Assembly: GCA_016765135.1 (NCBI GenBank)
Contig: JAESQN010000015.1
Location: 1 to 64,000, forward strand
Source: Robiginitomaculum sp.
Lineage (GTDB): Bacteria; Pseudomonadota; Alphaproteobacteria; Caulobacterales; Maricaulaceae
DNA length: 64,000 nucleotides
Direction: 5' to 3'
Part shown: positions 1 through 64,000 of the stretch, piece after piece
Layout of the letters: each line of letters begins with the position of its first letter
How positions within the stretch are numbered: position 1 is the first letter of the stretch
Program-made: the position numbers and the translations under genes
The notes under the pieces: generated by a model
Told to the model about the DNA's origin: nothing
Databases searched by the model: none
What the model saw: the letters and a program-made list of their open reading frames with translations, nothing else

Positions 1-108
1 ACAAGATGACAGACAAGATGACAGACAAGATGACAGACAAGATGACAGACAAGATGACAGACAAGATGACAGACAAGATGACAGACAAGATGACAGACAA
101 GATGACTG
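1..108. repeat. 12-bp tandem repeat array
   Basis: Eight exact copies of the 12-mer acaagatgacag run from base 1 to 96, followed by one degenerate copy. The first base of the window is already inside the array, so it probably extends upstream. The unit is a multiple of three, so changes in copy number alter protein length without shifting the frame. Confidence 0.95.
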
Positions 109-200
109 GCAAAGTCATGGACATGGCAAAGGATGAAGCTGAAAAAGCCGCCAAGAAAAAAGCCAAGAAAAGCATGATGGATGCCATTAACGGCAATTAA
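3..200 (+). CDS. MTDK-repeat protein, 5' partial
   Basis: I recognise no family. The frame is open to the left edge, so the true start lies outside the window. What is visible is a run of MTDK tetrapeptides coded by the 12-bp array. A unique Lys/Ala-rich tail of about 30 residues follows (MAKDEAEKAAKKKAKKSMMD), which looks helical and strongly basic, and the frame ends at TAA. A good intrinsic terminator lies 26 bases after the stop, which supports a real transcribed gene ending here. Repeat number may vary between strains. No function can be assigned. Confidence 0.5.
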   Translation, partial: KMTDKMTDKMTDKMTDKMTDKMTDKMTDKMTDKMTGKVMDMAKDEAEKAAKKKAKKSMMDAINGN

Positions 201-226
201 ATTGTCACTACGGCCTAAATTACAAA

Positions 227-252
227 CCCTGGCTTTGGCCGGGGTTTTTTTG
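227..252 (+). terminator. intrinsic terminator
   Basis: A 7-bp GC-rich stem (CCCTGGC / GCCGGGG, one G-T wobble) with a TTTG loop is followed at once by seven T. It ends the transcript of the MTDK-repeat gene before the next gene starts at 303. Confidence 0.85.
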
Positions 253-302
253 TGACTTTTTTGTGACTTGCGCTTTACGTATAAAATAGCGACAACGCAC
301 CT

Positions 303-980
303 ATGTTATCCGTCATTATTCCTACGTTAAATGCGCAATCCCATTTGCCTCAATTACTGACGCAATTGGACGGGGTGGTGGACGAAATTGTTGTGTCTGA
401 CGGGGGGTCGATTGACGGTACTTTGGAAGTAGCTGTTGCCGCCAAAGTAAGAATTGCGCTGGGGTGCAAGGGCAGGGGCTGGCAATTGGCGCGTGGGGCT
501 AAATGGGCCAACCTTGATAATAATCTTGATAAAAATCAAGACGACTGGCTGTTATTCCTGCACGCTGATACGCGGCTCGGGGAAAACTGGATGGATGAGG
601 TGCGCCACCATATCAAACATTTTCCCACGCAAGCGGGTTACTTCCGGTTTAAATTTGACGCCCACGGGTTTTGGCCCCGGTGGATAGAGTTTTGGGTCTG
701 GTTAAGGTGTACGCCTTACGGCGATCAGGGCTTGCTGGTTCGCCGGGATGTTTATGAGGCCGTGGGCGGGTATCCCGATTGGCCATTGTATGAAGATGTT
801 AATATTGTGCGTAAACTTGGCAGGCGGCGGCTCCGGCCTTTGTTGGCGGATGCGGTGACAAGCGCAGCACGCTATGAAGAACAAGGTTATGTGCGCCGAG
901 GGCTTGGGAATTTGCTGTTAGTGACCCGGTATTTTCTCGGGGCTGATCCAAACGATTTGAATGAGCGGTATAACAAATGA
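303..980 (+). CDS. GT2 glycosyltransferase, TIGR04283-type
   Basis: This 225-residue GT-A fold glycosyltransferase opens with the nucleotide-sugar binding strand SVIIPTLNA. The acidic cluster VSDGGSIDGT is near residue 32 and an HAD version of the DXD motif (LLFLHADTR) near residue 86. Length and pattern fit the family named 'rSAM/selenodomain-associated transferase 2', whose real substrate is unknown. It overlaps the next gene by 4 bp (ATGA), and that gene is the usual partner (transferase 1), so the pair is probably translationally coupled. No radical SAM partner is visible in the window. The family call is good; the substrate is unknown. Confidence 0.85.
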   Translation: MLSVIIPTLNAQSHLPQLLTQLDGVVDEIVVSDGGSIDGTLEVAVAAKVRIALGCKGRGWQLARGAKWANLDNNLDKNQDDWLLFLHADTRLGENWMDEVRHHIKHFPTQAGYFRFKFDAHGFWPRWIEFWVWLRCTPYGDQGLLVRRDVYEAVGGYPDWPLYEDVNIVRKLGRRRLRPLLADAVTSAARYEEQGYVRRGLGNLLLVTRYFLGADPNDLNERYNK

Positions 981-1576
981 AACCACGGCTTTACATTTTC
1001 GCCAAAGCTCCGCGCCTGGGCCATGTCAAGACGCGGTTGGCGGCAGGTCTAGGCCATGTTTATGCAAGGCGTATTTACCGGGCTATGACCGCGAAGGTAT
1101 TACGCGAGGTGCAAGGCCCGTGCTGGGAGACCATATTATATGTGACCCCCGACCGCTATGTGGGCGCAGGTTTTGGCGGTTTATGGTCAGACACCATGCC
1201 GCGTTTTGCCCAAAAGGGCGGCGATCTTAGCCAGCGTTCCGCCCGCCTGTTCACCCATAAAGGCCCAACCATCATCATAGGCACCGACACCCCCACAGTG
1301 AAAAACCGCCATATCGCAGACGGTTTCAAAGCACTAAAATCCCACGACGCGGTTATCGGCCCGGCCAAAGACGGTGGCTTCTGGCTCCTGGGCCTAAACG
1401 CTCCGACAAACCCCGGATTGTTCGAAGACATAAGGTGGTCACACCCCGAGACTTGCAAAGACATGTGTAGTGCCATAGACGGAAAAATAGCGGTTTTGCC
1501 AACGCTGGAAGATGTGGACGATGCGGCGGCGTATCGGCGGTATAAGCAGGGCCAACATATAGACGGGAGACAATGA
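977..1576 (+). CDS. TIGR04282/DUF2064 transferase-like protein
   Basis: This 199-residue protein belongs to the 'rSAM/selenodomain-associated transferase 1' (DUF2064) family, a nucleotidyltransferase-like GT-A fold. Visible landmarks are PRLGHVKTRLA near the N-terminus, IIGTDTPTV in place of the usual GSDCP-type motif, and the family signature IGPAKDGGFWLLGLN near residue 131. It is coupled by ATGA overlaps to the GT2 before it and the rhodanese after it. The biochemical activity of the family is not established. A decayed copy of its 3' part (bases 1411-1466) lies at 2349-2406. Confidence 0.85.
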   Translation: MKPRLYIFAKAPRLGHVKTRLAAGLGHVYARRIYRAMTAKVLREVQGPCWETILYVTPDRYVGAGFGGLWSDTMPRFAQKGGDLSQRSARLFTHKGPTIIIGTDTPTVKNRHIADGFKALKSHDAVIGPAKDGGFWLLGLNAPTNPGLFEDIRWSHPETCKDMCSAIDGKIAVLPTLEDVDDAAAYRRYKQGQHIDGRQ

Positions 1577-2244
1577 TGGGGCGGAAGTTTTTAGGGGTCG
1601 GTCGGAAATTTTTAGGGATACGCTGGATATTCTTAGGTGTAATCCTCATAGGGGTTGCCTGTATAGGGGTTGTCTGGGTTTATTGTTTGAGTGTGTCGGC
1701 ACAGGACTTGCAAAAAGTGCAGGCTTCACTCGTGAAAAAATACCCCGGTGTTGACCATATTAAAATTGAACTCTTGGCACAAGAATTACAAAGGGCGCCG
1801 GACGCATTCGTCCTGTTTGATGTGCGCGAAAAGGCGGAGTATGACGTCAGTCATTTGCCAGGCGCCATATGGGTTGAACCGGGTATGACTGGCACGGCAT
1901 TTTTGACCGCTCATGGTCAGAAAATAGCTGGCAAGATGGTGGTGTTTTATTGCTCCGTAGGTGTCCGTTCGTCCGGTTTGCTTGATCGGGTACAAAATGC
2001 ACGAGTACAAAACGAATTGTACCGGCAAGAGGCAATGGAAGCCTATAATTTAACCGGCGGTCTTTTTGCTTGGCACAATCAAGGTCGTGGTCTGGTTCGG
2101 GGTTTGGTCCCGGGGCTGATCCCGGGGCTGGTCCCGGGGCTGGTCAATGGACACTCACCAACGGACTTGATCCATCCCTATAACCAACAATGGGGAAAGT
2201 TGATTAAACGGCGTACCCATATTAGCTATGAATCCGCTCCCTAA
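1573..2244 (+). CDS. membrane-anchored rhodanese-like protein
   Basis: An N-terminal hydrophobic segment (about residues 17-36) acts as signal or anchor, so the domain is probably periplasmic. The rhodanese fold follows, with FDVREKAEYDVSHLPGA and an active-site loop with the catalytic cysteine in VVFYCSVGVRSSGL (about residue 119). A thiosulfate:cyanide or persulfide sulfurtransferase role is the family expectation. Between the conserved AWHNQGR and the C-terminal HPYNQQWGKL lies an expansion of GLVPG/GLIPG repeats coded by a 12-bp DNA repeat. The last four codons and the stop coincide with the start of the decayed udg copy, so the native C-terminus may have been replaced. Confidence 0.85.
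   Translation: MMGRKFLGVGRKFLGIRWIFLGVILIGVACIGVVWVYCLSVSAQDLQKVQASLVKKYPGVDHIKIELLAQELQRAPDAFVLFDVREKAEYDVSHLPGAIWVEPGMTGTAFLTAHGQKIAGKMVVFYCSVGVRSSGLLDRVQNARVQNELYRQEAMEAYNLTGGLFAWHNQGRGLVRGLVPGLIPGLVPGLVNGHSPTDLIHPYNQQWGKLIKRRTHISYESAP
2091..2141. repeat. 12-bp in-frame tandem repeat in rhodanese gene
   Basis: About four copies of a ctggtcccgggg-like unit encode GLVRGLVPGLIPGLVPGLV. The unit keeps frame and sits in a loop between two family-conserved blocks, so it looks like a slippage expansion. Confidence 0.8.
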
Positions 2245-2319
2245 TCGCCCACAAATCCCGCCATGCATCCTTTTTTTTAACTCTGACCTTCGCAGGAGAA
2301 ACGCCGGGTGGTAGAGGGG
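2234..2319 (-). pseudogene. decayed copy of uracil-DNA glycosylase 3' end
   Basis: On the minus strand this stretch reads LYHPAFLLRRSELKK and then shifts frame at a run of eight T. It aligns with the 3' end of the intact glycosylase gene at about 5928-6008; by eye roughly four in five bases agree over about 85 bp. No start or upstream part of the gene is present, so this is a remnant. It begins within the last codons of the rhodanese gene and supplies that gene's stop codon. Confidence 0.8.
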
Positions 2320-2348
2320 CATTGCAAGGACAAGGTTTCCGCCTATAC

Positions 2349-2406
2349 CCCCGGATTGTTCGAAGACATAAGGTGCTCGCACCCCGAAACCTGCAAAGAC
2401 ATATGC
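2349..2406 (+). pseudogene. decayed copy of the DUF2064 gene 3' part
   Basis: The translation PGLFEDIRCSHPETCKDIC matches PGLFEDIRWSHPETCKDMC of the intact gene at 1411-1466, with about six base differences in 55. It lies only 30 bp from the glycosylase fragment but has a different source, which makes the region a mosaic scar. In the rest of 2320-2568 I see no gene. Confidence 0.8.
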
Positions 2407-2568
2407 GCCCGCACACCCGCCCGCGATGCCTGCAACCAGTCGAGAGGGATGTCAGGATGTCAGGTTTATCCTCCGAAGCAGTCGTTAGGCCAGAGTCCTA
2501 AACTGTCTAGTTTAGACATCACCGAAACTATGGGCGTGTATAAATTTCTATAGATAATTTGTATAAAT

Positions 2569-4092
2569 CTATATGAGGGTTTTTCTAACGCTTGGCATAA
2601 TACGGCGACTGACGGGGATTGTATTACCTTGGGTTAGGGTTAGGCGTCCTGTGCCCGAAGGTTCACGGTCGAGGCTTTGAATGAAGTTCGTATTCACAAT
2701 ATGCGAGCGATGTACGCGTAGAAAAAACGAAGGAAGCTGAACTTCCATTTCCGCAAGTGTTGATGAAATCAAGCGGGATTTTCCACCTTTTAGCCTCACA
2801 TCAATGTAATCATCAGCGCCGCTTATGGAGATAATGTCTTCTGTTACAATACGGTGAATTTTTCCGGATTCAGTCAGGGATAATGTTGCCGACTGAGTTT
2901 GTTCTTGTCGCTGATCAAGAACCAGTTGAAGTTTATTCGCCCTGATCTCTTCCTCTTGCCGCATGGCCTGTTCTTGCCCATAAGCCAGAGCTTGTTGAGC
3001 GAATAAGAATAACATGAGCAATGCGATACTGTAGAAAAAATAGATGTCTAAGAACTGTCCCTGCGCGATAAAATTTACAGCGCCAAAGATAGAAAGTACG
3101 GTTGAAAAAACGACTGCTCTAACAAGATCATACCGCAAATAAAAGATTGCCACGACAAGACTTAGGACGGTTTGCGAGAAGAGCGCTATACCCGCCTTTG
3201 CGTCAAACCCCTTAGGTAGCACTATAGAAATTGCTATCGTTAAACCGATTAGGGCAAACCATCGCCATTGATGCTTAAGTCCAAAAATGCGCACAACATA
3301 GATTGACAGGCAAATGCCAAACAAAGCCGAACATAGCAATATTGCAATCAGGCGAATGTCATGGAGAGGATAGGTATAAGAGAAAAGCCCTCGACTAACT
3401 TCAGCGAACAATTGGCAAGCGACAAGCGCAGACATCAAACTTAACAGCCCTGCCGAAATACGCCGCTTACCGACAATGGACATAATTAGGAAGTATAATG
3501 AGCCCAAAATAAAAACGCCGAACGGAAGCAATGATGGCAAATATCCACGCAACATGCGAGATTGCGGTTGCTCGTACGGTGAGACGTAAACACTGTGTAT
3601 TGGACTTCTTAGTACTAATAGGCCCCAATGAGATGACATTCTTATCGCGACACGGTTCACGCCCGCGACAAGCACATCTTCGCGCAAGGGGAATACAACA
3701 TCCATCCGACCAACAAGTTCCGCTTTCTTGTTATCGGCTGGCTGTCCATTACTGCCAATTTCACGGCTATTGATATAAATGTAGCTAGATGCTTTAGCCG
3801 ATAAGCCAAACCCTAAAGGCTCATTACTATCAAGCATGTCATCTGATATTTGCAGATCGAAAAAAACCCAAATATGTTTATTTTGTGGGTCAATATATTG
3901 CGTCCCTATTTTTTTGCACTCTGTATTTGTTTTACTAGGGGGCAGCACATCTGCTTCAGAAGCCGGGCAAACGATTGCATGATGGTCAACAAAAATCACA
4001 TAATCTTGGGTGCTCGCGCTTTGCGCGCTTGTAGGCCCCGAAGTCCAAAAGAGCATTAGCCCCAAAAAAATAAAATGTCTCAACCCAAGCAT
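2569..4092 (-). CDS. membrane LytTR-domain transcription regulator
   Basis: I chose the ATG at 4092 (MLGLRHF) over one 36 bases upstream because AGGA lies about 8 bases before it and it opens a clean signal peptide ending near TSAQS. The roughly 507-residue product has an extracytoplasmic N-terminal domain of about 150 residues, about seven membrane helices, a short charged linker (EQAMRQEEEIRANKLQ) and a C-terminal LytTR DNA-binding domain. LytTR landmarks are ISISGADDYIDVRL and FLRVHRSHIVN. This is a membrane-bound one-component regulator of the 7TM-LytTR type. It is divergent from the beta-lactamase-like lipoprotein gene, a plausible target across the 154-bp gap. The ligand is unknown. Confidence 0.85.
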   Translation of the reverse strand: MLGLRHFIFLGLMLFWTSGPTSAQSASTQDYVIFVDHHAIVCPASEADVLPPSKTNTECKKIGTQYIDPQNKHIWVFFDLQISDDMLDSNEPLGFGLSAKASSYIYINSREIGSNGQPADNKKAELVGRMDVVFPLREDVLVAGVNRVAIRMSSHWGLLVLRSPIHSVYVSPYEQPQSRMLRGYLPSLLPFGVFILGSLYFLIMSIVGKRRISAGLLSLMSALVACQLFAEVSRGLFSYTYPLHDIRLIAILLCSALFGICLSIYVVRIFGLKHQWRWFALIGLTIAISIVLPKGFDAKAGIALFSQTVLSLVVAIFYLRYDLVRAVVFSTVLSIFGAVNFIAQGQFLDIYFFYSIALLMLFLFAQQALAYGQEQAMRQEEEIRANKLQLVLDQRQEQTQSATLSLTESGKIHRIVTEDIISISGADDYIDVRLKGGKSRLISSTLAEMEVQLPSFFLRVHRSHIVNTNFIQSLDREPSGTGRLTLTQGNTIPVSRRIMPSVRKTLI

Positions 4093-4246
4093 ACCGATAT
4101 TCCTATGCAAGCAACTGTATTTACACAAGCGAATCTGTTCATTTCACCGAAAAAACACATCCTCTCACCGATCCCCTATAGAAAACAACATAAAACCAAG
4201 ACAGGTTAGATGGAGAAACAGCACAGGTAAAGTATTGGAGACCCAC

Positions 4247-5737
4247 ATGAAGAAAATGATCTTACTCACATCCGCTATCGCTATATTAGCAGGGTGCGGA
4301 AATGTACCCAACACACAAAATGAAGTGAAATTTGAAACAACGACCGTGCAGAGCACTAAGGTCCCCGCAAGTTTCGAGTCTGAAATCAAAGCCAAAATGC
4401 AAGCCCATAACCTTAAGGGGTTTAGCCTCGCAATATTTGAGGATTACAAACTCGTGTACTCTAATCAATGGGGCGTAAAAGCCGCAACATCCGGTGCCTT
4501 GGTAGACGAAGAAACAGCCTTTTCTACGGCCTCTATTTCGAAACCTGTTACAGCCTTGATCTGCGTCATGCTGGCAGAAAAAGGCTTGATAAATCTAGAC
4601 GATCCAATTTCAAAGTATTTAACGCGTTGGTCACTTCCTAATAGCGAATTTACCAAAGACACACCTGTTACGTGGAAACATTTATTGTCCCATATGGCTG
4701 GCACGACGCAGCATGGTTTTGCTGATTTTTACGAAGGCTACGACATTCCAACTTTGGCGGAAAGTCTCCAAGGGAAATTACCTCGGTACAATAATGAAGA
4801 AATCAACTTTACATTTAAACCCGGAACCGATTGGAAATATAGCGGCGGCGGTTATACGATTATACAAATGGCGCTCGAAGATCATTTTGGAAAACCGCTT
4901 CATATCCTTGCTCAAGAAAATATTTTTGCGCCCTTAGGCATGGAAAACACAACGATGGTACAGCCTAATGAAACTGGTTTTTTAACAAATGTAGCCAGCG
5001 TCCATAACCGCGAAGGCGATGTAATTCACTCAGGCCTACCGATCACGCCACAAGTCGCTCCGTCTGGTATGTGGTCAACACCCGAAGACCTCGCAAAACT
5101 TGGAATCGCCATGCAAATGGCATTGCGCGGGGATAAAGACACAATCATTTCGCCCCAGACGGCCAAAACTGTAACAGACATTATCTCTTTAAAAAGTTCC
5201 GGCGGTAGTACTTTAGGATGGTTTCGAGCCTTTGGTTTTGGTAATATTGATTGGATGCGTTATGACGGCAGCAATACGGGTGTTGGAGGTGATTTTCTAG
5301 CCTCAATGGAGGGCGGTAAAGGCTTCGTATTTTTTGCCAATGGAGACAGACCGAATAGATTTCCAGTGACAAGTTATGTGCGCGGCGAAACCATACGCAT
5401 GATGGAATGGGAGAAACCATTCAATACGAATATCCAAGTACCAGACTTGCTGCTCCAAGCGATCGAAGGCTCTTACAAAGATTTCCTATATGGTCAGAAT
5501 ATGGATACTGAAATCGTAAGTCTTGACGGAAAAATATACTTAGACTCACCGCTCTTTGCGCATTTCATAGGAAAAAACCTCAGTGAAATGATTTACGTTG
5601 GGGATAACACTTTCAAAATAATGGATTATCCTAATCTCATCCGGTTTAATCTGGGTGCAAAAAACCAAGTCAAAAACTTAACAATACTCAGAAATGGAAA
5701 TGACGACTTGTCTATTGATGTCGAAATCGAGAGATAG
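4247..5737 (+). CDS. class C beta-lactamase-fold serine hydrolase lipoprotein
   Basis: I chose the ATG at 4247 because GGAG precedes it by 6 bases and it opens a lipoprotein signal peptide (MKKMILLTSAIAILAGC). The frame is open further upstream but that part looks non-coding. The beta-lactamase/penicillin-binding fold has the nucleophile motif SISK (STASISKPVTA) and the second motif YSG in WKYSGGGYT. A C-terminal extension of about 100 residues follows, like those in EstB-type esterases and D-aminopeptidase relatives. It is probably an outer-membrane or periplasmic esterase or peptidase; true beta-lactamase activity is not implied. The pair with the LytTR gene is AT-richer than its flanks, so it may have been acquired together. 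Confidence 0.85.
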   Translation: MKKMILLTSAIAILAGCGNVPNTQNEVKFETTTVQSTKVPASFESEIKAKMQAHNLKGFSLAIFEDYKLVYSNQWGVKAATSGALVDEETAFSTASISKPVTALICVMLAEKGLINLDDPISKYLTRWSLPNSEFTKDTPVTWKHLLSHMAGTTQHGFADFYEGYDIPTLAESLQGKLPRYNNEEINFTFKPGTDWKYSGGGYTIIQMALEDHFGKPLHILAQENIFAPLGMENTTMVQPNETGFLTNVASVHNREGDVIHSGLPITPQVAPSGMWSTPEDLAKLGIAMQMALRGDKDTIISPQTAKTVTDIISLKSSGGSTLGWFRAFGFGNIDWMRYDGSNTGVGGDFLASMEGGKGFVFFANGDRPNRFPVTSYVRGETIRMMEWEKPFNTNIQVPDLLLQAIEGSYKDFLYGQNMDTEIVSLDGKIYLDSPLFAHFIGKNLSEMIYVGDNTFKIMDYPNLIRFNLGAKNQVKNLTILRNGNDDLSIDVEIER

Positions 5738-5911
5738 TGCAAAACTAGAATAATCCGGGAATAGTTGGTCGGCCTAAATGCATCACGATTTTGGGGAAAT
5801 GACCGGATATTTTTGTCTCTACACTTAACGGGGGGCTTTCATTGGGCGTTTCAAACTGGTCGTTTAATGTCCGCTCCTGCCCCCCAAAGCGGCCAATGTA
5901 ACGCGCTTGTC

Positions 5912-6691
5912 TTACAAGCCCGATAACCGCTCCCTAATCGCCAACAAATCCCGCCATGCGTCTTTTTTTAGCTCTGGTCTTCTTAACAGGAATGCCGGGT
6001 GGTAGAGGGGTAGGGCTGGGGTTTTTTGGTTGGCTATATCCAGTTCCTGCCATTGGCCGCGTGTTTTCATTATGCCGGTTTTGCCTGTTAGGGCTTGCAG
6101 GGAGACGCCGCCGACTATGACGACCAATTTGGGGGCGATAAGCTCCATATGGCGGGTGATGAATGGGGCGCACATGGCGAGTTCTTCCTCGTTCGGATTG
6201 CGGTTGCCCGGTGGTCGCCAGTTACAAACATTGGTGATGTAGAGGTCGTCCGCGCCCAAATCGATAGCGGCGAACATCTTGTCCAATAACTGCCCGGCGG
6301 GGCCAACAAATGGTTTGCCGCTCTCGTCCTCTTGCCGCCCGGGTGCTTCGCCTATGACCATAATATCGGCGTCCGGGTTGCCCCGTGCAAATACGGTGTT
6401 TCTGGCATGGTCGCTTAACACGCCTGCGTCAAAATTTTCGAGTACGGTTTTCAGCGCATCCAGGGTAGGCGCGGCCTTGGCCTGTTCAGCTGCCTTGATC
6501 ATTTGCGCGGAAATATCCGGTGCGGCTGGCGTTTCTTTTTGGGCAGTTTGCGCAGGTGCTTTTCGTGTGGCAGTAATCTTTGGCTTGGGCGCGGGCGGTA
6601 ATACGGTCGCTTCCACACCCATATCTTGCCACCAAATTTGGCTGGCTTTCAAGGCTTGTTTCAAAACCTGCTGTGCGGACGGTTCACTCAT
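5912..6691 (-). CDS. uracil-DNA glycosylase, family 4-like
   Basis: This enzyme removes uracil from DNA in base excision repair. A variable Pro/Ala-rich N-terminal region of about 85 residues precedes the catalytic domain. Motif 1 is VIGEAPGRQEDESGKPFVGPA (core GEAPG..ED), followed by ITNVCNWRPPGNRNP and motif 2 LYHPAFLLRR. The classic family has four Fe-S cysteines. Here the N-terminal pair is absent (GVLSDHARNTVFARGNP), while NVCNW and AMC keep single cysteines, so cluster binding may be lost or altered. The start overlaps the stop of the RimK-like gene (ATGA), so the two are coupled. A decayed copy of its 3' end lies at 2234-2319. Confidence 0.88.
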   Translation of the reverse strand: MSEPSAQQVLKQALKASQIWWQDMGVEATVLPPAPKPKITATRKAPAQTAQKETPAAPDISAQMIKAAEQAKAAPTLDALKTVLENFDAGVLSDHARNTVFARGNPDADIMVIGEAPGRQEDESGKPFVGPAGQLLDKMFAAIDLGADDLYITNVCNWRPPGNRNPNEEELAMCAPFITRHMELIAPKLVVIVGGVSLQALTGKTGIMKTRGQWQELDIANQKTPALPLYHPAFLLRRPELKKDAWRDLLAIRERLSGL

Positions 6692-8067
6692 AAATATTTT
6701 TGTCTGACCACCGAGCGCACATTGGCTTCAATGGACTGGATGATGATGGTTGCGATGTCTTTGCCCGTAGCTTTTTCAATACCGTGCAGGCCGGGCGAGG
6801 AATTGACCTCCAATATTTTGGGGCCAGTATCACTGCGCAGCAAATCGACACCTGCCACATTCAGCTTGAGGACTTTGGCCGCTTTGATGGCACTGCGCCG
6901 TTCGTCTTTGGTGATCTTGATTTTGACCGCAGTGCCGCCCTGATGCAGGTTGGAGCGAAATTCGCCCGGCTGGGCCGTGCGTTTCATGGCGCCGACCACC
7001 TTGCCGTCAATTACAAAACACCGGATATCCGTACCGCTACTTTCCTTGATAAACTCTTGCACCAGAAAATGCGCGTCCAGCCCGCGAAACGCATCCACCA
7101 AAGCCTCGGCGGCCTTTTTGGTTTCGGCCAGGACAACGCCTTTGCCCTGACTGCTGGACAATAATTTGACCACAACGGGTGAGCCGCCAGCCAGATCAAT
7201 AATGCCTTTGGTGTCCTGGGAGGATTTTGCAAAGGCGGTGTTGGGCATGCCTATGCGGTGTTGGGCCAAGAGTTGATGAGCCAGAAGCTTGTCGCGAGAC
7301 GCACCAATGGCGGCGGCGGAGTTGAGACAATACACCCCCATCATTTCAAACTGACGCACAATCGCCATGCCGTAAAATGTCATACGCGTACCAATACGTG
7401 GAATGATCGCATCAAAACGCGGCAGGGCCTTGCCGTCATAATGCACATCTGGTTCATGGTCATTGATGGCCATGTAACAGCGCGAGGTCTCGATACATTC
7501 AATGACATGGCCCCTCGCTTCGGCGGCCTCAATCATTTTTCTATTGGAATAATTTTTCGGTTCCTGGGTCAAAATCCCGATACGCAAAGGGCGGCGGGTA
7601 TTGTTTTTGCGCCGCTGTTTCTTGTACATATCATAGGAAAGCGCGGGCTGTAGAAATGAGGCTGACGGCATAATATGCATATGTTCGGTAATGGCCGAGC
7701 GGCCCAGCAACATGCGGTATCCCATGGTTTCGCGGTTGGTCAGGGTGATGTGAATGGGCCAGGTCTCGCCGTTAAACTGAATGGGGGCTTCAATGACAAA
7801 GCGCGATTCGCTCTCGCCGTTGGAACTCATGACAATGCGGCGGTCAATAACCTTGGCCGAGCAAATAACTTCAACGCTCGGATCGTCCGGGTCGGGATGC
7901 ATGATAAAGCGTACTTGCGGATTGCGCTCCGAGCCAAATGGCTCCACCGCCACTGCGTGTAGCGCGGATGTACGTGCGCCTGTGTCAATCTTGGCTTTTA
8001 TTGCAGGCAGACCAAGGCTGGGCAAAGCAACCCATTCCTCCCAGCCAAGTGTAATCGATTTTGTCAT
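6688..8067 (-). CDS. RimB-like/RimK-like ATP-grasp fusion protein
   Basis: Two domains are joined. Residues 1-140 are an 'ATP-dependent zinc protease'/RimB-type domain (KAKIDTGARTSALHA, MLLGRSAI), an aspartic-protease-like fold. Residues 165-459 are a RimK-type ATP-grasp ligase (RIGILTQEP, IIPRIGTRMTFYG, VVKLLSSSQGKGVVL, ILEVNSSPGLHGIE). RimK adds glutamates to the C-terminus of ribosomal protein S6 in E. coli, and RimB has been linked to the same modification in Pseudomonas; fusion of the two supports a joint task. I prefer ATG 8067 to GTG 8082; neither has a strong ribosome site. It is followed by the coupled uracil-DNA glycosylase. Confidence 0.87.
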   Translation of the reverse strand: MTKSITLGWEEWVALPSLGLPAIKAKIDTGARTSALHAVAVEPFGSERNPQVRFIMHPDPDDPSVEVICSAKVIDRRIVMSSNGESESRFVIEAPIQFNGETWPIHITLTNRETMGYRMLLGRSAITEHMHIMPSASFLQPALSYDMYKKQRRKNNTRRPLRIGILTQEPKNYSNRKMIEAAEARGHVIECIETSRCYMAINDHEPDVHYDGKALPRFDAIIPRIGTRMTFYGMAIVRQFEMMGVYCLNSAAAIGASRDKLLAHQLLAQHRIGMPNTAFAKSSQDTKGIIDLAGGSPVVVKLLSSSQGKGVVLAETKKAAEALVDAFRGLDAHFLVQEFIKESSGTDIRCFVIDGKVVGAMKRTAQPGEFRSNLHQGGTAVKIKITKDERRSAIKAAKVLKLNVAGVDLLRSDTGPKILEVNSSPGLHGIEKATGKDIATIIIQSIEANVRSVVRQKYL

Positions 8068-8168
8068 AATTTTTTGTAACACACTTATATAATTACTGCC
8101 AAACGCTTTACGGGGCTAATTCTACAGTTTAGACATGTCTGCGTAATTCAGCAAGGACGAGAGAGAAT

Positions 8169-9863
8169 ATGCCAGAAGATATACAAGCGGGTACACAAGC
8201 GCGTGAGAGTATGGAATATGATGTGGTGATTGTCGGCGGCGGGGTCGCGGGCCTGTCCGCAGCTATTCGTCTCAAACAATTGGCTACGGATAACGAGCGC
8301 GAAATCAATGTTGCTTTGTTGGAGAAAGGCTCCGAGATCGGGGCGCATATATTGTCCGGTGCGGTGGTTGACCCGATTGCTATGAACGAATTGTTCCCTG
8401 ATTGGCAAAATATGGGTGCGCCGCTGAATACGGCGGTTAAAAAAGATAAGTTTTATTTCCTGACCAGTGTCGGTGCTATTCCGCTTCCGGCTTTGATGAT
8501 GCCGCCATTGATGAATAATCATGGCAATTATATTGTGTCTTTGGGCAATGTGGCCCGATGGCTGGCCGAGCAGGCGGAGAATATGGGGGTGGAAATATAC
8601 CCCGGATTTCCAGCCGCCGAAGTGGTGTATCATGATGACGGCTCTGTCAAAGGTGTGGCCACGGGCGATATGGGCGTGGGTCTGGACGGCAAGCACAAGG
8701 ACGGGGCTTATACCCAGGGTATAGAATTACATGCGAAATACACGTTTTTCGCCGAGGGCGCACGGGGGTCTTTGACCAAAGGCCTGATCGAAAAGTTTGC
8801 CCTGGACGCAGAGTGCGAGCCGCAAAAATACGGTATTGGCCTCAAGGAATTGTGGGTGGTTAAGCCCGAAAACCATCAACCTGGTTTGGTGCAGCACAGT
8901 TTTGGCTGGCCTTTGGATAACAAAACTGGCGGCGGTACATTCCTGTACCATATGCTCGACGGCGATACGCCCTATGTGGCGGTGGGCATGGTCTTGCATC
9001 TCAATTATAAAAATCCGTATTTAAGCCCGTTTGAAGAATTTCAGCGTATGAAAGCCCATCCTCACATCAAAGACGTGTTTGAGGGGGGTAAACGTGTTTC
9101 CTACGGTGCGCGGGCCATGACCGAGGGCGGTTGGCAGTCCGTGCCGAAACTGGTATTTCCAGGCGGTGCGCTTATGGGCTGCGGGGCCGGATTTATGAAT
9201 GTGCCGCGCATCAAAGGCTCCCATAACGCCATGAAAACCGGCATGTTAGCCGCCGAAGCTGCGTTTTCGGCCATTGGTGCAGGGCGGGCAGGGGACGTTC
9301 TGTCCGAATACCAAAGCGCTTATGAAGCCAGCTATGTTTATAAAAACCTGAAAAAAGTCCGTAATGTTAAACCATTTTGGTCAAAATTTGGCACGGTGTT
9401 CGGGGTTATGCTGGGCGGGGTTGATATGTGGACAACCTCATTGCTGGGCGGGTTCTCGTTTTTTGGCACGCGTGGTCACGGTAAAAGTGATGCGGACAGC
9501 CTTGATTTGGCCGAGAAACACAAGCCAATCGATTACCCAAAACCGGACGGCATATTGACCTTTGACCGCCTGACCAGTGTCAGTTTCTCTGCCACCAACC
9601 ACGAAGAAGATCAACCGAGCCATTTAAAACTGGCCGATCCGAGCATTCCCATTACCATCAATCTGCCAAAATGGGCCGAGCCTGCTCAAAGATATTGCCC
9701 TGCTGGTGTGTATGAAATATTGGAAGAAAACGGCGTACAGAAATTTCAAATCAATGCGCAAAATTGCGTCCATTGCAAAACCTGTGACATCAAAGACCCG
9801 AGCCATAATATCACTTGGGTCACGCCTGAAGGCGGTGGTGGCCCCAATTATCCAAATATGTAA
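8169..9863 (+). CDS. electron transfer flavoprotein-ubiquinone oxidoreductase
   Basis: This 564-residue membrane-associated enzyme passes electrons from ETF (fatty-acid and amino-acid oxidation) to ubiquinone. An FAD-binding Rossmann motif is at residues 18-35 (DVVIVGGGVAGLSAAIRL), and the quinone-binding domain is in the middle. The C-terminal 4Fe-4S module has CPAGVYEI and NCVHCKTCDIKDP. Length matches the family. GAGAGAG sits just before the ATG. Its promoter must lie in the 101-bp gap shared with the divergent RimB-RimK gene. A TPR lipoprotein gene follows after one base. Confidence 0.95.
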   Translation: MPEDIQAGTQARESMEYDVVIVGGGVAGLSAAIRLKQLATDNEREINVALLEKGSEIGAHILSGAVVDPIAMNELFPDWQNMGAPLNTAVKKDKFYFLTSVGAIPLPALMMPPLMNNHGNYIVSLGNVARWLAEQAENMGVEIYPGFPAAEVVYHDDGSVKGVATGDMGVGLDGKHKDGAYTQGIELHAKYTFFAEGARGSLTKGLIEKFALDAECEPQKYGIGLKELWVVKPENHQPGLVQHSFGWPLDNKTGGGTFLYHMLDGDTPYVAVGMVLHLNYKNPYLSPFEEFQRMKAHPHIKDVFEGGKRVSYGARAMTEGGWQSVPKLVFPGGALMGCGAGFMNVPRIKGSHNAMKTGMLAAEAAFSAIGAGRAGDVLSEYQSAYEASYVYKNLKKVRNVKPFWSKFGTVFGVMLGGVDMWTTSLLGGFSFFGTRGHGKSDADSLDLAEKHKPIDYPKPDGILTFDRLTSVSFSATNHEEDQPSHLKLADPSIPITINLPKWAEPAQRYCPAGVYEILEENGVQKFQINAQNCVHCKTCDIKDPSHNITWVTPEGGGGPNYPNM

Positions 9864-9864
9864 G

Positions 9865-11598
9865 ATGACCATTATGGCAAAAATCAAATTTTTAATCATG
9901 CCTGCGGCTTTGTGGTTCGCCCTTTTCGCCTTGTCGGCATGTACAACAATTGCGACCAACAACAAGGTTGATACGGGGGAAACCCTGTCGCCGGACGCCC
10001 GTTTATATGCGGATTATGTGTCGGCTAGTTATGCTTATAATCTTGGCGATGCGGCTGGTCGCTCCAGTTATTATTCCAAAGCTTTTGCCCGCCGTCCGCA
10101 AGATCTGGATCTGGGGCGCAAAGCTATGGCGGCGGCTATAAACAATGGGGACACCGGATTATCCCGTGCGTTGGCAATTGAGTTGATCGCCCTTGAGCCA
10201 ACGGATGGTGTTGCCAGGGCCATTTTGGGCGCACAGGCTTTGGGTAAAGGTCGGTACAAAAAAACCATCAGCATATTGGACAATGCGAGCGCGGGTATTG
10301 GCGTGGAAGATTTTAATTCCATGATGCGGGGCTGGGCAGAGTACGGGCTTGGAAACAAAGCCGGGGCGATTGCGGTTTTTGATAATATGCAAGGCGGGCG
10401 CTATTTCGAGTTTTTAGGAAAATTACAGCGGGCTATTATCAATATAGACTTGGACAATTTAGAGATGGCCGAAAAGGATTTTGCTGAAATTGACGAGGTC
10501 AATTTGGCACCAATCGAGTCCACATTAGCGCAAGTGCGCGGGTTGATGTTGCGCGGTGATAAAGACAAAGCTCTGGCGAAGTTGAAAAAATATGCAGACG
10601 AAAACAATGGCTCGCTCACCGGCCCGATACGCGCATATATAAATACAATTGAAGGGGGCAAAAAATTCAAATGGCAATTGACCCCGGCCCAATTGGCCTC
10701 ACGGGCTATGACAGAACCAGCATTTCGGTATTACGGCGCACAACAGCAATTCCATTCAGCCGAAACTTTTTTGCGGCTCGCCCTGGTGCTGGATCCGCAC
10801 AATGATAAAGCCCGGCTTTTCCTGGGAAGTGTTTTGGAGGAGATAGACAGAAATGATGCAGCCTTGCAGGCTTACGGCGAAATCCCGCAACGTTCAGAGT
10901 ACTCCGTGTCGGCGCGCTTGTCGGAGGCAGATATTTTATTTGGAGATGACAAAAACGCTGAAGGTTTAGCGGTGCTGGAATCCATTCAGGCGTCCCACCC
11001 GTCGCGGGTGACGCGGGGGTCTTTGGGACGGGCTTATCTAATCATGGAAGATTACGCCAAAGCCTTGCCTTATTATGAAGCTTTGATCGAAGAAATGTCA
11101 GCTGACGAACTTGAGAAAAACCCCATGCCGCATTATTTGCGCGGTATTATTCTTGAGCGACTTGACCGTTGGCAAGAGGCGGTGCCGGACTTTGAATTCG
11201 TTCTCAAGCACAAACCTGACGATGCAGATGCGCTCAATTATTTGGGATATACATGGGTTGATAAGGGCGTCAATTTGACCAGAGCGTTTGAAATGATTGA
11301 AAAAGCGGTTGAGCTGGAGCCAAAAAGCGGTGCGATTATCGACAGCCTGGGTTGGGCTCACTATAAATTGGGGCGTTACGGCCTAGCCAGGATAAAACTG
11401 GAGGAGGCCGCCGAGCGCTCCCCGACCAGCGCCACGATTATTGACCATCTTGGCGATGTGTACTGGAAACTGGGACGCAGAAAAGAAGCTGGTTATCAAT
11501 GGGCGCGGGCCGCAGAACTTGACCCAACCGAAGAAGAACTCGCAACGATCAAGATCAAACTTAAAGACGGTTTGGACGCCGTGGCAAGTCCTGAGTAA
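9865..11598 (+). CDS. TPR-repeat lipoprotein
   Basis: The start is ATG 9865 (MTIMAKIKF) or 9874 (MAKIKF), directly after the ETF-QO stop. Both give a lipoprotein signal with lipobox LSAC. The roughly 577-residue product is built of tetratricopeptide repeats; the clearest are in the last third (ALNYLGYTWVDKG, AIIDSLGWAHYKLGRYG, IIDHLGDVYWKLGRRKEAG). It should act as a periplasmic scaffold on the outer membrane; the partner is unknown. A TPR protein upstream of ispE is, to my knowledge, a recurring alphaproteobacterial arrangement. Confidence 0.85.
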   Translation: MTIMAKIKFLIMPAALWFALFALSACTTIATNNKVDTGETLSPDARLYADYVSASYAYNLGDAAGRSSYYSKAFARRPQDLDLGRKAMAAAINNGDTGLSRALAIELIALEPTDGVARAILGAQALGKGRYKKTISILDNASAGIGVEDFNSMMRGWAEYGLGNKAGAIAVFDNMQGGRYFEFLGKLQRAIINIDLDNLEMAEKDFAEIDEVNLAPIESTLAQVRGLMLRGDKDKALAKLKKYADENNGSLTGPIRAYINTIEGGKKFKWQLTPAQLASRAMTEPAFRYYGAQQQFHSAETFLRLALVLDPHNDKARLFLGSVLEEIDRNDAALQAYGEIPQRSEYSVSARLSEADILFGDDKNAEGLAVLESIQASHPSRVTRGSLGRAYLIMEDYAKALPYYEALIEEMSADELEKNPMPHYLRGIILERLDRWQEAVPDFEFVLKHKPDDADALNYLGYTWVDKGVNLTRAFEMIEKAVELEPKSGAIIDSLGWAHYKLGRYGLARIKLEEAAERSPTSATIIDHLGDVYWKLGRRKEAGYQWARAAELDPTEEELATIKIKLKDGLDAVASPE

Positions 11599-11601
11599 GC
11601 G

Positions 11602-12459
11602 TTGACACAAACAGCTAAATACACCGATATTTCTCGGGCAAAAATTAACCTGACATTACATGTGGGTCAGGTGCAGGATGATGGCTATCACCCCTTGCAC
11701 AGCCTAGTGGTTTTTGCGGATATTGGTGACAAACTTGATGCGAAAATGGCTGATGAGTTCAGTCTGGAAATGACAGGCCCGTTCGCCAAAGATACACCGG
11801 GCGGTGATGAAAACCTGATCCTGAAAGCCGTGAAAATGGTTGCAGAGCATAATGATGTTCAGGCGAAGCTAGCCTATAAACTCACCAAGAAATTACCGGT
11901 CGCATCCGGCATTGGGGGCGGGAGTGCCGATGCCGCTGCCGCCCTTAGGTTGCTGGCGCAGGCGGAGCATGTTAGCTGGTCTGAACATGCGGAAAGCTTC
12001 CTCCCGTTTGGCGCAGATGTACCCGTTTGTTATTTGTCATGCACATGTGTCATGGAAGGTATAGGCGAGCAAATTTTGCCGTGGCCGGGGTTGGGGCAAA
12101 TGCATGCCGTACTTGTTAACCCCGGTGTTAGCGTAAGTACATCCGAAGTTTTCGAGAGCTTTGACACTGTAGGTATGTCTTCAGAGTTCACCTTGCCCGC
12201 CGGGTCGTTGCTCGACATGGCCAAAGCCGGACGCAATGATTTGCAAGGCGTGGCCATGCGGCTACAACCCGTTATCGAGGAGGTGCTTGAAGACATCTCC
12301 CGACAAAAAGATTGCCAACTGGCACGCATGTCCGGTTCAGGGGCTACATGTTTTGGCTTGTTTCCAAGCCAGGAAAAAGCCGCAATGGCTGCACGCTATA
12401 TCTGCAAAACTCATCCGGATTGGTGGTGCATTTCGACCTTGTTGGGGGATTTGCCATGA
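11602..12459 (+). CDS. ispE: 4-(CDP)-2-C-methyl-D-erythritol kinase
   Basis: This GHMP-family kinase phosphorylates CDP-methylerythritol in the non-mevalonate isoprenoid pathway. The start codon is TTG at 11602, because the essential N-terminal strand (RAKINLTLHV) lies right after it and no ATG precedes it. The ATP-binding GHMP loop is LPVASGIGGGSADAAAALR (about residues 96-114), and a C-terminal motif reads MSGSGATCFGLF. It starts 3 bp after the TPR gene and overlaps the next gene by ATGA. ispB, which consumes the pathway's products, lies 1 kb away. Confidence 0.95.
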   Translation: MTQTAKYTDISRAKINLTLHVGQVQDDGYHPLHSLVVFADIGDKLDAKMADEFSLEMTGPFAKDTPGGDENLILKAVKMVAEHNDVQAKLAYKLTKKLPVASGIGGGSADAAAALRLLAQAEHVSWSEHAESFLPFGADVPVCYLSCTCVMEGIGEQILPWPGLGQMHAVLVNPGVSVSTSEVFESFDTVGMSSEFTLPAGSLLDMAKAGRNDLQGVAMRLQPVIEEVLEDISRQKDCQLARMSGSGATCFGLFPSQEKAAMAARYICKTHPDWWCISTLLGDLP

Positions 12460-13529
12460 GTTTTGAACACCCGGTTTTCATCCTGTTACATGTGGCGGGC
12501 TTTGCGTTTTTCATCTCCTTGGCGCTGAGCGGGTTTATGATTTTTGCCGGGTTTTTAGACAAACCTGATCACCGTTCAAACCACAAAACCCCAGTACCAA
12601 CAGCGGGCGGCATTGGCATTGTCGCAGGTCTGGGGGCGGGGCTTTTGGCTCTGGCTATGTTTTATCCAGATTATGGGGATCATAACCTGCTTGGATCTAT
12701 TGCCGCACTTGGCTTTGGGGTCGCAGTGTTGGGATTGTTTGATGATGTTTATAGGCTTAACTCCAAATTGAAATTTGCTTTGATCATGGTGCTGGCCGGG
12801 GCTGCGGTCGCAATTATTGGGCCGCCGTTCTCGTTTCCCGTGGCCGTGGTCGATGTCCCTATACCCTATTGGATTGGATTTGGCGGCGCTTTGTTATGGG
12901 TATTTGTTGTCACCAATGGTGTCAATTTTATAGACGGATCCAACGGTATGATGGCCGTATCTATGACGGTCGCATTTTTGGCCATAGCCGTAGTAGCCGT
13001 TTTGGTCGGGGCCAGCAGTGCGGCTATATTATCCGTGGTTATGGCGGCGGCATTGATCGGGTTTGCGCCGTATAATAGTGGCAACCGGGCCAGAATATTT
13101 GGTGGTGATGTTGGTTCACTCTTGGTCGGGTACGGCTACGGAACCTCGGCGCTCATACTTGTTGCAGAAGCACCCAAAGCCGGAGTTTTATATGTGGGGT
13201 CATTGTTAATTTTACCGTTCCTCACCGATATTTTATTAACAATGCTCCTGCGCCTAAGACGACGTGAAAACCTGCTGGCCCCGCACAAATCCCATTTATA
13301 CCAACGCCTGATAGCTGCGGGCAAATCCCATGCGAGCGTCAGCATTCTTTACGGGTACGGCGCAGTGTTAATGGCGGCAGTCACTATTGCCGCTTTGTGG
13401 TTTGGTTTGATTAGATCATTGTTTTTTCTAGCCCTTTGGGTCAATATTATGCTCATGATTTATCTGACTATTCACAAAAAACTAACCGCTAACTCACCCG
13501 CTGGACAACGAAATCCGCCAGACGTTTAA
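12456..13529 (+). CDS. MraY/WecA-family polyprenyl-P sugar-1-P transferase
   Basis: I chose ATG 12456, which overlaps the ispE stop (ATGA). The 357-residue polytopic membrane protein belongs to glycosyltransferase family 4. It has the Asp-rich LGLFDDVYRLNSKLK, the catalytic NFIDGSNGM and the HKSHLYQRL loop. Such enzymes load GlcNAc-1-P or a related sugar onto undecaprenyl phosphate to start O-antigen or other envelope polysaccharides. It is closer to WecA/WbpL than to MraY, because it lacks peptidoglycan-cluster context. Its 3' end overlaps convergent ispB by 41 bp. Confidence 0.88.
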   Translation: MSFEHPVFILLHVAGFAFFISLALSGFMIFAGFLDKPDHRSNHKTPVPTAGGIGIVAGLGAGLLALAMFYPDYGDHNLLGSIAALGFGVAVLGLFDDVYRLNSKLKFALIMVLAGAAVAIIGPPFSFPVAVVDVPIPYWIGFGGALLWVFVVTNGVNFIDGSNGMMAVSMTVAFLAIAVVAVLVGASSAAILSVVMAAALIGFAPYNSGNRARIFGGDVGSLLVGYGYGTSALILVAEAPKAGVLYVGSLLILPFLTDILLTMLLRLRRRENLLAPHKSHLYQRLIAAGKSHASVSILYGYGAVLMAAVTIAALWFGLIRSLFFLALWVNIMLMIYLTIHKKLTANSPAGQRNPPDV

Positions 13530-14511
13530 GAGCAGTTTTCCACGGGGATTCGGGGAAAATATCAAGTGCTGATTTGGCAGTTTTGATATGTTCTCGCGCT
13601 GCATCCAATGTGGCTTCAAGGGCGTTTTCCTGCTTCAGAAGATCGGTTGCAGTTTCCAAATCACCGGATGATTGATTATGTTCACTGATCACTCTTCGCC
13701 AAAAATCCAGAGCATTTTTGTCACCTTTTTGCTGGGCGTGGTCGTAAGCAAGTATCACGGGTAAAGTCATTTTGCCCTCCCGGAAATCATCCCCGACCGA
13801 TTTACCCAAAGCTGCTTCAAAGCCGCCGTAATCCAGCGCGTCATCCACCAGTTGAAAGGCCAGGCCAAGCTCTTGACCGTAAGTTCTAAGCGCAATTTGT
13901 TTTTGTGAACCGCTTGCGGCCAGCACGGGCGCAACTTCGGAGGCAGCTGCAAATAATGCGGCCGTCTTGGCACCTATGACCTGCATATAGGTCGCTTTGC
14001 TCATCTCGACATCACGCAGTCCAGCCAATTGTTGTACTTCACCCTCGGCGATAATACTGGAAGCTTCGGATAAAATTCCCAGGGCCTCAAGCGAGCCCGT
14101 TTCCACCATCAAATTAAAAGCGCGGGCGAACAAAAAATCCCCAACCAAAATGCTTGGCGCATTGCCCCAGATCAAATTGGCGGCTTTGCGGCCGCGCCGC
14201 TTGGCACTGCGGTCAACCACATCATCATGCAAGAGCGTGGCGGAATGGATGAACTCCACCGCCGCCGCCAACTTGTAATGGTGCGTGCCCTCATAACCAC
14301 ACAGATGCGCCGATGCGATGGTGAGAAGTGGGCGCAAACGCTTGCCGCCCGCCCCGACCAGATGCTCGGCCAAATCCGGGATCATGCCGACCGGGCTTTG
14401 CATACGCTCGCGGATAATAATATCAACTTGAGCCATATCTTCGGCTGCCATTGAGAGCAGATGTTCAATGGGGGAAGTGGTAGCTGATTTTGTTTTTACT
14501 GTTGTGGTCAC
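13489..14511 (-). CDS. ispB: octaprenyl/decaprenyl diphosphate synthase
   Basis: This trans-prenyltransferase makes the ubiquinone side chain. I chose a GTG start at 14511 (VTTTVKTKSATT) with GAGAG 5 bases upstream; the frame is open further up but codes for an unlikely leader. The first Asp-rich motif is LLHDDVVD with GAGGKRLRP before it, and the second is LVDDALDYGG. The length of about 340 fits. The DUF2007 and methyltransferase genes diverge from it, a frequent alphaproteobacterial layout. The 3' end overlaps the preceding gene on the other strand. Confidence 0.92.
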   Translation of the reverse strand: MTTTVKTKSATTSPIEHLLSMAAEDMAQVDIIIRERMQSPVGMIPDLAEHLVGAGGKRLRPLLTIASAHLCGYEGTHHYKLAAAVEFIHSATLLHDDVVDRSAKRRGRKAANLIWGNAPSILVGDFLFARAFNLMVETGSLEALGILSEASSIIAEGEVQQLAGLRDVEMSKATYMQVIGAKTAALFAAASEVAPVLAASGSQKQIALRTYGQELGLAFQLVDDALDYGGFEAALGKSVGDDFREGKMTLPVILAYDHAQQKGDKNALDFWRRVISEHNQSSGDLETATDLLKQENALEATLDAAREHIKTAKSALDIFPESPWKTALKRLADFVVQRVS

Positions 14512-14602
14512 ATTGCTCTCGTTTCGGCCCTTCTCTAGGCGGATAACACTAAAGCGGCAAGTAAGTATGGCAATTTTATTGTTCTGGTGATATAGAAATA
14601 CA

Positions 14603-14827
14603 ATGATAGCAATTATAAAAACCAATAACCCGGTGACGCTAAGTTACGCCCAGTCGGTTCTCAATGACAACGACATAGGTTGGTTCGTCGCCGATACACA
14701 TGCCAGTGTTATTGAAGGCTCCATTGGGGCAATCCCGAGGCGTTTCATGGTATTGAAAGATGATGTTGTTGAGGCCAAAAAAGTATTGGCTGCGGCAGGT
14801 TTGGAAGATGAGTTTTGTCGACTTTAG
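14603..14827 (+). CDS. DUF2007 family protein
   Basis: This small protein of 74 residues is of the 'putative signal transducing protein' DUF2007 family, with the pattern NPVTLSYAQSVLNDNDI and RRFMVLKDDVVEAKKVL. The fold resembles a PII-like or ferredoxin-like domain, and its role is unknown. It overlaps the methyltransferase gene by 13 bp and sits head-to-head with ispB, as in many alphaproteobacteria. Confidence 0.85.
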   Translation: MIAIIKTNNPVTLSYAQSVLNDNDIGWFVADTHASVIEGSIGAIPRRFMVLKDDVVEAKKVLAAAGLEDEFCRL

Positions 14828-15546
14828 ATGTGAAGTTTTACAACGGTCAGGTTAGCGTCACCCAGCCGGGCGAGGGATATAGAGCTGGCACGGATGCTAT
14901 TTTGCTGGCTTCATCCTTACAAGCCAAGCCGGGCGACAGCATTTTGGAGCTTGGCTGCGGCACGGGGGTGGTGATGTTATTGGCGTCCCATCATTTACCG
15001 GACATACAATTTACCGGGCTGGAGAAAAGCGAAGACATGCTGGCTTTATCACGGCAAAATACAGTAGATAACGATAATATAGATATTGTGTCGGGTAGTA
15101 TCAGGCGCATTCCCCATGACTGGCATTTGCAATATGACCAGGTGGTCGCTAACCCGCCATATTTTGATAATCGCCGGGCTGTACGCATGTCGAAGGGCAA
15201 AGAGACGAGCTTTGTTAACAAGGGGTTGACACTGAATGATTGGCTGGATGCCATGTTGGTGTGTATGAAACCACGGGGCTTGGGCACACTGATTTATCGG
15301 GCTGACGGGCTGGAGAAAATATGTGCGGGGCTGGCGAACAAAACGGGGCGTCTGCGGATTTTACCTATACATTCTTACGCAGACGAACCCGCCAAACGCA
15401 TTATTGTCCAGTTTCGCAAAGGCGTCAAAAGCGAAAGCGCCCTGTTGCCAGCCTTGGTCATGCATGAACGCGGCGGCGGCGAGCGTTACGCCCCGGACGC
15501 CGCCAATGTCCTAAGCGGTAAAGCCAAGCTGATATTGGCGGAATAA
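14815..15546 (+). CDS. tRNA1(Val) A37 N6-methyltransferase-like
   Basis: This SAM-dependent class I methyltransferase has motif I ILELGCGTGVV and the N6-adenine motif NPPYF (VVANPPYFDNR), which points to adenine N6 methylation as in TrmN6/YfiC. The start is TTG at 14815, with GGAAGATGAG upstream inside the DUF2007 gene; GTG 14830 is an alternative. Residues GEGYRAGTDAILLAS match the family N-terminus. The target (tRNA-Val position 37 or another adenine) cannot be read from the sequence. Confidence 0.85.
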   Translation: MSTLDVKFYNGQVSVTQPGEGYRAGTDAILLASSLQAKPGDSILELGCGTGVVMLLASHHLPDIQFTGLEKSEDMLALSRQNTVDNDNIDIVSGSIRRIPHDWHLQYDQVVANPPYFDNRRAVRMSKGKETSFVNKGLTLNDWLDAMLVCMKPRGLGTLIYRADGLEKICAGLANKTGRLRILPIHSYADEPAKRIIVQFRKGVKSESALLPALVMHERGGGERYAPDAANVLSGKAKLILAE

Positions 15547-15559
15547 TCCTTCACAGGCC

Positions 15560-16372
15560 CTAATGCGCATGGGCGAGTTTTAGGGTCAGTGCGGTGTAGT
15601 CAGAATGGTAAACGCCGTCCGGTTTGGCGGGTAGAGTGATCCAGACCGCCGTAAGCATGGCCACACCCGTATGGGCGTGGTCAATTTTCACCAGGCCGTT
15701 CGCATCGCTCACGGTTTCTGCACCTTTGCCGTCAACCCCGTAAATCACTACATCCTGACCTGCCAAGGGTTTGCCGTCCAGCAAGAGAACAAAATCTCTG
15801 TCACCAGTTTTGGACGCTACAAATTCCAGTTTTTGGCCAACGGATTTATATTTCGCGTCTGCACCACCAGTGCATGTTTCGACACAAATAAATGTTTTCG
15901 TGTGCTTGTTATAGCTACGGTTTAATGCCGGGGTGCCGGGCAAATCGTTGAAGGCTTTACGAACCGTATCGCTGGCACCAATTTCGTCTAAATAGCCTTC
16001 ACTGTCTTCGGGCTTTATTGCCCCGGAGCGGGTTTTGCTGCTCATGGCAATGACGCCAAACCCGGCAGTGTCCGCCTGAAATTCCATATTCAAATAAGTC
16101 TTGTGTTCGGCCAAGGTAAATGTGTCGATTTTTTTGCCCGCCACCATAGCTGAACTGAAAGCTATTCTATCTTTGCCGGGGCCAGATTCCAATTTTGGAA
16201 ATGCCAATGCGCTGGTCAGGGCAACTTCGACTTTATCGCCTGATTGCCACATGAATTTTGCGGGCCAGAGAAATGTTTGATGGGCAAGCGCCGGGACAGC
16301 AAATAATGTTGCGGCCAAAACGGTGCTGGCAAGAATGCGCGTGCGAAACAATTTGAGGGATATATTGGTCAT
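15560..16372 (-). CDS. DUF4198 periplasmic protein
   Basis: A clear Sec signal peptide (ILASTVLAATLFAVPALA) precedes a mature protein that begins HQTFLWPAKF, the typical DUF4198 opening. Two beta-sandwich parts and the tail KLAHAH follow. DUF4198 proteins are often annotated as periplasmic components of nickel/cobalt uptake and often lie beside TonB receptors; no receptor is seen here. CIETCTGG-type cysteines (FICVETCTGGADAKY) are present. A metal role is inference only. The 317-bp upstream gap carries a long perfect palindrome. Confidence 0.8.
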   Translation of the reverse strand: MTNISLKLFRTRILASTVLAATLFAVPALAHQTFLWPAKFMWQSGDKVEVALTSALAFPKLESGPGKDRIAFSSAMVAGKKIDTFTLAEHKTYLNMEFQADTAGFGVIAMSSKTRSGAIKPEDSEGYLDEIGASDTVRKAFNDLPGTPALNRSYNKHTKTFICVETCTGGADAKYKSVGQKLEFVASKTGDRDFVLLLDGKPLAGQDVVIYGVDGKGAETVSDANGLVKIDHAHTGVAMLTAVWITLPAKPDGVYHSDYTALTLKLAHAH

Positions 16373-16689
16373 CTGGATATCCTAGCTGGTTTTGGAGAGA
16401 CGCTAGAGAGAAGAGTGCGCGATGTCACGAAAAAAATACAGGGTCCTTATGACCTGACGAAATAACCAGCTGTCAACCTTTAGTGGTATCGTGTTGAACT
16501 TGCCATTTTCGCACAGCAATAATTATTGAGTAACGTAAGAACTAAACTAGTTTAGTTCTTATAACATAGCGTTATTCGATAATATGAAAAGATATAATCC
16601 TGCTCAAATTGCGGATATTGGTGAATCGTCATAGAAAATACCGAACGAAAAATGTCAGGTGGTTAAGTACAGAACCTAAAATGCTTTAT
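16373..16689. other. 317-bp intergenic region
   Basis: This gap lies between the end of the polysaccharide operon and the start of the DUF4198 gene. It holds the perfect palindrome at 16537-16560 and, next to it, ATAAC-5-GTTAT (16561-16575). I find no convincing gene in it. Confidence 0.6.
16537..16560. promoter_or_regulatory. 24-bp perfect palindrome, candidate operator
   Basis: The half-site AAGAACTAAACT is followed directly by its exact reverse complement, with no loop bases. A loopless AT-rich palindrome without a T-run is more like a dimer operator than a terminator. It lies 165 bp upstream of the DUF4198 start, on the promoter side. Confidence 0.5.
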
Positions 16690-17649
16690 CTAAAACGCTT
16701 TGTTGTCGACCACCGCCGCTCCGTATAGTTTTGGCGTGAAGCCGCCGAACCATAAGACCTTGCCAGCGCCGCTGGAAGATTTTGCCAAGTAATGAATATA
16801 GGACGGTTTGCCCAATGCTTTTGTTAGCAAGGTTATTGGGGTAAAGGCCGCGTATTGCACTGCTCCGACCATCATCCATTTTATGATCCCGAGCCAGTTA
16901 TTGCTCTCGGCAGCTTCCTGGCTTGGGCTTTGGCCATTGGCGAAACTTCTAATCTTTACATAGCCCGGTGTGGCGCGGTGGGGGCGAATGTCTTCATAAC
17001 ATTTCGCGTTTCGTGACCAGGCAATTTTTATGCCTTGAGCTTGCAGTTCGCCAAATAGCATATCGTCTTCGCCGCCTGTTTCGTTCATATCGACGCTAAA
17101 CGGCGGGGTGGGTAAAGTGCATAATTTGGTGTCGAGCAATGAATTGCCGCAACCAAAAAAATCGTCCACAATGCCCTCGTCCATATCCGGGCCAAAGCGC
17201 GAGAAGAAACGGGTATAATAATCATCATAGATTGAGCTACCGGGGATACGGGCAATGGTCGGGACAAAGGCCAGGCCTGCGCCGTATTTTTTCGCGCTGT
17301 CCAATAACGTTTCGAGCCAGTTCGCGCCCGCCTCCTGGTCATCATCCAAAAAAGCCAGATAGCGGCCTTTCGCTGCCTTTAAAGCGCCATTACGAGCGTT
17401 GGAAACGCCAGGCTCGGGGATGTGTAAATAACGAATATTGACGGTCGTACTGGCGGCGAATTTCTTCACATAAGCTTTGGCACTGCCCTTGGGGTCATTG
17501 TCCGCTACGATAATCTCCAGAGCGAGCCCGCCGGCATTTTGCCTAACCAGGCTTTTCAGTGCGATTTGTAGTCCTTCCGGTCTTCGAAAGGTCGGCAGAA
17601 TAACCGAGACGCCATTGCGTATATTGTTTGCGGATTTAGCCATAATCAT
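16690..17649 (-). CDS. GT2 glycosyltransferase, HfsL-like position
   Basis: This is a 319-residue GT-A glycosyltransferase. It has VSVILPTFRRPEGL at the N-terminus, the DXD-type LAFLDDDQEAG near residue 103 and the acceptor-side GGEDDMLF near 197. It ends with a hydrophobic stretch (NNWLGIIKWMMVGAVQYAAF), so it is membrane-associated. It overlaps the deacetylase gene by 14 bp and is last in the operon. In holdfast-making relatives a second GT2 (HfsL) works beside HfsG; assigning that identity here is inference from context. Confidence 0.85.
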   Translation of the reverse strand: MIMAKSANNIRNGVSVILPTFRRPEGLQIALKSLVRQNAGGLALEIIVADNDPKGSAKAYVKKFAASTTVNIRYLHIPEPGVSNARNGALKAAKGRYLAFLDDDQEAGANWLETLLDSAKKYGAGLAFVPTIARIPGSSIYDDYYTRFFSRFGPDMDEGIVDDFFGCGNSLLDTKLCTLPTPPFSVDMNETGGEDDMLFGELQAQGIKIAWSRNAKCYEDIRPHRATPGYVKIRSFANGQSPSQEAAESNNWLGIIKWMMVGAVQYAAFTPITLLTKALGKPSYIHYLAKSSSGAGKVLWFGGFTPKLYGAAVVDNKAF

Positions 17650-18403
17650 TTTTCACCATTTCAAGAGCTTCACCAACGGGCAAAACAAGGGCGCCGCTGG
17701 CTTTGACGGCAGCTATGGTTTCGAGGAATTCTTTTGTCGTTACCCCCCATTCACTCGGATTATCCCGCACATCATGGGTGAACAAGATCAACCAGCCGGG
17801 CCGTTTTTTAAGCCCTTCAATCAGCCCCAAAGTATGGTTTAGTTTTGCACCGGAAAACAAGGGTGCGGATTTAAGACAGTTTAAATCAGCACGGCCTCGA
17901 TTAACGCCGGACATGACCCCGCGCATAGATTTAAAATGGCCAGCCAGCGCCGTTTTATTACCAATATTTGTCGTCCCGTAGGGCCAGGCGAAATGTTCAA
18001 TCGGGCTTTTAACCCCCATAGCGGTCAGGGCAACGTTGTTGCGCGCTATCTCGGCCAGCACTTGTTTCTGGGTGCTTTGCCCACAATCCAGATGCGAATA
18101 TGTATGCCCGGCGATTTCGTGAGATTTTGCTTGCAACCCCGCTAAATCGGTTTTGTCAAAACTTTGACCATGATGGTTTTGGACGCCTGCCAAACCGGCC
18201 GCTACATAAAATGTAGCGCGCCATTTATGCTTCGCCAGCATGTCCGCACCCTCGTATAATGCGCTGCGGGGGAAGTCGTCAAATGTGAAACTGACGATAG
18301 GACGTTTGAGCAAAACCCGGATATCCCGTCTGGCCCGCAAGGGTAAGAGCTTGCGCGATATTTTGGCGCTCAGGGACATGGAAGGTTGGTAAGGTGCGTT
18401 CAT
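17636..18403 (-). CDS. hfsH: polysaccharide deacetylase, HfsH-like
   Basis: This is a NodB-domain (carbohydrate esterase 4) enzyme of 255 residues. Metal and catalytic motifs are SFTFDDFPRSA (TFDD) and HTYSHLDCG (the HxxxH zinc motif). It probably removes acetyl groups from GlcNAc units of the secreted polysaccharide; in Caulobacter HfsH does this and is needed for adhesive strength. No signal peptide is seen, which fits a cytoplasmic enzyme. ATGA overlap with the upstream GT2 supports coupled translation. The symbol rests on the order E-F-G-H, so treat it as probable. Confidence 0.8.
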   Translation of the reverse strand: MNAPYQPSMSLSAKISRKLLPLRARRDIRVLLKRPIVSFTFDDFPRSALYEGADMLAKHKWRATFYVAAGLAGVQNHHGQSFDKTDLAGLQAKSHEIAGHTYSHLDCGQSTQKQVLAEIARNNVALTAMGVKSPIEHFAWPYGTTNIGNKTALAGHFKSMRGVMSGVNRGRADLNCLKSAPLFSGAKLNHTLGLIEGLKKRPGWLILFTHDVRDNPSEWGVTTKEFLETIAAVKASGALVLPVGEALEMVKNDYG

Positions 18404-19362
18404 GACATGGTCTTTACTGATATGGCCTTCACTGACATGGCCTGAGAATACCAGGACGCCCGCCAGAGTTTAAGCGCCAATAACCGAACTTTTGTTGGCA
18501 CTAGGGACGAACGGACGAGGGTTTTGAGTATTGGTCGCATCAGTTTTTGTCCTGGTACATATTTGAGCCTTTGGCTCATTTTATATAGGGTCAGCGTTTT
18601 TGCCAAATCCGGATGGGCGCTGGTAAAGCGTATATAATTGTGCGCACTGTCTTTGAAGCGAGCGAGAAGCGTCTCCGTGGTTTCCAGCCCGAGATGTAAC
18701 GCCGGAATATCGGCGTGTTTGAGCTTGTATTTTTTGACTGCGCGGGCGGCCCATTCGCTGTCTTCCCAACCCCAGCCCGTAAAGTCGGTGTCGAATGGTT
18801 CAGCGTCCAAAATAATGGACCGTACACATAAATTGGACGAGCAGACATATTGTGCACCGCATGCGTTTCGCGCCGCAGCATCCAGGCAGTCGGAGGTTTT
18901 GGAGAAAGCCCGGTGTAGTTCCGTCTCGGCGGATTGTGTTTGGTGCGGCACGGTAAACCCGCCAAATATAATATCAGCATCCCCCGCCTGTATCGCTGCG
19001 AGATAATCCCCTAAAAATGTACGCTCCTGGGGCCGCATATCAGCGTCGAGGAACAGCACCCATCCAGCGCGGGCCTGTGATTTCAAATAATTTCTGGCGG
19101 TTGAGCGGCCTTTATTTTCTGCTGCAAAGAACAGGCGAATAGCGGCAGGACTTTTGTCCGCAGCATGCTCAAGGCGTGTATTGACATTGGCGTCATTGGT
19201 GCCGTCGTCATAGAGCAATATCTCTACATTTTTTGTAGTTTCCGCTTGCACCAATAAATCGCTGAGCAATAAATTCGGATCGTCGTTATAATAAGGAACC
19301 AAGACGGATAATAACGGATTTTGGCCTGATTGTGCCGCCTGGTTTTGGTGGTGCGTAATCAT
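18400..19362 (-). CDS. hfsG: GT2 glycosyltransferase, HfsG-like
   Basis: This 320-residue GT-A glycosyltransferase has LLSVLVPYYNDDPNL, the DXD motif in VLFLDADMRPQERTF and an acceptor motif GWGWEDSEWAARA. It adds a sugar to the lipid-linked holdfast-type repeat if the cluster assignment is right. ATGA overlaps join it to the flippase before and the deacetylase after. Its last codons and the start of the next gene carry three imperfect 15-bp units (about 18402-18446), coding SVKAISVKTMS. Confidence 0.8.
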   Translation of the reverse strand: MITHHQNQAAQSGQNPLLSVLVPYYNDDPNLLLSDLLVQAETTKNVEILLYDDGTNDANVNTRLEHAADKSPAAIRLFFAAENKGRSTARNYLKSQARAGWVLFLDADMRPQERTFLGDYLAAIQAGDADIIFGGFTVPHQTQSAETELHRAFSKTSDCLDAAARNACGAQYVCSSNLCVRSIILDAEPFDTDFTGWGWEDSEWAARAVKKYKLKHADIPALHLGLETTETLLARFKDSAHNYIRFTSAHPDLAKTLTLYKMSQRLKYVPGQKLMRPILKTLVRSSLVPTKVRLLALKLWRASWYSQAMSVKAISVKTMS

Positions 19363-20852
19363 GGTAATGACTCCGGTTCAACTTCCACCCTAGGTGTGTG
19401 TGTCCGGGTTTTGATTTTGTCGCGCAGATCTTTGAGCAAAGTCCGGCAATTGGCAGTGTTGAGCGCAAAGACCACAAGTCCGTACACGGCCGCGCCGACA
19501 CCCGCTTTAACCAACAACTCCAACACGTCTGGCAATTGGTCAACAAAGTTTGGAAGTGCCAATACGGCACCCGCCATGACAACACAGGCAAAGGCCGTTT
19601 GCGCAAATGCTTTAAAGGGCAATGGCAGGGGGAATGAGCGCCGGGCCACAGCAAAGCTAAGTACCAAACCAATACCGTAAGCGATCAAGGTTGACCATAC
19701 CGCGCCGTTAAGCCCGTAAATCGGGATCAACCAGATATTGAGTATAACATTGATAATAACGGGCGGGATCATGGTCATGGCGAGAAGCCCGGTCTTGCGC
19801 GACAACATAAAGGCACGCTGGGCGTAATAGGCGATAAAGCCGTTCATGACCCCGACAAAAGCAATCCACGGCATGATTTTAACCGCTTCCGCCCGCACGC
19901 TTTCGCCTAAAATAAATCCGGCAGGTTCCGCCACCAAAGCGATCCCGGTGGCCGCAGGTAATATGACCAGCAACAATATTTCCCCGTAGTTTTTCAAAAC
20001 TTTTTTGGTGGTCTCCAAGCCGTCTTGTTCAAGGGTAGTAATGGCGATGGGGGTGATGGCCATAGCAATCCAGACAAACAATACATCCAAAGACCGGTTG
20101 GCCAAATTGTATCCGGCATTATATTGCCCGACCGCCAAATCATCCATGAAATATTTGATGAAAAACAAATCGCCCTGAGACAATATATAGCTCAACATCA
20201 AGGCAAAGCATATGGGCATGCCATAAGCGAAATATTGTTTCACGCGGGCCGTGTCTACACCGCCGCCGCGCATACGTTTTAACATAAACGGCAGATCAAC
20301 CAATACCGCTAGCCCGCTAGCGGCCATAATACCGACAAAAGGTGCAACCTCGCGCAAAGGTGTGACCAGAATGAGAATGATACCAAGGCTAAAGCCGAAC
20401 AGGCTTTGGGACGAATGAATGGCGCTAAAACGGCCAATGCGGTGGGCGGCTTTGTGGGCCTCGATACCTATATTATAAATGAGCGTCAAACAGGTGGACG
20501 CCAAGGCAAAAGCCAAAATGGTTTTCATCGTGTTTTCTACGGGCAGAATATAGACAAGCCCCATAAACAAAGGCAGGCCGATAATGGCCATGACCACGGC
20601 GGTGATATAACTGGTTTTAAGATGCGTGGCCAGTTTTCCGCGCCGTTCGGCTCTCGCATAGAACCTGGCCATAGCGGCCTCAATCCAGGTAAAAAACACC
20701 ATATGGATAAAGTGCAGGCTGGCTATGGCGAGCGCGTAACGGCCAAATTCTGCACCGTCAAACAGGCGCGTCAAAATAGCGATTGTGCCAAAGCTGATAA
20801 CTATGTTGGCCAGATTGACCGGAACATACCCAAGCATTTGCCGCCCAATCAT
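19359..20852 (-). CDS. hfsF: Wzx-type polysaccharide flippase, HfsF-like
   Basis: This 497-residue MOP/PST-superfamily transporter has about 12-14 membrane helices and begins MIGRQMLGYVPVNLANIVI, typical of oligosaccharide flippases. It moves lipid-linked repeat units across the inner membrane for polymerisation in the periplasm. It lies 37 bp after the initiating transferase and overlaps the GT2 (ATGA). A charged cytoplasmic tail ends the protein. Export genes (hfsD/A/B-like) are not in this window. Confidence 0.85.
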   Translation of the reverse strand: MIGRQMLGYVPVNLANIVISFGTIAILTRLFDGAEFGRYALAIASLHFIHMVFFTWIEAAMARFYARAERRGKLATHLKTSYITAVVMAIIGLPLFMGLVYILPVENTMKTILAFALASTCLTLIYNIGIEAHKAAHRIGRFSAIHSSQSLFGFSLGIILILVTPLREVAPFVGIMAASGLAVLVDLPFMLKRMRGGGVDTARVKQYFAYGMPICFALMLSYILSQGDLFFIKYFMDDLAVGQYNAGYNLANRSLDVLFVWIAMAITPIAITTLEQDGLETTKKVLKNYGEILLLVILPAATGIALVAEPAGFILGESVRAEAVKIMPWIAFVGVMNGFIAYYAQRAFMLSRKTGLLAMTMIPPVIINVILNIWLIPIYGLNGAVWSTLIAYGIGLVLSFAVARRSFPLPLPFKAFAQTAFACVVMAGAVLALPNFVDQLPDVLELLVKAGVGAAVYGLVVFALNTANCRTLLKDLRDKIKTRTHTPRVEVEPESLP

Positions 20853-20889
20853 CGTACTTTCCTCATGATGTTTTCCTCATGACATACAC

Positions 20890-22506
20890 CTAGCGGTCGT
20901 TTTCACTGTCGCCGAGCAGGCAAGGCAAGGTTTTAATCATGATCATTAAGTCGAAAAACAGACCGGAGCGCTCAATATATTCGATATCCAACTGCACCCG
21001 TCTGGCTACGCTTTTCGCATCATGTAAAGGCCCACGTGAGCCGTTAATCTGTGCCCACCCGGTCAGACCAGGTTTGACTTTGAGACGGTGCGCATATTCA
21101 TCGACCAGTTTATAGGTTTCAATATTTCCTGTATGCATGCCCACGGCGTGAGGGCGAGGCCCGACGAGGGACATATCACCTTTCAAAACATTGAGAAGTT
21201 GCGGTAGCTCGTCCAAGCTGGTTTTACGGATAAAACGTCCGACACGGGTCACACGGTTGTCGCCCGCGACCACCTGGGATTTGGCGTCCTTGTCCTCGTC
21301 CTCGACCTTGAGCGAACGGAATTTAAACACATCAAACACCCGGTTGTTAAAACCCTGGCGTTTTTGCTTAAACAGAACAGGGCCGGGACTATCAAGCTTT
21401 ATAGCAAGAGCGATAAGCGCCAATACGGGAGCGCCGAACAATAACGCACAGCCGCTGATGACAATATCCACCATGCGTTTGGTGAAAATCTGGCGACCAG
21501 AAAACGTCGTGCCGGTAATTTCCCGCATACCGATTTCGGCGATTTGTGTCAGGCGCTGTTGCACATGATCCAGATGTTCAAACTCGTCGACCACGAAAGC
21601 GATGCGGTTGGGCAATTTGCGCACCTGGGCGGCGAAAGCTTTTTTGCGTTCGCTGGCAATGCCTGGCAAGGTAACAATAATCCTGTCCACATAGGGCAGG
21701 GCGTCCCAACTTAACATATCTTCGATTTTCCCCACTACAGGCACGCCGTGGATATTATGGGGGGCACGGGACAACCGTTCATCAAAAATTGCCAATATAT
21801 TCAGCTCGCGTGTGCGTGCGTTCTCCTCAATCAAACGTCTGGCAGCTTCGGTAGCGCCTAGCATGATAATGGTCGGAATAAGCTGGCCACGTTCATGTTG
21901 GCGCTTGATCACGACATAATAAATACTGTGCAATATCAGCAATGTAGCCGTTGCCATAAGCCCCGAAATTGCCAAAGCATCGGGGATAAACGTCTCTGGT
22001 TTGAATATCAAGGCTATGGACAGCCAGACCCCAAGCGCTGCTGCGGCGCCTAGAACTACGCGTTTCATATGGCCGCTATAACTTTCGGCGGGAGAAAAAT
22101 GATGGGCTTTGACAAGGTACATGGCCCCGAAAAACCCGATAGCACCAGATAGCCCCGCTGCCAATGGCGCAAGAATGCCATTATTATTGGTGCCAATATA
22201 ACCGCTCCAAATGGATATTAAGATCACCGTTGTGACGAATAGGGCGTCAATAACCCGCAAGGAAAAACGAAGTGCCGCGATGTTGCCGGTTTGCGCCGGG
22301 AAATGTATATCGGCGAGTTTGACCCGTGCTATCGGTTTGGTGTCTGGAGCGGTCTGCCCAGTCCTTTTGGTAAAGGTCTCCAGGGTTTCGATGTTTACAT
22401 TTGGTTTATCAGGTGCCGTATGCACAGCCGTACCTGCCGTTGGTTTTGTAGGAAGTTTCGCCGGACCCACACCCGGTTTTTTCAGTTGTGTCATTTTACC
22501 CACCAC
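20890..22506 (-). CDS. hfsE: undecaprenyl-P hexose-1-P transferase, HfsE-like
   Basis: This initiating enzyme has a Thr/Pro-rich cytoplasmic start (residues 1-75), four or five membrane helices, a CoA-binding-like Rossmann domain (PTIIMLGATEAARRLIEENAR) and a C-terminal sugar-transferase domain. The latter shows KRMVDIVISGCALL, DVFKFRSLKVE, KTSLDELPQLLNVL and SLVGPRPHA. It transfers a hexose-1-phosphate to undecaprenyl phosphate (WbaP/WcaJ/PssY class). It is the first gene of a five-gene minus-strand operon whose order equals Caulobacter hfsE-F-G-H. Its promoter should lie in the 230-bp gap before tRNA-Ser. Confidence 0.85.
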   Translation of the reverse strand: MVGKMTQLKKPGVGPAKLPTKPTAGTAVHTAPDKPNVNIETLETFTKRTGQTAPDTKPIARVKLADIHFPAQTGNIAALRFSLRVIDALFVTTVILISIWSGYIGTNNNGILAPLAAGLSGAIGFFGAMYLVKAHHFSPAESYSGHMKRVVLGAAAALGVWLSIALIFKPETFIPDALAISGLMATATLLILHSIYYVVIKRQHERGQLIPTIIMLGATEAARRLIEENARTRELNILAIFDERLSRAPHNIHGVPVVGKIEDMLSWDALPYVDRIIVTLPGIASERKKAFAAQVRKLPNRIAFVVDEFEHLDHVQQRLTQIAEIGMREITGTTFSGRQIFTKRMVDIVISGCALLFGAPVLALIALAIKLDSPGPVLFKQKRQGFNNRVFDVFKFRSLKVEDEDKDAKSQVVAGDNRVTRVGRFIRKTSLDELPQLLNVLKGDMSLVGPRPHAVGMHTGNIETYKLVDEYAHRLKVKPGLTGWAQINGSRGPLHDAKSVARRVQLDIEYIERSGLFFDLMIMIKTLPCLLGDSENDR

Positions 22507-22736
22507 ATTGTTTCGCTATATTTATCCCAATAGGGAAAATATTCTGTAAACATCATGGTGTTTATGTGGGGTGAAATGCGAACAATGTCGTGAGAATTTC
22601 AAGGTGTTGTTCTGATGTGGGTCACATGCCTGTCTTTATGGTTAATATCCGGCTAATTTAGGCGAAACTGGTTTCTTTTTGCAAAAACATCATTTCTGTC
22701 TTGCAGGAGCGCCATGCTTGCGCTAATTCCCCGCTC

Positions 22737-22827
22737 GGAGACGTGGCCGAGTGGTCGAAGGCGCTCCCCTGCTAAGGGAGTATGGGTCATAAGCCCATCG
22801 AGGGTTCGAATCCCTTCGTCTCCGCCA
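22737..22827 (+). tRNA. tRNA-Ser (anticodon GCT)
   Basis: The acceptor stem GGAGACG pairs with CGTCTCC, and the D-loop reads GTGGTCGAAGGC. The anticodon stem is CTCCC/GGGAG around loop CTGCTAA, giving anticodon GCT. A long variable arm (class II) and TTCGAAT in the T-loop follow. The 3' CCA is encoded. The accessory gene block begins directly downstream of its 3' end. Confidence 0.97.
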
Positions 22828-23162
22828 TTGCCTTTGTCTAAGTTGTTGAAATATATTAAATTAAGTTTATTCATTGAACGGCTTGGCTCACTTTTAGGCC
22901 TACTTTCTGGAGTGAATAAGCCAAATACTACAACTTGGTAATCTCTTTGTGTTGCATACTGTTTTACTGTGTATTGAATGATGATTTGACCCGCCAATCT
23001 GTGTGGGCAGATAATGGCAACGTCCCTGGAGGAGGTAATGGTGCGCGGAGGTTGGGGGTAGTCTGTTTGTTTCACACTTTTTGCTTGCGTAGAAATAGAA
23101 TCGTTGTCACACGCCATGGTTAAAGGTGGCTTTTATACAAGGGGCAGGCTACGCACTCAACT
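22828..23162. other. 335-bp gap after tRNA-Ser
   Basis: I see no gene with family or codon support here. A strong ribosome-site-like GGAGGAGG at about 23030 precedes an 8-codon frame, which I do not call. I found no obvious repeat of the tRNA 3' end. It probably holds the promoter of the lipoprotein operon. Confidence 0.5.
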
Positions 23163-24962
23163 ATGTGCCTAGCGTGGCGGAAATATGAGGGGATGGGTCT
23201 GACAAAATTTAGGATATATGGTGTGGTGAAGGGTTTGGGCTTTGGTGTGTGCTTGTCTGCTGCTCTAAGTCTTTCCGCTTGCGCCAGTTCCGGGATGTTG
23301 GGGGCCGGGAAATTGGCGGCTGTGGCCACAAGCTCGTCCTGTGCCAATCCGGTTATACTCAAGCATGCCCTCAAAGGCGAAAGTAAAGCCTCCCTGTCCG
23401 CGAATGATATCTCCGAGATAGAACGCATTGCCCGTGTGCGTGTGATGGGGTTTAAAACTGCAACATTTGTATCCGGTAGCGGGTGTGCAGATAAGGGTAT
23501 CACAAAATACAAATTAACGGATGCAGATGACGCCCCCACCACTCCCCTCTATGTCAAACACATGACAAAAGCTCAAATCAAGGCCGACCCGAATGTGCGA
23601 TGCGGACCAAAGTTCAAACAGCTATATCAACCACCAACGAAACTTAGCGGTGCTGGGAAAATATTGAGCTTACCTGATGGGGAGGGGTGTGAAAAAACAA
23701 ATAGGTATCACAAGATAGCTGAAATAGGTTTGGATAGTACGCGTTCATCATACCGCGATTATAACATTAATGATGATATCATCACAAATATTTTGATAAA
23801 GAGGCACCCTTATTTCGATAGTTTTGATTCCATGTTAGAGACTTACGTTCGGCTAGTGAATGATAAGGGCGCGATTCAGGATGGGCTTGAAGAACTTTTG
23901 AATGAGTTGTTTGAGAAACTCGATACTGATGAACTCCTCTTTGAGAGGAGGTGTCGGAATTTGCTTCCAACTGGAAAGTTCGACTTTGGATGTTCCGTTG
24001 ATCTTAGTAGTTTTAGTGGGCGCGTTGTGGAGTATTTTTTACTTTTGCAAAACTATTTCCCAAGTGCTGGGTGTCCCAGTAAGGCATATTGCATTGACGA
24101 ACAACGCCTTGGTCAAAGTTTGGACTTAGTTCGGTCAATATCTTCTTTCGCTTCGGTTGATTGGATCAATCCAAGTATTATCGTTGATTTGAGCGGCCCT
24201 CAGGTAGATAGTGATGAAAGTTATAATCGCTGGCATTGTGAAACTTTATTTAATTCGTCAAAAGTTTATTTGGACTCTTACAGGTTGGCTCTTAACCTTC
24301 ATGATGATGGTCGTGGTTTGAAGCTTTTCTTTGAACGCACCTCTGGGTTGAAATATTTTTCCGGAGGGGTGTTGTCTGAAGATACGGAATTTAAAACTCA
24401 ATTTGATAAATGTTCTGATTGGAAAACTATTGATTTCTTACAGTTGGAAATGTCAAATTTATATAATTCTTTGCTGTCTCAAAAAATTTCTCCAAGTAAT
24501 GCCGCATTGGAATATAGCAGTATAATGCTTCGTTTGAATTCTGAGACGGCTCGAATGGCAACCAAAAATAAGGCACCAAACCCAACATATGACTACGAGA
24601 AAATCACTATTGAAGTCATAAGTTTAAAGTTTTTGTTGCATTTATATGAGAGCCACAATTACGACGTCAGTTTAATGGGCGACACGGTTTTAATGGCTAA
24701 AATGGATGAAGGTCACCATTGGTTACCAGCCCCGTATGAAGTCATAGAGGGCTTGGAACTTTATTTGTTAACATATTCGCCCATACTGAATAGATCATTG
24801 TGGCGAAACACAGCGATTACTTTGTATGAATTCTACGGACGAACAATTTCTCCGTTAAATTCCAGGGGGATCAATCCTATAAATTTGGAAGATTTTCAGG
24901 TCAGGCAGGCGAATATTTGTACCTTAGCATTGGTAAATGGTGTTAGTGGAGTTTGTGAATAA
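23163..24962 (+). CDS. paralogous Cys-containing lipoprotein A, unknown family
   Basis: I do not recognise this 599-residue protein. The start is ATG 23163 or 23193 (MGLTKFR). A lipoprotein signal ends in lipobox LSAC. Module 1 (about residues 55-190) has SSCANPVI, IERIARVRVMGF, GSGCADKGITKYKL and HMTKAQIKADPNVRC. It closes with YQPPTKLSGAGKILSLPDG and then EGC. This module is shared with the next gene and, in part, with the one after. A long AT-rich C-terminal region follows, predicted mostly helical, with a C-x12-C pair (RRC..GC) ahead of a hydrophobic helix. It probably sits in the outer membrane or periplasm. No known enzyme motif is visible. Confidence 0.7.
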   Translation: MCLAWRKYEGMGLTKFRIYGVVKGLGFGVCLSAALSLSACASSGMLGAGKLAAVATSSSCANPVILKHALKGESKASLSANDISEIERIARVRVMGFKTATFVSGSGCADKGITKYKLTDADDAPTTPLYVKHMTKAQIKADPNVRCGPKFKQLYQPPTKLSGAGKILSLPDGEGCEKTNRYHKIAEIGLDSTRSSYRDYNINDDIITNILIKRHPYFDSFDSMLETYVRLVNDKGAIQDGLEELLNELFEKLDTDELLFERRCRNLLPTGKFDFGCSVDLSSFSGRVVEYFLLLQNYFPSAGCPSKAYCIDEQRLGQSLDLVRSISSFASVDWINPSIIVDLSGPQVDSDESYNRWHCETLFNSSKVYLDSYRLALNLHDDGRGLKLFFERTSGLKYFSGGVLSEDTEFKTQFDKCSDWKTIDFLQLEMSNLYNSLLSQKISPSNAALEYSSIMLRLNSETARMATKNKAPNPTYDYEKITIEVISLKFLLHLYESHNYDVSLMGDTVLMAKMDEGHHWLPAPYEVIEGLELYLLTYSPILNRSLWRNTAITLYEFYGRTISPLNSRGINPINLEDFQVRQANICTLALVNGVSGVCE

Positions 24963-24977
24963 AATAGAGAAGGTGAT

Positions 24978-26333
24978 ATGCCTTATAGAATTAGAGTAAT
25001 TGATGTTGCTAAGAATAGCCCTCCGCCAGGGTATACATTTGGTGAGATCACGGTTACAGGTTCAATAACTAGTGGTTATGATCGTTTTTGGCAAAGAGGC
25101 GATGCCGCGAGAGTGAAGAAACCTTTGATTAGGACTAAGCGTAAGCGCGTCAACCCGATTGCCCTTGCGCTTGTCTTACTCTACAGCCTGTTCTTAAGTG
25201 CCTGCGCCAGTGCCGCGCAGCAGTTAAAATCCGATACACCTGCTAAAATGGCGACCCAGTCCTCTTGTGATAATCCGGTGATTGTCCAGCATCCCCAACT
25301 TACCCCAGGTTACCCTGAGGATCTGAGAGCCGAAGAATCCCGTTTGATTTATGGCTCTGAACGCATTGCATCGTTGTTAGCTATGGGGCTTGATGTTGTG
25401 GATTACGGGGGAGGACATTGTGATGACCCCCGTATCCATAAATATAAACCCAATCCCAGTCCTTCATCAGTCAATAAGGCTCTTGAAGTTAGTGAGAAAA
25501 GTTCACAGAACGAAGGTCTGTCATACACCTTATATGCACTTCATATGACACCTTGGCAAATCAACGCCGATCCAAGCGTGGTCTGTAAGACCAGATACAA
25601 ACACCACTATCAGCCCCCTTTGAAACTCCACGGAGTTGGTAGAGTTAATATGATGCCTGACGGAAAACAGTGCCAAAGAACATCAATTTTATTTTCAGAT
25701 ATCTCTGAAGCACTTCGGATTGTGTTAAGTTTCGATGGGCTTGTAGAGAATGTTCTTGATGCTTCGATTGACTGTAGTGGCGCTGATGACTTTGAAACTT
25801 TTCAAGAGTATAGCAAAAGTATTTCTGCTAGGTACTATCGGGAGAGCCCAGAAGGATACGATATCGCCAAAACTTGGTACCAACTTGACCGTTTACGTGC
25901 AGATGTTTGTAAAATTTATCTGGATTTTGGAAGTTTTGAATTATTATTAACCAAAATAGCAAATTCACATGATTTGCTTGCCGAAAGTCCTTGTTATGAC
26001 CGCGAGCAAGTATTGCTGGACAGAAAACTTTCAATGGTTTGCATGAGAGAGGCCTCTTTAGTCGCAAAAATATACAGGGTATATGCGAAATCACTAGCCC
26101 AAAGCCGCGGCCGTATTGATGAATACGATGCGAACATCGTCACTGAAATTCAGAAGGTCAATCTGGCCGCCAAATCACGTTTATCTGTGTATATGAAGTT
26201 TGAAACGAAATACGGCTATCCTACTATTGATGTACATGATGTTTATTATCCCACTAATTCATATTCAATGACAATACGCTATATAAGCGCGGATGCAATC
26301 TACTCAATTGACCAGTATTTAGAAGGAGGTTAA
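24978..26333 (+). CDS. paralogous Cys-containing lipoprotein B, unknown family
   Basis: This 451-residue protein follows its paralogue by 15 bp, with AGAAGGTGAT before the ATG. An unusual 50-residue charged leader (MPYRIRVIDVAKNSPPPG) precedes the hydrophobic signal and lipobox LSAC. The leader may mean a late true start or a distinct N-terminal topology. Module 1 is conserved: SSCDNPVIVQH, ERIASLLAMG, GGHCDDPRIHKYKP, HMTPWQINADPSVVC, YQPPLKLHGVGRV and MPDGKQC. The C-terminal half differs from lipoprotein A except for a C-x15-C pair (SPC..MVC) followed by a helix. Function is unknown. Confidence 0.7.
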   Translation: MPYRIRVIDVAKNSPPPGYTFGEITVTGSITSGYDRFWQRGDAARVKKPLIRTKRKRVNPIALALVLLYSLFLSACASAAQQLKSDTPAKMATQSSCDNPVIVQHPQLTPGYPEDLRAEESRLIYGSERIASLLAMGLDVVDYGGGHCDDPRIHKYKPNPSPSSVNKALEVSEKSSQNEGLSYTLYALHMTPWQINADPSVVCKTRYKHHYQPPLKLHGVGRVNMMPDGKQCQRTSILFSDISEALRIVLSFDGLVENVLDASIDCSGADDFETFQEYSKSISARYYRESPEGYDIAKTWYQLDRLRADVCKIYLDFGSFELLLTKIANSHDLLAESPCYDREQVLLDRKLSMVCMREASLVAKIYRVYAKSLAQSRGRIDEYDANIVTEIQKVNLAAKSRLSVYMKFETKYGYPTIDVHDVYYPTNSYSMTIRYISADAIYSIDQYLEGG

Positions 26334-26334
26334 C

Positions 26335-27300
26335 ATGGCTCTAGTGCCACAACCATATCGACGAATATTCAAAAATAGAAAAGCAAAAACACAGTATTTC
26401 AGCGCGTTATTGCGCATTAGTGGTGTGGTGAAGGGGTTGGGCCTTGGTGCTTGCATGTCTGTTGCTCTAAGTCTCTCCGCTTGCGCCAGTTCAAGCACCA
26501 AAACGGCTATCAAGGCCGACCCGCAAGAGGCGGGGAGGGAGCAAGGCGACCGACAGGGAAATAATAATGTAAAATGCAAACCAACATTCACCCAAGTCTA
26601 CCAACCCCCGCTAAAGCTAGGCGGAGCCGGGCAGGTGATTATGGTGCCGAGCGGGGAAGAGTGTTTGGCAAAGGATATCAATTTTGAATTTTCAAATGGT
26701 TCCCGAGGAGAGATTGCCAGTCATAAAATTGTTATCGACAGATACAAATTACGGGATGAGTGCTTTTCGATGGCGGAAACTGACAAAGATTACACCTCAA
26801 AAACTGTGGCCGACAGTTTATTTAATTCTTATATAACTTTATGCCGAAAGTTCATTGAAACGTCGACTGGCAGAAGCTTGTCGCATAAAGATTTTGAATT
26901 TATCGTCAGTGTCACTTCGGATAATCTTCAAAGTCTCGATAATAAAGCCTGTTTTCGTGCAACTTCAAAGGGTGAGCGGCTTACATTGGATAGTCGCTGT
27001 CAGGATGAAATCCTTAGTTCTCTAAATGTGCTGGAGTTGTATATCGCATTCCTTGATCAGTGTCATAGATATGGCAATTGTTTGCAAACGGCTGATAAGG
27101 GCAGGGTATCAGCAGTGAAATACAAAATTAATGAGGTTTTATCTGAAATTGACAACATTGATGCGAGGTGGCCCTTTCCATACATTTGCATTCACTGTGA
27201 ATCTTGGGAGCGAGATTTGGATAAAGAAATACATGAGAGCGTCAGTGAGACAATAAAGTCAAAACCAAAATTACTTTTATTACAACTGTCATACCTTTAA
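26335..27300 (+). CDS. paralogous Cys-containing lipoprotein C, module 1 shortened
   Basis: This 321-residue third paralogue has a near-perfect ribosome site (AAGGAGG) inside the last codons of lipoprotein B and starts one base after its stop, so it is coupled. The signal region (GVVKGLGLGACMSVALSLSAC) is almost identical to that of lipoprotein A at DNA level. Most of module 1 is missing: it passes straight to TAIKADP, an unrelated insert, then NNVKC, YQPPLKLGGAGQVIMVPSG and EEC. The C-terminal domain shares only the C-x15-C pattern (ACF..SRC) plus helix and a further pair (DQC..NC). It looks like a recombinant deletion product. Function is unknown. Confidence 0.68.
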   Translation: MALVPQPYRRIFKNRKAKTQYFSALLRISGVVKGLGLGACMSVALSLSACASSSTKTAIKADPQEAGREQGDRQGNNNVKCKPTFTQVYQPPLKLGGAGQVIMVPSGEECLAKDINFEFSNGSRGEIASHKIVIDRYKLRDECFSMAETDKDYTSKTVADSLFNSYITLCRKFIETSTGRSLSHKDFEFIVSVTSDNLQSLDNKACFRATSKGERLTLDSRCQDEILSSLNVLELYIAFLDQCHRYGNCLQTADKGRVSAVKYKINEVLSEIDNIDARWPFPYICIHCESWERDLDKEIHESVSETIKSKPKLLLLQLSYL

Positions 27301-27322
27301 ATAAGGGATAGGAGATTTAATT

Positions 27323-27385
27323 GTGCTAACATCAACACTGGCTCCATATCAACTGGACAGTTCAGATTCTAATCAGGACATTTAA
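27323..27385 (+). CDS. possible 20-residue peptide
   Basis: A GTG-started frame coding VLTSTLAPYQLDSSDSNQDI has GGAG eight bases upstream and directly follows the three lipoprotein genes. It could be a real short gene, a relic of a fourth paralogue or chance. The rest of the 200-bp gap to the peroxidase has no gene I can support. Confidence 0.2.
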   Translation: MLTSTLAPYQLDSSDSNQDI

Positions 27386-27500
27386 ACTGAAAATCCTGAC
27401 TGGCAACGCCCACTACCCCTACCCTCGTCAAGATTACGCCACAATCTCGCCACAATTACGCCTATAACCTGCACTTCACTTAAAAACGGAGCGCACTATC

Positions 27501-28916
27501 ATGACACATCATGGAATGACGGGACTAAATGGTCTCAACCATTTTTGCAATTATGCAAAAAATCAAACCCTCACGTCTGGCCGCTTTGGCCGAATATTTA
27601 CGGACTTACCTCCGCTTTATACAGACCCCGATATTTTACGAAATCTCGGCGCACAAAACGGATCTATGGACGGAGGGACGGGCAGTTCTCGAACGGATAC
27701 GGTGCCTGTTGGTCAAGTGTTTTTCGGACAATTTATCGATCATGATATAACACTAGATACCTCGTCCTCACTCGAGCGCGTCAACAGTGAGGCGGAGACC
27801 GAAAATGTGCGCACGCCCACATTGGATCTGGACAGTTTATTTGGAGACGGGCCAGAAGGGTCCCCGTTTTTGTATGTTCAGGAGGGTGATTTCTCCGGGG
27901 TCAAATTGTTAACCGGTGCGGACGGAACGGCCATCACCCAAGACGCTGCCTTGAGAGCCGCTGACCTTGTGCGCTCGCCTGGGGGCAGTGCGGTGATTGG
28001 CGATCCACGCAATGATGAAAACCGAATAATATCGCAAATCCATTTGGGGTTGATAAATTTTCATAACCGGGTGGTGGACACACTTGCATCCGAATATGAA
28101 GGCGAGGAATTGTTTGAAGAAAGCCACACACTGGTCATTGCCCATTATCATTGGGCGATCCTCCATGATTTTCTCACAGATATGTGCGGCAGTGCCGTGG
28201 TTTGGGATATTTTGGGCAATGGGCGGCAATTTTATTGTGCAGATGAAGCCCTGCCCTTCATCCCTATCGAGTTCTCCGTAGCCGCCTTTCGGTTTGGTCA
28301 TTCCATGGCCCCACAAAAAATTCAAGTGCAGACAGGGGATAGTGCATTTTCGCTGTTTGGTGATGTTTTGGGGCGTGGGTTTTCACCTCTTTCCGATGAG
28401 CGGGCAATTGTTGATCATAATGAAATTTTCAATACAGCCGCGAACCAACAGGTGCAAATGGCGGAAACAATGGATACGAAATTGGCGACAACCTTGTTAA
28501 ACTTGCCCTTTATAAATGAAGGTGAGACGTCATTGGCAACACGCAATTTGTTGCGCGCCCAAAGTTTTCTTCTACCATCGGGAGAAAACATTGCCGCCAC
28601 AATGGATCGACCAGAAGCCGAGGTTACCCAGGTTTCTGATTTTGCCAACAATGCGTCTGGCGGTGTACTTAATGGCAAGACGCCCTTATGGTTTTATATT
28701 TTGGCGGAAAGTGAAATTATTGGCCGCGAAACCCGACCAGGGCAATTTGATAAAGGCGAAGGATTAGGCCCTGTTGGTGCCAGACTGGTAGCCGAAGTGA
28801 TCATCGGTCTTATGGAGCTTGACTCCCGCTCGTTTTTATCCACGAACCGGGGCTGGAGCCCCGAGGACGGTTTGGGCGCTTCTGTGCGCGGTATTGGTGA
28901 TCTCTTGGTATTTTAA
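27501..28916 (+). CDS. animal-type haem peroxidase family protein
   Basis: This 471-residue protein of the peroxidase-cyclooxygenase superfamily shows the distal-histidine region GQFIDHDITLD near residue 78 and the region DPRNDENRIISQIHLGL near residue 173. The proximal-histidine region is AAFRFGHSMAPQ near residue 260. Bacterial members oxidise halides or organic substrates with H2O2, and some are involved in iodide oxidation or defence. No signal peptide is visible, so export, if any, is by another route. GGAG lies about 11 bases before the ATG. It follows the lipoprotein trio on the same strand, and a stem-loop follows its stop. The substrate is unknown. Confidence 0.88.
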   Translation: MTHHGMTGLNGLNHFCNYAKNQTLTSGRFGRIFTDLPPLYTDPDILRNLGAQNGSMDGGTGSSRTDTVPVGQVFFGQFIDHDITLDTSSSLERVNSEAETENVRTPTLDLDSLFGDGPEGSPFLYVQEGDFSGVKLLTGADGTAITQDAALRAADLVRSPGGSAVIGDPRNDENRIISQIHLGLINFHNRVVDTLASEYEGEELFEESHTLVIAHYHWAILHDFLTDMCGSAVVWDILGNGRQFYCADEALPFIPIEFSVAAFRFGHSMAPQKIQVQTGDSAFSLFGDVLGRGFSPLSDERAIVDHNEIFNTAANQQVQMAETMDTKLATTLLNLPFINEGETSLATRNLLRAQSFLLPSGENIAATMDRPEAEVTQVSDFANNASGGVLNGKTPLWFYILAESEIIGRETRPGQFDKGEGLGPVGARLVAEVIIGLMELDSRSFLSTNRGWSPEDGLGASVRGIGDLLVF

Positions 28917-28937
28917 CCGTTTATTAAGCCCGAGGAG

Positions 28938-28970
28938 GCCAGGCTGCCGCGAGATAAACGGCAGTCTGGC
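28938..28970 (+). terminator. stem-loop after peroxidase gene
   Basis: A 12-bp stem (GCCAGGCTGCCG / CGGCAGTCTGGC, one G-T pair) with a 9-base loop lies 22 bases after the peroxidase stop. There is no T-run, so it may be a weak or Rho-assisted terminator or an mRNA-stabilising hairpin. The rest of 28917-29247 shows no gene. Confidence 0.55.
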
Positions 28971-29247
28971 AATCAATATATTCGCATATTATGTGCGTAT
29001 ATTTCGTTACATTTTGGTCTGCGTTTATGAGGCCAGCACTTCGGTCAAATAACGCCCATAATCCAATTCGGCCCAACCGCTCGTTTACCTGCGTAAACCA
29101 TTCCATTTAAATTTATATTTGTATTTTTCATATGCCCCGGTAGTACATATTTCCCGCCATGCACCAGCTAGAACATATATAGAACAAATATTGCTTTTCA
29201 TTTCGGTGTGGTTTAGATATAGATATAACGTAAAAATGGAATCCCTT

Positions 29248-30522
29248 ATGTCTGATCCAACACTCGTCTGTCCCGATTGCGGTACATCTATCAAGCTCAA
29301 CGAAAGTCTGGCCGGGCCATTGCTGGCCGAAGAGCGGGCTAAGTCTGCCGAGAAGCTCGCCCGTAAAAGTGCGGAAATCGCCGCCGAGAAGGCCAAGCTG
29401 GACGAGGCGCAAGCCGCCTTGGACGAAAAACTGCGCTTGGGTGTCGAGGACGCCCGCGCCGATATAGTCCGCGAGGAAGCCAAAAAAGCCAACGAGCGTT
29501 CAGCCCGCGAAATCGCTGCCAAAGCAAAAGAAGCGGACGAGCTACGCGAAATCCTCAAGGACAATGACGCCAAGCTGGAGCGGGCCCAGGAAGACCAGGC
29601 CATGGCCATGAAAGAACGCCGGGCGTTGGAAGAACAAAAGCGCGAATTGGAATTGACCGTGGAAAAACGCTTGTCCGAGGAGGTGGACGCAATCCGTACC
29701 AAGGCCAAGGCCGAGCAAGAAAGCACTTTTTTGCTCAAACAAAAAGAAAATGAGCAAACCATATCGGCCATGCGCACCCAAATCGACAGTTTAAAACGCC
29801 GGGCCGAGCAAGGCTCGCAACAACATCAGGGCGAGGTGCTGGAGCTTGAACTGGAGGACGTGTTGGCCCGTAAGTTTCCTTACGATGAGATTAAACCTGT
29901 GGCCAAAGGCGTGGCGGGCGGTGATATCGTCCAGATGGTGATGTCACCTAACGGTAAAATGTGCGGCGCGATTTTGTGGGAAACCAAGCGGGCCAAAAAC
30001 TGGAGCGCTAGTTGGCTGCAAAAGTTGAAAAATGACCAACGGGCCGCCGGGGCCGATATTGCCATTCTCATGAGCACCACCTTGCCCAAGGAATTTGACA
30101 AAACTACCTTTAAGCAAATCGACGGCGTCTGGGTCACCAGTTATGACAGCGCCATATCCCTGGTGGAAGTGCTGCGTCTCAGCTTGATCGAGCTGGCTGG
30201 CCTAACCGCCGTGCGCGACGGTCAGGCCTCAAAGGCTGACCTGGTCTATGAATATCTGACGGGCACAAAATTCCGCCACCGCATTGAAGCTATCGTGGAA
30301 AAATTTGACGACATGCGCAAGGATTTGGGCGACGAGAAAAAACGCACGGTCAAAAGCTGGGCCAAGCGCGAAACTCAAATCGATGCGGTCATCGCCAGCA
30401 CGCTCGGCATGCACGGTGATTTGCAAGGCATAGCCGGAAGCTCAATGCCGGAGATTATCGGGCTGGAAGATGGGCTAGAAGATGAGCTGGAGGACGATAC
30501 ACCGCGCCTGGAAGAGGGATAG
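29248..30522 (+). CDS. DUF2130 protein, putative nuclease
   Basis: The start is ATG 29248 (MSDPTLVCPDCG), with GGA seven bases upstream; ATG 29236 is an alternative. A lone CPDC zinc-ribbon-like half-motif opens the protein. A long charged coiled coil (about residues 25-190, rich in E, K, A, R) leads into the DUF2130 domain. There, GDIVQMVMSPNGKMCGAILWETKRAKNW carries a D..ETK pattern typical of PD-(D/E)XK nuclease folds. DUF2130 has no established function; a DNA-processing or defence role is inference. It is convergent with the MmyB-type regulator, whose stop lies within a base or two of its own. Confidence 0.82.
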   Translation: MSDPTLVCPDCGTSIKLNESLAGPLLAEERAKSAEKLARKSAEIAAEKAKLDEAQAALDEKLRLGVEDARADIVREEAKKANERSAREIAAKAKEADELREILKDNDAKLERAQEDQAMAMKERRALEEQKRELELTVEKRLSEEVDAIRTKAKAEQESTFLLKQKENEQTISAMRTQIDSLKRRAEQGSQQHQGEVLELELEDVLARKFPYDEIKPVAKGVAGGDIVQMVMSPNGKMCGAILWETKRAKNWSASWLQKLKNDQRAAGADIAILMSTTLPKEFDKTTFKQIDGVWVTSYDSAISLVEVLRLSLIELAGLTAVRDGQASKADLVYEYLTGTKFRHRIEAIVEKFDDMRKDLGDEKKRTVKSWAKRETQIDAVIASTLGMHGDLQGIAGSSMPEIIGLEDGLEDELEDDTPRLEEG

Positions 30523-30523
30523 G

Positions 30524-31300
30524 TTATTCGAAATAAGCCTTGCTGGCTTCGTCCATGGGAAACATCAGCTCTATTTTCAAATCGTTTAGGGTAATATCCT
30601 GAACCGTGCTAAAATTGACGATGGTTGAAAACACGGAAATGGTTTGGGCACCAATTTTAAGGCGGGTCGGGATAACCGCCTTTGTATTATCAATGTGGGT
30701 TGTGCCGCCGTAACGAAGATAGTGTTTGGATAATTTCTGCACCAGGTTTTGCAGTTGAGGATCATCACCTCTCGACGAAAGCTCGGTTTGTAAATGCTCC
30801 AGCAGCAGGCCGATAGCTTCGTCCCAGTTTTCTATGGCGGATTGTGTTGGCGTCTGGTCTATCAGTGCCTCGATCATATTGGTGTGTCCGCCCAGCCCGG
30901 CCTCGCTCAGTAGTTTTACGGCGGCGGCATTGTACATCTTAATGTTCCATAACGCATCCAGACCAATGGCCGGGTAGGGCATGTGATTATCCAGCAACAT
31001 AGTAATAGCTTGGTGTATGGGCGCGAGATCAATATCGTCAGGCGACCGCGTCAAATAAGCAGGTGAAAACCCGGCCAAGAGTAATGCACGATTGGTTTCC
31101 GTCTTTGGCATGTCCAAGAACTTAGCCAGTTTAAGCACCATTTCGCGGCTGGGTTTGGCCCGCCCGGTTTCCAAAAAACTGATATGGCGCGGCGACACAT
31201 CGGCTAAAAGCCCGAAGGACAATTGGCTGAAACGGCGTTTCTTGCGCCAATCCCCTAGCAATGTGCCGAAGCTCGTATTTGAGAGCAAGTTTTGTGTCAT
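30524..31300 (-). CDS. XRE-family regulator with MmyB-like domain
   Basis: An N-terminal helix-turn-helix of the XRE type (FSQLSFGLLADVSPRHISFLE, about residues 24-45) is joined to a C-terminal MmyB-like ligand-binding domain (ALLLAGFSPAYLTR, LDALWNIKMYNAAAVKLL). MmyB-like domains resemble PAS folds and are thought to bind small hydrophobic ligands. It is divergent from a small four-helix membrane protein gene, 122 bp apart, its most likely target together with itself. Confidence 0.88.
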   Translation of the reverse strand: MTQNLLSNTSFGTLLGDWRKKRRFSQLSFGLLADVSPRHISFLETGRAKPSREMVLKLAKFLDMPKTETNRALLLAGFSPAYLTRSPDDIDLAPIHQAITMLLDNHMPYPAIGLDALWNIKMYNAAAVKLLSEAGLGGHTNMIEALIDQTPTQSAIENWDEAIGLLLEHLQTELSSRGDDPQLQNLVQKLSKHYLRYGGTTHIDNTKAVIPTRLKIGAQTISVFSTIVNFSTVQDITLNDLKIELMFPMDEASKAYFE

Positions 31301-31422
31301 ATGACAGCTTAGCGCATTTAGGAGATAAATACACCTACCTCTGAGGTAATTGTTTTCATTATGATGTGCCCTTAGCTTGTGCCTGCATCAACGCATAATC
31401 AAATTATCAAAAGGAAATTATC

Positions 31423-31851
31423 ATGACACCAAAAAACAGCGCAAAAATGGTAAAGCTTGTCGCCTGGGGCTTTATTGGCTTCGCCTTTATATGGGGCCTG
31501 GCTCCCTACCAGGCCGTGAACGCACCGTCTCGTATGTTGCTCGATTTGCTGGATTTGCCTTACGGCGACGCGGCTCCGGTTTTGGACCGTTCCCAGATGT
31601 GGCTATCTTCAATTGGTGCCGGTTTGGTTGTGGCAATTTCTATAATGTTATTGGGTATTGTAGCTCCGGCAGTTGCGAAGTCTGACAAAAAGACAGTTCA
31701 GGTGACGATATGGGCGTTTATTGGCTGGTATGTGGTTGATGGTGCTGGCTCGGTGGCGGCCGGTGTGGCGTCCAATGTGATTTTTAACACTGTGTTTCTG
31801 GCGGCAATTCTCGCGCCTTTATTGTTGGTGAAATATGAGTTTACGGACTAG
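31423..31851 (+). CDS. small four-helix membrane protein
   Basis: This 142-residue protein has four predicted membrane helices (about residues 10-27, 60-82, 92-115 and 117-136) and no motif I recognise. AAGGA precedes the ATG by nine bases. Its divergent position from the MmyB-type regulator suggests control by it. pgi follows after 23 bp. Confidence 0.65.
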   Translation: MTPKNSAKMVKLVAWGFIGFAFIWGLAPYQAVNAPSRMLLDLLDLPYGDAAPVLDRSQMWLSSIGAGLVVAISIMLLGIVAPAVAKSDKKTVQVTIWAFIGWYVVDGAGSVAAGVASNVIFNTVFLAAILAPLLLVKYEFTD

Positions 31852-31874
31852 CAATTTGCGCTATATATCGGGCT

Positions 31875-33464
31875 ATGGTGAAACGACATGTAAATTGGGA
31901 CAAGCTTTCAGCTTTGGTGAAGAACGGTGTTCCGAGCCTTGGTGCGTTATTTAAAGATGATCCTAACCGAGCGGCTCGTATGAGTTTCGCGCATGGTGGG
32001 CTATATGTGGATGTTTCCAAACAATTGATTTCGAAAGACGTTTTGCAAGCGTTGTTGGGTTTGGCAAAGGACGCGGAGATAGAGGCGCAGCGGGCTGATT
32101 TGTTCGCAGGCAAACCCATCAACACCACGGAAAACCGTGCGGTTTTACACCCGGCTTTGCGCGGGTCTTGCGGTGATGCGTCTATCAGTGAACAAGTTGA
32201 GGCTATGGGTATTCGCACCCGTAAATTTGCGCAGGCCATACGCGAAAGCGGGCAATATAAGGCCGTTGTTCATATTGGTATTGGCGGTTCGGATTTGGGG
32301 CCGCGCTTGTTGGCGGACGGGTTTGCGGCCAGTCTTGGTTTTGGGGCACAGCCTGCGCTTGAACTGCGGTTTGCCAATAATGTGGACGGGGCGTCGATCA
32401 ATGATGCCCTGGCTGGGCTTGACCCAAAAAGCACATTGGTGGTCATGGTTTCCAAAACTTTTACCACTCAAGAAACCCGTATGAACGGAAAAGCGGCCAG
32501 GGACTGGCTCGGTCAATTTGCCCAGGACAATATGATAGCCGTAACCGCCAATCAGGGTGGTGCTCGTAATTTCGGCGTTGACCCGGCGCAAATATTCGAA
32601 TTTTGGGATTGGGTCGGTGGGCGGTTCTCCTTGTGGTCGGCAGTTAGCTTATCACTGCAATTGGTTTACGGCCCCGATATGTTTGACGATTTTTTGGCGG
32701 GTGCGGCGGATATGGACGCGCATTTTAAGTCGGCACCTTTGGAGAATAACCTGCCCGTAATCCTGGCACTTACTGATATTTGGAACCGTAATTTTTTAAG
32801 CTATCCCGCCCGCGCCGTTATACCCTATGCCAGACGTTTGCGAAAGTTTTCCTCGTTTCTGCAACAATTGGAAATGGAATCAAACGGTAAATCTGCGGCA
32901 TTGGACGGCAAGCCTGCCACCCAAACCAGCCAGGTGGTTTTTGGCGATGAAGGCACAAATGCCCAACATGCATTTTTTCAGCAATTGCACCAAGGCACGG
33001 ATGTGGTGCCAGTTGATTTTCTCGCAGTTTTAACCGACCGCGAAAACCGCCCCGCCCACACAAGCGCCCTGTTGGCCAATTGCTTTGCCCAAAGCGAAGC
33101 CTTGATGCGCGGTAAATCCGAAACGGAAGTGCGCAAGGGACTCAAAGCCAAGGGCATGAACGCCGCCGACATTGATGCGTTGGCTCCCCACAAGACATTC
33201 CCCGGAAACCGCCCCTCAACCACAATAGTGCTGGAGCGCCTCGACGCTCATACATTGGGCGCATTGATAGCCCTTTATGAACACAAGGTTTTTGTCACCA
33301 GTGTGATTTGGAACATCAACGCCTTTGACCAATGGGGGGTTGAACTGGGTAAGGAATTGGCCGGCACAATACTGGATGAGCTACAAGGTGGTACAGACGG
33401 GGGACACGACAGCTCCACCGCCGCGCTGATAGCCCTTGCGAGAAAAGCCCAAGCGGACGCGTAG
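31875..33464 (+). CDS. pgi: glucose-6-phosphate isomerase
   Basis: This enzyme interconverts glucose-6-phosphate and fructose-6-phosphate. The 529-residue form matches the long bacterial type. It has the phosphate-binding GIGGSDLGPRLL near residue 135, the signature GTNAQHAFFQQLHQGTDVVP with the catalytic His and the C-terminal VWNINAFDQWGVELGK. Besides glycolysis and gluconeogenesis it can feed sugar precursors to the polysaccharide operon. There is no strong ribosome site before ATG 31875, but the N-terminal pattern VKRHVNWDKL fits. Confidence 0.96.
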   Translation: MVKRHVNWDKLSALVKNGVPSLGALFKDDPNRAARMSFAHGGLYVDVSKQLISKDVLQALLGLAKDAEIEAQRADLFAGKPINTTENRAVLHPALRGSCGDASISEQVEAMGIRTRKFAQAIRESGQYKAVVHIGIGGSDLGPRLLADGFAASLGFGAQPALELRFANNVDGASINDALAGLDPKSTLVVMVSKTFTTQETRMNGKAARDWLGQFAQDNMIAVTANQGGARNFGVDPAQIFEFWDWVGGRFSLWSAVSLSLQLVYGPDMFDDFLAGAADMDAHFKSAPLENNLPVILALTDIWNRNFLSYPARAVIPYARRLRKFSSFLQQLEMESNGKSAALDGKPATQTSQVVFGDEGTNAQHAFFQQLHQGTDVVPVDFLAVLTDRENRPAHTSALLANCFAQSEALMRGKSETEVRKGLKAKGMNAADIDALAPHKTFPGNRPSTTIVLERLDAHTLGALIALYEHKVFVTSVIWNINAFDQWGVELGKELAGTILDELQGGTDGGHDSSTAALIALARKAQADA

Positions 33465-33507
33465 ACCAACAGAAACGGTGAGATTAATAAGGCTTGAGCC
33501 TAAGCAT

Positions 33508-33729
33508 CTAACCACCCTCATCCCAGCCAAAAACATCTTCTAAGGTGGTTTGAAACACTCTGGAGATACGAAATGCACTTTCTAAAGACGGCGAATAATG
33601 CCCTTTTTCAATTGCGATTACCGTTTGTCTTGTTACGCCAATTGCCTTTGCGAGCGCCGCCTGGCTCATTTGACCATTTTGCTCTCTCAATATACTTATT
33701 CTGTTTGATATGGGGGGCTTCTTAGCCAT
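33508..33729 (-). CDS. short XRE-family regulator
   Basis: This 73-residue protein is made of one helix-turn-helix domain (MSQAALAKAIGVTRQTVIAIEKGHYSPSL) with the tail TLEDVFGWDE. This is the YozG/'helix-turn-helix transcriptional regulator' type. It begins two bases after the stop of a membrane protein gene, a common bacterial pair in which the small regulator controls the operon. Two direct 17-bp repeats upstream of the operon are candidate binding sites. Confidence 0.88.
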   Translation of the reverse strand: MAKKPPISNRISILREQNGQMSQAALAKAIGVTRQTVIAIEKGHYSPSLESAFRISRVFQTTLEDVFGWDEGG

Positions 33730-33731
33730 GC

Positions 33732-34184
33732 CTAGACCCCACGGCGATACAAGTAAATTTGTGTAATATATTCGACCAAATGCCCCGCAACCAGGGCGGC
33801 CATTATGCCGAGCAGCATATCACTTGACCGGGCATCAAAGAAATATGCGGTCATTGTCATGGTGAGAACAACCACTGTTGCAATACTTGACAACCGCGTC
33901 GCACGAAATGAAATCAGTTTGTCTCGTTCGTCCATTGGCACATCAGCTTCACCTATATTGGACAGTGCCGCAGCAGAGGCTCCGACTATAGCGAATACGG
34001 TAAGTATCACAATGAAAATGACGGTAAGCCCAGCAAAAACGGGTTTTGGTACGTGCTCTAGTGATGTTGAAATATTCAACACTATATAAAAATAGAACAC
34101 GGAAGCGATCACTAGTCCGACAAGCATCACCCAGGCCATTTTCTCTCTAAAAGTCGTTGTTTTGTCATTATCTTGATTGTGCAT
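33732..34184 (-). CDS. four-helix membrane protein of XRE pair
   Basis: This 150-residue protein has four membrane segments. Between the second and third pair lies a cytoplasmic loop MDERDKLISFRATRLS. That D-E-R-D-x-x-I pattern is typical of the DUF2178-like membrane proteins encoded with small XRE regulators. The function of such pairs is not established. It is the first gene of the two-gene minus-strand unit. Confidence 0.75.
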   Translation of the reverse strand: MHNQDNDKTTTFREKMAWVMLVGLVIASVFYFYIVLNISTSLEHVPKPVFAGLTVIFIVILTVFAIVGASAAALSNIGEADVPMDERDKLISFRATRLSSIATVVVLTMTMTAYFFDARSSDMLLGIMAALVAGHLVEYITQIYLYRRGV

Positions 34185-34220
34185 AATAATCTCCAGTCAT
34201 TTTCAATTAACACCTTATAG

Positions 34221-34255
34221 TCAAATATTTTTAACATGTCAAATATTTTTAACAT
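34221..34255. promoter_or_regulatory. two direct 17-bp repeats upstream of membrane protein/XRE pair
   Basis: TCAAATATTTTTAACAT occurs twice, 18 bp apart (34221-34237 and 34239-34255), 37 bp upstream of the operon start. The spacing puts both copies on nearly the same DNA face over two turns, so they may bind the small XRE regulator. A simple tandem duplication is the alternative. Confidence 0.45.
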
Positions 34256-34425
34256 TTATTTACTCCGTCAACTCTCACACCTAACGTCCCCTCCCATCCA
34301 ACATCCAAGCATGTGGGCTCTTGAAAACTGGATGGTTTCCTGCGATACCGCGTTTGGAATTTGGTTCAATTGACCGAAACTTTAACGCACCCTTATTCGG
34401 GGACAGCCCTTAGGACGCTTTTGTT

Positions 34426-35919
34426 ATGTCTAAAAAGAAAAAAATACAGCGCCCCAAAGCGAGGCGACCACGCGGATTTGAAGACAAATCTGCCGATGTA
34501 TTGCGGGCTGAAAACCGCCTGATCCAGGCCGCCTTTTCAGTTTATGATACCCACGGGTTTGAGCCATTGCAAACGCCTGCTTTCGAATATGCCGATGCGC
34601 TCGGCAAGTTTTTGCCAGATGATGACCGGCCCAACACGGGCGTATTTGCCCTGCACGACGACGATGAGCAATGGATGGCTTTGCGCTATGACTTGACCGC
34701 GCCTTTGGCCCGGTTTGTGGCCGAGAATTATAACGATTTGCCCAAGCCTTATCGCCGTTATCAAGCAGGCTCCGTGTGGCGCAACGAAAAACCGGGGCCG
34801 GGACGGTTCCGCGAATTTATCCAGTGCGACGCCGATAGTGTCGGCGCACCCGGCGCTGCGGCGGACGCGGAAATGATCATGCTGGCGGCGGATGTCATGG
34901 TGGCTGCGGGGCTGGACACGGGCCAATATATGGTGCGGGTCAATAACCGCAAACTTCTAGACGGGATTTTGGAAAGCTCCGGCGTGCCGGGCACGGGGGC
35001 CGGGGCCGAGCAGCGTCTGCAAGTCTTGCGCTCCATTGACAAACTGGACAGGCTGGGCGCGGACGGTGTTGCCGACCTTCTAGGGGAGGGCCGCAAGGAC
35101 GATAGCGGGGCATATACGAAAGGCGCAAATTTGGACGCCAGTGCCATCAAGGCCGTGCTTGGATTTACTACCGCTAGCGATACGGACAGGGATAAGACCC
35201 TGCGCACATTGGAAGCATTGGTCGGGGCATCCACACACGGCAAGGCCGGGGTGGAAGAACTTAAGTTGATCGACGATATTCTCACCGCCTGTGATTACGG
35301 GCCGGGCAGGGTGGTGTTTGATACCTCCATAGTGCGCGGGCTTGGCTATTATACCGGGCCAGTGTTCGAAGCCGAACTTCTCGCCGACATCAAAGACCGT
35401 AAAGGCCGCCCGGTGCGTATCGGCTCGGTCGGTGGTGGCGGTCGTTATGACGGTCTGGTGTCGCGTTTTATGGGACAGGCGGTGCCTGCCACCGGATATT
35501 CGTTCGGCGTGTCGCGTTTTGCCAGTGCCTTGTCACGTATGGGGTTGGCGGAAACTGCGGAGCAACCGCCCGTGATGATTTGTGTTTTTGATAAATCATT
35601 GCTGGGTGAATATTTCATCATGGCCAGCCAGCTTAGGGCCGCCAATATCCGCTGTGAGGTTTTTGTTGGCAATGGTAATGTGGGCAAGCAGCTTAAATAC
35701 GCTGACAAGCGCGGCGTCAAACTGGCCGTCCTTATGGGCAGCGACGAAATGGAGCGCGGCGAAGTCACTATAAAAGATTTGGAGCTTGGTGCGCAAATGG
35801 CCAAAGCCATAAAAACCAATGAAGAATGGAAGTCGTCAAGACCAGCTCAAAAGACAGCGGCCCGGAACGATATTGTTGCAGCGGTGCGAGAAATGTTGGC
35901 AGGCGGGGACATTATCTAG
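34426..35919 (+). CDS. hisS: histidyl-tRNA synthetase
   Basis: This class II synthetase of 497 residues is the longer alphaproteobacterial type. It has ALRYDLTAPLARFVAEN (motif 2 approach), YQAGSVWRNEKPGPGRFREFIQCDAD, the His signature GLGYYTGPVFEAEL and motif 3 GGGRYDGLV. The C-terminal anticodon-binding domain ends with MERGEVTIKDLELG. AGGA lies about 12 bases before the ATG. It is convergent with the nickel SOD cassette; only four bases separate the stops. Confidence 0.95.
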   Translation: MSKKKKIQRPKARRPRGFEDKSADVLRAENRLIQAAFSVYDTHGFEPLQTPAFEYADALGKFLPDDDRPNTGVFALHDDDEQWMALRYDLTAPLARFVAENYNDLPKPYRRYQAGSVWRNEKPGPGRFREFIQCDADSVGAPGAAADAEMIMLAADVMVAAGLDTGQYMVRVNNRKLLDGILESSGVPGTGAGAEQRLQVLRSIDKLDRLGADGVADLLGEGRKDDSGAYTKGANLDASAIKAVLGFTTASDTDRDKTLRTLEALVGASTHGKAGVEELKLIDDILTACDYGPGRVVFDTSIVRGLGYYTGPVFEAELLADIKDRKGRPVRIGSVGGGGRYDGLVSRFMGQAVPATGYSFGVSRFASALSRMGLAETAEQPPVMICVFDKSLLGEYFIMASQLRAANIRCEVFVGNGNVGKQLKYADKRGVKLAVLMGSDEMERGEVTIKDLELGAQMAKAIKTNEEWKSSRPAQKTAARNDIVAAVREMLAGGDII

Positions 35920-35923
35920 ACGG

Positions 35924-36214
35924 CTACAGTTTTCCTATGCCGCGTTTTGAAATCTTTAGTAAAGCGCGGGCCGTTATACGCGGTGCGGTCACTGGCCCTA
36001 TCACGGTGCCAGGTGTTGATTTTGGATTGTCGCCCTTGAAGTAATACCGGTCGTTTTGGGTGCGGTCTAGCCGTTTGATAATCCGGCCCAAATCCCCATG
36101 TTCGACCACATAAATAAACCCCGCTCGCAATGAGCGGGGTTTAATTGTAAGCACATAATCACCGTCGTTTAATGTCGGCGACATACTGTCGCCCTGGACT
36201 TTGATCAGGTACAT
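35924..36214 (-). CDS. sodX: nickel SOD maturation protease (S26-like)
   Basis: This is a 96-residue signal-peptidase-fold protease. The serine region VQGDSMSPTLNDGDYVL holds the catalytic Ser in SMSPT, and GRIIKRL gives the likely catalytic Lys. The small size and its place directly after sodN identify it as the protease that removes the SodN propeptide and exposes the N-terminal His ligand. It starts 5 bp after the sodN stop. Its own coding sequence contains a perfect terminator-like hairpin. Confidence 0.87.
   Translation of the reverse strand: MYLIKVQGDSMSPTLNDGDYVLTIKPRSLRAGFIYVVEHGDLGRIIKRLDRTQNDRYYFKGDNPKSTPGTVIGPVTAPRITARALLKISKRGIGKL
36116..36142 (-). terminator. perfect hairpin inside sodX
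   Basis: AAACCCCGCTC pairs perfectly with GAGCGGGGTTT around a 5-base loop. On the minus strand it is followed by a T-rich TTTATTTAT. It lies inside sodX codons (KPRSLRAGFIYV), so it could attenuate sodX relative to sodN rather than simply end the transcript. Confidence 0.55.
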
Positions 36215-36219
36215 TTTCT

Positions 36220-36702
36220 TTACAAGTCAGGCGTAACCACTTCCAAAGCGGGCGCGTAAGGCGCGGTAACGCGTTTGGTTTTCACGCCTTTGATTTTCCA
36301 GAACATTTCGGCAAAATCATTGACCAGCTCAACCAGAGCCAGCCCGTCTTCGCGGTGCAGGTCTTGTTTACAAGCACTGGCTTTCATCATGATGTTGTGG
36401 GTCAGTTCATGGGCTTGTTCTTTTAGGATGTCACCTTTGATAAAGTCGCCCCAAATGATGCGGATTTCGTGCTTCACTGCTTCAGCTTGCTTTTCTTTTT
36501 CGGCCGTGTTGCGGGCGATTTTCATAGCGGTGTGAACGCTCATATCTTTGGTGTCGGTATCCAGCAAAATGTCCATTTGACGGACGACAGACAGCGCGTG
36601 ATAAAGCGCCGGGCCAGTGTCGTATATCCCGCACGGAATATCACAATGGGCCGAAGCGGTCGGTATTTTGGCGTCGAGTTTAGCGCGTATTTTATTGTAC
36701 AT
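36220..36702 (-). CDS. sodN: nickel superoxide dismutase
   Basis: This enzyme converts superoxide to O2 and H2O2. The diagnostic nickel hook HCDIPCGIYD starts at residue 19, giving His1, Cys2 and Cys6 after removal of the 18-residue propeptide (MYNKIRAKLDAKIPTASA). The rest is the four-helix bundle (ALSVVRQMDILL, ARNTAEKEKQAEAVKHEIRI). The ribosome site AGGAG lies six bases before the ATG. It is followed by sodX and preceded by a small His-containing membrane protein. NiSOD is frequent in marine bacteria. Confidence 0.97.
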   Translation of the reverse strand: MYNKIRAKLDAKIPTASAHCDIPCGIYDTGPALYHALSVVRQMDILLDTDTKDMSVHTAMKIARNTAEKEKQAEAVKHEIRIIWGDFIKGDILKEQAHELTHNIMMKASACKQDLHREDGLALVELVNDFAEMFWKIKGVKTKRVTAPYAPALEVVTPDL

Positions 36703-36711
36703 AATAGTCTC

Positions 36712-36918
36712 CTATGAACGACTGTTTTTGAGCTTAACGGCGAGGGCTATAACGGCAATGCCGCCAACAACTGCCAACAGCGCATGGGTTGGGCTGGTAA
36801 GCCAATGGAGGATGGTGCTCATCAGGGCCTCGGTATGGGTACCCGTATGGGCTGCTGCCGGAATTGCGCTTGTGGCCAATATAGCTGCGCTCCAAGATAA
36901 TGCTTTTCGTAATTTCAT
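36712..36918 (-). CDS. small His-containing membrane protein with sodN
   Basis: I chose ATG 36918 (MKLRKALSW) because AGGAGG lies six bases before it. The 68-residue product has a signal-like N-terminus ending IPAAA, a short His-rich segment (HTGTHTEALMSTILHWL) and one further membrane helix. The pattern HWLTSPTHALLAVVGG recalls a miniature HupE/UreJ-type metal-transport segment. It sits 9 bp before sodN, so a part in nickel supply is plausible but unproved. Confidence 0.65.
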   Translation of the reverse strand: MKLRKALSWSAAILATSAIPAAAHTGTHTEALMSTILHWLTSPTHALLAVVGGIAVIALAVKLKNSRS

Positions 36919-37078
36919 ATAATCCTCCTGTTGGGTGTAAGTTAGAAACATTATAGACGAAACAATAGGTAAAAGCCAACCGGATTTACCCCCCTATCGC
37001 GACAAATATTTATAGTGTAGCTTACGGCCAAGCGCGGTTGAAATTCAAGACGAATTTGATATTCAAGAAAGATCTGGC

Positions 37079-39268
37079 ATGGCTGTGGAAGACAATTCAG
37101 GATCATCTGGTGTGTTAATAACATCACAAGCCTTACCAGGCTTAGTGAGTAGCGGTATGCTACCCGGTCAATTGTATATGAAAGCTTTGCTGTTTTTTAG
37201 GAGCTCCAAAGCCTGGAATAGCTGGGCCATGGGGGCATTGCTCGCACTGGGCGCCGGGCATTTGCTAGCCGGGATTATTTTCTTCTTTGCCTATAACTGG
37301 AATGATTTATCACCATTTGTAAAATTTGCCCTGGTGCAAGGCGGTATGGTCGTGTCCGCGATTGCCTGGATTTCTCTCAAATTTGACAAACCGGTAGCAC
37401 AGGCATTTGGTATAAGCCTGACGGTGTTGATCGGGGTGTTTATGGCCATTTACGGGCAGGTGTTTCAAACCCCGGCGGCTATCTATACGCCCTTTACTAT
37501 GTGGGCGTTTTTGTCATTACCCTTTGCCGCCGTGTCGCGCTCATTGGCCCATTGGACGGTTTGGCTCGTGGTCGCTTGTGTCGCAGTTCTGTCTTACGCA
37601 CATGTGCAAATCGTGCCAAATGCAGGCCGCGAAGCATTGGTTTGGGTCTATGCAGGCATGGCGCTGGTGTTTTTGGTTTTGCTCATTGTTTATGATAGAG
37701 TGCAAAATAAATGGCCAGGCTGGGCCCGGGCGGCGTGGTTTCGCTTGGCGTTAGTGGCGGCATGTATGGTGTTTGCCAATCTGTCTGTTGGCGAGGGTTT
37801 GTGGGATAACACTATAGCCTTGAGTGTAATGGCAGCAATTGTCATAAGCGTTGCGGCCTTTGCCTATTTATACACATATAAAAACCAAAATTTTGCAAAT
37901 CCGCCCCAGGCCCGTATCGCATGCTTGGTAATTGCCGCCAGCGGGCTTGCCCTTATGGCTGCGCAAACTGGTGTACGCCTGATTGCCGAGACCGAAAAGC
38001 TTTTGGACATTGTCGGCATGTTTTTTATTGGATTTTTATTCATGGCGGGCCTCACCTATGCCTTGGCCCGAAGTTTCAAACATTTCACCGAAAATTTTTC
38101 ACATGAGCAAAAGCGGCCTCTTGCAGCCGAGAACCCAAACGAGGTGGACGCAAATCTGGATGTCATATCCAGGCACCCGCTGAACACATTTGCCAACACC
38201 CTTGGCATAGACGCGGATAAAACCGCGCAAGCCCTGGCGCAACCCCTGGCGCAATCCGGCGACGATGATGCGCCTTGGTATATGGAAATGTTTTTGGGTT
38301 TTGCGGGCGTTTTAACTGCCATATTGGCTATAGGTTTCTTGACGGTTGTGCTTTATGAAATTACAAATGTCAAAGACGAAGCCAGCATGATTTTTCTGGG
38401 TCTATTGGTTTACGGCGGCGCGATGTTCATGCGCCTGGCTAGCAAGGGGCTATTTTCCCGACATTTTTCTAACACACTCTTGCTGGGCGGTGGGGCGTTG
38501 GCGGTTGTTGGCGCCGGGTTAGTGAACAATGGCGGTATTGGCTTTATCGTATTTACAGGTGTTTTAAGTGCGCTTACTTTGTGGCTGGTGCGCGACCGGA
38601 TTTTGGAATTCGTCATGGCGGCAGGGCTTTCGGCTCTTACGGTATATGTGCTTATGGAATACCGGATTCCCTTTGCCTTTAGCGTGTTTTATATTGTCTT
38701 TAGTGCTGTTGGTTTGTTGGCGTTAAGTTTACCCCTTAAAACTGGCTTGGCAAGATGGCGAAACAGGCGCGTATTGATGGCAACAGGCACCGCATTTTTG
38801 CTGGCACCGTGCATATTCGCCGTGTTTTTCTCTGGTGCCAATTGGACGGAGCAATTGAATTTGGGCGTGAGTAATGACTGGGCTGAACGCATAGCCAGCG
38901 TGCTGGTTACGGGCGGTGCAGTGTGGTATTTAAACCGTGCGCGCTCTGCTACTGACACCACTGATACCACTGATGCTGCGGGGGGGGCTTTTCGCCCGCC
39001 ATTGCCCATATTGGTTTTACTGCTTGTTGCCGTGACGTTGATGCCTCTGGGCAGTGCTGCGGCTTTATTGGTCATGTTGAGCGGCTATATTTTGGGAATG
39101 CGTAGCTTGGCCATATTGGGGACACTGGCGCAGATAGGATTTATCACATGGTTTTATTATGATCTGGAAATGACCCTGCTTAACAAGTCTTTAGTGCTGA
39201 TGGGCTCTGGGGCAGTGTTGCTGGTGGCTTACGGTTTGACCATCAAAAGGGGAAACTATCATGTTTAA
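37079..39268 (+). CDS. DUF2157/DUF4401 polytopic membrane protein
   Basis: This 729-residue protein has about 20 predicted membrane helices. The N-terminal half matches DUF2157 (WNSWAMGALLALGAGHLLAGIIFFFAYNW) and the C-terminal half the DUF4401 pattern, with a hydrophilic linker near residues 345-400. A loop near residue 625 carries TDTTDTTDAA from a 9-bp triplicate, next to a run of eight G that is prone to slippage. The role is unknown. It overlaps the GDYXXLXY gene by 8 bp, its usual partner. Confidence 0.82.
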   Translation: MAVEDNSGSSGVLITSQALPGLVSSGMLPGQLYMKALLFFRSSKAWNSWAMGALLALGAGHLLAGIIFFFAYNWNDLSPFVKFALVQGGMVVSAIAWISLKFDKPVAQAFGISLTVLIGVFMAIYGQVFQTPAAIYTPFTMWAFLSLPFAAVSRSLAHWTVWLVVACVAVLSYAHVQIVPNAGREALVWVYAGMALVFLVLLIVYDRVQNKWPGWARAAWFRLALVAACMVFANLSVGEGLWDNTIALSVMAAIVISVAAFAYLYTYKNQNFANPPQARIACLVIAASGLALMAAQTGVRLIAETEKLLDIVGMFFIGFLFMAGLTYALARSFKHFTENFSHEQKRPLAAENPNEVDANLDVISRHPLNTFANTLGIDADKTAQALAQPLAQSGDDDAPWYMEMFLGFAGVLTAILAIGFLTVVLYEITNVKDEASMIFLGLLVYGGAMFMRLASKGLFSRHFSNTLLLGGGALAVVGAGLVNNGGIGFIVFTGVLSALTLWLVRDRILEFVMAAGLSALTVYVLMEYRIPFAFSVFYIVFSAVGLLALSLPLKTGLARWRNRRVLMATGTAFLLAPCIFAVFFSGANWTEQLNLGVSNDWAERIASVLVTGGAVWYLNRARSATDTTDTTDAAGGAFRPPLPILVLLLVAVTLMPLGSAAALLVMLSGYILGMRSLAILGTLAQIGFITWFYYDLEMTLLNKSLVLMGSGAVLLVAYGLTIKRGNYHV

Positions 39269-39773
39269 GATATTACGTACCGTCGTGGTATTGGTCGCAT
39301 TGGCCGTCAGCTTGTACAAATTCAACACTGGCATTGCCGCCATGAACCGGGTGAAACAGGGCGGCCAGACTGTGTTGTTGCAATTGCGCCCGGTCGATCC
39401 CCGTGCTTTGATGCTCGGCGATTATATGACCCTTGGTTATGACCGGGCCGCTTTCCCAAAATCTAGCGAAGGCCTGGACGCGCAAGGCACGGTGATATTG
39501 AAACTGGACGCTAACAATGTCGGCACATTTGCCCGCCGGGACGATGGGGCGGCGCTCATGGACGGAGAAATACGGGTGAAATATGCGCTCAAAGCCGGAG
39601 ATGTCAATTTCGGCAGTGCGCGGTTTTATTTCCAGGAAGGCACAGCCAAAACCTATGAGGTGGCCAAATACGGCGTGTTCAAGGTCTCAAGCGCTGGCCA
39701 TATGATTTTGATCGATATGGCCGGGGAAGACTTCAAAGTTTTGGTGCCGCCGCGAGATGCGCAGGGAAGATAG
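39261..39773 (+). CDS. GDYXXLXY-domain protein
   Basis: This 170-residue protein has one N-terminal membrane helix and the name-giving motif GDYMTLGYD near residue 53 (VDPRALMLGDYMTL). It ends with KYGVFKVSSAGHMIL. These proteins accompany DUF2157/DUF4401 membrane proteins, and the function is unknown. It is coupled to the preceding gene by overlap. Confidence 0.85.
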   Translation: MFKILRTVVVLVALAVSLYKFNTGIAAMNRVKQGGQTVLLQLRPVDPRALMLGDYMTLGYDRAAFPKSSEGLDAQGTVILKLDANNVGTFARRDDGAALMDGEIRVKYALKAGDVNFGSARFYFQEGTAKTYEVAKYGVFKVSSAGHMILIDMAGEDFKVLVPPRDAQGR

Positions 39774-39831
39774 CCCGCCATCTCAACCCGTACTTAACCC
39801 CTCGCTAACCATCATCGGCTAGGTCTCCGGT

Positions 39832-40143
39832 ATGAAGAAAGTCCTCAGCAAAATACGGTTTACATGGCCGCTCCTGGTTTTGGTGGTGTTTTACGGCTAT
39901 TTAGGCTTGCATGTTCTCAGCGGAAGCCTTGGCATGCTTAAATGGGCGGATTATTCTGAGCAGGTTGAAAAATTGGAGGCGGAAATTACTCGCTTGCAAG
40001 ATCACCGTGAAGCCCTTGAGAAGCGTGCCGCGCAGCTTAGGGACAGTAATCTTGACCTGGACAGGCTTGATGAAGAAGCTCGGCGGCTGTTAAGTGTTTC
40101 GGATGCGAATGATATTGTAATTTGGCTTGACGAAACCCCCTGA
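39832..40143 (+). CDS. ftsB: FtsB/DivIC-like septum formation protein
   Basis: This 103-residue bitopic protein has one membrane helix at residues 11-31, a coiled coil with leucine heptads (EQVEKLEAEITRLQDHREALEKR) and a short C-terminal tail (LDRLDEEARRLLSV), all typical of FtsB. In the divisome it pairs with FtsL and FtsQ. Its position just before pdhA, without eno in between, resembles the alphaproteobacterial eno-ftsB-pdh region. Confidence 0.88.
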   Translation: MKKVLSKIRFTWPLLVLVVFYGYLGLHVLSGSLGMLKWADYSEQVEKLEAEITRLQDHREALEKRAAQLRDSNLDLDRLDEEARRLLSVSDANDIVIWLDETP

Positions 40144-40217
40144 TTTAGCGTTTAATATGGCTGTGGTGCCTAGGTACACACACATTTATTTCGTATATAA
40201 ATTAAAGGCGTTTGAGC

Positions 40218-41204
40218 ATGGCTACACCGGGAAAAACCTCGAAAAAAGAATTGCTGCATTTATACCGGGAAATGTTGCTGATCCGCCGGTTTGAGGAAAA
40301 AGCCGGGCAGTTATACGGCATGGGTTTGATCGCCGGGTTTTGTCATTTGTATATTGGTCAGGAAGCCGTTGTGACAGGGGTCAATGCCGCCATCAAAGAT
40401 GGTGATCAGATGATAACCAGCTACCGCGACCACGGCCATATGCTGGCTCTGGGTATGACTGCGCGGGGTGTCATGGCCGAGCTTACCGGGCGTAGCGGCG
40501 GCTATTCGCGGGGCAAGGGTGGCTCCATGCATATGTTCAGTGTTGAAAAAAACTTTTACGGCGGTCACGGTATTGTCGCTGCGCAAGTTCCCATCGGGGC
40601 TGGGCTTGGCTTGGCCAATAAATATCTGGATAACGGTAAAATCAGCACCGTGTTTTTCGGTGACGGTGCCGCTAACCAAGGCCAGGTTTACGAAGCCCTG
40701 AACATGGCGCAGCTTTGGAAACTGCCGACATTGTTTATTATAGAGAACAACCAATACGCCATGGGCACCAGCATTGCCCGCTCCACCGCCCAAAAGGATT
40801 TGTACAAACGCGGGCTTAGTTTTGGCGTCGAGGGTGTGCAGGTGGACGGCATGGATGTGTTGGCCGTGCGTGATGCCACCAAAAAGGCCGCCGCCCATGC
40901 CCGTGCCGGTAAAGGGCCAATGATTTTGGAGATGATGACCTATCGTTATAGAGGCCATTCCATGTCCGACCCGGCCAAATACCGCACCCGCGAAGAGGTC
41001 TCTGAGATGCGCGAAGATCACGACCCCATAGACATGGCCAAAAACCGCCTGCTCAAAGAAAAGTGGGCCGATTTGGACGCACTTAAAGCCATAGACAAAG
41101 ATATCAAGGCCATCGTAGCCGACGCAGTAGAGTTCGCAAAAACCTCCCCCGAACCCGCCCCGGCGGAACTTTATACGGACGTATTGCTGGAGCTGGACGC
41201 ATGA
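40218..41204 (+). CDS. pdhA: pyruvate dehydrogenase E1 alpha subunit
   Basis: I chose ATG 40218 ([10 protein letters not shown]) over TTG 40212; AAAGG lies about ten bases upstream. The thiamine diphosphate motif is [19 protein letters not shown], and phosphorylation-loop-like [17 protein letters not shown] is present. Length 328 fits. With E1 beta and E2 it decarboxylates pyruvate to acetyl-CoA. It overlaps pdhB by ATGA. Confidence 0.95.
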
Positions 41205-42592
41205 GTATAGATATCCAAATGCCGGCCCTGTCCCCCACTATGGAAGAAGGCACCTTGACCAAATGGCTGGTTAAGGAGGGCGACGCGGTCAAGTCCGGCG
41301 ATATGTTGGCCGAGATCGAAACCGACAAGGCGACCATGGAGGTTGAGGCTATTGACGAGGGCGTGGTCGGCAAGATTTTAGTGGCCGAGGGGTCGCAAAA
41401 TGTGGCAGTTGGTACGGTGATTTTGCAGTTATTAGAGGACGGTGAGGGGGTTGATGATTTATCAGCGCCAAGTGAAACGCCCGCGCCAGAAGCTACACCA
41501 GAAGCTACACATGAACCCGCAACCGTTTCATCAACACCAGAACCTGCGCAATCAACCGCATCCGTGCAGTCCGTACCCGTAGAAATGGATGTACCCGCTG
41601 GAACTGCCATGGTCGAGACAAGTGTCCGCGACGCATTACGCGATGCTATGGCCGAGGAAATGCGCCGGGACGACCGTGTATTTATCATGGGCGAGGAAGT
41701 GGCGGAATACCAAGGCGCCTATAAAGTCACCCGCGAGCTGTTGCAGGAATTTGGCGCTAAACGGGTGATCGATACGCCGATCACCGAGCACGGTTTTGCC
41801 GGCATCGGGGTGGGTGCGGCTATGGGCGGGCTTAGGCCTATCGTCGAATTTATGACCTGGAATTTCGCCATGCAGGCCATTGACCATATCATAAATTCCG
41901 CCGCCAAGACCTTGTATATGTCCGGCGGGCAGATGCGTTGTCCCATCGTATTTCGCGGTCCCAACGGCGCGGCTTCTCGCGTGGGTGCGCAACATTCCCA
42001 TGATTATTCAAGCTGGTACGCCAATGTGCCGGGGCTTAAAGTCGTCGCGCCTTACGACGCGGCGGACGCCAAAGGCCTCCTAAAATCCGCCATTCGTGAC
42101 CCGAACCCGATCGTGTTTTTGGAACACGAAATGATGTACGGCGAGATTATGGACGTACCGGATATGGACGATTATCTGGTGCCAATCGGCAAAGCCCTGG
42201 TGCGGCGCGTCGGTTCCGATGTCACCATCACGGCGCACTCAAGAATGGTAGGCCGGGCATTAGAGGCCGCCGATATTCTGGCTGGCGAAGGCATTTCTGC
42301 CGAGGTCATAGATCTGCGCACAATCCGCCCGCTAGATAGCGACACAATCATAAAGTCCGTCAAAAAAACCAACCGCATAGTTTGCGCCGAAGAAGGCTGG
42401 GGCCAATCCGGCATAGGCGCAGAAATCGCCGCGCGGGTCATGGAACAAGCTTTCGATTACCTAGACGCCCCACCAGCAAGGGTGTTTCAAAAAGACGTAC
42501 CGTTGCCATATGCGGGTAATTTGGAAGCGTTGAGTTTACCAAATGCGCAGGATGTTGTGGTGGCGGCCAAAGGGGTTTGTTATGTTAAATAA
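41201..42592 (+). CDS. pdhB: pyruvate dehydrogenase E1 beta with lipoyl domain
   Basis: Residues 1-80 form a lipoyl domain with the modified lysine in [14 protein letters not shown] Pro/Ala/Thr linker (residues 88-130, with a 12-bp internal duplication) leads to the transketolase-like E1 beta domain ([50 protein letters not shown]). A lipoyl domain on E1 beta is a hallmark of alphaproteobacterial PDH. Its stop overlaps a small frame that starts like another lipoyl domain. Confidence 0.95.
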
Positions 42593-42743
42593 TACCCTGA
42601 TGCCTGTGCTTTCGCCTACTATCCCAACACCCCGCTCACCCCTGCGGATGCAGGGGTCTATTGCCGGGCTATCGGTGTGCGCCGCACGTGCGTCGATGGA
42701 TACCTGCATGCGCAGGTATGAGCGAAATGGGGAGGAGATATAA
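42582..42743 (+). pseudogene. truncated lipoyl-domain start fused to REP pair
   Basis: A 53-codon frame starts inside the last codons of pdhB and stops directly before the pdhC ATG. Its first 14 residues ([14 protein letters not shown]) match the N-terminus of pdhC ([11 protein letters not shown]), also at DNA level. The next bases are the palindromic pair at 42632-42724. It seems to be the start of an older pdhC or lipoyl domain cut by the repeat. Its end (GGGGAGGAG) now supplies the ribosome site for pdhC. Confidence 0.65.
42632..42724. repeat. paired palindromic repeat (REP/dRS3-like), copy 1
   Basis: Two hairpins face each other. The first is CCGCTC followed by the 8-bp stem ACCCCTGC/GCAGGGGT; the second is stem ATACCTGC/GCAGGTAT followed by GAGCG. 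The whole unit is 93 bp, exactly the length of the copy at 47056-47148. It lies between pdhB and pdhC. Confidence 0.85.
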
Positions 42744-44102
42744 ATGCCCATTGAAATCCTGATGCCTGCTTTGTCGCCCACTATGGAAGAGGGGAATTTG
42801 ACCAAGTGGTTGGTGGCCGAGGGGGACGAGGTTTCGTCTGGCGATGTGCTGGCCGAGATCGAGACAGACAAGGCGACCATGGAAATCGAGGCCGTCGAGG
42901 AGGGGGTTTTGGTAAAAATCCTGGTGGCCGAGGGCAGCACCGAAGTTAAAGTCAACGCACCGATTGCGGTGTTGTTGGAGGACGGTGAGGATGCTTCGGT
43001 TATGGACGGGTATGTTGTTGGGGGGAGTGTTTCACCTGATGCACCCGAAACTGTTGATACATCTGAACTGGATTCCCGCCTGCGCGGGAATGAGCGGGGG
43101 GAGAGTAATGAGTATGTGGGGGAGAAAACTAAAACCTCCTCACAATCCGCTCATACCCGCGACGGCGGGTATCCAGATAAATCTGGACGTATAAAAGCCT
43201 CTCCCCTTGCCAAACGCATGGCCAAGGAACGTGGTCTTGACCTTGCCGCTATTACTGGCTCCGGGCCTTATGGGCGGATTATTAAGGTTGATATTGAGAA
43301 CGCGAAAATTCAGCCCGCTCAAGTGCCTGCGCCAGCGCCCGAAGCCACAACAACAGAGCTTGGCCCTTTACGGGGCGGTGGGGCAGATTATCTTGAGAAA
43401 ATGGGTGTGCCTGTAGGTAGTTACGACCTTGAACCTTTGGACGGGATGCGCCGCATTATTGCCAAGCGTTTGACCGAAAGCACACGCGATGTGCCGCATT
43501 TCCCGCTGAATATTGACTGCGAAATTGATGCGCTTCTGGCTATGCGAAAAGAGCTTAACACCCAGGCACCCGAGGGCATAAAAATATCCGTCAATGATAT
43601 GCTAATCCGTGCCTGCGCCATTGCCCTCAAACAAGTCCCCGACGCCAATGCTAGTTATACGCCCGACGGTATCGCTTATCACCACCATGCCGATGTGGCC
43701 GTTGCGGTTGCTATTGATGGTGGTCTGATTACGCCAATTGTCCGCGAGGCCGAGAACAAAGGCTTGGCGCTGATTTCGACCGAAATGAAAGACTTGGCCG
43801 GACGTGCCCGCGACCGCAAATTAAAACCCCAGGAATACCAAGGCGGCACGTTTTCCCTGTCAAACTTGGGCATGATGGGCATAAAATCCTTTAGCTCCAT
43901 CCTCAACCAGCCTCAAGGCACGATACTGTCCGTTGGGGCAGGCGCCCCGCGCCCCGTGGTGCGAGACGGCGAACTGGCCATAGCCACGGTCATGACCGTT
44001 ACTTTGACTTGTGATCACCGCGTTGTTGACGGTGCCATAGGCGCAAGCTGGCTGGCCGTGTTTAAGCGTCTCATTGAAAAGCCGGTTACTATGATGCTTT
44101 AA
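42744..44102 (+). CDS. pdhC: dihydrolipoamide acetyltransferase (PDH E2)
   Basis: The E2 core enzyme moves acetyl groups to CoA. The lipoyl domain (residues 1-78) has the target Lys in [13 protein letters not shown]. The peripheral-subunit-binding domain is KASPLAKRMAKERGLDL, about 152-186. The catalytic domain runs from about 220 with the active-site motif LTCDHRVVDGAIGA near the end. The linker (residues 109-145) is unusual: it is coded by an in-frame paired palindromic repeat and reads DSRLRGNE...HTRDGGYPD. This has not broken the frame. A 14-bp tandem duplication spans the stop codon. Confidence 0.95.
   Translation: MPIEILMPALSPTMEEGNLTKWLVAEGDEVSSGDVLAEIETDKATMEIEAVEEGVLVKILVAEGSTEVKVNAPIAVLLEDGEDASVMDGYVVGGSVSPDAPETVDTSELDSRLRGNERGESNEYVGEKTKTSSQSAHTRDGGYPDKSGRIKASPLAKRMAKERGLDLAAITGSGPYGRIIKVDIENAKIQPAQVPAPAPEATTTELGPLRGGGADYLEKMGVPVGSYDLEPLDGMRRIIAKRLTESTRDVPHFPLNIDCEIDALLAMRKELNTQAPEGIKISVNDMLIRACAIALKQVPDANASYTPDGIAYHHHADVAVAVAIDGGLITPIVREAENKGLALISTEMKDLAGRARDRKLKPQEYQGGTFSLSNLGMMGIKSFSSILNQPQGTILSVGAGAPRPVVRDGELAIATVMTVTLTCDHRVVDGAIGASWLAVFKRLIEKPVTMML
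43068..43176. repeat. paired palindromic repeat inside pdhC, copy 2
   Basis: The left unit 43068-43097 (CTGG, stem ATTCCCGC/GCGGGAAT, GAGCGG) and the right unit 43147-43176 are inverted copies 49 bp apart, in the opposite arrangement to copies 1 and 3. The 109-bp element is read through in frame in the E2 linker. The ATTCCC..GGGAAT core is like the dRS3/REP repeats known in other proteobacteria. Confidence 0.85.
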
Positions 44103-44160
44103 TAGGGATGCTTTAGTAGGCTGAACCACTTAGGAATTCCGGGTAGAAAACACCAAAATT

Positions 44161-44249
44161 TGTAGGGTGGATTAGGCTTTTTGCCGTAATCCACCTTGCG
44201 GTGTTTGCCATTGGTGGATTATGCGCAAAAGGCGCTAATCCACCCTACA
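44161..44249. repeat. 89-bp MITE-like inverted repeat
   Basis: Perfect 15-bp terminal inverted repeats (TGTAGGGTGGATTAG and its complement) enclose internal imperfect palindromes with further GGTGGATTA copies. No coding capacity is present. It lies between the convergent ends of pdhC and secF and may serve both as a terminator. GGGTGGATTA-type elements of this kind are dispersed in many bacterial genomes. Confidence 0.8.
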
Positions 44250-44282
44250 GGGCTTCTCACGGACATACCAACACCACCTGTA

Positions 44283-45257
44283 TTATTTCGGCACCCCGCC
44301 TCGGTTTACCCCAAGCGCGAGCAAGATAGGTGAGGCAACGAAGACGGACGAATATGTCCCGACGAATACGCCCCAGATCATGGCAAAGGCAAACCCGTTC
44401 AGGCCTGGCCCGCCCCAAATATACAGGGCCGTCAAGGCTAACAAGGTTGTCACCGACGTCATAATCGTTCGCGATAAAGTATCATTGATGGACAAATTCA
44501 GCACGTCTCCGAGCGGTTTTTTCTTGTACTTGCGCAAGTTCTCCCGGATGCGGTCATAGACAATCACCGTATCATTGAGGGAATAGCCAACAATGGTCAA
44601 AATCGCCGCCACAATGGACAGGTTAAACTCCAGCGCCGTGAGCGAAAACACCCCGATGGTCAATATGACATCATGGGCCAGAGCAACCACTGCGCCGAGG
44701 CCAAATTGCCACTCAAACCTTATCCAAATATAGAGCAGCACCATGAGCAAAGCCAAGATAACCGCCATGGCACCTTTGCGTTTTAACTCGCCGGAAACCT
44801 TGGTGCCCAGAACCTGGACGCTCAAAGTATTTTCCAATTTATCCACTTCTGGGTATAGTTTAATGACGGCGGCCTTGACGGATTCCAGCGCCACTTGTTG
44901 GGCTTTGTCGTCATTTTCATCACCTTCCAATGCATCTTGTTTTGGCACGGACAGGCGAATGGCTTGCGCTTTGTCACCCGGTTGGGCGATGGTCTGGATC
45001 GCCAATTCACCCAGGCCCAGCTCGGGGCCAAGTTGGCGAAATGCATCCAGATCCGCATTGGTCGGGTCTTGGTCAAGATGGAATTCCCACACCGTCCCGC
45101 CTTTAAAATCGAGACCGTAATTAAGGTTTTTTGTGGAAAACAAAAAGATCGACGCAATGATGCCAATTACAGACAATATCATGGCAACCCAGCGCAAGCT
45201 GATGAATTTAATGTTGGTATTGGACGGTAGAAAACGAACGAGAGCTATATCAAACAT
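44283..45257 (-). CDS. secF: protein translocase subunit SecF
   Basis: I chose ATG 45257 (MFDIALVRF), with AGGTG eight bases upstream, over one 36 bases earlier. Six membrane helices and a periplasmic domain are present. Family motifs are LDFKGGTVWEF near residue 47, YIWIRFEWQFGLGA and LNDTVIVYDRIREN. It forms the SecDF complex that uses the proton gradient to help protein export. It starts 7 bp after secD in the yajC-secDF operon. Confidence 0.94.
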   Translation of the reverse strand: MFDIALVRFLPSNTNIKFISLRWVAMILSVIGIIASIFLFSTKNLNYGLDFKGGTVWEFHLDQDPTNADLDAFRQLGPELGLGELAIQTIAQPGDKAQAIRLSVPKQDALEGDENDDKAQQVALESVKAAVIKLYPEVDKLENTLSVQVLGTKVSGELKRKGAMAVILALLMVLLYIWIRFEWQFGLGAVVALAHDVILTIGVFSLTALEFNLSIVAAILTIVGYSLNDTVIVYDRIRENLRKYKKKPLGDVLNLSINDTLSRTIMTSVTTLLALTALYIWGGPGLNGFAFAMIWGVFVGTYSSVFVASPILLALGVNRGGVPK

Positions 45258-45264
45258 AATGCAC

Positions 45265-46875
45265 CTATATGGGTAATGTTTTGGGACGCGCACGGCGTAA
45301 CCAAGTGGAGGTCATGAGCCTTGCGACAACAATGGCAGTAAACACGGACATGACAATGCCGATGGACAGGGTCACGGCAAAACCGCGAATTGGCCCGGAG
45401 CCAACGAAATACAAGGTCAAGGCCGCGATCAAAGTGGTGATGTTGGCATCAAGAATTGGCGCCAGGGATAATCTATACCCCGTATCAATAGCATTGATCG
45501 GCCCGCGACCGTTTCGCGTTTCCTCGCGGATGCGCTCAAAGATCAACACATTGGCATCCACCGCCATACCGATCGTCAAAATAATCCCGGCAATACCCGG
45601 CAAGGTCAAGGTCGCGCCCATCAGGGACAAAGCCCCTGCGATCAGCACAATATTGGTGGCTAGGGCAATATTGGCAAATGTACCAAAACGAAGTCCATAA
45701 ATCATCCACATAAATATACCCACGCCGATCAGACCAATAATAGACGCTATCTTGCCAGCCGCAATGGAATCTGCACCAAGCTCTGGCCCAACCGTGCGTT
45801 CTTCGGCAATGTTCAGTTTGGCTGGTAAGGCACCAGCGTTGAGTAACAATGACAACTCGCGGGCGCTTTCCATGGTAAAGCTACCCTCGATAAAGCCGCT
45901 ACCGCCACAAATGGCCGTGTTAATATTGGGCGCAGTAATAATCTCTCCGTCCAGCACGACGGCAAAAGGCTCACCCACATGAGTTGCGGTAAAATCGCAA
46001 AATTTCTTGGCACCGCGTGCATTGTAGCGGAAATTGACGATAGGGTAACTGTTCGTGGGATGTAGCCCTTCGCTAGCGCTTTTCAAATCCGCACCGGTAA
46101 CGATTTCCCGGTCTTTGACCATCAAATAGCCACTGCCGTCCTTTTGCGGATAAGCAATGCTCGCGAGTGGACAACGGTTTTCGTTGACACACAAATCCAT
46201 AATAACAGGGTCTACTCTAACCACTTCATGAAAACCCAGTTTGGCAGTTTGGCGGATACGGTCTTTAATTTCGCCTACGTCTTTGGCGCCTGGCACTTGT
46301 AGTAAAATCCGCTCCTTGCCCTCTTTGGCCAAAGTCATTTCCGTCGTTCCGGTTGGGTCAATACGTTTGCGCAAGACTTGTATAGATTGGGCGATGGTAC
46401 GGTTACTGATATATTCGATAAACTCATTGGACACGGTGACCCTGTAGTGCAGGTCGTTGAGTTTTTGAATAATCAAGGTTTTACCGCCGCCGCCAATGGC
46501 ATTAGCATCCACCGGCACGGATTGCTTGCGCAATATGGGCGCACCGGTTTCTGCGTCCGCAGCGTTTTTAAATGTTACGAATATGGCCTCGTCCCGGTTG
46601 CGCATAGCGGCACTTATCCGTTCTTCGCGTAGAGCAGCCCTAAGGCCAGCCAATTCAGATTTAAGAGTTTTATCAAGCCCGTCTTTAAGATCGACCTCTA
46701 GCAATAAATGGGCGCCGCCTTGCAAATCAAGGCCTAAATTAAGGGTTTGGCTTGGGAGAAAGCCCGGCAGGCCGTCCCTGACTTTTTGGGGCAGAACATT
46801 GGGCAGTGCAAACAGCAAGCCCAGCATGATGGCCCCCAGAATAAGAGTTATTTTCCAACGTGAAAAATGCAGCAT
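45265..46875 (-). CDS. secD: protein translocase subunit SecD
   Basis: This 536-residue protein has six membrane helices. LGLDLQGGAHLLLEVDL lies near residue 47, and a large periplasmic P1 domain follows with head region FHEVVRVDPVIMDLCV to GFIEGSF. The RND motifs GMAVDANVLIFERIREE and GAILTIG-like turns are in the membrane half. It works with SecF and YajC. A palindromic repeat pair separates it from an upstream paralogue of its own head domain. Confidence 0.95.
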   Translation of the reverse strand: MLHFSRWKITLILGAIMLGLLFALPNVLPQKVRDGLPGFLPSQTLNLGLDLQGGAHLLLEVDLKDGLDKTLKSELAGLRAALREERISAAMRNRDEAIFVTFKNAADAETGAPILRKQSVPVDANAIGGGGKTLIIQKLNDLHYRVTVSNEFIEYISNRTIAQSIQVLRKRIDPTGTTEMTLAKEGKERILLQVPGAKDVGEIKDRIRQTAKLGFHEVVRVDPVIMDLCVNENRCPLASIAYPQKDGSGYLMVKDREIVTGADLKSASEGLHPTNSYPIVNFRYNARGAKKFCDFTATHVGEPFAVVLDGEIITAPNINTAICGGSGFIEGSFTMESARELSLLLNAGALPAKLNIAEERTVGPELGADSIAAGKIASIIGLIGVGIFMWMIYGLRFGTFANIALATNIVLIAGALSLMGATLTLPGIAGIILTIGMAVDANVLIFERIREETRNGRGPINAIDTGYRLSLAPILDANITTLIAALTLYFVGSGPIRGFAVTLSIGIVMSVFTAIVVARLMTSTWLRRARPKTLPI

Positions 46876-47055
46876 CGCATTTCCTTTAATCTATGTGTGA
46901 GTTTGACAAATACGCGCCGCACAATTGGGCGTAATCATAATGGGTTTTGAGATTGGTGCAAACCTATTTTTACGGGTTCGCCCTAACTGCGGCGAGCAAA
47001 TAACCATTTGAATCAAATAGTGATTGATGTCACCAGTCATTTTCTCCCCTACACT

Positions 47056-47148
47056 CCGCTCACTCCCGCGTAGGCGGGAGTCCAGTTTGATGTCTACGGC
47101 TTAGCTGTGAATTACAAACTGGATACCCGCCTACGCGGGTATGAGCGG
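47056..47148. repeat. paired palindromic repeat, copy 3
   Basis: This 93-bp unit runs from CCGCTC + stem ACTCCCGC/GCGGGAGT + CCAG to CTGG + stem ATACCCGC/GCGGGTAT + GAGCGG. Length and layout equal copy 1. It lies in the 296-bp gap between secD and the SecD-like gene; apart from it the gap shows no gene. Confidence 0.87.
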
Positions 47149-47171
47149 GGTTTAGGAGAAAAATTTGTGGA

Positions 47172-47786
47172 TTACTTCACCACCCGCATTTTGGTAGGTA
47201 GGGTTCCCGCGTTAAGTGACCGGGCTAAATCCTTGGCCTCTTGCGTGGTGAAATCACCTTCGATAAAACCGCGCCCGCCGCAAATCGCAGTGTTAATGTT
47301 GGGCGCTGCCAATATTTCACCGTCTAGTAATATTGCAAAAGGTTTGCCAATATGCTTGGCTGTAAACTCACAAAATTTGCGGGTACCAGTATCCGTCAAG
47401 ACAAAATTTACAGTGGGTAAGTTGGTTTGATGCTGCTGGCCGATTGATGCGCTTTTAAAATTTGAATTATCTATAATAACTTTAGTATTTAACATCAAAT
47501 AGCCCGCACCGTTTTTTTTCGGATGGACAATTCTACCTAACGGGCATTGTTTTTCTTGCGCACATAATTGAATGACCGGAGCAGTCGCTTTAACAACTTT
47601 GTGAAAACTCAGTCTTGCACCTGAATTACTTTGGAGCGCTTCATCTTCTACATTCTGGGAAACCAGTTCGTGGGAAGTATTGCCGTCTACAGGCGTATTC
47701 TTGCGCAAGGCCTTTGGCAACGCCAGACTGGCACCAACAATCACGGCCCCTAGAATCAGAATAAATTTCCAATACAGAGGCTTCAT
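47172..47786 (-). CDS. SecD head-domain-only paralogue
   Basis: This 204-residue protein aligns with SecD in two parts. One is the first membrane helix (KFILILGAVIVGASLALP against KITLILGAIMLGLLFALP). The other is the periplasmic head from FHKVVKATAPVIQLCAQ to RGFIEGDFTTQEAKDLARSLNAG. The P1 base and all later membrane helices are absent, and the frame ends cleanly at MRVVK. It would be a membrane-tethered periplasmic domain without the proton channel. The frame is intact and keeps the cysteines (LCAQEKQC, KFCEF, AICGG), which argues for function. It sits between yajC and secD. Confidence 0.78.
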   Translation of the reverse strand: MKPLYWKFILILGAVIVGASLALPKALRKNTPVDGNTSHELVSQNVEDEALQSNSGARLSFHKVVKATAPVIQLCAQEKQCPLGRIVHPKKNGAGYLMLNTKVIIDNSNFKSASIGQQHQTNLPTVNFVLTDTGTRKFCEFTAKHIGKPFAILLDGEILAAPNINTAICGGRGFIEGDFTTQEAKDLARSLNAGTLPTKMRVVK

Positions 47787-47815
47787 TTGCGGGCGTCCTT
47801 ATTCGTGTGGGTGGA

Positions 47816-48151
47816 TTATTTCTTTTTGCCACTATCGTTGGCAGCAACAGTGCTGTTGCGCACATCGTTCAGCATGTGTTTCATGACTTTCAATTTAACG
47901 CCGCTTCCGGCATCTATTGTCAATTCGTCGTCTGTAACCTTTATAACTTTGCCAACAAGACCACCGCTTGTGACCACCGTGTCGCCGCGTGTTACCGCTG
48001 CAAGCATAGCTTTATGCTGTTTCATGCGTTTGTTTTGTGGGCGGATCAGCAGGAAATAAAATACGAAACCGATAAGGATAAATGGTAGCAATTGCCCCAT
48101 AAGGCCAACACCTGAAGTGCCTGGATTTGCTTGCATGAGAATATTTAACAT
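47816..48151 (-). CDS. yajC: preprotein translocase subunit YajC
   Basis: This 111-residue protein has one membrane helix (LLPFILIGFVFYFLLIRPQNKR) and the family motif RGDTVVTSGGLVGKV. It joins SecDF in the accessory translocase complex. It is the first gene of the operon yajC - SecD-head paralogue - secD - secF. Confidence 0.95.
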   Translation of the reverse strand: MLNILMQANPGTSGVGLMGQLLPFILIGFVFYFLLIRPQNKRMKQHKAMLAAVTRGDTVVTSGGLVGKVIKVTDDELTIDAGSGVKLKVMKHMLNDVRNSTVAANDSGKKK

Positions 48152-48250
48152 ATGTGTGTCCCGTAAATTGAGGCTCTAAAGAGCCGTTATTGCAGGACTA
48201 TATAAGCACAGTTACAGTTTTTGCAACGTGCTTTGCTTAAAATGCTCCAA

Positions 48251-49051
48251 TTATTTTATACAAGCATTGCCGGGTAGACGCAAACGCTGTCCGGGTTGGA
48301 TAGCGGTTTTGCTGTTTAGACCGTTAAATTGGGCCAAGGCATCGGCTTTGACACAATAACGCTTGCCGATACTGTATAGCGTATCTTTGGGCAGTACCGC
48401 ATATACATCTCTGGGGCCCACTTGAATGCCGGTCTGGATCGGCATGACCCGGCGGACAATGCCGCTTTTGGTTATGGTTTCCGAGCGGACTTGGTTTGTA
48501 CTTGTAGCGGCAAGAGTTTTCGCACCGCATTTGCTGGCCGGTAAGGTCAGCACTTGACCAAGCTGAATATTGCTGCTGGTCAAGGCGTTATGGTTTTTGA
48601 TGTTCGCCACCGAGATGCAATTGCGTGTGGCAAGGCTGTAGAGAGTGTCCCCTGTAACAATCCTGTGAATGCGCGTATATCCGATCGTAGGTTTGCGCTC
48701 GGTAATCGTCGTTGGCACCACACCAACACGGCGACCACTAGCCGTGGTGTATGTAATGGTCGTGGGTGTAGCAAATAGCTCGACTTTTCGGCCTTGGTAA
48801 GGATTTGCAGGTGTTGGGGCCGTTTGCGTATAAGCGTCCGAGATACCGACACGGGCCGCCACCTGGGCATTATAAGCCCGTATTCTACGTATTTCTTCTT
48901 GCAAAGCGAGGTCTTGCGGCGAATTGGCGATGATGGGCTGGTGTTGCTCGGGTACGGCTTCACGCACAATATTTGTGGTGTTTGTTTGCGCAAATGCGCC
49001 AAAAGATAAAGCCGACAAAGCGGTAGTTGAAATCAAAATACGGCGGATCAT
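48251..49051 (-). CDS. secreted protein with two LysM domains
   Basis: I chose ATG 49051 (MIRRILIS), because GGGAGG lies five bases upstream. A signal peptide ends near GAFAQ. Two LysM domains bind peptidoglycan: HRIVTGDTLYSLATRNCIS..LGQVLTLP and YAVLPKDTLYSIGKRYCVK..PGQRLRLP, each with paired cysteines likely to form disulfides. No catalytic M23 domain follows, so this is a binding or scaffold protein rather than a lytic enzyme. Confidence 0.85.
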   Translation of the reverse strand: MIRRILISTTALSALSFGAFAQTNTTNIVREAVPEQHQPIIANSPQDLALQEEIRRIRAYNAQVAARVGISDAYTQTAPTPANPYQGRKVELFATPTTITYTTASGRRVGVVPTTITERKPTIGYTRIHRIVTGDTLYSLATRNCISVANIKNHNALTSSNIQLGQVLTLPASKCGAKTLAATSTNQVRSETITKSGIVRRVMPIQTGIQVGPRDVYAVLPKDTLYSIGKRYCVKADALAQFNGLNSKTAIQPGQRLRLPGNACIK

Positions 49052-49154
49052 AAAAGCCTCCCAAAAGTCACTAAAACATTGCAAAACGCGAAGTTCTAAC
49101 CGGGATTGTCCAGTTTTATGGTAAAAGAATGGTTAAGATTACGCCTCTTTTCCT

Positions 49155-49781
49155 TTACATGGATTTGGATTTTCCGGCCTCTATAGTAGATAGTTCGAGA
49201 GGCAGGATTTGGGTTTCTTTTAGTTTTTTGCCGTCAAACTGAGCGCTTGTCAGCGTGCCATCTATGACGGCTACAATTAGGCCGCCCGGTGCGAGCTGAT
49301 TTTGTAGGGCCGTGGGGATTACCCGCACATCTGCCGTGATGATAATCCGCTCAAACGGTGCTTGCCCGCGCCATCCCAACCGACCATCTCCGTGGCGTAG
49401 CACGACTTTAGCCGCTTGCTTCTGCAAGCGGGTCCCGGCGTATTCCACCAAAGTGTTGTAGCGTTCAACCCCATATACTCGCCGACACATTTTCGCCAAA
49501 ACCGCCGAAGAATAGCCGCTGCCCGCACCTATCAGCAGAACCTTGTGTTCAAGCCTAACATCCAGAGCTTGGCATAAAATTGCTGTGGTCATGGGGGATT
49601 GCAGGGTTTGTCCGCACGGGATCGGTAAAGGCCGCTCATCATAGCTTTCTGGCACCAAATCATCAGGTACGTAATTGGAGCGTTTGACCAGCTCCATGGC
49701 CCGCAGCACATTGTTATCGGAAATACCACGCCCTCGAAGCCGTACAATCATGTCAAACAGGCCCGGCTCAATAAACGACAT
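49155..49781 (-). CDS. pcm: protein-L-isoaspartate O-methyltransferase
   Basis: This enzyme repairs isoaspartyl damage using SAM. It has the PCMT N-terminal substrate region (DERPLPIPCGQTLQSPMTTAIL) and motif I VLLIGAGSGYSSAVLAKM, where GIGSGY is usual. FERIIITADVRVIPTAL and PGGLIVAVID follow. Length 208 is normal. It follows surE by 2 bp, as in many proteobacteria, and may be coupled to it. Confidence 0.92.
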   Translation of the reverse strand: MSFIEPGLFDMIVRLRGRGISDNNVLRAMELVKRSNYVPDDLVPESYDERPLPIPCGQTLQSPMTTAILCQALDVRLEHKVLLIGAGSGYSSAVLAKMCRRVYGVERYNTLVEYAGTRLQKQAAKVVLRHGDGRLGWRGQAPFERIIITADVRVIPTALQNQLAPGGLIVAVIDGTLTSAQFDGKKLKETQILPLELSTIEAGKSKSM

Positions 49782-49783
49782 TG

Positions 49784-50554
49784 TTAATCCTCAAAGATAG
49801 ACGATAGTTTGGCGACAGTCTCGTAATGGGTGTGGTCAACATGGATCGGGGTGACGGAGATAAAATCATCATAGATGGCCCGCAGATCCGTGCCCGCATC
49901 CGGGTCAGACAAACCACCCTTATAGGTCAGCCAATAATAATGCCCACCGCGTGGATGGGTACGCTTGTCAATATTACTCATCTCAAAATCCCGGCGGCCC
50001 TGGCGGGTGATTTGAACACCCGATATAGTGTCGCCTTTGACATCCGGAAAATTGACATTGAGAACTACATCTTTGGGCCATGACCCTGCGAGCAGATTTT
50101 TCAATACAGACGGCCCGTGCTTCAGGGCGGTTTTCCAATTGGCCTTGCCGTTGTTATAGGTCTCGAACCCCCGCGCCTGGGAAAGCGATATGGACGGCAC
50201 GCCCATTTGCATGCCTTGCAAAGCACCGGCGACAGTGCCTGAAAAGCCAATGTCTTCAGCGATGTTTTGGCCCCGGTTGACACCGGACAGCAACAAATCT
50301 GGCGGATTGTCGGCCATAATTTCGCGCAAGGCCACAATCACACAATCGGTTGGGGTGCCGGAGACGGAATAGGTTTTGTCGGCAAGTTTGCGGACAAATA
50401 CAGGGTTGTGCAAGCTGACCCCGCGAGATGCGGCGGATTGCTCCTGGGTCGGGGCCACAATCCACACATCATCACTAAGCGATAAGGCTATTTGTTTGAG
50501 AACATCAAGCCCAGACGCATCAACCCCGTCGTCATTGGTCAGGAGAATACGCAT
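49784..50554 (-). CDS. surE: 5'/3'-nucleotidase SurE
   Basis: This metal-dependent nucleoside monophosphatase of stationary-phase survival opens with MRILLTNDDGVDASGL, where the paired Asp bind metal. SAASRGVSLHNP and GTPTDCVIVAL follow, and the third region reads LLLSGVNRGQNIAEDI. Length 256 fits. The ATG directly abuts the stop of serS, and pcm follows. Confidence 0.95.
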   Translation of the reverse strand: MRILLTNDDGVDASGLDVLKQIALSLSDDVWIVAPTQEQSAASRGVSLHNPVFVRKLADKTYSVSGTPTDCVIVALREIMADNPPDLLLSGVNRGQNIAEDIGFSGTVAGALQGMQMGVPSISLSQARGFETYNNGKANWKTALKHGPSVLKNLLAGSWPKDVVLNVNFPDVKGDTISGVQITRQGRRDFEMSNIDKRTHPRGGHYYWLTYKGGLSDPDAGTDLRAIYDDFISVTPIHVDHTHYETVAKLSSIFED

Positions 50555-51841
50555 TTATTTTATCACCTTCACACCGCCCATATAGGGCAGGAGCGCGTCC
50601 GGCACGGTTATGGAGCCGTCCGCGTTTTGGTAGTTTTCCAACACTGCAACTAATGTACGCCCAACCGCCAGGCCCGAACCGTTCAAGGTATGGACGAAAC
50701 GGTTGTCTTTCTCGGCGTGTTTATAGCGGGCATTCATGCGCCGCGCCTGAAAATCCCCGCAATTGGAAATGCTGGAAATTTCCCGGTAGGTGTTTTGGCT
50801 CGGGAGCCACACCTCAAGATCATAGGTCTTGCGCGCCCCAAAACCCAGATCGCCCGTACAAAGCTCTATAACCTTATAAGGCAATTCCAGACGCTTCAAA
50901 ACCTCCTCGGCGCATTCACGCATCCGCTCATGTTCGGCCTCGCTGTCTTCGGGGCGAACAATAGACACCAGTTCAACCTTGTTAAATTGGTGCTGGCGGA
51001 TCATGCCCTTGGTATCACGCCCGGCGCTGCCAGCTTCGGAGCGAAAACACGGCGTATGGGCGGTGAGCCGCATGGGCAGTTTGTCCGCATCAATAATGCT
51101 CTCGCGCACCATGTTGGTGAGGGAGACTTCGGCGGTCGGGATCAGGTAATGTCCGGTGGTTGTCTTAAACTGATCATCTTCAAATTTTGGCAATTGCGCC
51201 GTGCCAAACAAAGCTTGGGGCCAAACTAAAAACGGCGGTACATGTTCGGTATAACCGTGTTCCTCGGTCTGAATATCCAGCATGAATGCGGCGAGCGCCC
51301 TGTCCATGCGGGCCAGTTTTCCGGACAACACCACGAACCTTGAGCCGCTCATTTTAGCGGCGGTTTCGAAATCCATCATTGCCCCATAAGGACTTTGAAG
51401 CGCTTCGCCCAGATCATCATGAGCTTTGGGCTCGAAACCGAATGTGCGCGGTGTGCCGTGCTTGCTGATGTCAACGTTTTCGTCCTCGTCTGCCCCGTCC
51501 GGCACATCATCAAATGGCAGGTTTGGCAGGCTGGCCAGCAGTTCGTTCAAAACGCCTTTTTCGGCTTCGATCTGCTCCCCCATCATGGCGATAACATTTT
51601 TCGCGCCCGCCACTTCGGTTTTTAAGCGTTCAGCTTCGTCTTTATTACCCTCTCGCATGGCCATGCCAATTTGCTTGGAGGCTTTGTTGCGAGCCGCTTC
51701 GGCTTCTTGTTGCACCTGTAAGGCACGCCGCACCAATTTATCCTTGTCCAAAATGCTCCCCGCTTGCGGTTCCAGTCCGCGCCTGGCCCAAGCGGCATCA
51801 TAAGCATCAGGGTCTTGCCGTATGGTTTTTATGTCGTGCAT
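50555..51841 (-). CDS. serS: seryl-tRNA synthetase
   Basis: This class II synthetase has 428 residues. The N-terminal antiparallel coiled coil (about residues 30-110) binds the long variable arm of tRNA-Ser. Motif 2 is [22 protein letters not shown], and motif 3 is [19 protein letters not shown]. It is first in the operon serS-surE-pcm, with no spacing to surE. Confidence 0.96.
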
Positions 51842-51907
51842 AACTGTCTCTTCATATGTTTACGCCGCTATACATAAGCCTGGGGCGTGCGGCAAGGAAG
51901 GACTTCC

Positions 51908-54900
51908 TTACTCATCACGTTCTTGTCCCTTGATTAAATCGACCACATCCGGGTCTTCAATTTTGTCGCGTTTTTTGTCGAATATACGGCGCAGGAAGCC
52001 AGGCGTTAGGGCTGAAAGCGGGTTTACGCTGATTTGGATTTGCTTGAATGGGCCTTTGACGGCGTAATTAAGGGCGAATACACCCTCGCCTTTCTTGCCG
52101 ACTATGATGTTGCCCAGTAAAGGTACATCGCCCAAAATCGAATTGACCGTATAGGACGGCACCAGCACACCGCTAAAATCAACATTGCGCTCAGCAACGG
52201 ATATATTGCCCTCTCCGGTTAGGCCCAAAGCCGTGCCGTTCGCCCGCCCATTTCGTACTTTGAGCACACCGTCTCCAAGTGCAAATTGCATCTCAAGTTG
52301 GTCAAATTTCAGACCTGCCCCGCCCAATGTATCCGCCAGTCCCTGCAAGGAGGCCAGTGACAGAATTTGCGTAAATGCTGGAGCTCGCACCAAGGTAAAA
52401 TCGGTCAGCCTCACTTGCCCTAACAACCCGCCCACTTCCCCGCTCGGCGGTAAAACGCCATTGATTTGTAATTCCCCGCCAGTGATAGTATCCAACCCAA
52501 GGAATGTCAGCGCGGCTTTCCCTGCATCGGGAATTTTTACCCGTACATTGCGGCGAGACGTCCCATCACCGCTTTTGATTTCTGCCGTAAACTCGCCTGC
52601 CTGTGTTGTGCCTTGCAAGAGGGCATGGCCAACACTATCACTGGAATAGTCAAATAATGCCTCTGCATTTGTGAGTTGATAGTTTTCTTGCAATGATATT
52701 GTATCCAGTTTAGCCGTGAGCTTTATGGGTGCGTCCAACGCGCTAGATTGGGTTTGGAATGCACGTTTCACCCACGGCCCGATATTGAGATATTTCCCTG
52801 ACAGTGCCAATGACAATACACCGTCATTGGTCGACTTCGCCAAAATTTGTGCGTCAACAAAACCATCAATTTTTGCAATAGGAAAGTCCATTCTCTCCAG
52901 CTTAAAATTCGGGGCCAGGGACGCCGAACCTTCAAAGTGAAGCCCGTCAGATACCAGCTTTATATTCTCCAACACACCGCCGCCGTTTCGCCCAAGGCCA
53001 AGGCGGGCACTGAGCATAGCATCTACGCCTTTTCCCTTGGCCCACAAACTGCCAATATTGAGATCAGCGTCCTTAAAGCTGGCAAAAATATCGGCTTGTT
53101 GTATGGTTAAACCGTCTCCCTCGCCCTTGATAAGGACCGCGATTTTACCGCCGAAATGCCGCCTTAAACCAATGCCAAAGGCATCAAGGTCGTTCCGCTC
53201 TATGACCCCGGACAATGTATATTTGGCGGGCGTGTTAGCAAATAATAACGGCTTTTGCCAATCGAGAACCGTCTGCCACGGGCCTAATTTTATAGGCCCG
53301 GACAAAGCTATTCCCCGTTTGTCTGCCGTTAATGATATGGTGCCTTCATTAAGATTAAGCCCGCCAATACCGACTGGAATATTAACCCCGGTAAACTTAC
53401 CATCCAGCTCATAAATAATACGGTTTTGATCAAAATACACGAGAAGCGGGCGGGTAATATGGATGCTGACATCACCGGACCCGCCTAATGTTTGCGGGTC
53501 TATGTCGTAATTTTTTGAAAATTCAAATGGCGGAAAATTCGTCACCCTGAGCATTTCCGAAACATGACCACTGCCCTTTAAATCAATGGTGAAATCGCCG
53601 CCCATAGGCAATAATACGGGGATGTTAACATGGCCACTTTTAATCCTTAGCCCATCAACTGTACCAGAGTTCAAATAAAAATCCGCGCTGTTACCTCGCA
53701 AAATCCCGTAACCATAAGCGGCTCTAAGCCACGGCATTTTGCTCATATAACGCACTTCTCCTTTGGTGACATCATAACGAAGGCTCAAATTTTCATTGGC
53801 GATGCGCCCGGTTTTTATATCATTTTCGTCCAGTGCTACACGAACTTTAATGTTGGAGGCTTCCCCGGATTGCAGGGAGTTTACGATCCAGTTGCGCGCC
53901 CCCAGCACAAAGCCGTGGGGCCAAAATCCGAGCAGTTGCGCTTTGCTCACGGTGCCGGTAATGACACCATCTGCTGTGATGCCCGTAATTTCACCTTGCT
54001 GGTTACGGCGCATCCCGCCTGATAAATCCGTTTGAAAAGACCCAAAGTCCAGCCTTAATTTATCAAAAACCACATCCCCTGACTTAGCGGTAAATTTACC
54101 AGAAATGTGGCTTGGTTTAATGATCAACGGCCCGTCAAATTTACGTCCAGGATTAAGGCGGGCTGACCCAATATTTATGTTAAAGCCTACGGGTCTTTCC
54201 ATTAGCTTCGAAAAACTGGGACCAGGTAAATCCAAAACGCCATCGGCAATTATATTGAGTGCTTCACTTTCGACCTCCAGGGCCTCAATATTCACCCCAT
54301 TTACCCCATTGGCCTGTTTATTAAAACCTGCCAAGATCAAAGCATGGGAAAAAGGTTTGAAACTGGTTCCGGTTTTGAGCCGCCCCGCTCCAGCAACCAG
54401 ATTTAGTTTTAAGTCTTCCAGTCCGCCCAAAGCCGTTACCTTAATATTGGCATCTAAATCTACCGGAGCTTCCAGCAAACCCACCACCGCCATAGAGCCA
54501 CGCTTGGGTGCAATTTTCACAGGCACCAAATTGTTAATGGCAAGATCAATATCAAAAGTTTGTCGGTCTATGGTTGTTTGTATATCCAGGCTAAAGGGCG
54601 CATCAGGTATCCCGTCCATGACAATCCCGCCAATGGCGTTTAACACTATGTGCTCACCCGAAATATTAAGAGCACCGTCAAGGTCCGTTATGCGCAAATC
54701 AAGCCCGTCAATATGGTCGACTATATACAAATCAGCTTTTGCAACATCAATTTTTTCGATCTGCGCCAATAAACTCATACCAGATGTTTTCTCGCCAGAT
54801 GGTTTCCTGTCTGACCGCCATAACGCTCCTATTTTCTCAACAGTATCCGGCTTGCCCATAGCCACCTGCAACCGGCCATCTTGTTCGCGTATTACGGTAA

Positions 54901-55336
54901 TGGCCCCGCCAACAATATTAAGGCGGACAATATCAGGTGTTGCCAGTAAGTTATTATTGACCCTAAATTGGCCTCGTACATCTTCTATGGTTTGCACAGT
55001 GCCGTCTTCTGCGCGAATGCGAATGTTTTTCGCCCGTATTTCGATCAGGCTTCTATCGTTTATCCAACGAGCGGAGTAGGTTTCTATATCGGTAATTTTA
55101 CCGTCAAATGCCTGGGAAAACCAATTTTCGTAATGGGGTTTTACGAATTGCAAATCCACAGACGGGCGATTCATCAAAACGCCTAATGCGCCCAGCCACA
55201 AGATAGCTAAAGACAAAACCACACTGCCCGCCTCCATCAGGAGACGGCTCGTCCAGTTCAGAGCTTTGGCAAAACCCGAGCCGCGTTTAAGCGGGGGGGG
55301 CTCTATTGCCTTGTCTTGTGAAGTGTTTTCGCTCAT
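51908..55336 (-). CDS. large AsmA/YhdP-like envelope protein
   Basis: This 1142-residue protein has a single N-terminal membrane helix (residues 34-54). A very long beta-rich periplasmic part follows, with the DUF3971-type middle and the AsmA-like C-terminus (DFTLVRAPAFTQILSLASLQGL, GEGNISVAERNVDFSGVLVPSYTVNSILGDVPLLGNII). YhdP/TamB-type proteins bridge the membranes and are thought to carry phospholipids. The start lies 30 bp from the divergent bcp gene, so each promoter must lie within or close to the other gene. Confidence 0.85.
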   Translation of the reverse strand: MSENTSQDKAIEPPPLKRGSGFAKALNWTSRLLMEAGSVVLSLAILWLGALGVLMNRPSVDLQFVKPHYENWFSQAFDGKITDIETYSARWINDRSLIEIRAKNIRIRAEDGTVQTIEDVRGQFRVNNNLLATPDIVRLNIVGGAITVIREQDGRLQVAMGKPDTVEKIGALWRSDRKPSGEKTSGMSLLAQIEKIDVAKADLYIVDHIDGLDLRITDLDGALNISGEHIVLNAIGGIVMDGIPDAPFSLDIQTTIDRQTFDIDLAINNLVPVKIAPKRGSMAVVGLLEAPVDLDANIKVTALGGLEDLKLNLVAGAGRLKTGTSFKPFSHALILAGFNKQANGVNGVNIEALEVESEALNIIADGVLDLPGPSFSKLMERPVGFNINIGSARLNPGRKFDGPLIIKPSHISGKFTAKSGDVVFDKLRLDFGSFQTDLSGGMRRNQQGEITGITADGVITGTVSKAQLLGFWPHGFVLGARNWIVNSLQSGEASNIKVRVALDENDIKTGRIANENLSLRYDVTKGEVRYMSKMPWLRAAYGYGILRGNSADFYLNSGTVDGLRIKSGHVNIPVLLPMGGDFTIDLKGSGHVSEMLRVTNFPPFEFSKNYDIDPQTLGGSGDVSIHITRPLLVYFDQNRIIYELDGKFTGVNIPVGIGGLNLNEGTISLTADKRGIALSGPIKLGPWQTVLDWQKPLLFANTPAKYTLSGVIERNDLDAFGIGLRRHFGGKIAVLIKGEGDGLTIQQADIFASFKDADLNIGSLWAKGKGVDAMLSARLGLGRNGGGVLENIKLVSDGLHFEGSASLAPNFKLERMDFPIAKIDGFVDAQILAKSTNDGVLSLALSGKYLNIGPWVKRAFQTQSSALDAPIKLTAKLDTISLQENYQLTNAEALFDYSSDSVGHALLQGTTQAGEFTAEIKSGDGTSRRNVRVKIPDAGKAALTFLGLDTITGGELQINGVLPPSGEVGGLLGQVRLTDFTLVRAPAFTQILSLASLQGLADTLGGAGLKFDQLEMQFALGDGVLKVRNGRANGTALGLTGEGNISVAERNVDFSGVLVPSYTVNSILGDVPLLGNIIVGKKGEGVFALNYAVKGPFKQIQISVNPLSALTPGFLRRIFDKKRDKIEDPDVVDLIKGQERDE

Positions 55337-55366
55337 ATGTCCGCCATTAAATTTATGGAGGATGTA

Positions 55367-55843
55367 ATGAGTGGTCGAGATTTGAATATAGGTAGCATGG
55401 CACCGGACTTCACCTTGCCAACAAATGGCGGTGAGGAAATAACATTATCAAGTTTACGCGGTAACATGGTTGTCCTGTATTTCTATCCCAAAGACATGAC
55501 GCCGGGATGTACGACCCAGGCTATATCGTTTAGTGCTATGAAAAAAGACTTTGATGCACTTGGAGTGAAAATAATTGGTATGTCTAAAGATTCTGTCACC
55601 CGCCATGATAAATTCATAGCCAAGCATGAACTGAATTTCACCTTGGCGTCTGATGTGGACGGGGAAACCATAGAAGCTTATGGCGCATGGGTATTGAAAA
55701 AGCTCTATGGCCGTGAATATATGGGCATAGAACGTTCAACATTCTTGATCGGTGCAGACGGTAAAATTCTGCACATATGGCGGAAAGTGCGGGTCAAGGC
55801 CCATGTTGAAGCGGTTTTGGCCACCGCTAAATCTGCCAACTAG
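55367..55843 (+). CDS. bcp: peroxiredoxin, Bcp/PrxQ family, 1-Cys form
   Basis: I chose ATG 55367 because GGAGG lies about six bases before it and it gives the normal length of 158; an upstream ATG at 55337 is unlikely. The thioredoxin-fold peroxidase has peroxidatic Cys48 in YPKDMTPGCTTQ. The resolving Cys, usually five residues later, is replaced (AISFS), and no other cysteine exists. It must therefore work as a 1-Cys enzyme with an outside thiol. Confidence 0.92.
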   Translation: MSGRDLNIGSMAPDFTLPTNGGEEITLSSLRGNMVVLYFYPKDMTPGCTTQAISFSAMKKDFDALGVKIIGMSKDSVTRHDKFIAKHELNFTLASDVDGETIEAYGAWVLKKLYGREYMGIERSTFLIGADGKILHIWRKVRVKAHVEAVLATAKSAN

Positions 55844-55847
55844 AAAT

Positions 55848-56643
55848 ATGTCCATACAACAAATGGCCATAGACGTTTTGCGAGCTGCATCCGTGCCCGC
55901 AAAAATCAACACTGCTCATAAGCTGGCTGTATATTGGCGCCAAGCGGGTGACGATACGGTAAACTACGGCGATCTAACCATAAATTTATCTCCGGGCCGA
56001 CCGCAATCCCCAGAATTAGTGGCCCCCAAGGATGTCAAACGCAGGCGACTTGGTAGTCCACAGGGCCGCGCCGCTTTGCTCCATGCTATTGCCCATATAG
56101 AGTTTAATGCCATAGACTTGGCCGCTGATATGGTTGCCCGCTTTGGCGGTGATAAACGTATTGCGGAGAGCGAACGCAAGGCTTTTATCACGGACTGGGT
56201 GCAGGTGTGCGACGACGAAGCCCGCCACTTCACGATGATCCAAAACCGCTTGTCAGAACTGGGCAGTTATTACGGCCTTGCCTGCCCACGGCGGGCTTTG
56301 GCAAGCCGCACAAGCCACGTCCCATGACCTGGCAGCTCGCCTCGTGGTCGCCCCTATGGTGTTGGAAGCACGGGGGCTGGATGTCACACCCGGCATGATC
56401 AAAAAACTGGTCAGTGTCAACGATCCCGAAAGCGCCGCTATATTGGAGGTGATTTACCGGGAGGAAATAGCTCATGTTGCTGCTGGAACCCGCTGGTTTT
56501 ACCATATTTGCCATAGGGAAAACCACAACCCGGATATATATTTCCAATCCTTGGTGGAAACCTATTACAAGGGGGGATTAAAGCCGCCATTTAACACAAA
56601 AGCCCGCGAATTGGCAGGCATGCCCGCCTCGCTCTATCAGTGA
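55848..56643 (+). pseudogene. DUF455 ferritin-like protein, frameshifted
   Basis: The first frame (from ATG 55848, MSIQQMAIDVLRAA) matches DUF455 up to LSELGSYYG. It then runs into a short wrong tail that stops at 56327. The second frame resumes at about 56276 with PAHGGLWQAAQATSHDLAARL and continues to the normal end at 56643. One base too many in GGCCTTGCC near 56275 explains it. Iron ligands typical of the ferritin-like fold are seen on both sides (HIEFNAIDLA, DEARHF; YREEIAHVAAG). It is a real recent frameshift or a sequence error. A 20-bp tandem duplication spans the stop. Confidence 0.85.
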
Positions 56644-56775
56644 ACCCCTCGCTCTATCAATAAACATGGTCTGAACATTAAATATTCATATATTTTTAAA
56701 TTAAAGAACATTTTTTTCTTGAAAGCTTGTTAAAACTTCTATCCTATAGTAAAGACCACCAAACGTCGGGGATAC

Positions 56776-58002
56776 ATGTTAGACATATCACGAGACAACA
56801 TACGCGAGCGCGTTTTAAAGACGTTCCCGGAGCGCCAGTTCATTCACAGAACAGGCGGTCAGGTGAACTATTTTATCTTGTCTACCCGGGCGCAAATTAT
56901 CATGGCTATGGCGGGTTCGTTTCTAGCATTGTGGTTCTTGTTCACGTTTTTTACGGTCTTGTGGGGGCAAAGTCCGCTTCGTTCATCTTCGAAAGAATTG
57001 ATGGTGCAAAAAGCGGAATATGAGCGTTATCTTGTAGATCTTGAGGCCCAGGAAAAAGATGCCCGCACGCTCCTGGTTGAGCAACAAGAACAATTTGAAC
57101 TTGCGGCAAAGCATTTTGAAGACAAACATAACACAATCGTCGCCATGATTACCAAGGGCGGCATTGTGCCCACTGCCGAAGAGTTGAACCCGACCAAATA
57201 CGCGTCCAGTGAAATTTTGATGTCCCCGATGGTTGACGATATAATACCAAGAGAAGCGCGGGTGAAATTTGGCCAACAGATAAATATGGCGACCGGAACA
57301 GTTATTGACGCGTCACTTGTTAATCTTGAGCTGGACCAAAACAAAATTCTGCATCAAGGCGAGCGTAAAATTCAGGACAAGATTGAAAAATCTCGGGCCG
57401 TATTAAGGTCAACAGGTTTGTCACTTGAAGCCATTCTTAAAAACGGCACAGGCGGGATGGGCGGGCCTTTGATCGAGATTAGCGGGAAAAAATCCGCAAT
57501 AAATGCCGTAAACACAAGTGTGTTTTTGCCCCGCCTTGACAGCATAAAGGCCCGCGCAACAGAATCAGAAGCTTTGGAAGCTGCATTAAAATCCGTCCCT
57601 TTAGCGCACCCTATTGATGCAGAAAATTATCTCACTTCACCTTACGGGCAACGCAAAGACCCGTTTACAAAGCGTCCGACCATGCACAGCGGTATGGATA
57701 TGGCTTCTTACCGCCTTGCGCCAATCGTAGCCACGGCTGATGCCAAGGTCAAATTTTCCGGGCGGCGCTCTGGTTACGGGCGTGTGGTGGAACTTGATCA
57801 CGGGCATGGTTTTATCACCCGCTATGCCCATCTGGCAAAAACCTATGTCAAGCGAGGACAAATAGTGGAAAAAGGTGAGAAAATCGCTGGCATGGGATCA
57901 TCCGGGCGCTCAACATCTACCCATTTACACTATGAAATTATCTTCGAGAACCGCACCTACAACCCCAAGAAATTCATGAAAGCCGGCCAATATGTTCAGT
58001 AA
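56776..58002 (+). CDS. M23 peptidoglycan endopeptidase, LmdC-like
   Basis: This 408-residue protein has a cytoplasmic start, one membrane helix (about residues 40-62), a coiled coil (residues 75-120) and a C-terminal LytM/M23 domain. The zinc ligands are in MHSGMDMAS (HxxxD) and THLHYEI (HxH). It overlaps the bactofilin gene by 11 bp. The same pair in Hyphomonas neptunium (LmdC-BacA) controls stalk and bud shape; here that role is inferred from the pairing. Confidence 0.88.
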   Translation: MLDISRDNIRERVLKTFPERQFIHRTGGQVNYFILSTRAQIIMAMAGSFLALWFLFTFFTVLWGQSPLRSSSKELMVQKAEYERYLVDLEAQEKDARTLLVEQQEQFELAAKHFEDKHNTIVAMITKGGIVPTAEELNPTKYASSEILMSPMVDDIIPREARVKFGQQINMATGTVIDASLVNLELDQNKILHQGERKIQDKIEKSRAVLRSTGLSLEAILKNGTGGMGGPLIEISGKKSAINAVNTSVFLPRLDSIKARATESEALEAALKSVPLAHPIDAENYLTSPYGQRKDPFTKRPTMHSGMDMASYRLAPIVATADAKVKFSGRRSGYGRVVELDHGHGFITRYAHLAKTYVKRGQIVEKGEKIAGMGSSGRSTSTHLHYEIIFENRTYNPKKFMKAGQYVQ

Positions 58003-58447
58003 AAACCAATCGTCGTCCAATTCACCATCCCCTAAATCAAGTGAAGCCGGTAAAAAGCCCGGTGTACCTTCCCGGGCAAAAGCCCCCTCCAGCACACCGT
58101 CTATTCTAAGCCGTGATCTTGTCGTCACCGGTGAAATCAGTACAGACGGCGATGTGCAAATCGAGGGGCGGCTAGAAGGCAATATTAAAGCCACAACACT
58201 TACTGTAGGCGAGCAGGGCGCTGTAAACGGTAAAATCATAGCCGGTACTGTGCTTATACGCGGAAAAGTGACCGGAAAAATCACCGCCAGTACCATAGAA
58301 ATGGCTGAAACGGCGAATGTTATGGCAGATTTGGTGCAAGATCATCTGACCATTGCCAACGGCGCATTTTTTGACGGTAAGTGTAGCCGTAAAACGAAAC
58401 CGACAGGCACGGCACCTACATCTTCTCCAGCCTCTAAAGCCAAATAA
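57992..58447 (+). CDS. bacA: bactofilin
   Basis: This 151-residue cytoskeletal protein has a Ser/Pro/Lys-rich N-terminal tail (1-45) that may contact the membrane. The right-handed beta-helix core of short repeats follows (DVQIEGRLEGNIKATTL, GTVLIRGKVTGKITASTI), with a short tail. Bactofilins polymerise without nucleotide and recruit cell-wall enzymes, here most likely the M23 peptidase encoded just upstream. Confidence 0.92.
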   Translation: MFSKNQSSSNSPSPKSSEAGKKPGVPSRAKAPSSTPSILSRDLVVTGEISTDGDVQIEGRLEGNIKATTLTVGEQGAVNGKIIAGTVLIRGKVTGKITASTIEMAETANVMADLVQDHLTIANGAFFDGKCSRKTKPTGTAPTSSPASKAK

Positions 58448-58481
58448 GCGGCTTACTACCCGCAGTTTGGGTGGTGCAAAA

Positions 58482-59678
58482 TTAAGTCAAAAATTGTTTG
58501 ATATTGCGGGCGGCTTGGCGAATTCGTTGCTCGTTTTCTACTACGGCCATGCGCACATAGCCCTCACCATTTGCACCAAACCCTATACCTGGGGAGACCG
58601 CAACGCTTGCCTCTGTCATCAAGCGTTTTGAAAATTCCAAGGATCCCATGCTTGCAAAAGCAGGCGGTAATTTAGCCCAAACAAACATGGACGCATCGGG
58701 CGGGGTGATGTCCCAACCTGCGCGGCCAAAGCTTTCGACCAGGACATCACGGCGGGCTTTGTAAATATTACGAGCATCATCAACGCAATCTTGCGGCCCG
58801 TCCAGCGCCGCACAGGCCGCTACCTGAATAGGGGTGAAGGCACCATAATCAAGATAGGACTTGACCCTGGCCAAGGCGGCAATCAGGCGTTTGGAGCCTA
58901 CGGCAAAACCCATGCGCCAACCGGCCATGGAATATGTCTTGGAGAGTGAAATCGTCTCCACGGCAATGTCCCGCGCCCCCTCTATTTGGAAAATAGACGG
59001 CGGCGGATTGGTAAAGTATATTTCCGAATAGGCGAGGTCTGACAGCACTAAAATATTGTGCCGCTTGGCGATTTGGACGATTTCGCGGTAAAAATCCAGA
59101 TCAGCCACATGGCCCGTTGGGTTGGACGGGAAGCACACCACTATGGCCAATGGCGGTTTCGCGGCGCTGGCCAATGCGGATTTAATCCCCGCGAGATATT
59201 CATCAGCCGTGATGGCGGGGATAGCCTGTATTTCCGCTCCCGCAATGATAAACCCGTAAGCATGGAGCGGGTAGGACGGATCCGGCGCATAGATAATATC
59301 GCCCGGCGCTGTGATGGCTTGCGCCAGATTAGCAAACCCTTCCTTGGAGCCAATTGTGGTAATGATCTCGCTCTCAGGATCAAGGCTCACATCAAAGCGG
59401 CGTTGGTAATAACGTGCACAAGCCTGGCGCAATCCCAAAATGCCTCTGGACACCGAATACCCCGTCGTGTTTGGCTTTCTAACCGTCTCGATCAATTTAT
59501 CAATGACATGGGGCGGCGTTGGCAGGTCAGGATTGCCAAAGCCAAAATCAATAATGTCGGCCCCCTCGGCGCGCAGTTTCGCTTTCAGTGTATTGACCTC
59601 TTGAAACACATAAGGTGGCAATTTTTTGATTCGGTAAAAATCGTCAGGCCGGGTTTTCGGCGAGGTTATCTTGGTCAT
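58482..59678 (-). CDS. PLP aminotransferase, AlaC-like
   Basis: This class I/II aminotransferase has 398 residues. IIDFGFGNPDLPTPPHVI is near residue 40. The PLP-stacking DPSYPLHAYG and CFPSNPTGHVADLDFY follow, and the Schiff-base lysine is in SLSKTYSMAGWRMGF (about 236). It best fits the AlaC/DapL-like alanine or glutamate-pyruvate transaminases. The exact substrate is uncertain. It stands alone on the minus strand; the 259-bp gap upstream shows no gene. Confidence 0.88.
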   Translation of the reverse strand: MTKITSPKTRPDDFYRIKKLPPYVFQEVNTLKAKLRAEGADIIDFGFGNPDLPTPPHVIDKLIETVRKPNTTGYSVSRGILGLRQACARYYQRRFDVSLDPESEIITTIGSKEGFANLAQAITAPGDIIYAPDPSYPLHAYGFIIAGAEIQAIPAITADEYLAGIKSALASAAKPPLAIVVCFPSNPTGHVADLDFYREIVQIAKRHNILVLSDLAYSEIYFTNPPPSIFQIEGARDIAVETISLSKTYSMAGWRMGFAVGSKRLIAALARVKSYLDYGAFTPIQVAACAALDGPQDCVDDARNIYKARRDVLVESFGRAGWDITPPDASMFVWAKLPPAFASMGSLEFSKRLMTEASVAVSPGIGFGANGEGYVRMAVVENEQRIRQAARNIKQFLT

Positions 59679-59937
59679 TTAGCTCTCATTTATTTCGTCT
59701 GGTTTTGTCATGGTTCTGCGTATTCATGCCTATACCAAGTCTATTATTTTATAAACTAAGAAATCCCTAATTCACTATAGTCTGGGTCCCGGGCTTCGAA
59801 CAAATATGTGTAAAGCTTGCTTTTAAAGGGTAATATTGGGGGACAGCCTCCATATTTTCACTTAGACTGCGAAAATATTTGAGTGTATGAGAGCCTGCCT
59901 GGTGTAGGCGGTTGCTAAGTTTTGGGGACAAGGAAAT

Positions 59938-60789
59938 ATGCTGAAAAGTGAAAGTTTGCGCCTTGGTTTTGGCTGTTCTGGTGTTCTTGGCAAACGCTGG
60001 TTTTCTGAGGAAAAATGCGCAACAATCCTGCGAGCGGCCATAGACGCCGGTATCGTGCATTTTGACACTGCCGGGTTTTACGGCGAAGCCGAGCAGCGTT
60101 TAGGCCGTGTACTCAAAGACGTCCCTGCTGATAATGTATTTATTAGTTCAAAGACGGGAACCCGTTTTGATGCCAGTTCTAATAAAAGAGGCCGCGTAGT
60201 AAAGAATTTCTCACAAAACGCTATCATTGCGGATGTCGAAGCGAGCCTTAAGCGTTTGCACCGTGAACGCCTGGATATTCTTTATCTGCACGGGCCCGAC
60301 ACCGATCAAATTGCCGCAAGCGAGCAGGTTTTTTCCAAACTAAAAGCGCAAGGTAAAATTCGCTACGCAGGGGTATGCGGTCACGGCAAGTATCTGGATA
60401 TGGCGGCAGGCGTGCCCTATATCGATGTGGTGATGGGGAAGTATAATATTCTTAACCAAGCCCATGAGACGGTATTTGCCAAGGCGAAAAAAAACGGAAA
60501 AACCGTCGTCTCAATCGCGCCCCTCATGGGCGGCTTATACCGCAAAGGGCTGTTTTTACCGACGACACGGAGCCAATTTTGGTATTTGGCCAGGGCGCTG
60601 GCCAGGAACAGATCTGATTTATGGCAGGCACATACTAGATTGAACATGCCAAAGGGGCCGGGGCAGAGCCAGGCTGGTCAGGCTTTGGAGTTTGTATTTG
60701 AAAATAAAAATATTGATATAGCTCTGACAACAACGACCCGGGAAGATCATTTGCAAGCCTCAATCGCTATTGCGCAACAAACCCCATAA
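59938..60789 (+). CDS. aldo/keto reductase
   Basis: This 283-residue TIM-barrel oxidoreductase has the catalytic set Asp/Tyr in HFDTAGFYGEAEQRLG, Lys in ISSKTGTR and His in LYLHGPD, with NADPH-binding residues near the end. It lacks a family-specific marker I can name. It stands alone, between the aminotransferase and the rplS-trmD unit. GGGGAC lies upstream of the ATG. Confidence 0.88.
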   Translation: MLKSESLRLGFGCSGVLGKRWFSEEKCATILRAAIDAGIVHFDTAGFYGEAEQRLGRVLKDVPADNVFISSKTGTRFDASSNKRGRVVKNFSQNAIIADVEASLKRLHRERLDILYLHGPDTDQIAASEQVFSKLKAQGKIRYAGVCGHGKYLDMAAGVPYIDVVMGKYNILNQAHETVFAKAKKNGKTVVSIAPLMGGLYRKGLFLPTTRSQFWYLARALARNRSDLWQAHTRLNMPKGPGQSQAGQALEFVFENKNIDIALTTTTREDHLQASIAIAQQTP

Positions 60790-60815
60790 CCTCTACACTT
60801 CCTTAGCCCAAATAA

Positions 60816-60843
60816 AAACGGGCTCCCATTGGGGAACCCGTTT
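60816..60843 (-). terminator. intrinsic terminator of trmD-rplS operon
   Basis: AAACGGG/CCCGTTT plus an inner TCCC/GGGA stem around ATTG forms a strong hairpin. On the minus strand it is followed by TTTTTATTT, 35 bp after the rplS stop. It may also end the convergent aldo/keto reductase transcript. Confidence 0.85.
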
Positions 60844-60877
60844 ATGCCTACTATTCTACCAAAGCAGAACGATAGTT

Positions 60878-61276
60878 TTATTTTTTCTTACCGCGTGTTT
60901 GGTCGATACCGCGTCCGGTTACGCGCTCGGCGATACGGGCTGATTTACCACGGAGTTCGCGCAGATAATAAAGCTTGGCGCGGCGTACCTTGCCTTTGCG
61001 TTTGATCTCGATGCTGTCCACCAGAGGTGAATAGATCGGGAATACCCGCTCCACTCCCTCATTGTAGGAAATTTTGCGCATGGTGAAGCTCTCGTTGAGG
61101 CCGGAACCATTGATGGCAATACACACACCTTCAAAAGCCTGTAGACGCTCGCGTGTGCCTTCTTTAATTTTGACCTGTACCACAAGCGTATCACCAGCGG
61201 AAAATTCCGGAATGGTTTTACCATTATCCAGAAGCCGTGCTTCTTCTTTTTTGTTTAGTTTTTCAATAATGTTCAT
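60878..61276 (-). CDS. rplS: 50S ribosomal protein L19
   Basis: This 132-residue protein has the L19 pattern [32 protein letters not shown] and [18 protein letters not shown]. It sits at the 30S-50S interface. It starts one base after the trmD stop, in the usual trmD-rplS order; rimM and rpsP are not adjacent in this window. Confidence 0.97.
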
Positions 61277-61277
61277 C

Positions 61278-62021
61278 TTACTTCTCCTTGATACCCTTTG
61301 TGTAGCTTTGCCACAAATCCGGGCGTCGTTCCTTTGTTATCTTTTCCATCTCGGCCCGGCGCCATTCGCGAATACGCTTATGGTTGCCTGACAATAAAAC
61401 TTCCGGGATTTTTCGGCCTTCCCATTCACGCGGTTTGGCGTAAAGTGGATATTCCAAAAGCCCGTCTTCAAAACTCTCTTCTTCGGACGACGTATCACTA
61501 CCGAGAACTCCCGGTAATAACCGCACACATGCTTCGATCAGCATCTGCGCCGCCGCCTCACCGCCTGCCAGGACAAAATCCCCGATACAGACCTCTTCCA
61601 TGTCCCGCGCCTTGATAACCCGTTCGTCCAGGCCTTCAAAGCGTCCGCAAAACACAATTACACCCGGCCCGCTCGCCAGCTCCTTGACCCGTTTTTGGGT
61701 GAGGGGCCGCCCACGCGGTGTCAGGTATATCAGCGGTCGCGGATCATCAGAATCACCCAACTTTCGCGCCACACTGTCTATTGCTCTTGCACTCACTTCG
61801 GGGGTCAGAACCATGCCCGGCCCGCCGCCGCTTGGACTCGCGTCAACAGAACGGTGCTTATTATAGGAAAAATCACGTATGTCTATAGCCTCAAGCGCCC
61901 ATTTTTCATCTTTTAACGCGCTACCAATCACAGAACACCCCAAAACCCCCGGAAATACATCCGGAAACAAGGTGAGCACACTGGCCGTCCAAGGGTGAGG
62001 GTTGATTTTTGGTGCGCTCAT
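61278..62021 (-). CDS. trmD: tRNA (guanine37-N1)-methyltransferase
   Basis: This SPOUT-class enzyme makes m1G37 and so prevents frameshifts. I chose ATG 62021 (MSAPKINPH), just before [17 protein letters not shown]; the frame stays open upstream without a good ribosome site. The knot motifs are [28 protein letters not shown] and the loop [21 protein letters not shown] is near the C-terminus. Length is about 247. Confidence 0.94.
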
Positions 62022-62263
62022 TGGGGAGTATTCACACAATGTTGCAGTGAATTCAATGCTGAAAGCTGTCAATCGGTGAGGTGGTTCTGATAAATCGGAC
62101 AATTAACATTATAGAGTGGTGTAAGTTCCTGCTCGGCCTTGGAATTTTCAACACTTATGCGCGGGGGTAAAAGTAGACGCGTCATTCATAGCATTGCGTA
62201 GCTTTACATGATACACTTGATGTATTATGCTTACTAATTGTCTTGAGTATGAAAGAAAACTAA

Positions 62264-62851
62264 ATGTCAAAAATTTTGAAGGCATTTCAAAACCAGCAGC
62301 AGGCGATCAGAAGGATAGTTGGCAAATACCGGTCCAACCCGGCAGATGTTGAAGATTTGGCACAGGACGTTTTTCTAGCGGGGTTTGCGGCGGAACTTCG
62401 CGGTGATATTCATGAACCAGAGCGCTTGCTTTTTAGGATCGCTAAAAACCTGGCAATCAATGAAGTCGTGCGAAAAGTGAATACAACGTCACAATCTATT
62501 GAGGATTCGTCAATCTCGTCTGTCTATAAGGATAAGAGCTTGATTTTAGCAGACGATGCGCTGGATGCGCGTCAACGTTTGTTCATTTTTTCACAGGCTC
62601 TGGCAAGTTTGCCACCAGAATTAAGACGGGTATTTGTTATGCGAAGAGTTGAGGGGCTGAAATTCAAGCAAATCGCTACACGCTTAAATGTGTCTGTGAG
62701 CCTGGTGGAAAAACGTGTTGCTGCGGCTATGCTACAGTGCCGCGCCTATTTGATTGAGAACGAATATGATCTTGCCGATTTCTGGGCTGACCCCAAACCA
62801 AAGACACAGAGCGAAATAGAAGCGTTTAAAAACCGTGTTATAAAAGACTGA
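62264..62851 (+). CDS. FecI-like ECF sigma factor
   Basis: This is a 195-residue sigma-70-family regulator. Region 2 is ADVEDLAQDVFLAGF with RIAKNLAINEVVRK, and region 4 is LPPELRRVFVMRRVEGLKFKQIATRLNVS. It is followed after 18 bp by a FecR-type anti-sigma factor, so it should respond to a TonB-dependent outer-membrane receptor. Such a receptor gene probably lies beyond the right edge. The target uptake system (iron or glycan) is unknown. Confidence 0.9.
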   Translation: MSKILKAFQNQQQAIRRIVGKYRSNPADVEDLAQDVFLAGFAAELRGDIHEPERLLFRIAKNLAINEVVRKVNTTSQSIEDSSISSVYKDKSLILADDALDARQRLFIFSQALASLPPELRRVFVMRRVEGLKFKQIATRLNVSVSLVEKRVAAAMLQCRAYLIENEYDLADFWADPKPKTQSEIEAFKNRVIKD

Positions 62852-62869
62852 TGTGACGAATAACGAGAT

Positions 62870-63937
62870 ATGAAAACAGATAGCCTAAATATAATACCCT
62901 TGCCGGATAATAAGCGCATCGAAAGCGAGGCGGCTGAATGGATTATGCGCTTGCAAGAAGATAATATTACTGAAGCCAGGATCGCCGATTTTAAGCAATG
63001 GCGCTCTCAAAGTAACAGGCACAAAAAAACGTTCGAAGAATTATCCCGGTTTTGGGGTGGTTTGGATTTTGTGGAGCAGCTTGCGGACTATGGACAAAAT
63101 GATGCCGCCATAGAACCCGTGCAACAAGACCGCGCTGCGCGGAGAATGAAATACTTCAAACGTGTTGCGGTGGGCGCTCTTGCTGCGACGATACTTGTTA
63201 TGGTCGGGATACCCTCTTACAAGTTTGCGACACGAATAGAGCCTGGGTTTGCCGCAACCTACCAAACTGCAATTGGCGAACAAGAGACGATCAACCTGCC
63301 TGACGGGTCTCAAATTATCCTGAACACCAATAGTGTTGTCTCTGTCGCATTTTCAAAAGAAAACCGTAAAATATTCCTTTCCAAAGGAGAGGCGTTTTTT
63401 GAAGTAGAATCCGATAAAAGCAAGCCGTTTTCTGTCAACACGGACAAGGGCATTGTAACGGCCATAGGGACAGCATTTAGTGTACGGCTAACGGACAACA
63501 AACTCGATGTGTTGGTTACGGAGGGTCGTGTAACACTTAAATCAACGCCCCTAAAACCCACTTCTGATATTTTGATACCAAATAAACCCAAAGACGTGCT
63601 GCCAGTATTGGAAGTTTCTGCAGGGCAGGCGGCAGTTCTTGGCGGTGGGGTCGAAAGCGTTTCTATTGTTTTGCCCCCGGCCTTGGAAAAGCAAGTGGAT
63701 TGGCAAGACGGTGAGTTATCTTTCAAAGGTGAAACTTTGGGAGAAGTTATCAATGACATAAGCCGCTATACGGATCTCACCATAGAGATTGCAGGTGAAG
63801 ATTTGCGCGCCCAGAGAATTGTAGCCTATTACAAAGTCGGCGATGTTGAGCGTTTATTCGAAGCTTTAAATGTTATGGCCAATATCGAAGTTGAACGGGT
63901 GAGCAATACCCATGTTAAGCTTTACCGCCCAAATTAA
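62870..63937 (+). CDS. FecR-like anti-sigma regulator
   Basis: This 355-residue protein has an N-terminal cytoplasmic sigma-binding region (AAEWIMRLQEDNITEARIADFKQW), one membrane helix (about residues 98-116) and the periplasmic FecR domain. The latter shows TAIGEQETINLPDGSQIILN and FFEVESDKSKPFSVNTD. A C-terminal STN-like part follows (GETLGEVINDISRYTDLTI, IVAYYKVGDVERLFEAL). It controls the sigma factor encoded just upstream. Confidence 0.9.
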   Translation: MKTDSLNIIPLPDNKRIESEAAEWIMRLQEDNITEARIADFKQWRSQSNRHKKTFEELSRFWGGLDFVEQLADYGQNDAAIEPVQQDRAARRMKYFKRVAVGALAATILVMVGIPSYKFATRIEPGFAATYQTAIGEQETINLPDGSQIILNTNSVVSVAFSKENRKIFLSKGEAFFEVESDKSKPFSVNTDKGIVTAIGTAFSVRLTDNKLDVLVTEGRVTLKSTPLKPTSDILIPNKPKDVLPVLEVSAGQAAVLGGGVESVSIVLPPALEKQVDWQDGELSFKGETLGEVINDISRYTDLTIEIAGEDLRAQRIVAYYKVGDVERLFEALNVMANIEVERVSNTHVKLYRPN

Positions 63938-64000
63938 CCCCAATACTTACATTGTCACCTGCAAAACCGTGCAAAAAATAATAAAAAGTAAATAAAAAAG

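What the first reader, a model, noticed from the sequence alone, without database searches (positions are those of the whole stretch)
23163..27300. Unrecognised tandem lipoprotein family: shared cysteine module, divergent C-termini
Three consecutive genes encode lipoproteins with the common block ADP..V.C then YQPP.KL.G.G and MP.G..C (A: ADPNVRC; B: ADPSVVC; C: VKC). A and B also share SSC.NPVI, ER-IA..MG and C.D..I.KYK. Beyond the block the C-terminal regions diverge strongly, keeping only a C-x12-15-C pair before a helix. A constant surface-targeting module with changing C-terminal domains is the layout of diversifying surface, adhesion or effector families. I cannot match it to any family I know, so it is my main candidate for an undescribed system.
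Basis: partly seen in the sequence, partly recalled or inferred. Interest (0 to 1): 0.8.

Follow-up and report, generated by a model that had tools for sequence, protein, structure and literature searches.

The report
Orphan immunity lipoproteins with swapped ends
Three neighbouring marine-bacterium genes share one front end and have unrelated back ends; relatives elsewhere sit beside giant secreted toxins, so these are most likely stockpiled antidotes whose antidote part was swapped together with the toxin part.

Summary
Genes A (23163-24962), B (24978-26333) and C (26335-27300) of a Robiginitomaculum-type genome encode lipoproteins that share a 36-residue module, C-x6-YQPPxKLxGxGxV-x3-PxGxxC; A and B also share a preceding ~110-residue Cys module. 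Their C-termini are mutually unrelated and match no Pfam, NCBIfam or PDB entry. Relatives explain the pattern: module-bearing lipoprotein genes lie between HlyD and a giant type I-secreted toxin, or beside toxin or HlyD remnants. In one MAG two paralogous loci are alike up to the module's end, unrelated through lipoprotein C-terminus plus toxin N-terminus, then alike again. In a sister genome two array genes are ~95% identical in DNA up to the module's last Cys codon, then unrelated. Across the order the gene in this slot varies; once it is Imm11, an immunity family, and one lipoprotein type recurs with one toxin N-terminus type in three loci. Best explanation: A, B and C are orphan immunity lipoproteins of a polymorphic RTX/T1SS toxin system laid out like Neisseria FrpD-FrpC. 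The family, the cassette boundaries and relatives' toxin linkage are shown; neutralisation, and any toxin for A-C, are inferred. The window genome has neither HlyC nor such a toxin.

The parts
23163..24962 (+). Gene A, 599 aa lipoprotein (lipobox LSAC, Cys40): module 1 + module 2 + about 420 aa unique C-terminal domain
   Evidence: ORF; lipobox; homologue with same C-terminus only in G013
24978..26333 (+). Gene B ORF, 451 aa; lipoprotein (lipobox LSAC, Cys76); likely real start GTG 25113; modules 1 + 2 + unique C-terminal domain
   Evidence: ORF; signal peptide begins after residue 46; modules
26335..27300 (+). Gene C, 321 aa lipoprotein (lipobox LSAC-ASS): module 2 only + unique C-terminal domain
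   Evidence: ORF; signal peptide DNA 90% like A over 72 bp
23583..23690 (+). Module 2 of A
   Evidence: profile E 1.8e-19
25566..25673 (+). Module 2 of B
   Evidence: profile E 4.7e-21
26560..26664 (+). Module 2 of C; about 90% DNA identity to the G004 module, similarity ends at its last Cys codon
   Evidence: profile E 4.5e-23
23334..23582 (+). Module 1 of A (SSC.NPVI ... C.D..I.KY ... LYVKHM)
   Evidence: shared with B, G004, G009, G053, G115 and G312; found with module 2 as a stand-alone 180-aa lipoprotein
24978..25112 (+). Possible remnant of a toxin N-terminus in front of B's signal peptide (weak lead)
   Evidence: same-offset alignment to L076 toxin N-terminus, p 0.008 before correction for multiple tests; no tblastn support

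Best explanation
A, B and C are orphan immunity lipoproteins of a polymorphic RTX toxin system secreted by type I secretion. In intact relatives the operon reads ABC transporter - HlyD - immunity gene - giant toxin (often followed by HlyC). The toxin's variable effector domain is N-terminal, because the type I signal is normally C-terminal, so the immunity gene lies directly 5' of it. Each lipoprotein would be anchored in the producer's envelope, with its variable C-terminal domain binding and neutralising the toxin domain that matches it. The signal peptide plus module 2 and the upstream HlyD gene form the left constant flank; the toxin's glycine-zipper/RTX region forms the right one. Recombination between flanks swaps 'immunity C-terminus + toxin N-terminus' as one unit, which leaves the module constant and the C-termini unrelated. 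After toxin loss, lipoprotein genes are kept or accumulate as arrays protecting against kin toxins. Shown: the module family, the cassette boundaries at DNA level, the linkage of relatives to T1SS toxins, an Imm11 gene in the same slot, and co-variation of one lipoprotein type with one toxin type. Inferred: neutralisation, periplasmic location, and that A-C had toxin partners.
For: (1) Two contigs of one MAG (L075, L076): HlyD, module-2 lipoprotein, giant protein; DNA 80% alike from HlyD to about the end of module 2, then unrelated, then 78-95% in the toxin constant region. (2) G013 array: 94.5% over 255 bp ending at the last Cys codon of module 2, then unrelated; further decayed module copies in the array. 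(3) Window C vs G004: module about 90%, similarity stops at the same codon, while the rest of G004's N-terminus is closest to A (mosaic). (4) Toxin remnants at other module loci: G004 toxin fragment E 2e-7 upstream and a VgrG2b-effector-like start 16 bp downstream; G009 toxin N-terminus E 8e-17; G013:C30 HlyD remnant E 7e-80; G037 broken module ORF just after HlyC and an RTX toxin. (5) In further T1SS toxin loci the gene between HlyD and toxin is different nearly every time and mostly a lipoprotein, signal-peptide or TM protein; where it has no signal, in L141, it is Imm11 over its curated cut-off next to an AHH-like nuclease motif read by eye. (6) Toxin N-termini of L133, G009 and L146 are related (E 3e-20, 1e-4) and all three neighbours are PD40 beta-propeller lipoproteins. 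(7) A C-terminal motif is shared between a toxin-adjacent lipoprotein (G106) and an orphan one (G013b, p 0.002).
Against: The window genome has no HlyC and no such toxin. No toxin remnant is significant next to A-C. Most toxin-adjacent proteins lack module 2. L096 and L098 have related toxin N-termini but unrelated neighbours. Module 2 also occurs in settings without T1SS (G003/G007 fused to TonB_C; G024; G369/G414). No C-terminal domain of A-C matches a known immunity family, and AlphaFold models were poor (mean pLDDT 40-44).
Confidence: 0.72

Rival explanations
1. The lipoproteins are docking or display partners of the T1SS RTX proteins: each variable C-terminus holds the N-terminus of its own exoprotein at the outer membrane (the adhesion-type role proposed for FrpD/FrpC), not immunity.
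For: [quoted passage not shown] Similar gene order here.
Against: The slot can hold a signal-less Imm11 protein; a VgrG2b-like effector start is an antibacterial toxin feature; arrays persist in genomes without the exoprotein, useless for docking.
Confidence: 0.13
2. Diversifying surface lipoproteins (adhesion or antigen-like); the T1SS neighbourhood of relatives is incidental.
For: Constant N-terminus and variable C-terminus; some module-2 genes have no T1SS neighbour (G003, G007, G024, G053, G115, G312).
Against: 6 of 16 module loci have T1SS toxin genes or remnants within a few kb although such toxins occur in about 5% of genomes; the cassette boundary includes the toxin N-terminus.
Confidence: 0.06
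3. Module 2 is an ordinary envelope domain with its own function (a small, perhaps disulfide-bonded hairpin) that has been joined to unrelated domains; A-C are lineage-specific lipoproteins of other function.
For: Module 2 fused to TonB_C in syntenic genes of G003/G007 and to another domain in G369/G414; stand-alone module 1+2 proteins in G053 and G312.
Against: Does not explain cassette boundaries that include toxin N-termini, the remnants, or the recurrence of a toxin-adjacent C-terminal motif in the orphan array.
Confidence: 0.09

Closest known systems
FrpD-FrpC of Neisseria meningitidis (PMC5233953, PMC6759196)
   Same: Outer-membrane lipoprotein paired with a T1SS-secreted RTX protein and binding its N-terminal domain; same arrangement as the relatives of A-C
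   Different: No sequence similarity to FrpD among PDB chains; FrpD is not reported, in what I read, as a constant-module/variable-C-terminus family
Smlt3024-Smlt3025 T4SS effector-immunity pair of Stenotrophomonas (PMC6759196)
   Same: Effector resembles N-terminal domains of RTX proteins; immunity protein has an FrpD-like topology and a lipobox
   Different: Delivered by T4SS; no sequence relation found here
VgrG2b-PA0261 / Tpe1-Tpi1 metallopeptidase effector-immunity pairs (PMC6899460)
   Same: Periplasm-acting toxin neutralised by Cys-containing envelope proteins, lipoproteins in some species; G004 has a VgrG2b-like start right after its lipoprotein (E 0.017)
   Different: T6SS delivery; immunity gene downstream of the toxin gene; immunity sequences not compared
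Cdz of Caulobacter crescentus (PMC5380434)
   Same: T1SS-secreted glycine-zipper killing proteins with an envelope immunity protein, in a related lineage
   Different: Toxins of 84-86 aa; immunity protein CdzI is a three-TM inner-membrane protein; cassette exchange not described in what I read
CDI, in particular class IV CdiA with CdiC (PMC8510554)
   Same: Polymorphic toxin/immunity logic; HlyC-like acyltransferase used in bacterial competition
   Different: Type V secretion, toxin at the C-terminus, immunity gene downstream (general knowledge); here the order is mirrored

Membership tests
Polymorphic toxin / immunity system | Toxin with a constant delivery part and a variable effector domain | tested here: met
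   Related toxins: shared region starts 80-640 residues in, N-termini mostly unrelated; in relatives, not in the window genome
Polymorphic toxin / immunity system | Adjacent immunity gene that varies with the effector domain | tested here: inconclusive
   Met for L133/G009/L146 (PD40 lipoproteins) and L141 (Imm11); not met for L096/L098
Polymorphic toxin / immunity system | Orphan immunity or cassette arrays | tested here: met
   Window A-C; G013:C19 array with intact and decayed copies; no toxin or HlyC in either genome
Polymorphic toxin / immunity system | Neutralisation of the toxin by the immunity protein | not testable with these tools
   needs co-expression or competition assays
FrpD-FrpC type lipoprotein / RTX pair | Lipoprotein gene directly 5' of a T1SS RTX gene | tested here: met
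   L075, L076, L097, L098, L131, L133, L140, L144, L145, L146; not met at the window itself
FrpD-FrpC type lipoprotein / RTX pair | Sequence homology to FrpD | tested here: not met
   phmmer of A, B, C against PDB chains: no such match
Contact-dependent inhibition (CdiA/CdiI) | CdiB/CdiA two-partner secretion with C-terminal toxin | tested here: not met
   Relatives are ABC transporter-HlyD loci with N-terminal variable region
Curated protein families | Match of A, B or C to Pfam, NCBIfam, PHROGs or PADLOC | tested here: not met
Surface-exposed variable lipoproteins | Surface location | not testable with these tools
   only lipoboxes shown

The most novel reading that the evidence does not exclude
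A mirror-image polymorphic toxin system: immunity C-terminus and toxin N-terminus form one contiguous exchangeable cassette, and the 105-bp module-2 coding sequence in the immunity gene is the left recombination hinge, the counterpart of the conserved motifs that precede CdiA and Rhs toxin tips. The window shows the residue of such exchanges, a bank of antidotes.
Probability: 0.42. Interest if true: 0.72.

Novelty: new variant of a known kind. Interest (0 to 1): 0.57.

Why it matters
The function of lipoproteins encoded just before T1SS RTX proteins, FrpD among them, and of the variable N-terminal domains of those proteins, is largely open. The Maricaulales/Caulobacterales-type loci found here give many natural lipoprotein-toxin pairs, one with a recognised immunity family in the same slot, so 'antidote or docking protein' becomes directly testable. 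They also offer a case where the recombination boundary lies inside the immunity gene. For annotation, a family of unnamed lipoproteins gains a likely role.

Tried and rejected
Pfam, NCBIfam, PHROGs, PADLOC and PDB sequence searches of A, B, C: nothing. Single-protein genome-contig scan with A: nothing. Plasmids and phages with the G004 lipoprotein, viral contigs with module 2: nothing, so phage or plasmid origin is not supported. AlphaFold of A and B: mean pLDDT 40 and 44; only module 1+2 of B reaches about 70 (module 2 as a beta hairpin); Foldseek of B meaningless. Homology among the C-termini of A, B, C: rejected. A toxin remnant in the first 45 residues of the B ORF: kept only as a weak lead. 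Class-wide profile search: no hits in 384 other genomes of the class sample. L072, an XdhC-like protein hit by the profile, is a chance match.

Full report
What is there. The window is contig C7, bases 1-64000, of a 2.87-Mb genome. Its genus is inferred to be Robiginitomaculum, because the same-genus contigs of G004, G007, G009, G013 and G003 have the lengths of contigs titled Robiginitomaculum sp. in the named collection (compare). Genes A, B and C stand in a row on the plus strand, 15 bases and 1 base apart. They start 335 bp after a tRNA-Ser(gct) at 22737-22827. The cluster has 42% G+C against 49% for the window. All three have a lipobox.

The shared part. Module 2 is about 36 residues: C-x6-YQPPxKLxGxGxV-x3-PxGxxC. 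A and B carry before it module 1 (SSC.NPVI ... ER-IA..MG ... C.D..I.KY ... LYxxHM); C has only module 2. Stand-alone lipoproteins of about 180 residues made of modules 1+2 exist in G053 and, as a tandem, in G312. The module profile hits 6 of 14 genomes of the genus, 10 of 137 of the family, a few of other families in the order, and none of 384 further genomes in a sample of the class. Module 2 was not found on viral contigs, and the G004 lipoprotein was not found on plasmids or phages.

The variable part. After module 2 the three C-termini are unrelated to each other. Relatives have still others, among them a TonB_C domain in G003, G007 and L075. G004 shares 66% identity with A over residues 1-180 and nothing after.

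The boundary is in the DNA. In the G013 array two genes are 94.5% identical over 255 bp; the match ends at the last Cys codon of module 2 and identity then falls to the level of unrelated sequence. Window C and G004 match at about 90% through the module and stop at the same codon, while G004's upstream part is closest to window A (79.5% over 415 bp), a mosaic. Such sharp ends argue for recombination rather than slow divergence.

What the relatives sit next to. A scan of named genomes gave two contigs of one MAG (labelled Arenicella; label not verified) in which the order is HlyD, module-2 lipoprotein, giant protein, with a glycine zipper detected in one. Comparing the two: alike from HlyD to about the end of module 2, unrelated through the lipoprotein C-terminus and the toxin N-terminus, alike again in the toxin constant region. 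In L075 a second small lipoprotein follows the TonB_C-bearing one. Searching with the toxin constant region gave 20 of 396 genomes of the order. Complete loci have ABC transporter, HlyD, a variable gene, a toxin mostly of 2000-5000 residues (RTX repeats where tested), and in several an HlyC acyltransferase. The variable gene overlaps or nearly touches the toxin start. G026's lipoprotein in that slot has a diverged module 2 (E 0.0005 in a small set).

Remnants at other module loci. G004: toxin fragment E 2e-7 just upstream, and a 73-aa ORF 16 bp downstream that matches the start of the VgrG2b effector domain, E 0.017. VgrG2b is a periplasmic antibacterial metallopeptidase whose immunity proteins are envelope proteins, lipoproteins in some species, with functionally important disulfides (PMC6899460). 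G009: toxin N-terminus fragment E 8e-17 after a PD40 lipoprotein. G013:C30: frameshifted HlyD E 7e-80. G037: broken module ORF after HlyC. Counting loci, 6 of 16 module loci are next to T1SS toxin genes or their remains. Since such toxins occur in roughly 5% of genomes, chance neighbourhood is very unlikely (rough estimate; loci were not chosen for T1SS).

Why immunity. First, the slot is occupied by different, mostly envelope-targeted proteins; in L141 it is a signal-less protein matching Imm11 at 22.9 bits over a 22.1 cut-off, before a toxin start that by eye carries an AHH-like nuclease motif (no Pfam hit). Second, related toxin N-termini in L133, G009 and L146 all have PD40 beta-propeller lipoproteins before them. 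Third, arrays survive in genomes without HlyC or this toxin, which fits antidotes. Against: L096 and L098 share a toxin N-terminal domain but not neighbours (the shared stretch might be a non-effector part); and nothing ties A, B or C themselves to a toxin apart from a weak resemblance of B's pre-signal stretch to the L076 toxin start.

Known parallels. FrpD-FrpC of Neisseria is the closest layout; FrpD's role is unsettled. A T4SS immunity protein of Stenotrophomonas has the FrpD topology while its effector resembles RTX N-termini (PMC6759196), which independently suggests immunity for lipoproteins of this kind. No sequence homology of A-C to FrpD was found, so A-C are not filed as FrpD members; relatives are laid out like such pairs.

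Verdict. The most likely reading is orphan immunity lipoproteins of a polymorphic T1SS toxin system, a new variant of a known kind. Shown: module family, boundaries, linkage of relatives, slot identity. Inferred: neutralisation, location, partners of A-C.

Noticed in passing
window 22737-22827: tRNA-Ser(gct) 335 bp upstream of A; the lipoprotein cluster after it has lower G+C (42% vs 49%), as for an island next to a tRNA. No integrase or att repeat was looked for.
   Followed up: partly
window 27501-28916: Animal-type haem peroxidase (An_peroxidase, E 1.3e-18) without an evident signal peptide, 200 bp after C; such domains also occur in T1SS exoproteins (general knowledge); relation to the cluster unknown.
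   Followed up: partly
L046 7390-8247 and L047 9399-10262: Module-2 lipoprotein fused to a TonB_C domain, in the same gene neighbourhood in two Robiginitomaculum MAGs and without T1SS; a full-length relative (45%) sits in the L075 T1SS locus.
   Followed up: partly
L070 1402-2214 and L069 844-1752: Module-2 lipoproteins in another family of the order (f3 g21) with a conserved different C-terminus.
   Followed up: no
L133 2687-3841 and 4114-5442; L139 8485-9084 and L140 1781-2512: Other tandem or paralogous toxin-adjacent genes also share N-termini (37% over 150 aa; 42% over 52 aa) and diverge after, without module 2: the same pattern in other lineages.
   Followed up: partly
L044 6900-15100: G013 array: intact and decayed module copies interleaved with lipoproteins lacking the module.
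   Followed up: partly
L045 6956-7984: ORF that joins an integrase-like N-terminal part (by eye) to HlyD, followed by a frameshift: broken T1SS locus upstream of two lipoproteins.
   Followed up: partly
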